Assembly: GCA_001303465.1 (NCBI GenBank)
Contig: LJTR01000004.1
Span: forward strand, 1 to 39,007
DNA: 39,007 nucleotides
Origin: Phycisphaerae bacterium SG8_4
GTDB lineage: Bacteria; Planctomycetota; Phycisphaerae; Sedimentisphaerales; Anaerobacaceae
Direction: 5' to 3'
The position numbers and the translations under genes are program-made. Of the stretch, positions 1 through 39,007 are shown in pieces. Position 1 is the first letter of the stretch. Each line of letters opens with the position of its first letter. The notes under the pieces were generated by a model. It was not told the origin of the DNA. It made no database searches and worked only from the letters and a program-made list of their open reading frames with translations.

Positions 1-652
1 CGATTTTCTGTCCAATTCCCGTAAGATCCTGGATACCTTTCTTCGACATTGTCCTTTCGGCAAATTGATTACAGAATGCGTGAAAATCAATGAACATATT
101 GTACATGCCATATGCTCCCTCCGGCGGCAGGGCGTTGCCGTTGTCGTCTTTCAGGCCCTGGAATCTCCCATGGTCGATGCCATATACCAGCCCTCCATGG
201 CTGAAACTGCCGTCATCCGACCGCTTGAACAGATATGACCATCCATTGAGAGCGGGAATGTGAACCTCAGGTTCCTTCTCTTTTAGAATTGTCAGCTTGA
301 CGCAGGTGTACCGGAAGCCATCCTGAGCAGACTGACCGGCCGGCACACACATCAGGAGCAGCCTTACTGTGACTGGGACTGTGCGGGTGCCGTCCTCGGC
401 AAGATAGACGACCGTCGTCTCCATGCAGTAGTAGCGTGACTCCGCCGACCGCTCTGGCGCCAGGTCGTATGTTTTTCCAAGGATTGCCTGAGCTGCTGAT
501 TGCGCTACAGGTTCGTCATTTCTTAGTGCAACGTTTGTTGAGGTCTGTACTGCTGCAGCATTCGCTGATTGTTCTTTCTGCGTGGAACGCCAGACAGATG
601 TCGTAAGCAACATAATGACGGCAACAATAATCGTGAATACTCTTCTTGACAT
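1..652 (-). CDS. Secreted protein of unknown function, C-terminus outside window
   Basis: I do not recognise a characterised family. The frame is open from the ATG at 652 to the window edge, giving about 217 residues. A basic start (MSRRVF) and a hydrophobic stretch over residues 7-17 look like a signal peptide. An AAGGAG ribosome site lies upstream of the ATG. The protein is a clear paralogue of the one encoded at 3399-4370: both share CVPA, EYTC/RYTC, EVHIPAL/EVEIPAL, GIDH, a PP-AYH/PP-AYG stretch, FIDFH-FCN, FAER, GIQDL and IGQ. It lies downstream of the padR-like gene on the same strand, with a conserved 97-nt element in between. The function cannot be read from the sequence; export to the periplasm is an inference from the signal peptide. 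Confidence 0.8.
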   Translation of the reverse strand, partial: MSRRVFTIIVAVIMLLTTSVWRSTQKEQSANAAAVQTSTNVALRNDEPVAQSAAQAILGKTYDLAPERSAESRYYCMETTVVYLAEDGTRTVPVTVRLLLMCVPAGQSAQDGFRYTCVKLTILKEKEPEVHIPALNGWSYLFKRSDDGSFSHGGLVYGIDHGRFQGLKDDNGNALPPEGAYGMYNMFIDFHAFCNQFAERTMSKKGIQDLTGIGQKI

Positions 653-678
653 TTTGGATCTCCTTTCGAACATGGGTT

Positions 679-775
679 TATACCCTTCAGGGTAGTAAAT
701 TCCCGCGAGTACGATCATAAATTGTTGTAAAGCTACTTGCCCACGCAAGAACGCGAAATTTCAATCACGAGCACC
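679..775 (-). promoter_or_regulatory. Conserved upstream element, copy 1
   Basis: About 97 nt that recur at 34641-34740 with roughly three quarters identity and one 3-nt indel. Read on the minus strand, conserved blocks include GATTGAAA, CGTTC, TTACAA and CTCGCGGGAATTTA, ending in a TACCC/GGGTA hairpin. GGGAAT (704-699) and GGTATA (684-679) are exactly 14 nt apart in both copies, which resembles an ECF sigma promoter. It lies 27 nt upstream of the start at 652. Copy 1 can also form a CTTGC-CCAC-GCAAG hairpin at 736-749 that copy 2 does not keep. Confidence 0.6.
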
Positions 776-794
776 ATACTGACTTCTTTTCGTA

Positions 795-1346
795 CTACTC
801 TCTTGCAAGTTCTTTGACAGCTCGTTTCGCCCACTTGGCGTTCATCTCATAGTTGTTGATCCCGTTTTCCATTGCCAATTTCCCACAGGCCGGTAGTATT
901 ACTTTGATCTGATCCTGGTATTGCCTTAGCGAGCACAGGTGAGATTCAGTCTCCGTCAGAAATTCCTCCAGAAACCTGAGCGTGCATTCTCGTCCGACGA
1001 GTTCGTCCATGAATGCGAAACGCAGCATAAGATCATCCATGCGCCATATCACATCCTCTTTGGTGACTGTTTGTTGAAGACGCCGTTTGAGCATGTTTAG
1101 TCCTTTTGCCGTGATCCGGTAAATCATTCTTGGGCGAAGCTCTTTCTTTTTGTCGATGCTGCCCCGAATCCATCCACTCTTCTCGATACGCTTTAGAGCG
1201 GGGTAGATTGCGCCCGGGCTCGAACTGAAATGACCCATCGGCGTCGTTGAGAAGATCTTTCGCAGGTCGTAGCCGGAACGGGGTCTCTGGGCAATCAGGC
1301 CCAACACGGCCAAAGATAGCGTCGATATAGCAGTCTTTTCGTTCAT
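795..1346 (-). CDS. PadR-family transcriptional regulator
   Basis: A protein of about 183 residues with the PadR layout: an N-terminal winged helix-turn-helix (residues 8-90, with LAVLGLIAQRPRSGYDL and the PGAIYPALKRIEKSGW recognition region) and a C-terminal helical dimerisation part (PadR C-terminal type, with LRFLEEFLTE). PadR proteins are usually repressors responding to small molecules or envelope stress. I chose the ATG at 1346 rather than the upstream TTG at 1358, because homology starts after it and a TATTAT box lies only about 14 nt upstream, so the transcript is likely almost leaderless. A dyad covering that box suggests autorepression. Nearest possible targets are the secreted protein downstream and the ECF operon upstream; which it controls is unknown. 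Confidence 0.9.
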   Translation of the reverse strand: MNEKTAISTLSLAVLGLIAQRPRSGYDLRKIFSTTPMGHFSSSPGAIYPALKRIEKSGWIRGSIDKKKELRPRMIYRITAKGLNMLKRRLQQTVTKEDVIWRMDDLMLRFAFMDELVGRECTLRFLEEFLTETESHLCSLRQYQDQIKVILPACGKLAMENGINNYEMNAKWAKRAVKELARE

Positions 1347-1359
1347 AATACTAAACAAT

Positions 1360-1376
1360 ATAATACGAATCGTAAT
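1360..1376 (-). promoter_or_regulatory. padR promoter and probable autoregulatory dyad
   Basis: TACGA-A-TCGTA (1364-1374) is a perfect dyad with a 1-nt centre inside TAATACGAATCGTAATA. On the minus strand the hexamer TATTAT (1365-1360) is a good -10 candidate and overlaps the dyad, so a bound repressor would block the promoter. That the PadR protein is the ligand of this site is inferred from its position. Confidence 0.5.
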
Positions 1377-1392
1377 AAACTGTGGTGAGAAA

Positions 1393-1417
1393 AGGCCGGG
1401 CAGGATTGACCCGGCCT
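1393..1417 (-). terminator. Rho-independent terminator after the sigma/anti-sigma operon
   Basis: The stem AGGCCGGG/CCCGGCCT (8 bp, 9-nt loop) is followed on the minus strand by TTTTCTC. It sits about 25 nt past the stop codon of the anti-sigma gene, where the operon would end. Confidence 0.7.
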
Positions 1418-1440
1418 CTGTGAAACATACCTAAATTGAT

Positions 1441-2739
1441 TTAATTCGGAAGGTCTTTTGCCTCAAGGTCCTTGATGCTCAGGTCACCGTAGATGACGCG
1501 GTAAGTCAGCTGACCTTGTGGCCGATACCAGAAAATGGGCGTATCGGCTTCACCGACTTTAACGCCGGCCCCGGCGTAGTGCCATTCGCCGCCCTGGTTT
1601 TCCAGCGTCTGGTGGAACATCAGTCCGCGTGCGAAGCTCATCCCGATCTGTGTCCCTTGCTCCTCGGAGATCTGCATTGCGTCGACTTTCCGGACCAGTG
1701 TTGGCATGTCTTTCATGGCGCTCTGGGAGCCTACGGCCTCCGGGAATGTGCCGTCCCCGATTATTTCGGCCCAGATTCTCAGGCTCTCGGCGAAGTCTTC
1801 CTCGGTAGCGTTGCCCAGTGCAATGTCCGTCTTCTGCAATGCATATCCTTCAGGGACCTCCATGCTCACCAACGATTCGTCCACGTCAGCATCAAACTCG
1901 AAGTTTTTCATGGTGAAGGAAAGATCTTGCCCGATCCGAGCTTCGATCCGTATTGGATGAGCGGTTTGCGGGTCGGCCCAGATTGTCACTTGTTCGTTCT
2001 GACCTCTGCCCACGAACACGACTGCCTTTTGTCCTTCGATTACCTGTTCGCCGAGCTCTTCAACCTGGCCATCCTGCAACTGTCGTACGATCTCGCGAAC
2101 GAACTTTATATAGCTTCGGTGCCTATCCCCGAGGTCTCCGGTCATATCGACATAGACTGCAGTTTTTGCTTCGGCGTCAAGCCCAAGTAATTTTGCATTG
2201 TCTGTATCGATAATCATAGTCATGTTCGGCATGTTAGACATGGTCTTTCTCATTCGCGAATCGACGACGATCTCGTGCGAAACTATGCCCGTATCATCGG
2301 TGCCCAAGATCATATCGAAGACTACAGTCCTGGCGTTTAGAATCGGCTCGATGACCTTGGCCCACGTCACGGATGGAGCCATGATATAGTTGATGCCAAG
2401 TGCTGCAATGATAATCACAGCCGCTGCCGCCGCTATTCTCGTTGCTGGACTCTTCATGATAATTCTCCTTATCTTAAGGCCTTCGGCGGCCTTTTCGGCG
2501 GCTTTGAGCCTTACTTTCTGTTCTCTGACAATTAGGTTCATAACGTTGTTTTCAAGGTCGCTCTGGACGAGAACCTTGCCGTTACTCTCGAGGCGGTCCT
2601 GAAGACTTCTCAGGGTCTCGGCTTCGGCCTTGCAGGCGCTGCAATCGGCCAGATGTCCGACGACGGCCTGCTCTCGTGATTTGTCCAGAAGCCCTTCCAT
2701 CTGTTCGACCAGGAGTTCTTTGCATTCTGTGCAGTTCAT
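1441..2739 (-). CDS. Zinc-finger anti-sigma factor with lipoprotein-carrier-like domain
   Basis: 432 residues. The N-terminus carries an anti-sigma zinc finger (zf-HC2 type: CTEC at 3-6, then HLADCSAC near 30-36, giving the H-x3-C-x2-C core) expected to bind the sigma factor in the cytoplasm. A hydrophobic segment around residues 100-120 (AAAAAVIIIAALGINYIM) is the single membrane span. The rest is a periplasmic region resembling LolA/MucB-type lipid-binding domains, common in planctomycete anti-sigma proteins. Its start overlaps the sigma stop codon by 4 bp (ATGA), so the two are translationally coupled. The sensing role of the outer domain is inferred from the MucB/RseB analogy. It is longer than classic RseA/MucA proteins, in effect fusing anti-sigma and sensor. 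Confidence 0.85.
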   Translation of the reverse strand: MNCTECKELLVEQMEGLLDKSREQAVVGHLADCSACKAEAETLRSLQDRLESNGKVLVQSDLENNVMNLIVREQKVRLKAAEKAAEGLKIRRIIMKSPATRIAAAAAVIIIAALGINYIMAPSVTWAKVIEPILNARTVVFDMILGTDDTGIVSHEIVVDSRMRKTMSNMPNMTMIIDTDNAKLLGLDAEAKTAVYVDMTGDLGDRHRSYIKFVREIVRQLQDGQVEELGEQVIEGQKAVVFVGRGQNEQVTIWADPQTAHPIRIEARIGQDLSFTMKNFEFDADVDESLVSMEVPEGYALQKTDIALGNATEEDFAESLRIWAEIIGDGTFPEAVGSQSAMKDMPTLVRKVDAMQISEEQGTQIGMSFARGLMFHQTLENQGGEWHYAGAGVKVGEADTPIFWYRPQGQLTYRVIYGDLSIKDLEAKDLPN

Positions 2740-3284
2740 TTTTCCACCTCGTGAAATTCTGTCTGTGCCTGCTGATTAAGCGACTGCCTAAGCATGGCAT
2801 AGGCCCGTGAAAGTGTTTTCGTGACCGTGCCCAACGGCATGCTGAGCCGCTCGGCGATATCGTTACAGGTGTGCTGGCCGTAGTATCGCAGCAGGATGAC
2901 CTGCCGATACGCCTCGGGCAGCTCGGCTATTGCCGTTTCGAGAGCATAATCTTGAGACAATTCGGTGCCGCCGGATTCTTCGCTGAATGCACGGACAATC
3001 TCTTTCTGACGCCGGAGTTGCTCTTTTCTCTGGTGCTCTTTTGCCACCCGATCGGCGATTCCGAGCAGCCATGAAAAGAGCGAATCGGGTTTCCTTAATT
3101 TGGCCATATTGAAGTAGGCCCTCACAAGGGTCTCTTGTGTAGCCTCCTCGGCCCGGTCCTTATCGCCCATTTTGCCGGCAAGATGGGCGAGCAAGACCGC
3201 CTGATAGCGCCGCACTACAAACCGAAAATCATCCGGATGGCCATCCAGGCAACGCTCAACATAGTATTTGTCAGTTTCAGACAT
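2736..3284 (-). CDS. ECF RNA polymerase sigma factor
   Basis: 182 residues, the normal size for ECF (sigma-70 group 4) factors. Region 2 covers about residues 15-85 (FRFVVRRYQAVLLAHLAG, then DRAEEATQETLVRAYFNM, matching the -10 recognition helix area), and region 4 covers about 115-170 with the helix-turn-helix CNDIAERLSMPLGTVTKTLS. No extra N- or C-terminal domains are present. It forms an operon with the overlapping anti-sigma gene. Control is expected through release from that membrane-bound partner. Its regulon is unknown; the ECF-promoter-like boxes inside the two conserved elements at 679-775 and 34641-34740 are possible targets, which is speculation. Confidence 0.93.
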   Translation of the reverse strand: MSETDKYYVERCLDGHPDDFRFVVRRYQAVLLAHLAGKMGDKDRAEEATQETLVRAYFNMAKLRKPDSLFSWLLGIADRVAKEHQRKEQLRRQKEIVRAFSEESGGTELSQDYALETAIAELPEAYRQVILLRYYGQHTCNDIAERLSMPLGTVTKTLSRAYAMLRQSLNQQAQTEFHEVEK

Positions 3285-3310
3285 CTTGGCACCTCTAAAT
3301 TTCTCAAAGA

Positions 3311-3340
3311 TTCCACCGTCAGGTGTCCCTTACGGGAGTG
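3311..3340. repeat. Small double-hairpin repeat, copy A
   Basis: TCCACCGTCAGGTGTCCC followed by TTACGGGAGTG. It contains the hairpins CACC-GTCA-GGTG and TCCC-TTAC-GGGA. A close copy with 17 of its first 18 bases matching lies at 13482-13509, again in an intergenic space. Here it lies just upstream of the sigma factor gene. Confidence 0.4.
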
Positions 3341-3398
3341 CTCTCGGTATATAGTGCCTGATTCGCTGTGTTTGCGACACAAAAAATCGCATGGCGAG

Positions 3399-4370
3399 CT
3401 ATTGGCTCGTAAATTCTACTGCCGTGACATTTCGGATGAGTATATCCCGTTCGATGACGGCATTGACCTTGTTTGGCGGCATCGGCAAAGTTACTTCGGT
3501 AACGACGAACTCATCCAAAGTTGCCTTCTTGACCCAATTCGTTGCGAGATCGATGTAGAGATCACCCATGTAGTGAGAACTTCCTTTGGTCCGTATTTCC
3601 ATATTCGGCATGGGATTCACGATCATCTGGAACGAGCTTTCTCCGGAATCATAGCCTACTAGCGCGCACGTTGCCCCGGCTACCCGACTGATGCCCTTGA
3701 ACTCCAGCGTCACCTCTCCGTTCTTAAATGTCGATCCCTTGGATACGTTGCTCCCCACATTTACAGGGGCTTCAGCGAATGCCGCCGCGTGTACGATCCG
3801 CTGGCCTATGCTTCTGAGGTCTTGAATACCGGCTGCGCCGTCCACTCGCTCGGCAAATATGTTGCAGAATCCATGAAAATCGATGAATGCGTTGTACACA
3901 TGGTACGCTTTGTCCGGAGGCATCGCTTTGTTATTCGCGTCTACGAGATTTTCGAACGGGGCGTGATCGATGCCCAGAGTTTGTCCTTTCTTATCGATGC
4001 CTGTGGGCGGAATCTTGAACACATACGTCCAATTCTTCAACGCGGGAATCTCAACTTCCGGCTCATCGCCCAACTGCACTGTGAATTTCGTACACGTGTA
4101 CTCGTCCCCTTTTGTGCCTGCTAACTGCGCGGGTACACATTTCAAACGCAGCCGGAAGACATCTAAGCCGACGCGCTTTCCGTCGAGCGCATAGTGGATG
4201 AGCTTCGATTCCATGAGGAAGTACTGTGTTTGCAGTGAACGCTCACCTCCTAAATCGAAGTTCTGCCGCAAAATCGCACCATTCGGGCTGGCTGATTCCG
4301 CCGTTGACTCAGATGCCGCACTGCAAATCACCAACCAACTCAGTAATGTCAACGTCGTCTCTCGTTTCAT
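3399..4370 (-). CDS. Secreted protein of unknown function (paralogue of the 1-652 gene)
   Basis: 323 residues. A basic/hydrophobic N-terminus (MKRETTLTLLSWLVICSAA) is a probable signal peptide. No known catalytic motif or lipobox is obvious. The middle part (about residues 70-200) aligns with the protein encoded at 1-652, including CVPA, EYTC, EVEIPAL, GIDHAPF, FIDFHGFCN, FAER and GIQDL, so the two form a local family. The C-terminal half is rich in short beta-like stretches. The genes flank the padR and ECF sigma/anti-sigma genes on the same strand, hinting at a shared regulatory context. It is separated from the sigma gene by 114 nt and is upstream of it. I cannot assign a function. Confidence 0.8.
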   Translation of the reverse strand: MKRETTLTLLSWLVICSAASESTAESASPNGAILRQNFDLGGERSLQTQYFLMESKLIHYALDGKRVGLDVFRLRLKCVPAQLAGTKGDEYTCTKFTVQLGDEPEVEIPALKNWTYVFKIPPTGIDKKGQTLGIDHAPFENLVDANNKAMPPDKAYHVYNAFIDFHGFCNIFAERVDGAAGIQDLRSIGQRIVHAAAFAEAPVNVGSNVSKGSTFKNGEVTLEFKGISRVAGATCALVGYDSGESSFQMIVNPMPNMEIRTKGSSHYMGDLYIDLATNWVKKATLDEFVVTEVTLPMPPNKVNAVIERDILIRNVTAVEFTSQ

Positions 4371-4607
4371 GGCTCAAATCTCCCAAAAACTCTCTTGTCC
4401 TTTGCATTATCGCACAATGAAATCCACCAGCAGATCTTTATAACTCATGTTCTCACAATATGGTGCGGGATTTGACGGATTTGCGACAGAAAAAGAACGA
4501 TGGCCAAGAACTTCTGGTGTGATCTCAGCCGTCGCATAAGGAAAGCCGGGTCATGTAAACCCGGCTCTGCTTTTGTTCAAGCGTCTTGAAGAAGGGCTTT
4601 GTGTCGT
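4371..4607. other. Intergenic stretch without a gene
   Basis: 237 nt between two minus-strand genes. It holds the terminator at 4544-4566 and presumably the promoter of the gene starting at 4370; no convincing -35/-10 pair or RNA gene is visible. Confidence 0.5.
4544..4566 (-). terminator. Rho-independent terminator after the BlaI/M56 operon
   Basis: A perfect 8-bp stem AGCCGGGT/ACCCGGCT with a 7-nt loop, followed on the minus strand by TTCCTTAT. It lies about 40 nt beyond the stop of the M56 peptidase gene. Its stem resembles that of the terminator at 1393-1417. Confidence 0.6.
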
Positions 4608-7139
4608 CTACAGTACAGGCGAATCCTGTGCAGGGGAATGCCACGTGAGGCTGATGCTCCCCATATCCGTGGTCATACGGATATTTCCCTGCCCGGCGCC
4701 AATCGTACCTTGCGCGCCTTTCCGGAACATGTCGGACTGACTGATCTCCAGGGGCAGGTCGCTCTTGATCGATCCCATTTTCGTCTGGACGCTGAGTACG
4801 GCCGAGAGATCCTTGGGTGCGACGAACTCGATCGAACCCATCTTTGTGTGCAGTTCGAGGTCGCCGGTCGTGTTAACGGCTTTGATGGCGCCCATATCAG
4901 CCACGGCCTTGATCTTGCCTTCGAGATCGTACAGCTCGACGCTGCCCATCTTCGTCTGGAGGTCGGGCAGGACGCCAGGGGGCACTGAGATGTGGAGATC
5001 TACAGTAAGGTCTTCCCATTGACCGCCGTCGCGCCTGACTGGCTTGAGGTAGTATCTTTTGTCTGATGAGTCTACTTTCATTCCTACCGCTGCAACCTTT
5101 GCACGTGCCTGATCGGATGACTCGGCCTTTCCCCGGATGATCGCTCTGACGTCGCCGGTGCCGTCTTTGCTGGGACGCAGGACGATCCTGCCCATGTCGT
5201 TTCTTATTACAAACGAGGCGCCGGCTTTGACCTTTGACACAAAGTGCATCTGAGTAGTCGCGACAACCTTACCGTCCTTGTCCTTCGTGATCTCGATGTC
5301 TCGGCCCGATTCACCGGCGGCAACCGCCTCGCCTGGCAGGGTCGGGGCTATTCCGGCAATCTCGCCGGGGGTGCTGATTTCCGGCATGCTGACAGCCAGT
5401 GGCGCAAACTCCGGGAGCACCATAGGGGGCATCGGCGCAACAGGCGCCGGCATTGACGGCATGGGTGGCATCACAGGCATCGGACCGGGCTCCGGCATCG
5501 GGCCGGGCTCGCCCCCACTGATTCTCATCTGTGCTTGCGCCATACTTTGAGCCCACTTCTGCATATCTTTCTGCCACTGCTTGAATTTGTCGCTCTCGGC
5601 CCATTCTTCGTACCCTTGAGCCCATTTCTCCATCTGCTTGGCCCATTGCCCCCAGTATTCAGCTTGCGCCTTGGTCTTCTGGGCTTCGGCAAGAGACTTT
5701 ACTTTCGCCGACTTGTCTTTGGCTTCCTTCACCTTCAATTCAGCGTGTGCGGCGTGCTCGGCGGCCTGATGGGCCTGATTGCTCGCGTCGTGCTCGGCGT
5801 GCGAGACAGCCCGAAGTTCATACTGGAGTTTCTGTTTCTCAAGCTGCAACTGCTGCAACTGGAACTGAAGAGCTTTCATCGCCTTGAGCAATTGTTCTCT
5901 GTTCTGCGCCAGCTCCTGCTCGGTCTCCGAGCTTGTCGAATTCTCAGCGGAGTCAACTGCAGCTGCTTTGGAGTCGGTGCTGGAACTGTCCGACACGGAG
6001 TCCTGCTGGGCCTGTGCCATCGGCAACACGCAGGCGACCAGAGCCAGGACTGTAATGACAACGACTGATTTCTTCATTCTTTGGTACCTCCAAATAGGTT
6101 TTTCGAGCCAGTTAATTCGGGAGATCAGACAATTCGAATCCTCGAACAGGCCGACAAGGCCCAGTCCGTATTCGATGGGAGTAACCAGAAACTGACGGGC
6201 TGCCTCCAGAAGGGTCCGGCGATACTCAACCGTCCTTTCCCCTAGCAAGCCAGCCACGGTTGCGTCGCAGCACAGCTCTCGCAGGTGGCGCAGCCGCCGG
6301 CGAACGAGCCAGAGCAAGGGATTGTACCAGTACATCACCTGCAAGAGCATATAGAAACTGTGCACAACCAGGTCGCCCCGTTTGATATGCGCCAGCTCGT
6401 GCAGCAGAAGGTGTTCTGTATCCTTGCGCGAAAGGTTGCGAATGTAGCCGACCGGCATGAGCAGGACCGGCCGGAACAATCCGAAAACGGCGGGAGTCTG
6501 AATGTTGCCCGTCACGACGACCGTCGGTTTTCGCCGAAGTCCAAGGCGTTTGGCGCAATGAGCCAGTTGGTCGTGGAAGGACTCCGGCAGAGATGCTCTG
6601 CCCGATTTGTCCGGGTGTTCTCGTCGGAGCCTGCGAAGTCTCACCAGCAGCCATGAGCCCAGGGCCGCCATGCCCAGAAACCATACGGCCATCGCGTAGC
6701 TTCGCCAATCGAGCCGGGGCCCGGCCGTTTGGGCCGGCCTGTTACTACCGACAGAGTCGCCCGCCACGCCAATGTCTTCAACGGTCAATATGAGATGTGC
6801 CTCGGATTGAGCTGCGAGATGTGTGATCCTGTCATTGAAGAATGGAAGCACCGGCGGTAGCTTCTCTGTGACTTGCGGCTCACTGATTGCCATCTCCAGC
6901 ATGTGCGTAGCGATCGGTCTGAGCTTTGGCGCGAGGCCGCTGGGCAAGGACAGGGCGGGCGAGAAGACGAGTTTGACCAGGATCAGTGACCAAAGGGCAT
7001 ATCGCAACTGCGGCCAGGCCCATCTGCGGATCAGCCTATCGACCAGGGCTATCAGGGCAATTAGCAATCCGGCCTGCCAGAACATCGCCGAGGTCCAGCC
7101 CCACCACAATTGCGCCAGGTGATTAATCTGTTCGATCAT
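4608..7139 (-). CDS. BlaR1/MecR1-like M56 membrane metallopeptidase with adhesin-like C-terminus
   Basis: 843 residues. N-terminal membrane spans lie around 17-35, 47-62 and 148-165, then a cytoplasmic M56 zinc peptidase domain with HELAH at 247-251 and a likely third ligand Glu in RELCCDA (288), then a fourth span around 359-377. BlaR1-type proteins cleave the BlaI repressor on sensing an outside signal. Instead of the penicillin-binding sensor domain, the outside part here has a Gln/Ala/Lys-rich coiled coil (about 400-540), a Pro/Met-rich linker (about 545-600) and a repetitive beta region (about 610-843) with repeated TKMGS/TDMGS units, like DUF4097 adhesin-type domains. The blaI-like gene lies 12 nt upstream, so they form an operon. 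Beta-lactam sensing is therefore unlikely; the real signal is unknown. Confidence 0.88.
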   Translation of the reverse strand: MIEQINHLAQLWWGWTSAMFWQAGLLIALIALVDRLIRRWAWPQLRYALWSLILVKLVFSPALSLPSGLAPKLRPIATHMLEMAISEPQVTEKLPPVLPFFNDRITHLAAQSEAHLILTVEDIGVAGDSVGSNRPAQTAGPRLDWRSYAMAVWFLGMAALGSWLLVRLRRLRREHPDKSGRASLPESFHDQLAHCAKRLGLRRKPTVVVTGNIQTPAVFGLFRPVLLMPVGYIRNLSRKDTEHLLLHELAHIKRGDLVVHSFYMLLQVMYWYNPLLWLVRRRLRHLRELCCDATVAGLLGERTVEYRRTLLEAARQFLVTPIEYGLGLVGLFEDSNCLISRINWLEKPIWRYQRMKKSVVVITVLALVACVLPMAQAQQDSVSDSSSTDSKAAAVDSAENSTSSETEQELAQNREQLLKAMKALQFQLQQLQLEKQKLQYELRAVSHAEHDASNQAHQAAEHAAHAELKVKEAKDKSAKVKSLAEAQKTKAQAEYWGQWAKQMEKWAQGYEEWAESDKFKQWQKDMQKWAQSMAQAQMRISGGEPGPMPEPGPMPVMPPMPSMPAPVAPMPPMVLPEFAPLAVSMPEISTPGEIAGIAPTLPGEAVAAGESGRDIEITKDKDGKVVATTQMHFVSKVKAGASFVIRNDMGRIVLRPSKDGTGDVRAIIRGKAESSDQARAKVAAVGMKVDSSDKRYYLKPVRRDGGQWEDLTVDLHISVPPGVLPDLQTKMGSVELYDLEGKIKAVADMGAIKAVNTTGDLELHTKMGSIEFVAPKDLSAVLSVQTKMGSIKSDLPLEISQSDMFRKGAQGTIGAGQGNIRMTTDMGSISLTWHSPAQDSPVL

Positions 7140-7151
7140 CTTGCTTATTCC

Positions 7152-7517
7152 CTACTTTCCGGATTCTTCGTTCAACTTTTCGATCAGCTCTCTCTTTTGC
7201 CTGGCGGTCAGCTGCTGTTCTTCCAGCAGAAAGTGCACGAGCGGGCCCGTCGCCCCGTCAAAAGCCTGATCAAGCATTGACGTAAAGGCGCTGAGGCGCG
7301 CCTTTCTTTGCGACAGCAGCGGTTCGTACAGGCTGGTGTTGCCCCGCTTCTGCTCGCCGACTGCGTTCTTTTCGACCAGCCGCGAGAGCATTGTCTTAAT
7401 AGTTGTGTACGCCCAGCTCACACCGTTTGGCAGGCGAGTCATAATCTGCCTGGCCGTCGCCGGGTGCTTCTTCCACAACGCCTTCATGATTTGCCATTCT
7501 GCTTGTGTCAGTTTCAT
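7152..7517 (-). CDS. BlaI/MecI/CopY-family repressor
   Basis: 121 residues, the usual family length. The winged helix domain spans about residues 1-75 (LTQAEWQIMKALW, then SWAYTTIKTMLSRLVEK as the recognition helix), followed by a helical dimerisation/cleavage region. Family members bind operators as dimers and are inactivated by proteolysis by the partner M56 peptidase, which is encoded 12 nt downstream. The ATG at 7517 is supported by AAGGAG nine nt upstream. Two dyads overlap its promoter, consistent with autoregulation. The divergent sulfatase gene shares the intergenic region and might be co-regulated, but its start is about 370 nt from the operators. Confidence 0.93.
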   Translation of the reverse strand: MKLTQAEWQIMKALWKKHPATARQIMTRLPNGVSWAYTTIKTMLSRLVEKNAVGEQKRGNTSLYEPLLSQRKARLSAFTSMLDQAFDGATGPLVHFLLEEQQLTARQKRELIEKLNEESGK

Positions 7518-7530
7518 TGTCTGATCTCCT

Positions 7531-7575
7531 TCTACAAACGTAGAAGAATTCTACTACATATGTCGAAGATACCAA
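7531..7575 (-). promoter_or_regulatory. blaI promoter with overlapping repressor dyads
   Basis: On the minus strand TTGGTA (7575-7570) and TAGAAT (7553-7548) are 16 nt apart, a good sigma-70 pair. Three dyads cover it: GTAGAA-GAA-TTCTAC (7540-7554) over the -10, ACATATGT (7556-7563) in the spacer, which matches the core of the known BlaI operator, and TCTAC-AAAC-GTAGA (7531-7544) just downstream. The layout fits autorepression by the BlaI-like protein. Confidence 0.6.
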
Positions 7576-7933
7576 GGGAATATTACAGGATTTCTCGAAA
7601 AATTTTACAAATAGCTGTTTTCGCAGCGAAAACGCAGAAAAAAATTTCTTCAGGCATCAAAATACGAGGTTGCCACCAAGTCATCATCTTCTCTTGCCTC
7701 AACAACTTCTGCCATAGCACCGACCATTGCTGCATGTATAAGTGCGCGGCAGGCAATTATGTTACACGATATTTGGAGGAAATCCCGAGAGACGGTTTCT
7801 TCAGGTCCAACGCCGACAGTCGTCTGTCACGCCGGACGCATTGCATTGTCCAGGCCAGTCAGATAAGATAGGTGAGCCCTATGGAGGCTATCCATCCAGT
7901 TTGACAGTGCGGTTGTCGGAGAGTGCGAGTACT
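7576..7933. other. Intergenic region upstream of the sulfatase gene
   Basis: About 360 nt with no gene. The first third is AT-rich. The upstream in-frame extension of the sulfatase from 7742 shows no family similarity and no ribosome site, so I treat it as non-coding. A small AGCC/GGCT hairpin lies near 7874-7888. No clear promoter is visible; TTGACA at about 7900 has no matching -10. Confidence 0.4.
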
Positions 7934-9328
7934 ATGACAGGCAACATGATCAATGGAAAAAGTCTTCTGCGTTCATTACTGCTGGCTGTATCGGTCCTGT
8001 GCCTTGCAGGCAGGATCCTGCCTGCGGCGGGCAGAGAAGATGCCGCCGACCGTCCCAACATCGTCGTCATCGTCTCCGACGACCAGGGATATGCCGATTC
8101 GAGCTGTTATGACCACCCGAAAGAGGTCAGCACGCCCGGAATCGACCGGTTGGCCGGAGAGGGCGTTCGATTTACGAACGGTTACGCCAGCGGCTATGTC
8201 TGCGCACCGACCCGGGCGGGACTTCTGACGGGTCGATACCAGCAGCGGTTCGGCTTCTATACCGCTGGCGATTCCAGGACGGGGATGCCCACAAATGAAA
8301 TCACGGTTGCCGATGTGCTCAGCAAGGAAGGCTATGCAACCGCGATCATCGGCAAATGGCATGTGGGGCTCGAGCCCGAGTATCGGCCTCTGCGGCGAGG
8401 TTTCGACGAGTTCTATGGCTTTCTGGGCCACGGGGCACATGACTATTTCAAGCTCGGCATAACCGACGAATATACCTCGATCTATCGCAACGATAAGCCA
8501 ATCAACGATACCGGATATCTGACCAACAACCTCGCCCGGGAGGCTGTCTCGTTCATCGAGAGGCATCAAAATAGACCGTTCTTTCTGTATCTTCCATTCA
8601 ATGCGGTGCATTGGCCGCTCCAGGCGCCGGGCAAGCATATAGACCGCTTCGACACAGGCGACAAGAACCGTGACATATATCTGGCGATGCTCGCGTGCAT
8701 GGATGAAGCGGTCAGCACTGTGCTGGAGGCTCTCAAACGGACGGGCGTCGATGACAATACCTTGATCATCTTCTTTTCCGACAACGGGGGCGCCCGGAAG
8801 AATCTCGCCAACAACGGTGCGCTAAGAGACTACAAACAGACGGTTTACGAAGGTGGAATACGCGTGCCGTTCATAGTCCGCTGGCCTGGAAAGCTGCCCA
8901 AGGGGACAATTTGCGACGAGCCGGTCATTTCGATTGACGTCATGCCGACAGTATGTGCCGCAGCCGGTGCAGAATTGCCTGGCGACCGGGTCTATGACGG
9001 CAGGGACATACTTCCTGTCATACTCGGGCAGGCGAAGAAACCGCTTCACGAGGCCCTTTTCTGGTATGATGGCACGAATCAATGGGCCGTGCGCGCGGGC
9101 ATGTGGAAGCTTCTGTCCCGAAACGGTTCTCTTGAACTATACGATCTAACGTCCGACATTAGTGAGAAAAATGACCGTCAAGAGCAGAATTCTGAGGTTG
9201 TCGAGCGCCTACAGCAGACCTTTGACGTCTGGAAGAGCCAGTTGGCGCCCTCGATCAGCAAGGCCAAGCGTCAGCGCCGAACGCCCGGGACGGATGCCTC
9301 GAAAAAGCAGAACAGTAACAGACGCTGA
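7934..9328 (+). CDS. Secreted sulfatase (formylglycine type)
   Basis: 464 residues from the ATG at 7934; the frame continues upstream but homology and a signal peptide (hydrophobic residues 11-30, RSLLLAVSVLCLAG) begin here, with GGAG about 12 nt before. The alkaline-phosphatase-like sulfatase core shows PNIVVIVSDDQGY with metal-binding Asp49/Asp50, the signature CAPTRAGLLTG with Cys90 as the residue converted to formylglycine, GKWH (Lys141/His143) and a late FFSDNGG metal site. Such enzymes hydrolyse sulfate esters, often from algal or host glycans, outside the cytoplasm. The substrate cannot be read from sequence. No maturase (FGE or anSME) gene is present in the window. The basic C-terminal tail (SKAKRQRRTPG) is outside the usual fold. 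Confidence 0.93.
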   Translation: MTGNMINGKSLLRSLLLAVSVLCLAGRILPAAGREDAADRPNIVVIVSDDQGYADSSCYDHPKEVSTPGIDRLAGEGVRFTNGYASGYVCAPTRAGLLTGRYQQRFGFYTAGDSRTGMPTNEITVADVLSKEGYATAIIGKWHVGLEPEYRPLRRGFDEFYGFLGHGAHDYFKLGITDEYTSIYRNDKPINDTGYLTNNLAREAVSFIERHQNRPFFLYLPFNAVHWPLQAPGKHIDRFDTGDKNRDIYLAMLACMDEAVSTVLEALKRTGVDDNTLIIFFSDNGGARKNLANNGALRDYKQTVYEGGIRVPFIVRWPGKLPKGTICDEPVISIDVMPTVCAAAGAELPGDRVYDGRDILPVILGQAKKPLHEALFWYDGTNQWAVRAGMWKLLSRNGSLELYDLTSDISEKNDRQEQNSEVVERLQQTFDVWKSQLAPSISKAKRQRRTPGTDASKKQNSNRR

Positions 9329-9409
9329 GGCTTGGTCGTTCTTTCGGTTGGAGATTCCTGACGGGCGGGGGATTCACACATCTCAAATTCCCAATTCTGG
9401 AATAAATGC

Positions 9410-9438
9410 TTGACAGCCGAGGGGTTCGTGCGTAAAGT
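9410..9438 (+). promoter_or_regulatory. gapA promoter
   Basis: TTGACA (9410-9415) and TAAAGT (9433-9438) are separated by 17 nt. A perfect 10-bp inverted repeat, GCCGAGGGGT (9416-9425) and ACCCCTCGGC (9452-9461), is centred on the -10, so it brackets the expected transcription start near 9445 and could be an operator. Confidence 0.6.
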
Positions 9439-9451
9439 GGCTGCTTCGTTT

Positions 9452-9504
9452 ACCCCTCGGCTTTACTTGGTGAGGGGTCTAATAAGGTGGAACGACGTTA
9501 TTAG
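9452..9504 (+). promoter_or_regulatory. gapA leader with two stem-loops
   Basis: Downstream of the promoter the arm ACCCCTC (9452-9458) can pair with GAGGGGT (9472-9478), and CTAATAA (9479-9485) pairs perfectly with TTATTAG (9498-9504). The ribosome site AAGGAG (9515-9520) follows and lies 9 nt before the ATG at 9530. A role in mRNA stability or regulation is inferred from structure only. Confidence 0.45.
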
Positions 9505-9529
9505 CACTGAAGATAAGGAGAAGTAGAAA

Positions 9530-10543
9530 ATGGCAACAAAGGTGGCAATCAACGGTTTCGGCCGAATCGGTCGGGCGGTGGCGAGAATTCTGTTAACGAG
9601 AAACGGTGACCTTGAGCTGGTTGCGATCAACGATCTTGCCCCGGCCAAGAGCCTGGCTCATCTTTTCAAATACGATACCGTTATGGGCAAATGGGGCGGC
9701 ACCGTGGAAGTTACAGGCGACGGACTGATGATCGACGGCAACGCCATCAAGGTTCTCGCCGAGCGCAGCCCGACCAAACTTCCCTGGAGCAAGATGGGTG
9801 TGGACATCGTCGTCGAGTCCACCGGCATATTCCGTGTCAAGTCCTCGGACAAGGGCGGCTACGGGGACCACATCACAGCGGGGGCCAAGAAGGTCGTTTT
9901 AACTGTCCCGGCAAAAGATGATATCGACGCGACGGTGGTTCTGGGCGTCAATGACGATGTTATCACCGCCAAGACCGGGTGCATCTCGAATGCGAGTTGC
10001 ACGACCAATTGCCTTGCTCCTCTGACGAAGGCCCTCAACGATGCATTCGGAGTTGCCAAGGGCTTGATGGTTACGATTCACGGCTACACCAACGACCAGC
10101 GGTGCAACGACATGATCCACAGCGACATGCGACGAGCGCGTGCCGCCGCGATGAATATCATCCCGACCACAACCGGCGCGGCCAAGGCAGTTGGCAAAGT
10201 GATCCCGGAACTGAACGGCAAACTGGACGGATACGCACTTCGCGTTCCTGTCGTCGACGGCAGTTGTGTGGACCTGGTTGCCGAGCTTAATAAGGAGGTT
10301 ACCGCAGAGCAGGTCAATGCCGCCGTGAAAGCCGCCGCCGAAGGCCCCTTGAAGGGTATTCTGGAGTACTGCGACGAGCCGATCGTCAGCAGCGACATCA
10401 TAGGCAATCCCGCTTCGAGTGTTTTCGACTCCCTGTGCACGATGACTATGGGCAAGACGGCCAAGGTCGTGAGTTGGTACGACAACGAATGGGGCTACTC
10501 GAACCGTACCGTCGATATCATGGAGAAGATTGCGAAGATGTAG
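9530..10543 (+). CDS. gapA: Glyceraldehyde-3-phosphate dehydrogenase, type I
   Basis: 337 residues, standard length. The enzyme oxidises glyceraldehyde-3-phosphate to 1,3-bisphosphoglycerate in the cytoplasm. The Rossmann nucleotide site is INGFGRIGR at residues 7-15, with Asp35 at the end of the second strand (INDLAP), which favours NAD. The catalytic Cys157 lies in SNASCTTNC and the paired His184 in IHGYT. The C-terminal WYDNEWGYSNR is intact. The start has a strong ribosome site. It heads the plus-strand housekeeping run and precedes pgk, the next glycolytic step, with a palindromic word-repeat element between them. The gapA-pgk order is common in bacteria. Confidence 0.98.
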   Translation: MATKVAINGFGRIGRAVARILLTRNGDLELVAINDLAPAKSLAHLFKYDTVMGKWGGTVEVTGDGLMIDGNAIKVLAERSPTKLPWSKMGVDIVVESTGIFRVKSSDKGGYGDHITAGAKKVVLTVPAKDDIDATVVLGVNDDVITAKTGCISNASCTTNCLAPLTKALNDAFGVAKGLMVTIHGYTNDQRCNDMIHSDMRRARAAAMNIIPTTTGAAKAVGKVIPELNGKLDGYALRVPVVDGSCVDLVAELNKEVTAEQVNAAVKAAAEGPLKGILEYCDEPIVSSDIIGNPASSVFDSLCTMTMGKTAKVVSWYDNEWGYSNRTVDIMEKIAKM

Positions 10544-10549
10544 CGGAAG

Positions 10550-10645
10550 ATTGACTATTGAACAATGACTATTGACTATTCTCACGTGATGGCCAGGGCT
10601 GGTACGTGCGAGTCATTCAATAGTCAATAGACAATAGCCAATATT
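10550..10645. repeat. Palindromic word-repeat element (word TTGACTATTG)
   Basis: The left arm (10550-10580) repeats TTGACTATTG-like words; the right arm (10613-10645) repeats their complement (CAATAGTCAATAG). The tip is a separate GC-richer hairpin, CTCACGT against ACGTGCGAG. It fills most of the gapA-pgk spacer. Confidence 0.8.
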
Positions 10646-10667
10646 CCATTTTTGGGGTTCATAGAAG

Positions 10668-11906
10668 ATGGCCAAAAAGACTGTTGCCGATATCAATGTC
10701 AAGGGCAAGAAGATACTTATGCGGTGCGACTTTAATGTGCCGCTCGACGATGACTGCAACATTACCAGCGACGATCGAATAGTCAAAGCGCTGCCCACTA
10801 TAAAGGCGATCTTGGAAGGTGGCGGTGCGTTGATCCTTATGAGCCACCTCGGCAGGCCGAGCGGCCAAAGAGACGACAAGCTCTCTCTGACGCCCGTAGC
10901 CCGCAGGTTGTCGGAGTTGCTGGGCAAGGAGGTTGTCTTTGCCGACGATTGCATCAGTGACGAGACAAAGGCAAAGGCCGTGGCTCTTTCCAATGGCGAT
11001 TGCATGCTGCTCGAGAACCTGCGATTCCACAAAGCCGAAACGATAAAGGACAAGGCGGCAAAGGAAGATACGCAACTGCGCCAGGCCAAGGACGATTTTG
11101 CAAAACAGCTTGCCGGTATGGCCGATATCTACGTCGACGACGCTTTCGGCACGGCCCACAGGGATAATGCTTCGATGTATACCGTTCCGATGGTCATGGA
11201 GGGTAAACCCCGGGTGATCGGTTTTTTGATCGAGAAGGAGTTGAAGTTCCTTGGTGATGCCCTGAGTGATCCGGCAAGACCCTTTGTTGCAATACTGGGC
11301 GGAGCCAAGGTCTCGGACAAGATTGGCGTAATCGAGAATCTCATCGGCAAGGTCGATCGCATCATCATCGGTGGGGCAATGGCGTACACCTTCCTCAAGG
11401 GTCGGGGCAAGAGCATCGGCAGGAGCCTGTGCGAGAACGACTTTGTCGACAAGGGCCAGGCGCTGCTGAATCAGGCGAAAGAGGCGGAATGTGAAGTTCT
11501 TTTACCCACGGATCACCACGTTGTTCGCAAACTGAAATCCGATGTGCCGTATCGCACCGCAGTTGGCGATATCGATCCGGGCTATCAGGCCGTTGACATT
11601 GGACCGATAGCTTCCAAGATGTACAGGGAAAAGATCGCCGATGCCAAGACCATCGTCTGGAACGGACCTATGGGAGTCTTCGAGACCCCGCCTTTCGATG
11701 AGGGCACCAAGGACATCGCCATGGCAGTCGCTGAGGCTACGGACAACGGGGCGATCAGCATAGTCGGCGGTGGCGACAGTGCCGCAGCGGTCAAGAATCT
11801 TGGCCTGGAAGATAGGATAAGTCATATTTCCACCGGCGGGGGCGCCTCGCTCGAATTTCTGGAGGGCAAGAAGTTCATCTGCCTCGAGATTCTCGACGAG
11901 AAGTAG
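10668..11906 (+). CDS. pgk: Phosphoglycerate kinase
   Basis: 412 residues, normal length. It transfers phosphate from 1,3-bisphosphoglycerate to ADP, the first ATP-yielding step of lower glycolysis. Visible motifs are RCDFNVPLD near the N-terminus (substrate Asp/Asn), SHLGRP, LLENLRFH, VDDAFGTAHR, VAILGGAKVSDKIGVI at the domain hinge, VWNGPMGVFE and the nucleotide-binding GGGDSAAAV near the C-terminus. It follows gapA, and rpe comes 54 nt after it. A palindromic element separates it from gapA, so relative expression could be set at that hairpin. Confidence 0.98.
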   Translation: MAKKTVADINVKGKKILMRCDFNVPLDDDCNITSDDRIVKALPTIKAILEGGGALILMSHLGRPSGQRDDKLSLTPVARRLSELLGKEVVFADDCISDETKAKAVALSNGDCMLLENLRFHKAETIKDKAAKEDTQLRQAKDDFAKQLAGMADIYVDDAFGTAHRDNASMYTVPMVMEGKPRVIGFLIEKELKFLGDALSDPARPFVAILGGAKVSDKIGVIENLIGKVDRIIIGGAMAYTFLKGRGKSIGRSLCENDFVDKGQALLNQAKEAECEVLLPTDHHVVRKLKSDVPYRTAVGDIDPGYQAVDIGPIASKMYREKIADAKTIVWNGPMGVFETPPFDEGTKDIAMAVAEATDNGAISIVGGGDSAAAVKNLGLEDRISHISTGGGASLEFLEGKKFICLEILDEK

Positions 11907-11921
11907 AATCCGTCACATTTG

Positions 11922-11941
11922 GCCCCCGGTCCTACCGGGGC
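11922..11941 (+). terminator. GC-rich hairpin between pgk and rpe
   Basis: GCCCCCGGT pairs with ACCGGGGC around a CCT loop, with one bulged C. There is no clear T-run (CTTCGGTCTG follows), so it is at most a weak or attenuating terminator. Confidence 0.35.
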
Positions 11942-11959
11942 TTCGGTCTGCCGACACAG

Positions 11960-12625
11960 ATGCGATTACCGAAAGCAGGGACAATTGAGATTGCGCCGTC
12001 GGTATTGAGCGCCGATTTTGCCCGATTAGCCGAGGAGATTGCCGAAGTTACCAACGCCGGGGTGAACATCGTGCATCTGGACGTCATGGACGGCCATTTC
12101 GTCCCGAACATCACAATTGGTCCGCCGGTAATTGCCAAGTTGCGCAAGGTCAGCGGCCTGGTTTTCGATGCTCACTTGATGATAAGCGAGCCGGCTAGGT
12201 ATGCCGAGGCCTTTGCAGAGGCGGGCGTCGACCACATAACATTTCATATCGAAGCTGCTGAAGACCCTCACCGGCTCGTCGAGAGATTACACCAGCTGGG
12301 ATGCACGGCCGGGATATGTCTGAACCCTCAGACACCGGCCGAGGCTGTCGAGGCTCTTGCTCCTCTGTGCGAGATGGTCCTGGTAATGACGGTTCACCCG
12401 GGTTTTGGCGGACAGGCGTTCATGCCGGAGGCGGCGAAGAAGATCGTTCGGATAAGAGAGATTGTAGGGCCGGACGTCCGCGTCGAAGTCGATGGCGGCA
12501 TAGATCCTCAAACCGCCTCGACAGTCGTTTCCTACGGTGCCGATACACTCGTGGCGGGCAATGCGATTTTTGCAAGATCCGACCGTATCGCTGCGATAAA
12601 TGCCATTCGCAAGGCCTGCGAGTGA
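11960..12625 (+). CDS. rpe: Ribulose-phosphate 3-epimerase
   Basis: 221 residues, normal length for this TIM-barrel enzyme of the pentose phosphate pathway, which interconverts ribulose-5-phosphate and xylulose-5-phosphate. It shows IAPSVLSADFARL (catalytic Ser/Asp region), HLDVMDGHFVPNITIGPP with metal-binding His and catalytic Asp, FHIEAAE, MTVHPGFGGQAFMP (second metal His and the flexible loop) and VDGGI. The ATG at 11960 lacks a clear ribosome site, as does its surrounding sequence, so translation may depend on readthrough from pgk. The C-terminal AIRKACE is followed directly by a stop. Confidence 0.96.
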   Translation: MRLPKAGTIEIAPSVLSADFARLAEEIAEVTNAGVNIVHLDVMDGHFVPNITIGPPVIAKLRKVSGLVFDAHLMISEPARYAEAFAEAGVDHITFHIEAAEDPHRLVERLHQLGCTAGICLNPQTPAEAVEALAPLCEMVLVMTVHPGFGGQAFMPEAAKKIVRIREIVGPDVRVEVDGGIDPQTASTVVSYGADTLVAGNAIFARSDRIAAINAIRKACE

Positions 12626-12731
12626 TTTTTGTGGCAAGAATGGGTGGTTTTTGTTAGAATCCGCTGGTTGTGAGAACATATGTCGCCGTGTAAGGGCCCC
12701 GCGCCGGGCGCCAGGACGAATGTGGGTTGAC

Positions 12732-12827
12732 ATGGGCAAACAATCGAAATCAAAATGGAACGGCTTCTCGCTGAAGCCGCGAAAGGAGATTCTCAGCGGC
12801 CACTCGAGTCGAGTATCTTGTCGATGA
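12732..12827 (+). pseudogene. accD: accD N-terminal fragment, out of frame with the rest
   Basis: The ATG at 12732 opens MGKQSKSKWNGFSLKPRKEI, the recognisable N-terminus of acetyl-CoA carboxylase beta subunits. The frame then diverges (LSGHSSRVSCR) and stops. The expected zinc ribbon (two CxxC pairs) is absent. Homology resumes one frame over at about 12787 with FSAATRVEYLVDEGSF. The junction lies around AGGAGATTC, which reads KEI in the first frame and RRF in the second. This is what a deletion of roughly 30 codons between two short repeats would leave. Assembly collapse is an alternative. Confidence 0.7.
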
Positions 12828-12843
12828 AGGTTCGTTTCAACAG

Positions 12844-13470
12844 ATGCTCGGCGATCTGACTACCGATGATCCGCTGGGCTTCAAGTTCAGGGAAACAACG
12901 TACAAAAAGCGCGTTAAGACCGACGCAAAGAAATCCGGCGTTAACGAGGCGATGATAATCGGCAAGGCGTTTATCAAGGGCAGAGGCGCTATGCTTGCCG
13001 TTATGGAGCCGAACTTCCTTATGGGTTCAATGGGGTCGGTCGTAGGCGAGAAACTCTGCGCCGCCGTCGATAAAGCGATGGCCGAGAAGCTGCCACTGGT
13101 GGTCGTTGCCTGCTCGGGCGGCGCGAGAATGCACGAGGGCGTGGTCTCGCTGGGGCAGATGGCAAAGACTTCCGCGGCGTTAGCGAGATTTGACGACGCC
13201 GGCGGGCTCTATATTTGCGTCCTTGCCGATCCGACGACCGGCGGTGTGACGGCGAGTTTCGCAATGCTGGGCGATTGTCTTATAGCCGAGCCTGGGGCGT
13301 TGATTGGTTTCGCCGGTCCGCGCACAATTGCCGAGACGATAAAGATCGAGCTGCCCGAAGGATTCCAGACGGCGGAATTCATGCTGGAGCACGGTTTTGT
13401 TGACATGATTGTCCATCGTAAGGATCTTCGCAGCGAGATAGCCCGCCTGATAGACTACTGCCAAAAGTGA
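12844..13470 (+). CDS. accD: Acetyl-CoA carboxylase carboxyltransferase beta subunit, truncated frame
   Basis: 208 residues from the ATG at 12844, against about 280 for the family. The crotonase-like carboxyltransferase core is intact: DDPLGF, AVMEPNFLMGSMGSVVGEK, VACSGGARMHEG, LADPTTGGVTASFAMLGD, AEPGALIGFAGPRTI and LPEGFQTAEFMLEHGFVD. The enzyme makes malonyl-CoA with AccA. The same frame is open upstream to 12775 and encodes FSAATRVEYLVDEGSF, but has no start codon there. The zinc ribbon is therefore missing or sits in the other frame (12732-12827). Since AccD is normally essential, a sequencing or assembly error is as likely as a real mutation. The short gap from rpe shows it belongs to this operon. 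Confidence 0.85.
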   Translation: MLGDLTTDDPLGFKFRETTYKKRVKTDAKKSGVNEAMIIGKAFIKGRGAMLAVMEPNFLMGSMGSVVGEKLCAAVDKAMAEKLPLVVVACSGGARMHEGVVSLGQMAKTSAALARFDDAGGLYICVLADPTTGGVTASFAMLGDCLIAEPGALIGFAGPRTIAETIKIELPEGFQTAEFMLEHGFVDMIVHRKDLRSEIARLIDYCQK

Positions 13471-13481
13471 CTCGTGGTGCG

Positions 13482-13509
13482 TCCACCGGCAGGTGTCCCC
13501 AAGGGTGTG
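13482..13509. repeat. Small double-hairpin repeat, copy B
   Basis: TCCACCGGCAGGTGTCCC followed by CAAGGGTGTG, with hairpins CACC-GGCA-GGTG and CCC-CAA-GGG. It matches 3311-3318 onward (copy A) at 17 of the first 18 bases, with the second loop changed. It lies just after accD. Confidence 0.4.
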
Positions 13510-13638
13510 CGAATTGAGTATCGCGAACCGGCTGTGGCAGAACGCGTTCGGTGCTGGAGAATATCGAGTTCAATCGGTCATTTCGGGGGATATCGCAAAA
13601 TCTTGTCTTTCGCTCCTGGGCTAATGTCCGTATAATCT

Positions 13639-13708
13639 TTTTCGATTTTCGATACTCGATGCTCGAAGCTATACGGGAATCGAGAATCCAGAATCGAGGA
13701 TCGAGACA
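13639..13708. repeat. Palindromic word-repeat element (word TCGATNCTCGAT)
   Basis: The left arm carries CGATTTTCGATACTCGATG; the right arm carries GAATCGAGAATCCAGAATCG and more of the complement, around a short AGCTATACGG tip. It ends at the hisC start codon and so covers its ribosome site. TATAAT at 13631-13636, just upstream, is a perfect -10 hexamer without a good -35. Confidence 0.7.
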
Positions 13709-14752
13709 ATGAGTTATTTTCGGGATAATATCGAGACCTTAGCCGGTTACGAGCCGGGTTTTCAGCCTAAGCAGAGCGACGTCATAAAGCTGAACACCAA
13801 TGAGAATCCGTATCCGCCCTCGCCGGAGGTGCTCAAGGTGCTGAGCCGGATAAGTGCCGAGCAGCTTCGGCGGTATCCTGACCCTGTCGGAGATGAATTT
13901 CGCCAGGCGGCGGCCCTTCTCCATGGGCTGGGCCCTGAGAATATTATGTGCTGCAACGGCGGAGACGATCTGCTGAACATCGCTTTTCGAGCCTTCTGTG
14001 ACAAGAATCGCCCCGTTGCGTATCCTGTTCCGACGTATTCGCTCTATCCGGTGCTGGCCAGGCTGCAGGACGCAGACATGATCGAGATTCCGTTCGACAG
14101 CGAATTCAATCTGCCGCCCAAACTGGCGACAACCGAGGCCGCCCTGACGATCGTCTGCAACCCGAATGCTCCGAGCGGCAGCCTTATTAGCGTTGGAGAA
14201 CTGGCTTCGTTGGCCGATGAACTGGCCGGTGTGCTGTTGATTGACGAGGCGTACGTTGATTTTGCCGATGAGAACTGTGTGGCTCTGGTGAAAGACTTTG
14301 ATAATGTGATTCTGCTTCGGTCGATGAGCAAAGGGTATTCTCTGGCTGCAATACGGTTCGGCTACGCCATCGCCCAGGCCGATCTGATTGCAGGTCTGAT
14401 GAAGGTCAAGGACTCCTACAACGTGGACGCCGTCGCTATCGCGCTGGCAACGGCGGCGATCAAGGATCAGGACTATTTCAGGCAAAGGACTGAGGAGGTA
14501 AAGAAGGCCCGTGAGTCGCTTATTGAGCAACTGCGCGATCTGAAGTTCAAAGTGCCGGCAAGCAACGCGAATTTTGTTCTCGCCGAGACCGGAAACTGGC
14601 CGGCGAGTGAGATTTATGACGAATTGGTCCGGCGCAATATCTTTGTCAGGTATTTTGACCTGCCCTCTCTGGCCGATAAACTGAGAATAACCGTGGGTAC
14701 GACCGAACAGAACGAAAAACTCATTTTGGCTTTGAAAGAAATCCTGCCATGA
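13709..14752 (+). CDS. hisC: Histidinol-phosphate aminotransferase
   Basis: 347 residues, the usual size for this fold type I PLP enzyme. It converts imidazole acetol-phosphate and glutamate to histidinol-phosphate in histidine synthesis. Visible: KLNTNENPYPPSP at the N-terminus, CNGGDDLL (phosphate cup), YPVPTYSLYP, VCNPNAPSG (Asn contacts PLP), DEAYVDF (Asp contacts pyridine nitrogen), RSMSKGYSLAAIRFGY with PLP lysine 208, and LRITVGT near the end. hisB follows 41 nt downstream, so it is part of a partial his cluster. The ribosome site is poor because a palindromic element occupies the region before the start. Confidence 0.96.
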   Translation: MSYFRDNIETLAGYEPGFQPKQSDVIKLNTNENPYPPSPEVLKVLSRISAEQLRRYPDPVGDEFRQAAALLHGLGPENIMCCNGGDDLLNIAFRAFCDKNRPVAYPVPTYSLYPVLARLQDADMIEIPFDSEFNLPPKLATTEAALTIVCNPNAPSGSLISVGELASLADELAGVLLIDEAYVDFADENCVALVKDFDNVILLRSMSKGYSLAAIRFGYAIAQADLIAGLMKVKDSYNVDAVAIALATAAIKDQDYFRQRTEEVKKARESLIEQLRDLKFKVPASNANFVLAETGNWPASEIYDELVRRNIFVRYFDLPSLADKLRITVGTTEQNEKLILALKEILP

Positions 14753-14793
14753 CAGACTCGCTGTGATGGTACTGATACGATACGAGGATTCCG

Positions 14794-15378
14794 ATGGACA
14801 ATAGAGTGGCCCAAATTCACAGACAGACAAAAGAGACCGATGTGACTGTCGAGCTTGATCTTGACGGAGTCGGCAAGTATGACATTGACAGCGGCGTCGG
14901 CTTTCTGGACCACATGCTCACGCACCTGAGCAAGCACAGCGGGATCGACCTTCTGGTCAAGGCCAAAGGCGATCTTCAAGTCGATGCCCACCATACCGTC
15001 GAGGATATCGCAATATGTCTGGGCGAGTGTTTGCTCAAAGCCCTCGGCAATAAGAAGGGAATCGCCAGATACGGGCATAGTTCCGTGCCCATGGAGGACG
15101 CACTGGCGAATGTCTCGGTGGATTTGTCGGGCAGATCCATATGTGTGTACAACGTAGAATATCGAACGGCCAAGATCGGCGACTTCGACGTCGAGTGTAT
15201 CGAGGAGATGCTGCGCAGCTTCTCGAATAGCGGCAAGTTCAATCTTCATATAAATGTTCCGTACGGCACAAACAGTCACCACATAGCCGAGGGTATTTTC
15301 AAGGCCCTCGGCAAAGCACTCGGTGCGGCTGTCAAGGTCCTCGGCACGGATGTGCCGAGCACAAAGGGGATACTGTGA
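14794..15378 (+). CDS. hisB: Imidazoleglycerol-phosphate dehydratase
   Basis: 194 residues, the monofunctional enzyme size with no phosphatase domain. It dehydrates imidazole glycerol-phosphate to imidazole acetol-phosphate, the substrate of the upstream HisC. The manganese sites are intact: GFLDHMLTH, DAHHTVEDIAICLGE and NSHHIAEGIFKALG. The gene lies between hisC and ispF; its stop codon overlaps the ispF GTG start (GTGA), indicating translational coupling with an isoprenoid gene of unrelated pathway. Confidence 0.97.
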   Translation: MDNRVAQIHRQTKETDVTVELDLDGVGKYDIDSGVGFLDHMLTHLSKHSGIDLLVKAKGDLQVDAHHTVEDIAICLGECLLKALGNKKGIARYGHSSVPMEDALANVSVDLSGRSICVYNVEYRTAKIGDFDVECIEEMLRSFSNSGKFNLHINVPYGTNSHHIAEGIFKALGKALGAAVKVLGTDVPSTKGIL

Positions 15379-15887
15379 TCGAGGAGCCAAAGGGCGATTA
15401 TCGAACAGGCATTGGCACCGACATTCACCGATTGGTCGAAGGCAGAAAGCTGATGCTCTGCGGTGTCTATGTGCCGTACCCGGCCGGGCTGGCCGGTCAC
15501 AGTGACGGCGACGTCGCTCTGCACGCCGTCATCGATGCGGTGCTCGGGGCCGCCGGTATGGGTGACATAGGGACATGGTTTCCAGATACCGATCCGAAGT
15601 GGAAGGACGCCGACAGCAAGGAACTCTTGCTTGTTGTAAGAGAGCAACTCGAGCAAAAGCACTGGCAGGTGGTCAATGTTGATTTGATCATACACGCCGA
15701 AGAGCCCAAACTGGCGCCCGTCAAAGGGCAAATGCAAAGGGCCGTCGCAGGGCTGCTGGACATTGATTTTACCGCGGTAAACATCAAGGCCAAAACCAAC
15801 GAAGGTCTCGGCGAGATAGGAGCAGGCGAGGCAATGGCGGCAACGGCGACAGTATTGCTGATGAAGAAGAGAAGAAGAACACTTTGA
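15375..15887 (+). CDS. ispF: 2-C-methyl-D-erythritol 2,4-cyclodiphosphate synthase
   Basis: 170 residues. It cyclises CDP-methylerythritol phosphate in the MEP isoprenoid pathway, which the downstream isoprenyl transferase (uppS, other strand) ultimately uses. Metal ligands appear in GTDIHRL (Asp, His) and in GHSDGDVALHAVIDA; the later KTNEGLGEIGAGEAMAATA signature is complete. It starts at GTG 15375, overlapping the hisB stop by 4 bp, with a short N-terminal extension (MIEEPKGDYR). A word-repeat arm begins 1 nt after its stop codon. Confidence 0.96.
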   Translation: MIEEPKGDYRTGIGTDIHRLVEGRKLMLCGVYVPYPAGLAGHSDGDVALHAVIDAVLGAAGMGDIGTWFPDTDPKWKDADSKELLLVVREQLEQKHWQVVNVDLIIHAEEPKLAPVKGQMQRAVAGLLDIDFTAVNIKAKTNEGLGEIGAGEAMAATATVLLMKKRRRTL

Positions 15888-15935
15888 GACACGGATTTGC
15901 ACGGTTTTTTGACACGGATTAACACTGATTTTTTG
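15888..15935. repeat. Left inverted-repeat arm of the GxxExxY cassette
   Basis: Words ACACGGATTTGCACGG and ACACGGATTAACACTG joined by T-runs. The inner part (15905-15927) matches the reverse complement of 16343-16376, except that the right side has one extra ACGGATTAACAC unit and one extra C. It starts immediately after the ispF stop codon. Confidence 0.8.
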
Positions 15936-15949
15936 AGAATAGAAAGACT

Positions 15950-16336
15950 GTGAAAACACTGAAACATGGCGAATTGTCGCAGAAGATCATAGGGATCGCC
16001 CAGAATGTTCATAATGAATTAGGACAGGGATTTCTTGAAAAGGTCTATGAGAATGCTCTTGCCATAGAACTCGAAGAAGAAGGCGTCGACTGCACATCGG
16101 AAGTTCCAATGTCCGTTCAATATCATGGGAGTGTGGTCGGCGACTATGTAGCAGATATGGTCGTGGAGAATAAGATCATTGTGGAGGTCAAAGCGGTTTC
16201 AGAACTTACTTCTGCCCACGAAGTCCAATTAGTGAACTATCTCAAAGCAACAGGTGTACAGGTAGGACTATTGATTAACTTTGGCCGATCAGTGCAAGTA
16301 AAACGCCGCGTATTCGGCTTCGGCCCGGCAGGATGA
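15950..16336 (+). CDS. GxxExxY-family protein (PD-(D/E)xK-like fold)
   Basis: 128 residues from a GTG start. The family signature GFLEKVY (G-x2-E-x2-Y) is at residues 27-33. A later DYVADMVVENKIIVEVKA stretch has the Asp...Glu-x-Lys pattern of PD-(D/E)xK nucleases, though activity has not been established for most members. It interrupts the ispF-cysS spacing, is visibly more AT-rich than neighbours, and is enclosed by inverted word-repeat arms. The whole 15888-16390 block thus looks like an inserted cassette. The ribosome site is weak. Function is unknown; a role in spreading or maintaining the repeats is a possibility, not shown. Confidence 0.9.
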   Translation: MKTLKHGELSQKIIGIAQNVHNELGQGFLEKVYENALAIELEEEGVDCTSEVPMSVQYHGSVVGDYVADMVVENKIIVEVKAVSELTSAHEVQLVNYLKATGVQVGLLINFGRSVQVKRRVFGFGPAG

Positions 16337-16339
16337 AAC

Positions 16340-16390
16340 AAACAGTGTTAATCCGTGTTAATCCGTGTCGAAAAAAGAGCAGTGTAAATA
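16340..16390. repeat. Right inverted-repeat arm of the GxxExxY cassette
   Basis: GTTAATCCGTGTTAATCCGTG followed by TCGAAAAAAG, the reverse complement of the left arm words. It begins 4 nt after the GxxExxY stop and ends about 22 nt before the cysS start. Confidence 0.8.
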
Positions 16391-16411
16391 GGTGTCCAAA
16401 ACGAGGTCGTA

Positions 16412-17890
16412 ATGGGATTGCAGCTTTATAACAGTCTGACTAGAAGAAAAGAGGAATTTGAGCCTTTGGAAAAGGGCCGGGTGGGCATTTACGTTTGCGG
16501 GCCCACGGTCTACGGGCATGCGCATCTGGGGCACGCGAAAAGCTATGTCAGCTTTGATGTTCTGGTCAGATATCTTCGCTATCTCGGGTACGCCGTCACC
16601 TACGTGCAGAATGTCACCGACGTGGGTCACCTGACCGATGACGCCGACGAGGGCGAGGACAAGATCGCCAAGGAGGCCAAGAAAGAAAAGACGCATCCGA
16701 TGGCGCTGGCCGAGATGTACACGCGCAGTTTCTTCGAGGACATGGACCGCCTGAACTGTCTCAGGCCCGACATCAGCCCGCGCGCCAGCGGCCATATAAT
16801 CGAGCAGATAGAGCTGGTGAAAACGCTCGTGGAAACCGAATACGCCTACGAGGTCAACGGCTCCGTGTATTTCGATGTTTCAAAGTTCGAAGAGTATGGC
16901 AAACTCTCAGGCAGAAATATCGAGGAAATGCAGGCCGGCGCACGCGTGGAGGTTTCCCCGGACAAGAAGAATCCGGCTGACTTTGCGCTCTGGAAGAAAG
17001 CCGAGCCCAATCACATAATGCAATGGCCCAGTCCCTGGGGCAAAGGCTACCCCGGTTGGCACCTGGAATGCTCGGCGATGAGCATGAAATACCTGGGCGC
17101 CACCGTTGATATCCACGGTGGCGGTCTGGAGAACCAGTTTCCCCATCACGAGTGTGAAATCGCCCAGTCCGAGGCGGCCAACGGCGTGCAGTTCGTTCGC
17201 TACTGGATGCACAACAACATGGTCACCGTCGACAGTCAGAAAATGGGCAAGAGCCTGAATAATTTCATTACGCTCAAACAGGCCTTCTCCGGAGCGCATG
17301 AAAGACTGACCAGGAGCTACGAGCCTTTGGCAGTGAGGCAATTGATTTTGAACAGCCACTACAGAAGCCCGCTGGATTTTTCCGATGCGGCGCTGTTTGC
17401 GGCCCTGAGTGGTTATGGAAAGATAGCCGATGTGGTCAAAGGCGTGCGAAAGATGGCCCCCCAGGCGCCCGAAGGCGATATCGAAGGCGAAGTCGCAGAA
17501 CAGCTCGAGCAGTTCAAGGGCAGGTTCGAAGAGGCGATGAATGACGATTTGAACACGTCGGTTGCCTTGTCCGTTGTCTTTGAGCTGGTTCGTCTGGCGA
17601 ACACCCTGCTGGAGGACAGCAGCACGACGGCCGCCACTCTTGGTGCCGTCGATGATTTGTTCACAAGGCTGGGAGGTGACGTTCTCGGTGTCGTTAAAGA
17701 CGAGTATGAACAGACTGGCCGGGCCGGTGAGGCAATGATGGACAAGCTGGTAAACGTCTTGATAGATCAGCGGAACCAGGCCCGCAAGGACAGAGATTTC
17801 GCCCGGGCCGACAGTCTTCGTGACAGTCTGGATGAAGTGGGGATTGTGCTCGAAGACACGCCGCAAAAGACTACCTGGAGAATGAAATGA
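16412..17890 (+). CDS. cysS: Cysteinyl-tRNA synthetase
   Basis: 492 residues, class Ia synthetase that charges tRNA-Cys. The zinc/cysteine site begins [15 protein letters not shown], with Cys29 and the HIGH-type motif HLGH at 38-41. Further zinc ligands lie in WHLECSAMS and in [12 protein letters not shown]. The KMSKS loop reads KMGKS. The C-terminal helical anticodon region is complete, ending in [26 protein letters not shown]. Its stop overlaps the ruvC ATG (ATGA), so expression of the recombination genes is coupled to it. The start at 16412 was chosen because [14 protein letters not shown] is conserved from there. Confidence 0.97.
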
Positions 17891-18378
17891 GAATACTCGG
17901 CATCGATCCGGGGCTGCAGGTCTGCGGGTACGCTTGTCTGGACGCCGAGCTGGGCGCCGAGAAGTTGGTCGAGGCCGGCGTTATTCGCACTGAGCGTGAC
18001 GATGGACTCGAGCAGAGATTGAACAGGATTGCTGAGGATGCCGAGTCACTTCTGAGCAGTTTCGCCCCTGATGTCGTGGCGGTCGAGCAGTTGTATTCGC
18101 ATTACGCCCACCCCAGGACGGCGATATTGATGGGACATGCAAGAGGTGTTATACTGCAAAAATGTGCCGAGGCCACGATCGAAGTGAGAAGCTTCAGCGC
18201 GACGCGCATAAAAAAATCGATTACCGGCAACGGCAGGGCGTCCAAGGAGCAGGTGCAGAGAACGATCCAGACTGTTCTAAACCTGTCCGAATTGCCCGAA
18301 CCAAACGATGTAGCCGACGCAATCGCCGCAGCGATGTGCTGTGCTAACTCGTTGCAGGCACTTGGTAAGAGATATTAG
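17887..18378 (+). CDS. ruvC: Crossover junction endodeoxyribonuclease RuvC
   Basis: 163 residues, normal size. It cleaves Holliday junctions held by RuvAB. Catalytic acidic residues are visible: Asp7 in ILGIDPGL, Glu in VAVEQLY, and the Asp pair in NDVADAIAAA near the C-terminus. The Asn/Gly-rich SITGNGRASKEQV loop is conserved. Its start overlaps the cysS stop by 4 bp. Its stop codon (TAG at 18376-18378) lies inside the left arm of a perfect 17-bp inverted repeat, so the mRNA end of this gene is in a hairpin. Confidence 0.96.
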   Translation: MRILGIDPGLQVCGYACLDAELGAEKLVEAGVIRTERDDGLEQRLNRIAEDAESLLSSFAPDVVAVEQLYSHYAHPRTAILMGHARGVILQKCAEATIEVRSFSATRIKKSITGNGRASKEQVQRTIQTVLNLSELPEPNDVADAIAAAMCCANSLQALGKRY

Positions 18379-18484
18379 ACACAGATTTCACTGATTACAC
18401 TGATATTGGATGCAAGAGACACGATATTCTACCAGTGAATATAGACATAGTGAATTGACTGAACACGGTGAAATCTGTGTCTAA
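18375..18484. repeat. Palindromic word-repeat element (word CACAGATTTCAC)
   Basis: TTAGACACAGATTTCAC (18375-18391) and its exact complement at 18468-18484 form a perfect 17-bp repeat. Inner words CTGATTACACTGAT resemble those around the GxxExxY gene, so this may be a gene-less relative of that cassette. It fills the ruvC-ruvA spacer. Confidence 0.85.
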
Positions 18485-18502
18485 AATCTTTCAAGCGTAC
18501 AG

Positions 18503-19132
18503 ATGATAGCGAAAATTGAAGGAAAACTTGCTAAGCTTGATGCGGATTGCTGCCTGGTTGAGGTCGGAGCGGTTGGTTACGAGGTAATGCTGCCGAGCTA
18601 CTGTGTAAGTGCGCTCTCTGGTCATGTCGGCTCGGATATCATGCTTTGCACGATGGAGTATTACGAGGGCACGCCGGGCGGCGGCAATCTCGTGCCGAGA
18701 ATGGTCGGCTTTCTCAATTCGGGTGAGAGGGACTTTTTTACAAAGTATATAAGCGTAAAGGGGATGGGGATAAAGAAGGGCCTGCGCTCGTTGAGCATTC
18801 CCATAGCTACTATCGCGGCGGCGATAGAGAACGCCGATGACAAGACTCTAATGTCACTACCGGCGGTCGGGCGAAGAATGACTCAGCAGATTATCGCCGA
18901 GTTACGGGGCAAGCTGCAGGCCTTTGCCGTCGGGGCCGAGCCTGCGGCAGCGACGGGTGCGGGATTTCGGCCGTTCCAGACCGAGGCATTGGAGATTCTG
19001 ATCGCCTGGGGTGAGAAAAGAGCCGAAGCAATGGAATTGGTTGAACTGGCCTGCCGCAAGCATCCGGACATTGACTCGGCCGAAGCGCTGGTGCCGCTGG
19101 TTTACAGATTGAAACAAGGAGTGGAAGTATAA
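18503..19132 (+). CDS. ruvA: Holliday junction branch migration protein RuvA
   Basis: 209 residues. RuvA tetramers bind the four-way junction and load RuvB. The N-terminal OB fold begins MIAKIEGKL, with VEVGAVGYEVMLP. Two helix-hairpin-helix motifs follow: VKGMGIKKGL (about residues 90-100) and SLPAVGRRMTQQIIAEL (about 117-133). The C-terminal domain III that contacts RuvB is short and includes EALEILIAWGEKRAEAMELV. The region between domains I and II (YYEGTPGGGNLVPRMVGF) differs from the proteobacterial version. It lies between ruvC and ruvB, with palindromic elements on both sides. Confidence 0.93.
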   Translation: MIAKIEGKLAKLDADCCLVEVGAVGYEVMLPSYCVSALSGHVGSDIMLCTMEYYEGTPGGGNLVPRMVGFLNSGERDFFTKYISVKGMGIKKGLRSLSIPIATIAAAIENADDKTLMSLPAVGRRMTQQIIAELRGKLQAFAVGAEPAAATGAGFRPFQTEALEILIAWGEKRAEAMELVELACRKHPDIDSAEALVPLVYRLKQGVEV

Positions 19133-19136
19133 GGGA

Positions 19137-19236
19137 AATGCAAAAGTCAAAATGTAAAATGCAAAATTAAGGAAGTCGTCCCGGCTTGCCGGGACTCCGC
19201 AATTTTGATCTTTGATTTTTGATCTTTGATTTGAAA
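19137..19236. repeat. Palindromic word-repeat element (word TTGATCTTTGA)
   Basis: The left arm is AAATGCAAAAGTCAAAATG and on to 19169; the right arm (19200-19232) is AATTTTGATCTTTGATTTTT and on. The tip is a perfect GC hairpin, GTCCCGGC-TT-GCCGGGAC (19178-19195). It fills the ruvA-ruvB spacer. Confidence 0.8.
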
Positions 19237-19238
19237 CC

Positions 19239-20288
19239 ATGGCTATAGGTAGAATAATAGGTGGACAATCTTTGAACGACGCCGAGGAGAGTTTCAACGT
19301 TTCGCTCCGGCCGAAGTTCCTAGATGGCTGCATTGGCCAGCGCAATCTAAAAGAGAAACTTGCAATAGCAATCTCGGCGGCCAGGCAGAGGTCCGAGCCG
19401 CTGGAGCATGTATTGTTTTACGGCCCTCCCGGGCTTGGTAAAACAACGCTCGCCCACGTCGTGGCTAATGAAATGGGAGCGAGAATCCGCTGCTCCTCGG
19501 GACCGGCACTGGCAAAGGCCGGTGATGTGATGGGACTCTTGAGTAATGTCGACACCGGTGACGTGCTGTTTATCGACGAAATCCACCGGCTCAGCACGCT
19601 GGTCGAAGAGTTTGTCTACCCTGCGATGGAAGATTTCAAGGTGGACTTCACGGTCGACAGCGGCCTGCACGCAAAGACGATAAACTTCCCGCTCAAGCGT
19701 TTCACTTTGATCGGCGCCACGACCCGCGCGGGCTTACTCAGCGCGCCGCTTCGCAGCCGGTTCGGGATGTTGTATCATCTGGCTTTCTACAGCAGCGAAG
19801 AGTTGACGGAGATTCTGGCTCGATCGGCTGATCTTCTGGAACTTCAATGCGAGGAAGGGACACTGGAATTGATCGCCGACCGCTCCCGCGGCACGCCGAG
19901 AGTGGCAAATCGTCTGCTCAAGCGCGTGCGCGATTACGCGCAGGTCAAGGGCTCGGGCATCCTCAGTGCAGAGATTGTCGAAAGCTCGCTCAAGATGGAG
20001 CAGATCGACACTTTGGGCCTGGACGAGCTGGACAGGTCATTCCTGCGCGCGCTGATCAATGTCTACGACGGCGGCCCGGCCGGCATCGAGGCGATCGCCG
20101 CCACACTCGGCGAAGAAAGGGACACGCTGGAAGATGTGGTCGAGCCCTATCTCTTGCAGATAGGCTTCGTGCGGCGAACCAAGCGCGGCAGGGAAGTCAC
20201 CGAGCAGGCCTGCAAGCACCTGGGAGCCAAACCACACAAGAAGAGTAAGTCCCGACAGTCCGGACTTTTTGAACAAAGCGAACAGTAA
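19239..20288 (+). CDS. ruvB: Holliday junction branch migration DNA helicase RuvB
   Basis: 349 residues. AAA+ motor that drives branch migration with RuvA. Walker A is GPPGLGKTT at residues 62-70, Walker B is LFIDEIHRL, sensor 1 and arginine-finger region read GATTRAGLLSAPLRSRFG, and the C-terminal winged helix ends with PYLLQIGFVRRTKRGRE. The N-terminal SLRPKFLDGCIGQ matches the family. The start has no strong ribosome site because a word-repeat arm precedes it. It ends the plus-strand run and converges with the membrane protein gene 30 nt away. Confidence 0.98.
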   Translation: MAIGRIIGGQSLNDAEESFNVSLRPKFLDGCIGQRNLKEKLAIAISAARQRSEPLEHVLFYGPPGLGKTTLAHVVANEMGARIRCSSGPALAKAGDVMGLLSNVDTGDVLFIDEIHRLSTLVEEFVYPAMEDFKVDFTVDSGLHAKTINFPLKRFTLIGATTRAGLLSAPLRSRFGMLYHLAFYSSEELTEILARSADLLELQCEEGTLELIADRSRGTPRVANRLLKRVRDYAQVKGSGILSAEIVESSLKMEQIDTLGLDELDRSFLRALINVYDGGPAGIEAIAATLGEERDTLEDVVEPYLLQIGFVRRTKRGREVTEQACKHLGAKPHKKSKSRQSGLFEQSEQ

Positions 20289-20293
20289 AACTC

Positions 20294-20337
20294 ACCTTTC
20301 GATTGGCTGTGGTCGATTTCATGTGTCGCCGAAAGGT
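20294..20337. terminator. Inverted repeat between convergent genes
   Basis: ACCTTTCG (20294-20301) is exactly complementary to CGAAAGGT (20330-20337), 28 nt apart, spanning the 3' ends of ruvB and the opposing gene. It has no T-runs, so a two-way terminator role is only possible. Confidence 0.3.
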
Positions 20338-22241
20338 CCTTCCGTTCGGGATATTTGGCCTATTGCCGGTACTTCGAATCTCGAGTAGGCGCCCAGACCG
20401 TTCTTCTTCCAGGTCCACTTGAACCAGACCAGAGCGGGGTCGTCCAGGGAAACTGCAAAACGAAACAGCACCTTTGTTGGCTTGCCGTTGCTGTCCACGG
20501 CGAGCACTTCGGCTGACATGTCACGCAACTCTGTTTTTTCACCCACCGAGAACCGCATATCTTCCGGGCGGAAAAGACTGTTGAAGTGATTGTAGAAGTA
20601 GGCGAAGTTAGGCGCGAAGTCTTTGCGGGATGTGTCGGTTGACAGAATGTTTCCCGTTTGGGCTTCAACCAGCAGTGTCTTGTCTGCCGTGCGGGTGATT
20701 TTGAGCGGACCAAAGCCCGGCGCTAAGAGGCGCGTCCTCTCCGGCAGAGGCTCTTTCCAGTATGCCCTCAGAGCGGGAAGACCCATGAATAGAAACGGAT
20801 TTGGGGCATTTACCACAACCAGAGTCTTGTCGGTAAGGTCGACCGATGGATCCACTTTGACAGTCGAGTAGAAAGTGTCGAAGACGAAAGACATCGTCGA
20901 GGGCGCCTTGACTCTGGAGAAGACGGCAAAACCCGTGTGTATGAATATCAACGTTACGCAAAGCATCCAGGCGAGGACTCGCCAGAGGCGCGATCTCGCA
21001 GTCCAGTCTTGTTTGGCGAACAGACCGGCGATGAACTGTGCCATCACTCCGAAGGCGCCGATCGCCACGAAGAGCAGGTTGCGGTTCATCGCCCTTGTCG
21101 CACATATCGGCAGGACGCAGAGCAGCATGCCTGAGAACCAGTAGAGGGCTACGCGGCTGCTGCGCAGCAGCGGAATCAGAGCTATCAACAGCAGGCCAAG
21201 GAACACTACTGCGACGAATAGATACCACGCTCCGGCATAGCCGGACAATGCGTCGAGCATTTCGGCGGGCGTCGCACCCCATTGGCCGGCAAGAAGTATC
21301 GGTCCGCGCTCAAGCACCGCCTGCATATAGCGTATCGTTTCGCGTCCGGGGTCAATGACAAAGCCACTGCCGCCAGCGCCGTAGCCGAGTGAATTGTAGA
21401 TGATCCGCCAGCCGACTATTACGATAAAGCTCGGAGCCAGGCTTGCGATCCTTCGGATCTTGCTTGCGTGCTCGATGAAAAGTGCGTAGGCAAAAAGATA
21501 TGCGAAAGTGGCTATGCCTGCCTCGGTCGACAACAGCGACAGCAACAATGTAAATGGAGCGGTGATGCCGGAGGCGAGCGAATTGTGGCACCGCCATTTG
21601 TGATGAAGCAGCAACGTGAGAACCGAGAAGAACAAGGCAAGCAAAAGATTTCTGTTTGCGATCCACATTGCGGGAAAGTAGTTGCTGTCGTCGATTGTGT
21701 AGAGAAGGGCCGCTACAGCCGCCATCCAGAGAGGCGTCATCAGCTGCCGATATAGTAACGCCAGCAGAAAGACCAGGGCCGCGAACCAGATTATGTTGTG
21801 GGCGTGCATCAGCGGCGACGACTCGCCAAACAAGCGATAGTCTAGCCAGTGCGTAAGGCTGTCCAGCGGCCGCCAGTTCGCAAAGCGCCAACCGTCGGCG
21901 GTCCACCAGGGGCACATGCCGGAATCCATCAGCTTCTCGGCATCCTGCTGCGTGCGGGCAAAAGAGTGCATCTCGCGCATCGCTGCCGACAGGGTGCCGA
22001 CATCGTCGCCGATCAGCGGCGTGCTGTAGAGTTGCTCGGGCAATTGCGAAGGCCTGACGAGCCTGACGCGATGAAGCAGATCGTCCTGTATGAGACCGGC
22101 GTTCAGGGCCGGAAGCATTATCACCGCAGCCAGGCCGGCTATTATCACCGGCATACACCTGTGTTCCAAGGCTGGCCGTGCGACGGCTGCGAACCTCTCG
22201 GGCATCGATCCGTGCTCAGTGTCGGGTTCGATCTGTTCCAT
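20319..22241 (-). CDS. Polytopic membrane protein, GT-C glycosyltransferase-like
   Basis: 640 residues. A first membrane span (about 30-50) is followed by IQDDLLHR with an Asp pair at 53-54. This arrangement of an acidic pair after the first span is typical of GT-C enzymes (PMT/ArnT-like), which use lipid-linked sugar donors. Many further hydrophobic spans follow up to about residue 430 (for example FAALVFLLALLYRQLM and YLFVAVVFLGLLLIALIPLL). The last 200 residues form a hydrophilic outer domain. It ends the minus-strand run, 6 nt downstream of recO. The glycosyltransferase label rests on topology and one motif, so it is tentative; donor and acceptor are unknown. Confidence 0.65.
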   Translation of the reverse strand: MEQIEPDTEHGSMPERFAAVARPALEHRCMPVIIAGLAAVIMLPALNAGLIQDDLLHRVRLVRPSQLPEQLYSTPLIGDDVGTLSAAMREMHSFARTQQDAEKLMDSGMCPWWTADGWRFANWRPLDSLTHWLDYRLFGESSPLMHAHNIIWFAALVFLLALLYRQLMTPLWMAAVAALLYTIDDSNYFPAMWIANRNLLLALFFSVLTLLLHHKWRCHNSLASGITAPFTLLLSLLSTEAGIATFAYLFAYALFIEHASKIRRIASLAPSFIVIVGWRIIYNSLGYGAGGSGFVIDPGRETIRYMQAVLERGPILLAGQWGATPAEMLDALSGYAGAWYLFVAVVFLGLLLIALIPLLRSSRVALYWFSGMLLCVLPICATRAMNRNLLFVAIGAFGVMAQFIAGLFAKQDWTARSRLWRVLAWMLCVTLIFIHTGFAVFSRVKAPSTMSFVFDTFYSTVKVDPSVDLTDKTLVVVNAPNPFLFMGLPALRAYWKEPLPERTRLLAPGFGPLKITRTADKTLLVEAQTGNILSTDTSRKDFAPNFAYFYNHFNSLFRPEDMRFSVGEKTELRDMSAEVLAVDSNGKPTKVLFRFAVSLDDPALVWFKWTWKKNGLGAYSRFEVPAIGQISRTEGPFGDT

Positions 22242-22247
22242 GGTGAA

Positions 22248-23003
22248 TCAGCTTGCCGTGATGTGTTTGGCCATTCTTGGGGGTCGGCCCAACAGTACAG
22301 TGAGATGGCGGACCATCACCTTCTCGATTTCCACCAGGATTTCCTCAGTCGAAGCGGGGATCTGTTTGAGGTTCGCCAGGTGATCTGAGACGTCTTTGTC
22401 CAGCCTGATCTTATCGGCGAAACTCATCTCACAATCTCTGCAGATCAGTCCGTTCGCCGAACTGCTGAAATAGTATTCGTGTCTCGTACCTCCTGTCTCG
22501 TATCTCTTTCTGCAATTTGCACAGTGACTCAAAATCGGCTTTAGCCCGACATCGTTTAGCAGTGACAATTGGAACAATAATAGCAGCGACAGCATCCTTC
22601 GTCTGTCGTCCCGCGTCCCTGGTTGCTCGTTGGCGTTCTGCAGTAACTGTATGAAGCCTTCGAAAAGCTCTGGATGAGGGTCATAATCATCCGTCAGGCC
22701 GTCGACCAATTCGGCGGCGAAATAGCAACAGTACAGGGCGAAGAGGTTCTTTTGCAGGTTTAAGCCGGTTGGCCGTTGCTGAAACTCCGTCAGCGTTGCG
22801 AGCTTGTCTTTGTTTGAACCTGCGAATAGGATTTGTCCGTGTGAGAGTATCTCGATGGGCCCGTCGAAGGTTGATTTCGGTCGTTTCGAGCCTTTGGCGA
22901 TGGCTCCGAGTTTGCCCGTATCCCGGGCAAAAAATGTCACTATCTGGGAGGTTTCGGAATAGTCGACGGCGCGTATACAGATAGCCATATCTTTGGTTAG
23001 CAT
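22248..23003 (-). CDS. recO: DNA repair protein RecO
   Basis: About 251 residues from the ATG at 23003; a GTG at 23039 would add 12 unsupported residues. RecO loads RecA with RecR onto SSB-coated DNA. The N-terminal OB fold shows DYSETSQIVTFFARDTGKL and AIAKGSKRPKS; the zinc module has HCANCRKRYETGG and LICRDCEM (two CxxC pairs). The C-terminal helical part ends in RHLTVLLGRPPRMAKHI. It lies after the CNNM/CorC gene, separated by a palindromic element, and 6 nt before the membrane protein gene. Confidence 0.93.
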   Translation of the reverse strand: MLTKDMAICIRAVDYSETSQIVTFFARDTGKLGAIAKGSKRPKSTFDGPIEILSHGQILFAGSNKDKLATLTEFQQRPTGLNLQKNLFALYCCYFAAELVDGLTDDYDPHPELFEGFIQLLQNANEQPGTRDDRRRMLSLLLLFQLSLLNDVGLKPILSHCANCRKRYETGGTRHEYYFSSSANGLICRDCEMSFADKIRLDKDVSDHLANLKQIPASTEEILVEIEKVMVRHLTVLLGRPPRMAKHITAS

Positions 23004-23043
23004 AGCTACGGCAAATCCTGAGCACGGATATACAAGCACGAAA

Positions 23044-23150
23044 CAACATCGAATGCCCGAGATCCAAAATCCAAAACGTGGTGGTCATTTGAACATTTGC
23101 ATTTGAGATTTGTCTCGGATCTATGACTTGGAATCTCGCATTTCGACATT
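23044..23150. repeat. Palindromic word-repeat element (CNNM gene-recO spacer)
   Basis: The outer left CGAATGCCCGAGATCCAAAA pairs imperfectly with outer right TTGGAATCTCGCATTTCG; inner parts carry CATTTGAACATTTGCATTTG words. It is less regular than the other elements but has the same placement and build. Confidence 0.6.
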
Positions 23151-24476
23151 TCATTCTCCGGAGAGTTCGCCGATTTTCTGGACTCTGATGCGTTTGATTC
23201 TTCTGGCTTCAGCCGAGGCGATCGTGAACTTCAGTCCCTCGTAGTCGAATGTCTCGTTGGATTTGGGAATATAACCCAGGCAGGAGAAGACGAAACCGCC
23301 CACGGTGTCGTAGTCTTCGTCTTCAGGCAGGTTCAACTCGAACTCGTCGTTCAAGTCATCGATGTATGTCCTTGCATCGACTTCGATAGTATTGGCGTCG
23401 ATCTTCTTGATAGGCTCTGCAGGCGTTTCTTCATATTCGTCGGTAATCTCGCCGACCAGCTCCTCGAGAATGTCTTCCAGAGTAACAATGCCGGCTGTCC
23501 CGCCATATTCGTCGAGAACTATCGCTATATGCAGTTTTCGATTTTGAAATTCGTGGAGCAGGGCTCGAAGCGGCTTCGTCTCTGGGACAAAATAAGCTTC
23601 CCGCATCTTATCGCGGAGTTTGAAGTCCGCCGGGTTTTTGCCGATCTCGGTCAGAAGGTCCTTGGCGTAAACAAGCCCGATCAACTTGTCAATGTTGTCC
23701 TCGTAGACCGGGACACGGGTGTGGCCCGCGACGGCTATCGTCTCCAGGACTTTCTGCAAATCCGAATTGACGTCGACAGCTACGATGTCCGTGCGGGGCG
23801 TCATGATTTCATCGGCAGTGCTGCTGCTCAGCTCGAGCACGTTTTCGATCATCTCCTGTTCTTCCTCATCGAGCGCCCCTTCGGTTCTGTGCTGCTCGAG
23901 GTCGGTCAGAAACTCTTCCTGTTTCTCCTCGTGTTGTTCCTCGGGTGTAGTTTCGACGATTCCGGCCAGTCGCCTTACGACACCGTCGTACAACTTGAAG
24001 ATGCAAAGAACAGGCGATGCCGTGAGGGCAAAAAAAGTCAGCGACCCGTGGGTTCGGCTCAGAATCTTCTCGCCGGCGTACTTGGCCCATGCGTGGGGGA
24101 TTGCCAGACTGAATATGGAAAAAATCACCGTCGCAACGCACAATGCAAGCGCAGAGTCGGCCGCAAATTCAAACCGGGATTTGGCCTGGCCCGGATCGAC
24201 GAAGACTGAGACCAGAAGCAGCAGGATGACCATGTTGGAGATTAGCCTAAAGAGAGAGCACGTCAAGATCAGTTTCTCAGCGTTCTCGCCCAGCCGCTCG
24301 GCGAGATCTTTGGAACTGCTGTTCTTGCCGGCTTCCTTGAAAGCCTCCTGCAGTTTGGCATGTGAAAATGTTCGCAGCGCGATAGCATTGACGGAAAAGA
24401 ACAATGTTCCACCGGCAAGAAGGCACATCAACAACACCGCCCAACCAACGTAGCCCACTTTTGGATGTCCTTTCAA
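23151..24476 (-). CDS. CNNM/CorC-type transporter-associated CBS protein
   Basis: 441 residues with the hemolysin C/CorC layout: an N-terminal CNNM membrane domain (spans around 10-32, 78-98, 108-130 and possibly 145-165), a CBS pair (about 215-335, with IMTPRTDIVAVDV and TRVPVYEDN, then LHIAIVLDEYGGTAGIVTLED), and a C-terminal CorC_HlyC domain (about 355-441, with VDARTYIDDLNDEFEL and DYDTVGGFV). Family members are linked to magnesium or cobalt export and homeostasis; direct transport is debated for some. It follows ybeY, an arrangement seen in many bacteria. Confidence 0.92.
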   Translation of the reverse strand: MKGHPKVGYVGWAVLLMCLLAGGTLFFSVNAIALRTFSHAKLQEAFKEAGKNSSSKDLAERLGENAEKLILTCSLFRLISNMVILLLLVSVFVDPGQAKSRFEFAADSALALCVATVIFSIFSLAIPHAWAKYAGEKILSRTHGSLTFFALTASPVLCIFKLYDGVVRRLAGIVETTPEEQHEEKQEEFLTDLEQHRTEGALDEEEQEMIENVLELSSSTADEIMTPRTDIVAVDVNSDLQKVLETIAVAGHTRVPVYEDNIDKLIGLVYAKDLLTEIGKNPADFKLRDKMREAYFVPETKPLRALLHEFQNRKLHIAIVLDEYGGTAGIVTLEDILEELVGEITDEYEETPAEPIKKIDANTIEVDARTYIDDLNDEFELNLPEDEDYDTVGGFVFSCLGYIPKSNETFDYEGLKFTIASAEARRIKRIRVQKIGELSGE

Positions 24477-24492
24477 CTATTTTGTGCACGGA

Positions 24493-25032
24493 TCATGGAT
24501 CTTCGGAGCTCTCATGTCCTCGTGCTCTTGTGTTGCTATTATATACGAAACCATACCCCATTTGTTGCAAAATCTTGTCCTCGGTCTCGTGCATAGTTCG
24601 GGCCTGATCCGAATTCTTGTCGTCGAATCCGAGGTTGTGCAGCAGGCCGTGCGTTATGTAGAGCGCCAGTTCCGCTTCGTTGGAATGGCCCCGCAGTTCT
24701 GCTTGCCTGACGGCCATTTCGCCGTTTACGATCAGCTCAAATACTCTCGACTTCCGATTTGTGATCTCCGTTCCTGCATCGTCGGACAAATCGAAACTCA
24801 GACAATCGGTGGTGGTCTTGTGATTGAGGAACCGAGCGTTCAATTGTCGGATCTCGGCGTCGCCGACGATGGCGATGCTGACCTCGTATCTGGCCTGTGG
24901 TGTCCGGGGCCAGGCAAAACGACTGCAGACGGTTTTGGCCAGCTCTTCCAGCCTTGACAGCGAGACATCTGTCGTTTCGAAGTTTCCGACGATTTGAATG
25001 ACTATGTCCTGGTCTTGTTTGGCAGAGGCCAT
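24493..25032 (-). CDS. ybeY: Endoribonuclease YbeY, rRNA maturation factor
   Basis: 179 residues from the ATG at 25032. The frame stays open to 25185, but those extra residues overlap the upstream HD gene and show no homology. YbeY acts in 16S rRNA 3' maturation and ribosome quality control. The zinc motif reads HGLLHNLGFDD, against the usual HGxLHLxGYDH: two His are kept and the third ligand position is Asp. LNARFLNHKTTTDCLSFDL is conserved. It sits between the HD-membrane gene and the CorC-type gene in the phoH-HD-ybeY-CorC order. The Asp replacement could still bind metal. Confidence 0.93.
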   Translation of the reverse strand: MASAKQDQDIVIQIVGNFETTDVSLSRLEELAKTVCSRFAWPRTPQARYEVSIAIVGDAEIRQLNARFLNHKTTTDCLSFDLSDDAGTEITNRKSRVFELIVNGEMAVRQAELRGHSNEAELALYITHGLLHNLGFDDKNSDQARTMHETEDKILQQMGYGFVYNSNTRARGHESSEDP

Positions 25033-25049
25033 AATTGTCCAAAGTCGGG

Positions 25050-26579
25050 CTATACGGTTTGAGATTCCGTTTCCGCGGGCACATCGGGCGGGTGCGGATA
25101 TGCAATTCGGCCGTGATAGTGTGCCGCGAGCGTCTTTGATATGCTTGCCTCGATCTGACTGAGTTCTCGAAGGGAAAGATCGCATTCGTCGAATTGGCCG
25201 TCCTGTAGACGTTTCATGGCCATGTTGTGCACGACGGCTTCTATTTTCGGCAGTGTCACTTCTGCGAGGCTTCTAACGGCGCTCTCCGAAGTGTCGACCA
25301 ACATTACAATCGCAGCTTCTTTGGTTCGTGGCTTCGGGCCCGGGTATCTGAATTCGCTCTCGGCGGGGCCTTCGACGCCTTTTCCTTTCGCGTTCTTGGA
25401 TTTAAGCTTTTTGGCCTCGTTATAGAAGGGTTCAATCAGTGTCGTGCCGTGGTGTGTCTCAATGAACTGGCGAAGCACGGTGGGAAGGCCGTATTCCTTG
25501 GCCATCTCTATTCCATCCTTGACGTGTCCGACGATAATCAGATGGCTCATTGTCGGTGCGAGTTCTTTGTGCCGGCTGGCCGAGCCAAGCTCATTCTCGA
25601 TGAAATAGCTGGCCTTGTTGATCTTTCCGATGTCGTGGTAGTACGCGCCCACTCTGCACAAAAGACCGTTGCGGCCGATTGCCTCGGCGGCGGCCTCGGC
25701 GATCGATCCTATCAGCAGGCTATGGCTGAATGTGCCGGGGGCTTCCATGTGCAGCCTCTTGAGCAGCGGCTGGTTGGCATCACTGTAATCCAGGAGCGTC
25801 ATGCTTGTAGCTATTCGAAAGCTCTTTTCAATAAGCGGCAGCAGGCTCTGAATCAGCACACCGACCCCAAGGGTCGTGCCTGCATGAAGGGCGGCGTGCT
25901 TTATGATGCCGGTAAGCTTGGGGTCCTCGGACATCAACTGGGCAGCGCAAGCGGTTGCGAACACCACCACTGCCGCCAGGGTGCTGATCTTGAGCAATTT
26001 TATTCTCGTGCGGATCTCTTTGAGGCAAAAGCAGCAGGTGACAACGCCGGCGATCATCGTCAAAAACAAATTGATGTTTGTCGGTTGAGTTTCGCTGTCG
26101 GTCATCGGCCCAACCGCAAAACAGGCGAGCAGGCAAAAGAAGACACCTATACCCATTGCGAAGCGCTGATCATAGGCAATCGTCAGGACAACCGCCGTCG
26201 TGACGGCGGCTCCCGTGGCCCAGAAGCTGTGTTTCGTAAGTGACACACCGAGTTTGGTCGCCGCCAGCATCAGTAGGAACAGGCAAACGAGCACAAGTGC
26301 CCTGGCGTGGTTTCTTGTAATTCTCCTCTGATAATGATAGATGTACAAGGCCCCGGCCAGAGAGATCAGAAAGACCGTGGTGGCTATCGGTATTACCTCG
26401 AGATAGCCGGCCCGGGGCAGCGACATAACGAGCGTGCAGAGGACTACGAAGAGCAGCCAGATGAGAACCGAGATCAGGAAGTTCGTGTTGGCGAGTCTGC
26501 TTATCTGAGAAAAACGTTCGGCGGATATGTTCTTGCGAACCTGGCTTCGTCGCGGACTTATCTTTTTCCAAAACGGCAT
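25050..26579 (-). CDS. HD-domain membrane phosphohydrolase (PgpH-like, without outer domain)
   Basis: 509 residues. The N-terminal half has about seven hydrophobic segments (residues 30-215, such as FLISVLIWLLFVVLCTLVMSL and ALVLVCLFLLMLAATKLG). The cytoplasmic half is an HDIG hydrolase: TFSHSLLIGSIAEAAAEAIG, GAYYHDIGKINK with the HD pair, SHLIIVGHVKDGIEMA and FIETHHGTTLIEPFY. This matches 7TMR-HD proteins such as PgpH, a cyclic-di-AMP phosphodiesterase, but the large outer 7TMR-HDED domain of those proteins is absent, explaining the shorter length. It lies 25 nt after the phoH-like gene. Substrate is inferred only. Confidence 0.9.
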   Translation of the reverse strand: MPFWKKISPRRSQVRKNISAERFSQISRLANTNFLISVLIWLLFVVLCTLVMSLPRAGYLEVIPIATTVFLISLAGALYIYHYQRRITRNHARALVLVCLFLLMLAATKLGVSLTKHSFWATGAAVTTAVVLTIAYDQRFAMGIGVFFCLLACFAVGPMTDSETQPTNINLFLTMIAGVVTCCFCLKEIRTRIKLLKISTLAAVVVFATACAAQLMSEDPKLTGIIKHAALHAGTTLGVGVLIQSLLPLIEKSFRIATSMTLLDYSDANQPLLKRLHMEAPGTFSHSLLIGSIAEAAAEAIGRNGLLCRVGAYYHDIGKINKASYFIENELGSASRHKELAPTMSHLIIVGHVKDGIEMAKEYGLPTVLRQFIETHHGTTLIEPFYNEAKKLKSKNAKGKGVEGPAESEFRYPGPKPRTKEAAIVMLVDTSESAVRSLAEVTLPKIEAVVHNMAMKRLQDGQFDECDLSLRELSQIEASISKTLAAHYHGRIAYPHPPDVPAETESQTV

Positions 26580-26604
26580 ATATTAATCCCGTACGTATTA
26601 ACGA

Positions 26605-27546
26605 CTAGTCGACCTTTGCTCTCTTCTTGTAGGCCTGAACGATATTCTGAACCAGGCGGTGTCGCACAATATCTCTCTGGCTCAATTGCACGTAGCCTAT
26701 TCCCTTGATCCGTCGCAGTGTTTCGATCGCTTCGATCATTCCGCTCTTCTGTCCGGGCTCCAGATCGATTTGAGTTATGTCACCGGTTATTATCATTTTC
26801 GAGCCGTGGCCCAGTCTCGTCAGGACCATCAACATCTGCATCGCCGAGGTGTTCTGGGCTTCGTCGCAGATGATGGCGGCCTCGTTCAACGTCCGTCCCC
26901 GCATAAAGGCCAGCGGAATGATCTCAATAATGTCCAGCTCCATGAACTTCCTCATCTGCGTGAAATCCATCATATCCTCGATGGCGTCGAACAGAGGACG
27001 AAGATACGGATTTACCTTTGCCTGCAAATCGCCGGGCAGAAAGCCGAGTTTCTCGCCAGCCTCAACAGCCGGGCGTGCGAGCACGATTCTCCTTATCTGC
27101 TTCTTCTTGAGCATTGAGACTGCGATCGCCACGGCCAGGTATGTCTTGCCCGTTCCCGCAGGGCCTATACAGAATGTCAGGTCATTAGCCAACATTGTTT
27201 CGATGTACTTTTGCTGTCCCTTGGTGGTCGGCTCGATGACCTTCTTGTGCGCGTAGACGGCAATGGCCTTGCTTGTCTCGACGGCTTCTGAAGAATCCAG
27301 CGTCCTGATCAGCGTGCTTACCTTGGCGGCCGTGAGTGAACCTTGCCTGAGAAGTTGCTCCTGCATCTTTCCGACGACTTTGGCAGCTTTGTCGACATCC
27401 TTTTCTTTGCCCTTGATTATTAGCCTGCCCTGGCGGGCGCTGATCTGAACGTCCAGTGATTGGCGCAGAATCCGAAGATAACTGTCGGCGGGGCCGAACA
27501 GTTCGAGCTGCTTGTCGGTCGAGTTTAACTCTATAGTGACTTCCAA
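26605..27546 (-). CDS. PhoH-family ATPase
   Basis: 313 residues. An N-terminal KH-like region (ISARQGRLIIKGKEKDVDKA) is followed by the PhoH P-loop ATPase: Walker A FCIGPAGTGKTYLAVA at about residues 124-139, Walker B-type ICDEAQNTS, and the ITGDITQIDL motif with the arginine region after it. PhoH proteins (PhoH/YbeZ) bind RNA and ATP and commonly partner YbeY in ribosome maturation, which fits the adjacent ybeY two genes on. It lies 13 nt after cdsA. Confidence 0.95.
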   Translation of the reverse strand: MEVTIELNSTDKQLELFGPADSYLRILRQSLDVQISARQGRLIIKGKEKDVDKAAKVVGKMQEQLLRQGSLTAAKVSTLIRTLDSSEAVETSKAIAVYAHKKVIEPTTKGQQKYIETMLANDLTFCIGPAGTGKTYLAVAIAVSMLKKKQIRRIVLARPAVEAGEKLGFLPGDLQAKVNPYLRPLFDAIEDMMDFTQMRKFMELDIIEIIPLAFMRGRTLNEAAIICDEAQNTSAMQMLMVLTRLGHGSKMIITGDITQIDLEPGQKSGMIEAIETLRRIKGIGYVQLSQRDIVRHRLVQNIVQAYKKRAKVD

Positions 27547-27559
27547 AAGTTACCCTCTG

Positions 27560-28417
27560 TCAAGGACAGCACAGAAAGAACAAATATGCGAACGGCGCCG
27601 CCACCAAAGGCGAATCGATGATATCCAGCACGCCGCCGAAGCCGGGTACTTTTTGCCCCGAGTCCTTTTGCTCGGCGTCTCGCTTGATCATGGACTCGAC
27701 CAAATCGCCCATCTGTCCGATGAACGCGAAGCACAGACCGAAAACAATCGCCAACCACCAGGGCATTATACCACAACCTGTCGCAAAGCCAATAGCAACA
27801 AACGCAGCGGCCACCATGGCGCCGCCCATTCCTTCCCAGCTTTTTCCAGGGCTGATCTTGGGTGAGAATTTGTGTTTGCCCAACAGAGTACCGATTGCAT
27901 AAGCACCTATGTCCGCACATTTTACGACAAACACAAACATGAGCAAATGCCACAGTCCGAACTCAATTCTGATTGTCACACAGAAGCTGCTCAGAAGTCC
28001 AAGATACGCGATTGAAAAATAGGTTGCTCCGCAATTGGCCAGAACAGCTTTGGTTCCATAGCTTATGTACTGGTGTAGAGGCAGCGCGAGGAGGGCAAAA
28101 GCCGAGAGCAAAAGAACATACCTTTCAAGCGAAAAAGCGATAAGCTGCGGCCAATAGCGAGCCGTCCCCAGTAGAATCGAGGTTATGATCGAAACGGGCA
28201 GAAAGATCTTAAGGCCGTTTGCAGCGGCGAGGCGGGACATTTCGATTTGAGCCGGGATTGCCAGAAGAGCGACGAGCAGGCAGAAAATCGTTCCCTGGAT
28301 AGCCTTATCGTCAGCTACCGAGCTTGTGATAGAGCCGTCGATCCATCCGTCGAAAATGACAACAGCGACAAAAGACGCCGTCATCAGTGTTCCAAAAAGC
28401 AACCTGTGTCTTACCAT
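27560..28417 (-). CDS. cdsA: Phosphatidate cytidylyltransferase
   Basis: 285 residues, a polytopic inner-membrane enzyme making CDP-diacylglycerol from phosphatidate and CTP, the precursor of phosphatidylglycerol; the PgpA encoded further upstream acts later in that branch. The signature is near the C-terminus: GDLVESMIKRDAEQKDSG followed by PGFGGVLDIIDS, where the family usually has GGxLDRxDS. SPKISPGKSWEGMGGA precedes it. At least six hydrophobic spans are evident. It is placed between uppS and the phoH-like gene, a common uppS-cdsA pairing. Confidence 0.93.
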   Translation of the reverse strand: MVRHRLLFGTLMTASFVAVVIFDGWIDGSITSSVADDKAIQGTIFCLLVALLAIPAQIEMSRLAAANGLKIFLPVSIITSILLGTARYWPQLIAFSLERYVLLLSAFALLALPLHQYISYGTKAVLANCGATYFSIAYLGLLSSFCVTIRIEFGLWHLLMFVFVVKCADIGAYAIGTLLGKHKFSPKISPGKSWEGMGGAMVAAAFVAIGFATGCGIMPWWLAIVFGLCFAFIGQMGDLVESMIKRDAEQKDSGQKVPGFGGVLDIIDSPLVAAPFAYLFFLCCP

Positions 28418-28478
28418 TTCCTAGTTCGTATGAAAGCTGCTGAGGTGATCTGAATTTGTGAATTCGGATTGGCGCCGA

Positions 28479-29246
28479 TCACGAATCTGCCTTAATCGTT
28501 CCAAAGCGTCGGGTCCGTTTTGCATAAGCCGTGATCGCTTCTTCCATAGATGCCTTTGTGAAACTCGGCCAAAGTGTTTTCGTGACGTAAAACTCACTGT
28601 ACGAAACCTGCCAGAGCAGAAAGTTGCTTATTCTCATTTCGTTTGCGGTGCGTACCAAAAGATCGGGATCGGCCAGGGCGGCTTCGTACATGTGATTGCC
28701 GACACATTGTTCATCGATATCTTCGAGGCGAAGTTTGCCTTTCTTGTGCTCTTGCGCGATCTTCTTGACCGCATCCACGATCTCCGCTCTGCCGCCATAG
28801 TTTAATGCAAGGGCAAGTCTCATGCCGGTGTTGGCGGTTGTCAAGTCCATCGTATCTACAAGGTCATTTCGCAACGTAGCCGGAAGTCCGGTCATCCGAC
28901 CGAGGTGAAGCAACTTTACATTGTTTCGCATCAGCGTAGGCCTGATGTTGACAAGGTGCTCGGAGTGGATATGCATAAGGGCGTCGATTTCGGCCCTGGG
29001 TCTTTTCCAATTCTCCATACTGAAAGAATACAGGGTCAGAGTTTCGATGCCCAGGTCGACGCAATGCAGAGCTATTTCTTCAATTATTCGTGCACCCTCG
29101 CGGTGGCCCTCGACGCGCGGCAGCGATCTTTGTTGCGCCCACCGCCCGTTGCCGTCCATGATTATTGCGATGTGACGGGGTATCTGTTCGAGGGTCAGCC
29201 CCAGGCGTGAGGCGGTTACAGCGAGTTTCTCTTCAAAGGTTTCCAT
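28479..29246 (-). CDS. uppS: Isoprenyl transferase (undecaprenyl diphosphate synthase type)
   Basis: 255 residues. A cis-prenyltransferase that extends farnesyl diphosphate, supplying the lipid carrier for peptidoglycan and other wall polymers. The catalytic Asp31 lies in IAIIMDGNGRWAQQR, followed by GHREGARIIEE and TLYSFSMENWKRP. The late RTANEMRISNFLLWQ replaces the usual RTSGE, with Glu and Arg kept. It precedes cdsA, separated by about 60 nt, and follows a large palindromic element after purA. Confidence 0.95.
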   Translation of the reverse strand: METFEEKLAVTASRLGLTLEQIPRHIAIIMDGNGRWAQQRSLPRVEGHREGARIIEEIALHCVDLGIETLTLYSFSMENWKRPRAEIDALMHIHSEHLVNIRPTLMRNNVKLLHLGRMTGLPATLRNDLVDTMDLTTANTGMRLALALNYGGRAEIVDAVKKIAQEHKKGKLRLEDIDEQCVGNHMYEAALADPDLLVRTANEMRISNFLLWQVSYSEFYVTKTLWPSFTKASMEEAITAYAKRTRRFGTIKADS

Positions 29247-29254
29247 AGCAAATA

Positions 29255-29400
29255 TGGATATCAGGTCATCAGGCTACCAGGTAGCGGGCACTGGGTTATC
29301 AGGGCATCAGGCCTGTTCCGAGCGCGGCCGAGGGACTGCAATTGCCTGATAACCTGATCTGCCGATATCCTACATCCTGATTTCCTGATAAACCGATAGA
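29255..29400. repeat. Palindromic word-repeat element (word ATCAGG)
   Basis: The left half carries four ATCAGG words (ATATCAGGTCATCAGG, then TTATCAGGGCATCAGG) and the right half four CCTGAT words, mirrored around a GC-rich tip near 29310-29340. At about 146 nt it is the longest of the group, and it fills the purA-uppS spacer. Confidence 0.85.
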
Positions 29401-29408
29401 CTTTCCGG

Positions 29409-30683
29409 TCATCTGTTCATTGTCTGACTGCGTTTGGGCCCCACGCCGACGGTGGTGATCGGTGCCGCAATATATTCTTCGATCCGGCGCACGTAGTCTT
29501 GGGCGTTGACGGGCAAATCCTTAAAATCCTTTACCTCAGTAATATCCTCATCCCAGCCGGGCACAGTTTCGTAGAGGCCCTTGGCCTGTGATAGCCTGTC
29601 GTCATTGGCCGGGAAAAAGGATGTTTCTTTCCCATTGATTTCATATGCCCTGCAGATACTAAGCTCTTTGAGACCGCTGAGCGTATCCAGGTGCATCATT
29701 GCTACAGAATCGATCGCGCCGATTTTAACCCCGTAGGATACGGCTACCGCGTCGAACCAGCCGCATCGGCGCGGACGGCCCGTAGTCGTGCCGTATTCGT
29801 TGCCCTTTTCACGGATGTATTGACCCGTCTCATTGTCCTGCTCGACGGGGAATGGGCCGGCGCCGACCCTTGTTGTGTAGGCCTTGACCACGCCGATGAA
29901 TTCATCGACCAGTTTGGCCGGCACACCGCAGCCTGCCGGCATTCCGAGCGCGCTCGAGTTCGAGCTGGTAACAAACGGGAATGTCCCGTGGTCAAGATCC
30001 AGCAGCGAGCCCTGGGCGCCTTCGAAAAGAATTGACTTGTCTTCGGCTATTGCTTTGTGCAGAAATTCGGTCGTGTCTGTTATGAACGGTACAATCCTCT
30101 GGGCGTGCAGCTTGCACTTCTCAAATATTTCACCGGCGTCTATTGACTCGGCGCCATAAAGGGCGGCAAAGATCTTGTTTTTATGCTCGACGATCTTCTG
30201 CAGTTTGGCTTTGAGTCTTTCGAGATCTCTCAAGTCACCCACGCGGACGGCGTAACTTCTGCCGACCTTGTCGGCATAGCAGGGACCGATTCCCCGGATG
30301 GTTGTACCGATCTTGTTCTTGCCGAGCGCCTCTTCACGCAATTGGTCCTCTTTCTTGTGGTAAGGCAGAACGACGTGGGCGTTTTCGCTTATCAGCAGCC
30401 GGCCGTCCAGTGAGATACCTTTTTCGCCGAGTGTGTCAATTCCTTTTATCAGCACATCAGGGTCGACGACCACGCCGTTGGTGATAACACAAATCGTCTG
30501 GGGCCTCACCGAGCCGCTGGGCAGAAGGTGCAGGGCAAACCGGTTGTCCCCCACGATGACCGTGTGGCCGGCGTTGGCGCCGCCGCCGTATCTGACGACG
30601 ATATCGCTGTTCTCGGCAAGGATATCGACGACTTTGCCCTTGCCTTCGTCGCCCCACTGTAATCCGACAACGCAATAATTCAT
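29409..30683 (-). CDS. purA: Adenylosuccinate synthetase
   Basis: 424 residues, normal length. It joins IMP and aspartate using GTP, the first committed step to AMP. The N-terminal P-loop-like CVVGLQWGDEGKGKVVD has the catalytic Asp, then YGGGANAGHTVIV with the catalytic His. TTIRGIGPCYADK, EGAQGSLLDLDHGTFPFVT and GRPRRCGWFDAVAV (binding of IMP and of guanine) are all present. It sits in the minus-strand run after two unknown genes, starting 70 nt past the small membrane protein gene. Confidence 0.98.
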   Translation of the reverse strand: MNYCVVGLQWGDEGKGKVVDILAENSDIVVRYGGGANAGHTVIVGDNRFALHLLPSGSVRPQTICVITNGVVVDPDVLIKGIDTLGEKGISLDGRLLISENAHVVLPYHKKEDQLREEALGKNKIGTTIRGIGPCYADKVGRSYAVRVGDLRDLERLKAKLQKIVEHKNKIFAALYGAESIDAGEIFEKCKLHAQRIVPFITDTTEFLHKAIAEDKSILFEGAQGSLLDLDHGTFPFVTSSNSSALGMPAGCGVPAKLVDEFIGVVKAYTTRVGAGPFPVEQDNETGQYIREKGNEYGTTTGRPRRCGWFDAVAVSYGVKIGAIDSVAMMHLDTLSGLKELSICRAYEINGKETSFFPANDDRLSQAKGLYETVPGWDEDITEVKDFKDLPVNAQDYVRRIEEYIAAPITTVGVGPKRSQTMNR

Positions 30684-30753
30684 GTGTACTTATTCCTCTT
30701 CAGAGTGTGCCTGATCTTTGCCCGCGCACGAGTTCAAGTCTCATCTCAAAACG

Positions 30754-31239
30754 CTATGTGATTTTCGCCACTATATGGTCCAGGACGGCGCCAAGGTTAT
30801 CATACGTCCTGTCACTTAATTTGCGATCGATCTCTTTGCCGCTTTTGTCTTTATATGTGAAGACAAAAAAACCCTTCTTATCGAAGTAGGTCCTGTCTAC
30901 CTTTTCTATGGAATCATACGGGATTCTATCGCTGTCGTTGAAGACAAGCTCGTTGTCGTCGGCGATCAGTTTCCTGCTCTTTATCGAGAGCAGGTAGACC
31001 CAGAGCAGGACCGCCGCACCCACAAAGAACGGTGGCGACTTCTGGTTGAATACCATTGTGGGCGTGGGCTTACCGTCATTGTCAAGAACCTGCTCCTTGT
31101 AGAAGCTGTAACGCTTCGACCATTCGTACTTGCTCAGATAGCCGTCGTAGGCGAAGACAATTGCCACGGCCAGACAGATGCCGATGGAAATTCTAAAATT
31201 GTCCTTCTTGAATTTGCTTATAGGTGCCTCGATAGCCAT
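30754..31239 (-). CDS. Small membrane protein of unknown function
   Basis: 161 residues, not recognised. Two hydrophobic spans are visible, around residues 17-32 (SIGICLAVAIVFAYDGYL) and 70-85 (PPFFVGAAVLLWVYLLS). The C-terminal part (about 90-161: ELVFNDSDRIPYDSIEKV, then a conserved-looking GFFVFTYKDKSGKEID) alternates polar and hydrophobic residues and resembles bacterial PH-like membrane-associated domains; this is only a likeness. It starts 20 nt after the stop of the 31260-32057 gene, suggesting one transcript with it and with the kinase-like protein. Confidence 0.75.
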   Translation of the reverse strand: MAIEAPISKFKKDNFRISIGICLAVAIVFAYDGYLSKYEWSKRYSFYKEQVLDNDGKPTPTMVFNQKSPPFFVGAAVLLWVYLLSIKSRKLIADDNELVFNDSDRIPYDSIEKVDRTYFDKKGFFVFTYKDKSGKEIDRKLSDRTYDNLGAVLDHIVAKIT

Positions 31240-31259
31240 GCTAAGGTCATCCGGTAAAC

Positions 31260-32057
31260 CTACGTTAACCGTTTTTGAGCGATTGTTTCGATCAAAGGCT
31301 GGGCAAAGTTGGGGATTATCTTTTCAACCATCAATTCCTGGGCCAACTGGCATTGGGCCGTGAAAGATTCTGATGGGTCGAATTTCTCAGCGGTTTTCGG
31401 GTACTGGCGCACTGTCAGGGACAGACTTATTGCCTCATCCTCGCTCTGGCTCTTTCTGCCGGGCTCGAAGACGCTTGTCTTGGACTCGACGCAGATCCGC
31501 CCCTGCGTCCGGTCGTCTTCCGAAAGCGCCATCACCACGGCAGGTGAAAAACCGATCGGCCTGGCGCCGGGCAAATCCAGCAGACATTTAAAGGCGCTCT
31601 GGCTCAGCAGAGCCTCGGCGATCACTTCATCGTGACTGCCGGAATACTCGAAATCCATGGCGAAAGTAACGTCCAGCGAATCGATGTCGAGATTGCTTAC
31701 GCTTAGCATATATGGAATCAGTTCGAGCACCAGTCTGTGCTGCGAGCAGGCCATCTCCATATCCGACGGGTTGACCAGCCCGGAACTGACCCGGTCGGTC
31801 TCGATGCTGACCCATCGGTATTGGCCGTGGCTGCGGTCCTCTTCCAGGCAGTATTCGTTGTTTGACCGCCGGTAGAAACAACCCATCGAAGGAAACTGCC
31901 TTCGGATTCGTTCGAAGAAGGACAGGATGGTATCACGCTCGGTAGGCAGATCCAACTCGGTGTTTACACACATGTCGAGGTAGAAATCATCGCAAAGTGA
32001 ACTAAAACTATTCAGCGTCATCGCAGAAAAACTCTCCACGGCAGATCCCGGGAACAT
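31260..32057 (-). CDS. Cytoplasmic protein of unknown function
   Basis: 265 residues, not recognised. It has no signal peptide or membrane span, is acidic, and shows no known catalytic motif. The first 90 residues are predicted-helical in look (FFERIRRQFPSMGCFYRR), followed by alternating strands (YRWVSIETDRVSSGLVNP, LDVTFAMDFEYSGSHDEV). The start at 32057 is supported by AGAGGA about 12 nt upstream; an internal ATG at residue 13 is an alternative. It lies between the kinase-like fusion gene (80 nt upstream) and the small membrane protein gene, so the three are likely co-transcribed and may act together. No function can be proposed from sequence. Confidence 0.75.
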   Translation of the reverse strand: MFPGSAVESFSAMTLNSFSSLCDDFYLDMCVNTELDLPTERDTILSFFERIRRQFPSMGCFYRRSNNEYCLEEDRSHGQYRWVSIETDRVSSGLVNPSDMEMACSQHRLVLELIPYMLSVSNLDIDSLDVTFAMDFEYSGSHDEVIAEALLSQSAFKCLLDLPGARPIGFSPAVVMALSEDDRTQGRICVESKTSVFEPGRKSQSEDEAISLSLTVRQYPKTAEKFDPSESFTAQCQLAQELMVEKIIPNFAQPLIETIAQKRLT

Positions 32058-32137
32058 CTGCCCAAGATTCCTCTAAAAAACGTCTTCATTTCGTGAAACG
32101 TACGAGCTACTCAGGCGGCTATTATATATTTGAAAAC

Positions 32138-34630
32138 TTATTTTTCCACAATTTTCTGCTGAATCATGAAGTTCTCAGGCAACTTTATTTCCGTGATCAT
32201 TGCCCCAACAACAGAAAGAATCGCGAAAATGAACATCCGCCATACGCAACTGGTCACAATCGAGCTGTTGTAGCCCGACATTGCCGAAACTGCCGCGTAG
32301 AGCATGCCGGTCGAGGCGCCGCAGGCCGCAGCGGCAGCAATGCGTTTGCCCAGGGCCGCTCCGCCGCAGCCCAGAGTCAGGGCCGCACCGCAGAAAAGCG
32401 GCGCCAATACTGCCAGCGGCCAGATATCTCTGAGACTCGGCAAGCTGTCGAATTTCCCCATATAGATATAATCGGCCAGTCCCAAAACCGCCGTAGTGCC
32501 AAAAACACACAAAGCGGCGTGCCAGTAGCGAGGCTCTATCAACTCCCGTGCTTCGGCTCTCTTTCGCATCCGACGCCGTATGGTCAAAGGCCAGTTATAG
32601 AAGAGGCAAAATACCCAATGCTCCAGAAGCGCACCCCGCTCGCCGAACACGGGAACAATATGCACCGCCTCTGTCGCCCAGTGGGCCGCCATAAACCGCG
32701 CCATCGCCGGATAGTGATAAGTCATCTGTATCGGAAACGCCAGATAGCCTACGTACTTGAAGTAGCTCAGGAACAGGGCGATGTTGTAGTCTTTGAAGCT
32801 GCGATCGTGGATCGCCAGAATTGTAGTGTACAGCCCGCGACAGAAAGAGCCCGGGGATATCGGCACAACCTGGAACAGGCCAATGATGCCCAGTCCGATC
32901 GCCCAGGCGCCCGGATCGTTGCGGTGCGTAAGATAATAGATCGCCGCAACTGCAACAGAGACTATCTGCGTCACCGGTAATGTGAGCAGATGGACCACCA
33001 GACTGATCAGATATCGCTGGACGTATGGTTCTTCAAGGTGAGAGAGGATCGTCTCGGCGTCGTCATCTGCGAGTATGTGCTTTGTCTTGCCCTCCTGCAC
33101 CATATCTCGAAGCCATTGTTCGCGAAGGTGACGACTAAAGTAGAGCCTAACGGGCCTGACAAAAATGTATATTAGCTTTTCTCTTCTGAAGTTGTTGTCG
33201 GTCAGAAACCTGTGCAGACCGGCGGGCAGAATCGACAGCGGCAGATGTCCCAAGAATCGGCCAATCGCCCCCGCCACCGTGAGCGCGTGCTTATCGTCAA
33301 GCCGTCCGGCTCTGTGCCAGACGGTGACCTTTTCGGCTACCCGCGCCCGCATCGCTCGGAGGAAATAGCCCCAGCTGCCTAGCATCGCTCCATAGTGTCG
33401 GCGCCAATCGGCCCGGCCCCAGATCCGGCGGACAAGCTTGCCCAAAAATGGTATCAGCCCGACAGTCAAGAACAACAGCGTTTGAGTCGTGCTGTTCCTG
33501 AATCTCCACTCATGATGTTCATCGACCAGATTACGTACGCGCCAGCCGGTTACAGCGCTATCGAGCATTGTCAACCACAACTGTCTGCTGTAGAGCAGCC
33601 GAACATGATTGTGTGTAACATCCGGAATCGAGTTGCGATATATTTGCTCGGCGGCCTTCAACTCCTTGAGCATCTCGGCGGTGTCGGCAAACTCATCGCC
33701 GCCTGTGCGCACGAAGTCTTCCAGCTTGGCAATGCTGCCCCGGTCGAACTGCACGAGTGAGCCGCGCCCGATGCCTTTTATTATCAACTTGAAATCGCCC
33801 GGGCTCATTGGCAGAAACGGCAGCAGCGCGAGTCCGGCTCTAAAATCAACGGCCACCAGCCCTCGGGCCGGATCATCGTCGTTTCCGTGTCGCTTCAGCG
33901 CGTTCGGCTGGCTCTTGCACGTCGACCACTCGTACTGCCTGGCAAATTCGTACGCTCCCATCTCGTGCAGCAGCTCGACGAACTCCGACATGAACCTCAG
34001 TTTCGCGCGATACTCCGGCGATCCTACCTTCTGCTCATCTACGGTTTTTCCTCGCCTCCATTGCCTCAGCAGATCCAATCGGTCGTCAACTTCAAGGCGC
34101 CACGTCCGTCCTTCGACCCATTCCCTCAGCTCCCCGCAGCCGCCGAGCTTGTGGTCTATGAACGTACCATATATATCCACGACCGCATTCTCGTCGCCGA
34201 ACCTGATCTTTGCTCCCCGCCGGATGAATTTTTGCCAGATGCCGCCCGCACGTGCCGCCGCCGGATTGACCTGGAGCTGGAATGGCCCCTGAAATCCGCC
34301 CCAATATAGAAGATCGCGGAACACCCGGGAGAAATTGGACGGCGGGATGAGGATCTTGATCGCTCGGATTTGACCAACCTCAAGGCCTTCTATTTTTCGG
34401 TTAATCCCCGCAATTCTTACGCGATATACCTGCCCGGCGAAGCCTCCGCCCACAAACTTCTCCACGACCAGGTTCACCTTTGCGGGCCTGGTATCGGCGA
34501 AGCCGGTCACGTCATAGGTAAGTTCCGTGCCCGCGTCATAATGGCTGATCCGCATCGGCCGATATAATTTCGCAGCACGAAATCTCGCTTCAAGCTCTTT
34601 GCAAACCTCGACAGAATATTCTTGCGACAT
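32138..34630 (-). CDS. Kinase-like domain fused to a large membrane domain
   Basis: 830 residues, not a family I can name. The N-terminal third resembles a eukaryotic-type kinase: Gly-rich loop VEKFVGGGFAGQVYRV (57-71), AIKIL with Lys92 in the VAIK position, a possible catalytic-loop region LHEMGAYEF (221-229) followed by QPNALKR (Asn243), and VAVDFRAGL with Asp262 in the DFG position. The usual HRD aspartate is not evident, so it is a divergent or inactive kinase. From about residue 384 the protein is a membrane region with at least eight hydrophobic spans (for example ISLVVHLLTLPVTQIVSVAV and WAIGLGIIGLFQVVPISPG). It lies just downstream of a conserved upstream element and leads a probable three-gene unit with two unknown genes. 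Confidence 0.8.
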   Translation of the reverse strand: MSQEYSVEVCKELEARFRAAKLYRPMRISHYDAGTELTYDVTGFADTRPAKVNLVVEKFVGGGFAGQVYRVRIAGINRKIEGLEVGQIRAIKILIPPSNFSRVFRDLLYWGGFQGPFQLQVNPAAARAGGIWQKFIRRGAKIRFGDENAVVDIYGTFIDHKLGGCGELREWVEGRTWRLEVDDRLDLLRQWRRGKTVDEQKVGSPEYRAKLRFMSEFVELLHEMGAYEFARQYEWSTCKSQPNALKRHGNDDDPARGLVAVDFRAGLALLPFLPMSPGDFKLIIKGIGRGSLVQFDRGSIAKLEDFVRTGGDEFADTAEMLKELKAAEQIYRNSIPDVTHNHVRLLYSRQLWLTMLDSAVTGWRVRNLVDEHHEWRFRNSTTQTLLFLTVGLIPFLGKLVRRIWGRADWRRHYGAMLGSWGYFLRAMRARVAEKVTVWHRAGRLDDKHALTVAGAIGRFLGHLPLSILPAGLHRFLTDNNFRREKLIYIFVRPVRLYFSRHLREQWLRDMVQEGKTKHILADDDAETILSHLEEPYVQRYLISLVVHLLTLPVTQIVSVAVAAIYYLTHRNDPGAWAIGLGIIGLFQVVPISPGSFCRGLYTTILAIHDRSFKDYNIALFLSYFKYVGYLAFPIQMTYHYPAMARFMAAHWATEAVHIVPVFGERGALLEHWVFCLFYNWPLTIRRRMRKRAEARELIEPRYWHAALCVFGTTAVLGLADYIYMGKFDSLPSLRDIWPLAVLAPLFCGAALTLGCGGAALGKRIAAAAACGASTGMLYAAVSAMSGYNSSIVTSCVWRMFIFAILSVVGAMITEIKLPENFMIQQKIVEK

Positions 34631-34640
34631 CCCTGCTTTC

Positions 34641-34740
34641 TATACCCTTGGGGGTAATAAATTCCCGCGAGCAAAGCCATAACCTGTTATTGTAAGGCCG
34701 CCTACCCGCGCACGAACGGGCATTTTCAATCGGCAGCACC
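34641..34740 (-). promoter_or_regulatory. Conserved upstream element, copy 2
   Basis: It matches copy 1 at 679-775. On the minus strand the GGGAAT (34666-34661) and GGTATA (34646-34641) boxes are again 14 nt apart, within CTCGCGGGAATTTATTACCC. The terminal hairpin TACCC-CCAA-GGGTA keeps its stem with a changed loop. Only 10 nt separate it from the ATG of the kinase-like gene, so a transcript from these boxes would be almost leaderless. Confidence 0.6.
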
Positions 34741-34763
34741 GTAAAATCTTTCACCGTGACAAA

Positions 34764-35258
34764 CTACCTGACGATAAACAACTTTATGCAGACCTGCAAA
34801 ACAATCCAGGCAAATACACCCGCCAGCAAATCATCTGCGAGGATGCCCCAGCCTTCGGGCAACTTTTCGAGTTTGCGTATGGGCCAGGGCTTGGCGATAT
34901 CGAACACTCGAAAGAGCACAAAGCCCGCCGCACTTACGGCCCATATTTGCCCTGTCGAGGCCGCTCCCAGGGCCAAAAACGGGCTGGCCAGAAACGTTAT
35001 CGCCTGGCCCGCGAATTCGTCGGCGACAACTTCGCCGGGATCGTCCTTTCCAGTGGCCGCAATCGCCGCGGGGGCAAATTGCACGCAAACGACCGAACCG
35101 GCCAGAGCAAGGGCCGCCATTGCGATTGACACTATCGCCGGCGACGTGCGAAAGTGGCACATCAGCGCAAAGACAATCGCCGGCGGCAGCGAGCCCCACG
35201 TCCCGGGAGCTAACGGCAGCCTGCCAAGGCCAAAACAGGATGCGGCCAATCTCTTCAT
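34764..35258 (-). CDS. pgpA: Phosphatidylglycerophosphatase A
   Basis: 164 residues, normal size. The membrane enzyme removes phosphate from phosphatidylglycerophosphate, giving phosphatidylglycerol; CdsA encoded in the same run makes the earlier precursor. Conserved blocks are GLGRLPLAPGTWGSLP, the acidic DPGEVVADEFAGQ and DDLLAGVFAWIVLQ, with several hydrophobic spans between. It is the first gene of the long minus-strand run and diverges from the Nramp-like gene across a 162-nt region. Confidence 0.95.
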   Translation of the reverse strand: MKRLAASCFGLGRLPLAPGTWGSLPPAIVFALMCHFRTSPAIVSIAMAALALAGSVVCVQFAPAAIAATGKDDPGEVVADEFAGQAITFLASPFLALGAASTGQIWAVSAAGFVLFRVFDIAKPWPIRKLEKLPEGWGILADDLLAGVFAWIVLQVCIKLFIVR

Positions 35259-35344
35259 AGCCGCCGAAGGTTAACGGAACCGGCCGGCTAAGTCAAAGAC
35301 TAATTGGCCTGACCGTCAGTGATGGAATATCTGCCAGGCATTTG

Positions 35345-35389
35345 ATCCTGGTGCACAGGATTGAGATACTAGTCTTGTCGTGTTATTAT
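35345..35389 (+). promoter_or_regulatory. Promoter and operator-like dyad for the Nramp-like gene
   Basis: TTGAGA (35361-35366) and TATTAT (35384-35389) are 17 nt apart, a good sigma-70 promoter. Immediately upstream, ATCCTG-GTGCA-CAGGAT (35345-35361) is a perfect dyad touching the -35. A metal-responsive regulator binding there is plausible but unsupported beyond position. Confidence 0.6.
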
Positions 35390-35420
35390 CTTGTATCGAT
35401 TTTGGGACAGCGCAAGGTTC

Positions 35421-36707
35421 ATGAATACGACGGCTTCTAAAGGCATTGGTTCTTTTTTCGGCAATCTGGGGCCGGGGTTGTTATTGGCGGCTACGGCTAT
35501 CGGTGCCAGTCACCTGGTCATGAGCCCGCAGGCCGGTTCGCTGTTCGGTTTTCAGCTGCTCTGGCTGGTGACTTTGACTCATCTTTTCAAATATCACGCC
35601 TTCGAGTTCGGCCCGCGCTACGCCGCGGCCACGGGTGAATCGCTCATCGCCGGGTACATGAGAGTCCCCGGGCCGAAGGGATGGACCCTGTGGATTCTAC
35701 AGGCCGGGACCGTCGCCCAGGGCATTGGAGTACTGGCGGGGGTGGTCAGCATCGCCGCGGCGGTACTATTTACCTTTGTCGGGAGGATGTCTCCGGAATT
35801 CTACACCGCCTTGGTCATCGCCACCATACTCGGCTTTCTCTTTCTCGGCGGCTACGGCTGGCTGGATTTTCTCAACAAGATCATGATGACCGTCCTCTTT
35901 CTGGCGACCGCCGTGGTATTCATCCCGGCTGTTCCTCCGCCCGCCGTACTTAAGAATTTCGTCGTGCCCTTGAAACCTCCCGGGTCGATCCCTCTTATCG
36001 CGGCTATTCTCGGCTGGATGCCCACGGGGATAGACGTCTCGATCTGGCACTCTCTCTGGACGCTGGAAAAGCATCCTGAGCTCACTTCAAAGGGCGCGCA
36101 GGGAGCCAGGAAGTTGGCGATACTTCGGTTGTCGCTAGTGGACATGCGAATAGGGTATGCGCTGTCGTTTGTGGTGGCGGCGGTGTTCCTCATTCTTGCC
36201 GCGCTGTTTCTTCAGGGGACCGACCTGCAGATCAAGGACATAGGGTTCGCCGAGTCACTAGCGGCCATCTACACCAAGCAAATCGGCTCCTGGATGTACG
36301 TTGTCTTCATGGTCGCGGCGTTCTCGGCCATGTACTCGACGACGTACACCGTTATAGACGGATTCTCGAGATCGTTCGCCGAGACTGCAGCGACCTTGCG
36401 ACCGAACCTGAGAGCTAAATGGTGGAAGAGGCTCTATTGGGGTTTCGTCCTTGCGACCGCGTTGTTCGCTTACGTCGTGGTCGTGAAGGTCGGCAATCCG
36501 GTCAGGCTGGTGAAGGTAGTTGCGATCTTGAGCCTCTGTGTGGCGCCGCTCTACTACGGGCTCAACTACTACTGCGTAACGAGGTTCATAAAGCAGGAGG
36601 AATTTAGGCCGAAGATGCCCGCCCGCGTGGTGGCGGTGCTGGGAATCGTCGTGATGTTCCTGGCGACACTGCTCTACGCAGGATCAAGACTCAAGCTCAT
36701 CAAGTGA
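35421..36707 (+). CDS. Nramp-related transporter lacking the DPGN motif
   Basis: 428 residues from the ATG at 35421 (a TTG at 35391 would add ten residues and overlaps the likely transcription start). It has about eleven hydrophobic spans. The first span region, GPGLLLAATAIGASHLVMSP, aligns with the Nramp GPG...DPGN site, but DPGN is replaced by AIGASH; in the sixth span the usual MPH reads MPTG. Canonical Nramp proteins use these residues to bind manganese or iron, so the substrate here is probably different (Nramp-related proteins with other residues transport magnesium or unrelated solutes). It stands alone with its own promoter. Confidence 0.85.
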   Translation: MNTTASKGIGSFFGNLGPGLLLAATAIGASHLVMSPQAGSLFGFQLLWLVTLTHLFKYHAFEFGPRYAAATGESLIAGYMRVPGPKGWTLWILQAGTVAQGIGVLAGVVSIAAAVLFTFVGRMSPEFYTALVIATILGFLFLGGYGWLDFLNKIMMTVLFLATAVVFIPAVPPPAVLKNFVVPLKPPGSIPLIAAILGWMPTGIDVSIWHSLWTLEKHPELTSKGAQGARKLAILRLSLVDMRIGYALSFVVAAVFLILAALFLQGTDLQIKDIGFAESLAAIYTKQIGSWMYVVFMVAAFSAMYSTTYTVIDGFSRSFAETAATLRPNLRAKWWKRLYWGFVLATALFAYVVVVKVGNPVRLVKVVAILSLCVAPLYYGLNYYCVTRFIKQEEFRPKMPARVVAVLGIVVMFLATLLYAGSRLKLIK

Positions 36708-36995
36708 TGCCCCTCGGTCGCTTTGAGCAGTCAGGGGCGAACGGCCCTGCCCCAAAGCTATATCTTGTCCAGTTTAACGCACAAGAGACAATGCTCTTGG
36801 CCCATAGTCAATTTTCAATTGTCTAAGATCAACCAAAAGGCTCCGGCTGCGCCTGGAAGATCCGCCGTCTGAGAACAAATCTGTCAAAAAGTTGTTGACA
36901 TTCGGATGGAGTCTGAGTATTGAGGAAATAGTCGTGAACGGGAGTACCGTCTATTGAGTCGTATTTGAGATGTCGGTAAGTTAGGAGAAGGAACC
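36708..36995. other. Intergenic region with promoter of the peroxidase unit
   Basis: GCCCCT (36709-36714) and AGGGGC (36733-36738) can form a weak hairpin after the Nramp-like gene, without a T-run. TTGACA (36895-36900) and TATTGA (36918-36923) are 17 nt apart and are a fair promoter for the next gene. GGAGAAGGA just before the ATG at 36996 is the ribosome site. Confidence 0.5.
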
Positions 36996-38315
36996 ATGAA
37001 CAGCGCAAGAGATCTCTGCCCAAGACGCCCGCTGGTGACAATTGCAGTACTGTTGGTTGGCTCGGTTTTCGCCCCGGCTCGGCTGACAGACTTGGCAGTT
37101 GCTGCCGACGTTCCACGAGGTGACCACGGTGCTGCCACCATGGAGTACCAGCTTCGGCAGTTGGACAAGCTCATGCCGGCGGCTGATGTGGGCAGGGCCC
37201 CGCCCGGATTCGATCAGGTCATCTGGGAGGCATCTATCCCCCCGGACAATGCGCTTACGCCCGAGCGTGTGGCATTGGGGCGCAAGCTTTATTTTGAGAA
37301 GCGTCTGTCGGCCGACGGCACAGTATCGTGCGCTACCTGTCACGACGTGACTCGGGGATTTACGGATCAGTTAGCTGTTTCAGAGGGGATCAAGGATCAG
37401 CACGGCCGTCGCAATGCGCCCACTACCTTGAACGTTGTGCTTCTGCGGACGCTCTTTCTCGACGGTCGCTCGCCGACACTGGATCACCAGGCGAGAATGC
37501 CCATCGTCAATCCCATTGAGATGGGCATGGCCGACGGGGCCGCTGCCGTAAGGGCTATCCAGGATGACCGCGAGTATCAGGCTGCCTTCCAGAGGGCCTA
37601 CGGGCGCGAAGTAAACTACGAGGACATGGGCAGGGCGATTGCGGCCTTCGAGCGGACGCTGATTTTTGTCGACTCACCCTTCCGGCGTTTTCTTGCGGGC
37701 GATCGCAGCGCGATCTCCTCTGAGGCTAAGAAGGGCTGGATACTGTTTAATGAAAAGGCCCGTTGCGTAACGTGCCATCCGATGAACACATCTGATCCGC
37801 TTGGGACCGACAATCGCTTCCACAACATTGGAGTTTCGGCCCGACACGCGGACTTTGACGCCCTGGCAAAGCAGGCCTTGAGAGCGCTGCAGCAGGATCC
37901 TTCGGAACAGAAGCTGGACGAACTGGCGCTGTCGACGGATATGAGCGAGTTAGGTCGGTTCATGGTCACGAAGAATCGTTCCGATATCGGAGCATTCCGC
38001 ACGCCGCTGCTGCTGAATATCGGGATCACGCCCCCTTATATGCATGACGGATCAGTAAAGACGCTCTGGGATGTGATGGACCACTACAACAAGGGAGGCG
38101 AGCCTAATCTGTTTCTTGACGGCGGCATGGAGCCACTAGCGCTGACAGAAGACGAGATAGATCAGGTCGTCGCATTTCTTTTCGCCCTTACCGATGAGCG
38201 ATTTGCAGGCCAAAACAGCCGGCAGTTCCAGGCGCAGAAGGAACAAGCGCGGAAAGAGCGTCCCCTGCGCGACGACGAGATGGCGTTTCGGCTCAAGCTT
38301 GCCTTCGAAAAATAG
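36996..38315 (+). CDS. Di-heme cytochrome c peroxidase / MauG-family protein
   Basis: 439 residues with an N-terminal signal sequence (hydrophobic 12-26, cleavage probably after VAA near 37). Two c-type heme sites are visible, CATCH at 112-116 and CVTCH at 257-261, the hallmark of bacterial cytochrome c peroxidases and MauG. Other conserved parts are ALGRKLYFEKRLSADGTVSC, RNAPTTLNVV and FRTPLLLNIGITPPYMHDG. Such proteins act in the periplasm, reducing peroxide or modifying a partner protein. The Tat-exported phosphoesterase gene starts 45 nt downstream with its own ribosome site, so the two likely share a transcript and the cell compartment. Confidence 0.93.
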   Translation: MNSARDLCPRRPLVTIAVLLVGSVFAPARLTDLAVAADVPRGDHGAATMEYQLRQLDKLMPAADVGRAPPGFDQVIWEASIPPDNALTPERVALGRKLYFEKRLSADGTVSCATCHDVTRGFTDQLAVSEGIKDQHGRRNAPTTLNVVLLRTLFLDGRSPTLDHQARMPIVNPIEMGMADGAAAVRAIQDDREYQAAFQRAYGREVNYEDMGRAIAAFERTLIFVDSPFRRFLAGDRSAISSEAKKGWILFNEKARCVTCHPMNTSDPLGTDNRFHNIGVSARHADFDALAKQALRALQQDPSEQKLDELALSTDMSELGRFMVTKNRSDIGAFRTPLLLNIGITPPYMHDGSVKTLWDVMDHYNKGGEPNLFLDGGMEPLALTEDEIDQVVAFLFALTDERFAGQNSRQFQAQKEQARKERPLRDDEMAFRLKLAFEK

Positions 38316-38360
38316 ATTTTCGACGAGCTTCAGTGCCGAGAAGAAATAAGGAGTGAGCAA

Positions 38361-39007
38361 TGAAAGCAAAGTCCAAAAGCATCGAAAAAAAATATGCGGA
38401 GCATCGCCGAGACTTCTTAGCCGGTAATAATAAGAAGCTCGACCGTCGATCCTTCCTGAAAGTCTCGACGGCGGCTCTGGGGGCGGCTGCGGCCTCGGGA
38501 GTCGATTTCTGTCAGTCGTTCCAATCTGTAAGTGTCGCACGGGCCGCGGCCTCATCGGATGTCGGTGCACGGTTCCGCTTCGCCTACATCTCCGATTCTC
38601 ATCTTTATGACAAGAAGACGAACGACCGTTTTGCCCGGGCGCTTCTCCGTGCCGTGGAAGACATAAACAATCTGGATCCTCAGCCCGACTTCGTATTCTA
38701 CGGCGGTGACCTGGCCCAGCTTGGCCGGGCGCGGGAACTCGATCTGGGTGCCCAGATCCTCGAGAGCGTCAAGGCACCGTTGAAGATGATGGTCGGTGAA
38801 CACGATTGGTATCTTGACATGGGCCGCAAGTGGCGCGAACTGTTCGGCGAACCGACCTACTCGTGGGACCACAAAGGAATACACATGGTCACACTCAACA
38901 GTGTGGTCGAAAGAGATTTCTGGACCGCCCGCGGCATGACGGCCGAGGAGCGAATGATGACCGTAGCCGGCCTGGACAACGGTGTTCAGAGCCCCTTCTC
39001 GGTCGGT
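38361..39007 (+). CDS. Tat-exported metallophosphoesterase, C-terminus outside window
   Basis: About 215 residues before the window ends, starting at the ATG at 38361 with AAGGAG about 8 nt upstream. A twin-arginine signal is clear: DRRSFLKVS near residues 32-40, followed by a hydrophobic stretch (STAALGAAAASG). The calcineurin-like metallophosphoesterase fold shows ISDSH (Asp/His metal ligands), YGGDLAQ (second metal Asp) and VGEHDWY, where the family usually has GNHD. It acts in the periplasm after folding with its metals. Substrate unknown; it is the partner of the di-heme peroxidase gene. Confidence 0.9.

Follow-up and report, generated by a model that had tools for sequence, protein, structure and literature searches.

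KTM, a kinase-like membrane protein of Phycisphaerae, as a candidate non-homologous replacement for UppP/BacA

The window (the whole 39,007-nucleotide stretch of DNA that was analysed) encodes a previously unnamed protein, for which the name KTM (kinase-like plus transmembrane) was coined in the present analysis. Comparison of gene order and of distribution among genomes strongly supports the view that KTM stands in for UppP. Because it is found almost only where UppP is missing, KTM is probably a non-homologous replacement for UppP/BacA (undecaprenyl-pyrophosphate phosphatase) that performs, or is essential to, the conversion of undecaprenyl (polyprenyl) pyrophosphate (Und-PP) to undecaprenyl phosphate (Und-P). 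Und-P is required for making the wall and glycans, and UppP is the usual enzyme by which this carrier lipid is recycled. We infer Und-PP as the substrate of KTM, its catalytic residues, nucleotide binding by its head and the sidedness of the reaction.

The KTM family and its partnership with PgpA

The KTM gene and the neighbouring genes that serve as reference points are as follows.

32138..34630, minus strand: KTM gene, encoding an 830-aa polytopic membrane protein with a kinase-like domain (ORF, conserved family)
34764..35258, minus strand: pgpA (phosphatidylglycerophosphatase A), immediate upstream partner of KTM (Pfam PF04608, E 3e-38)
31260..32057, minus strand: o265, conserved 265-aa ORF, function unassigned, next in the block (ORF, synteny)
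30754..31239, minus strand: o161, conserved 161-aa ORF, function unassigned, same block (ORF, synteny)
29409..30683, minus strand: purA, common syntenic anchor (profile match, synteny)
28479..29246, minus strand: uppS, makes Und-PP, the presumed substrate (ORF, synteny; identified by its sequence motifs and gene context)
27560..28417, minus strand: cdsA, common syntenic anchor (ORF, synteny; named from sequence and neighbourhood)

The KTM ORF was confirmed on the minus strand as a frame of 830 residues with an ATG start codon. Given that 35 of 61 related genomes carry full-length members (54-79% identity) with open frames, the ORF represents a conserved family and is not a chance reading frame. 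KTM was found in 90 of the 397 genomes of the class and in 13 of 392 genomes sampled phylum-wide, and its matches in public databases carry the labels Sedimentisphaerales, Phycisphaerae and Planctomycetota. Searches with the whole protein against Pfam, NCBIfam and PDB sequences, together with a profile search, gave no match, and no Pfam family was returned at E ≤10. An NCBIfam match to invert_tail (E 0.024) and a PDB profile match to isochorismatase (E 0.2) were discarded as falling below a sensible threshold. No report of KTM was found in a literature search.

The neighbourhood was as described in the first-pass annotation, with PgpA upstream of KTM, PurA downstream and the UppS and CdsA ORFs beyond it. 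The connection to the cell envelope that this arrangement had hinted at is supported. In loci from the window's taxonomic order, pgpA was directly upstream on the same strand with a short gap in all cases measured (19/19). In distant families KTM and pgpA are convergent neighbours (e.g. G078, G121 and G203), and in two distant genomes (L080 and L083) KTM continues at its C-terminal end into a fused PgpA, which Pfam recognises with E-values of 3.9e-28 and 1.8e-33, respectively. Given that three arrangements (upstream, convergent and fused) join the two proteins, a functional link between KTM and PgpA is argued.

This constant partnership, fusion included, would also suit a reading that we consider unlikely, in which the chemistry is done by PgpA or a PAP2 protein, KTM acts as a scaffold, a flippase or a binder of Und-PP/Und-P, and UppP is thereby dispensable. 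PGP and C55-PP can indeed both be handled within one enzyme family: Aquifex LpxE rescues Escherichia coli deficient in dephosphorylation of either (PMC6581854). However, PgpA was detected in 335 of the 397 genomes of the class, UppP genomes included, and its presence therefore does not explain the swap.

Two further features of the locus were observed. Neither o161 nor o265 belongs to a Pfam family, and both stay between KTM or UppP and purA in both types of genome. Directly after KTM, a radical-SAM-like protein of ∼480 aa with a CNLKCLGCYA motif is present in six loci (L094, L097, L102, L108, L109 and L111).

Exchange and mutual exclusion of KTM and UppP/BacA

Many of the relatives without KTM have a PgpA ORF of 446-490 aa. 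Nine such ORFs were read, and in these PgpA forms one protein with an entire UppP/BacA domain bearing the motifs TEFLPVSSSGH and PGISRSG; the UppP part of the fusion is recognised by PF02673 (e.g. in G320). The consequence for gene order is clear from a member of the window's genus (G001), in which PgpA-UppP is followed by o265, o161, PurA, UppS and CdsA, whereas the order in the window is PgpA, KTM, o265, o161, PurA, UppS and CdsA. Fusions of ∼450 aa were seen in many Sedimentisphaerales-like genomes (L113-L118, L121, L122, L124 and L131-L133), and several further families in the class encode PgpA and UppP as separate adjacent genes. A literature search found no report of a PgpA-UppP fusion, nor of the loss of UppP in Phycisphaerae.

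The distribution of the two proteins among the 397 genomes of the class, most of which are metagenome-assembled and many incomplete, was complementary: KTM was present in 90 and BacA in 287, with both in 2 (65 expected) and neither in 22. Co-occurrence is thus rarer than chance (Fisher p 3.4e-64). When the sample was restricted to high-quality genomes (≥90% complete and ≤5% contaminated, n = 283), 278 carried KTM or BacA, a single genome carried both (p 5.6e-51) and five carried neither. A second set, drawn from the GTDB family of the window, gave a similar picture, with BacA absent from 12 of 12 KTM-positive genomes and present in 4 of 6 KTM-negative genomes.

Both cases of co-occurrence within the class are weak, one being a remnant and the other a far paralogue, and they help the case for exclusion. 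In G401, an intact PgpA-UppP lies beside an open KTM remnant of 250 aa, located directly upstream (L130:3287-4039) with neither kinase domain nor membrane core; this is apparently the trace of a switch. All that represents KTM in the second genome, G262, is a short, highly divergent paralogue (L129). Outside the class, and counting against replacement, three genomes (G468, G576 and G582) hold a long-type KTM of ∼39-42% identity and also BacA, and here the role of KTM may be additional or different.

Switching between the two states has occurred repeatedly. A PurA tree of 32 loci required 12 changes between KTM and BacA on the best tree and at least 7 on well-supported branches; its rows were picked as KTM or BacA loci, such that the tree gives a number of switches but no further test of exclusion. 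Eight genera contain both KTM and BacA genomes. Given the mixed genera and the 7-12 switches on the tree, kinship does not account for the exclusion. The PgpA tree, which is poorly resolved, showed no clear clustering by partner, and the idea that PgpA is swapped together with its partner as a cassette is accordingly not backed.

The recurrence of switching at one locus is what would be expected if the pgpA locus were a hotspot of exchange and the exclusion its by-product, with an unrecognised Und-PP phosphatase encoded elsewhere in KTM genomes. The five high-quality genomes with neither protein also fit this explanation, which we nevertheless regard as very unlikely: exclusion holds where UppP lies away from the pgpA locus (e.g. 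in G012, with BacA on another contig) and in families with convergent or fused KTM-PgpA, and a hotspot alone would not eliminate UppP from other parts of the genome.

The presence of other enzymes for the step was also considered. Both BacA and PAP2 proteins were absent from six KTM genomes of 99% completeness (G046, G050, G054, G126, G137 and G276), and some other KTM genomes do hold PAP2 proteins. PAP2 as a general stand-in for UppP is thereby ruled out for these six and possible in others. The absence of PAP2 from the six also tells against a binder or scaffold role for KTM alongside a PAP2 enzyme, as does the finding that candidate flippases of the DedA type occur alike in the KTM and BacA groups; with no clear difference between the groups, DedA proteins are uninformative about the swap. 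Transferases of the MraY/WecA type, which require Und-P, numbered three or more in each of 18 KTM genomes tested (18/18), and in G054 uppS lies inside the KTM operon (L107). Dephosphorylation of Und-PP is essential in wall-making bacteria, and in a recent review BacA and PAP2 proteins are the only ones assigned to this step (PMC12826051). Given that both families are absent from the six genomes, that the users of Und-P are kept and that only those two families have been named, KTM is the outstanding candidate.

Kinase-like head and membrane domain of KTM

KTM was divided into three regions by sequence alignment and structural modelling.

33629..34630, minus strand: kinase-like domain, residues 1-334 (AlphaFold secondary structure and pLDDT, Foldseek, invariance)
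32522..33628, minus strand: core membrane domain, residues 335-703 (alignment, conservation, model pLDDT 84.9, no PDB fold match)
32141..32521, minus strand: C-terminal transmembrane extension, residues 704-830 (comparison with distant members)

The N-terminal domain had been described as a divergent kinase-like domain, and the motifs named at that time are all in place: the glycine-rich loop VGGGFAGQVY at residues 60-69, the AIK lysine at 90-92 and DFR at 262-264, with HRD absent. Conservation was assessed in an alignment of 64 KTM sequences, which extends from 79% down to ∼35% identity. Residues G61, G62, G63, G66 and Q67 of the loop (GGGxAGQxY), together with K92, N243 and D262, are identical in 64 of 64 sequences; the invariance of K92, N243 and D262 had been proposed as a check on the kinase assignment. 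The catalytic-loop Asn (N243) and the DFG-type Asp (D262), which are Mg ligands in kinases, are thus kept throughout, and the kinase DFG is DFR in 60 of the 64. By contrast, position 238, the site of the HRD Asp five residues before N243, is occupied by Cys, Trp, Ala, Leu, Met or Gly and varies freely, in agreement with the earlier observation that no clear HRD aspartate could be found.

The AlphaFold model of full-length KTM (mean pLDDT 87.6) places strand 49-62, the glycine-rich loop and strand 67-76 ahead of strand 88-93 with K92 and helix 123-144; strands 153-159 and 164-170, helix 205-224, a loop to N243 and strands 244-247 and 258-260 then lead to D262. This predicted order of secondary structure supports a kinase-type arrangement. 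Foldseek comparison of the full-length model with the PDB gave GSK3b, VRK1 and choline kinase as the best matches (probability 1.00 for the top matches, E 1.3e-3), and the first-pass reading of the domain as kinase-like is supported by both results. Neither of the two outcomes that had been named beforehand as refuting that reading, a model lacking a kinase-like bilobal fold or free variation of Lys92 and Asp262 among homologues, was observed. TM-scores to whole kinases were ∼0.3-0.4. That these scores are low and the E-values modest follows, in part at least, from the use of all 830 residues as the query. Given the modest E-value and the low TM-scores, the head is called kinase-like and not a proven kinase. 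It resembles the protein-kinase superfamily (GSK3, VRK and choline kinase) in the arrangement of strands, glycine-rich loop, Lys, Asn and Asp, which follow in the same order, and differs in the missing HRD Asp, in DFR for DFG (60/64) and in having no detectable sequence similarity.

The remainder of KTM had been noted as a large membrane domain of no recognisable family, and this holds against Pfam, NCBIfam and the PDB. Hydrophobic segments lie near residues 382-400, 544-562, 579-607, 616-634 and 705-817, and residues 401-535 form mainly cationic amphipathic helices. Invariant residues of the core in the 64-sequence alignment are S595 and R598 (within PGSxxRG), Q635, E664, E670 and N679; H671 is near-invariant. 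A model of the membrane domain (pLDDT 84.9, pTM 0.61) found no fold match in the PDB with Foldseek (best E 1.9), with neither PAP2 nor UppP, whose fold is an inverted repeat with re-entrant helices, among the matches. Homology of the domain to UppP was likewise rejected, the hhalign probability of 1.5% being not significant; the sole stretch aligned, QxxPISPGSxxRG of KTM with QxxAIMPGISRSG of UppP, was not counted as evidence. By sequence comparison, residues 704-830 are dispensable, since they are missing or replaced in distant members and PgpA takes their place in L080 and L083. A PgpA hidden in this extension was considered and rejected, given a non-significant profile comparison and no PF04608 match in the KTM of the window.

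The combination of a kinase-like fold that lacks the HRD base with a membrane domain of no known relatives would fit the earlier proposal of a signalling or pseudokinase-gated protein. In its strict form, a pseudokinase-gated regulator of the envelope that is not directly involved in Und-P metabolism, this idea is given very little probability indeed, as there is no reason to expect a regulator in precisely those genomes that lack UppP, across at least seven independent switches at one slot. The behaviour of KTM at the pgpA locus is that of a UppP/BacA replacement, and what may survive of the proposal is gating by the head.

Proposed reaction and comparison with known phosphatases

If KTM does replace UppP/BacA, binding and dephosphorylation of the lipid pyrophosphate would most likely fall to conserved polar side chains in the membrane domain (R598 of PGSxxRG, Q635, E664, E670, H671 and N679). 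The head, cytoplasmic and without the HRD base, would bind a Mg-nucleotide through the glycine-rich loop, K92, N243 and D262, and would gate or couple the reaction of the membrane domain in a nucleotide-dependent manner; this is favoured over catalysis by the head. The invariant lipid-facing residues would suit a carrier of Und-PP or Und-P as well as a phosphatase. As a counterpoint to the favoured phosphatase, such an enzyme has no evident need of a nucleotide-binding head.

Two further possibilities assign the chemistry to the head. In one, which we judge rather improbable, KTM would be an energy-conserving recycler of Und-PP, in which the head moves the terminal phosphate onto ADP or another acceptor, or nucleotide binding enables action at the cytoplasmic leaflet. 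Phosphate-to-phosphate transfer would suit the head because the base for a hydroxyl acceptor is lost and every nucleotide and Mg ligand is kept. Und-PP is used as a phosphate donor by LpxT, which passes the phosphate to lipid A (PMC2229476, PMC7356881). If this were true, Und-PP would be dephosphorylated inside the cell, as opposed to outside in the known cases. In the other, KTM would be an ATP-dependent lipid kinase that forms Und-P from undecaprenol after complete dephosphorylation. The invariant nucleotide-site residues would accommodate such an activity, which is scarcely credible given that the catalytic Asp required for phosphorylation of a hydroxyl is missing in all KTM members; moreover, a dedicated enzyme for full dephosphorylation was not identified.

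As a putative replacement, KTM shares with UppP/BacA (PF02673) the slot next to pgpA, a near-perfect complementary distribution and a polytopic membrane character, and its PGSxxRG loosely resembles the PGxSRS motif of UppP. It differs in being approximately three times longer, in its kinase-like head and in the lack of a PF02673 hit, of a significant profile match and of a structural match. With the PAP2-type Und-PP phosphatases (YbjG, PgpB, BcrC and LpxE; PF01569) it would share the proposed substrate, whereas a Pfam scan found no PF01569 match in KTM, and PAP2 is distributed independently of it.

If the favoured reading is correct, KTM would constitute a third, unrelated family of Und-PP phosphatases, one that joins a kinase-like head to a membrane domain whose fold matches none known. 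It would fill a hole in the cell-wall pathway of Planctomycetota and explain the survival of genomes without BacA and PAP2. The presumably cytoplasmic nucleotide-binding head opens to testing the question of why Und-PP dephosphorylation is confined to the outer face, and the repeated swaps at one locus are a natural experiment in non-orthologous displacement.

A more sensitive search revealed short paralogues of 520-627 aa, also kinase-like plus membrane proteins, in other families of Planctomycetota. Those at L129:1929-3692 and L141-L152 have an LGxGRSGxVF loop, a WQAGKGNPVA loop and WIDLESGVPALFP. They are like KTM in the order of the two domains and at the positions of R598, FPxQ/YPxQ, P660 and E670-H671, and differ in length, in changes at N243 and E664, in having WQAGKGNPVA as the catalytic loop and in always being accompanied by BacA. 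Given that BacA was present in 12 of 12 checked genomes with a short paralogue, exclusion is a property of the long type only. At the other extreme of length, the KTM proteins at L073:4135-7782 and L074:7485-11147 carry a C-terminal extension of ∼500 aa, in which additional membrane helices are accompanied by a domain weakly resembling GDSL/SGNH proteins (Pfam E 0.02).
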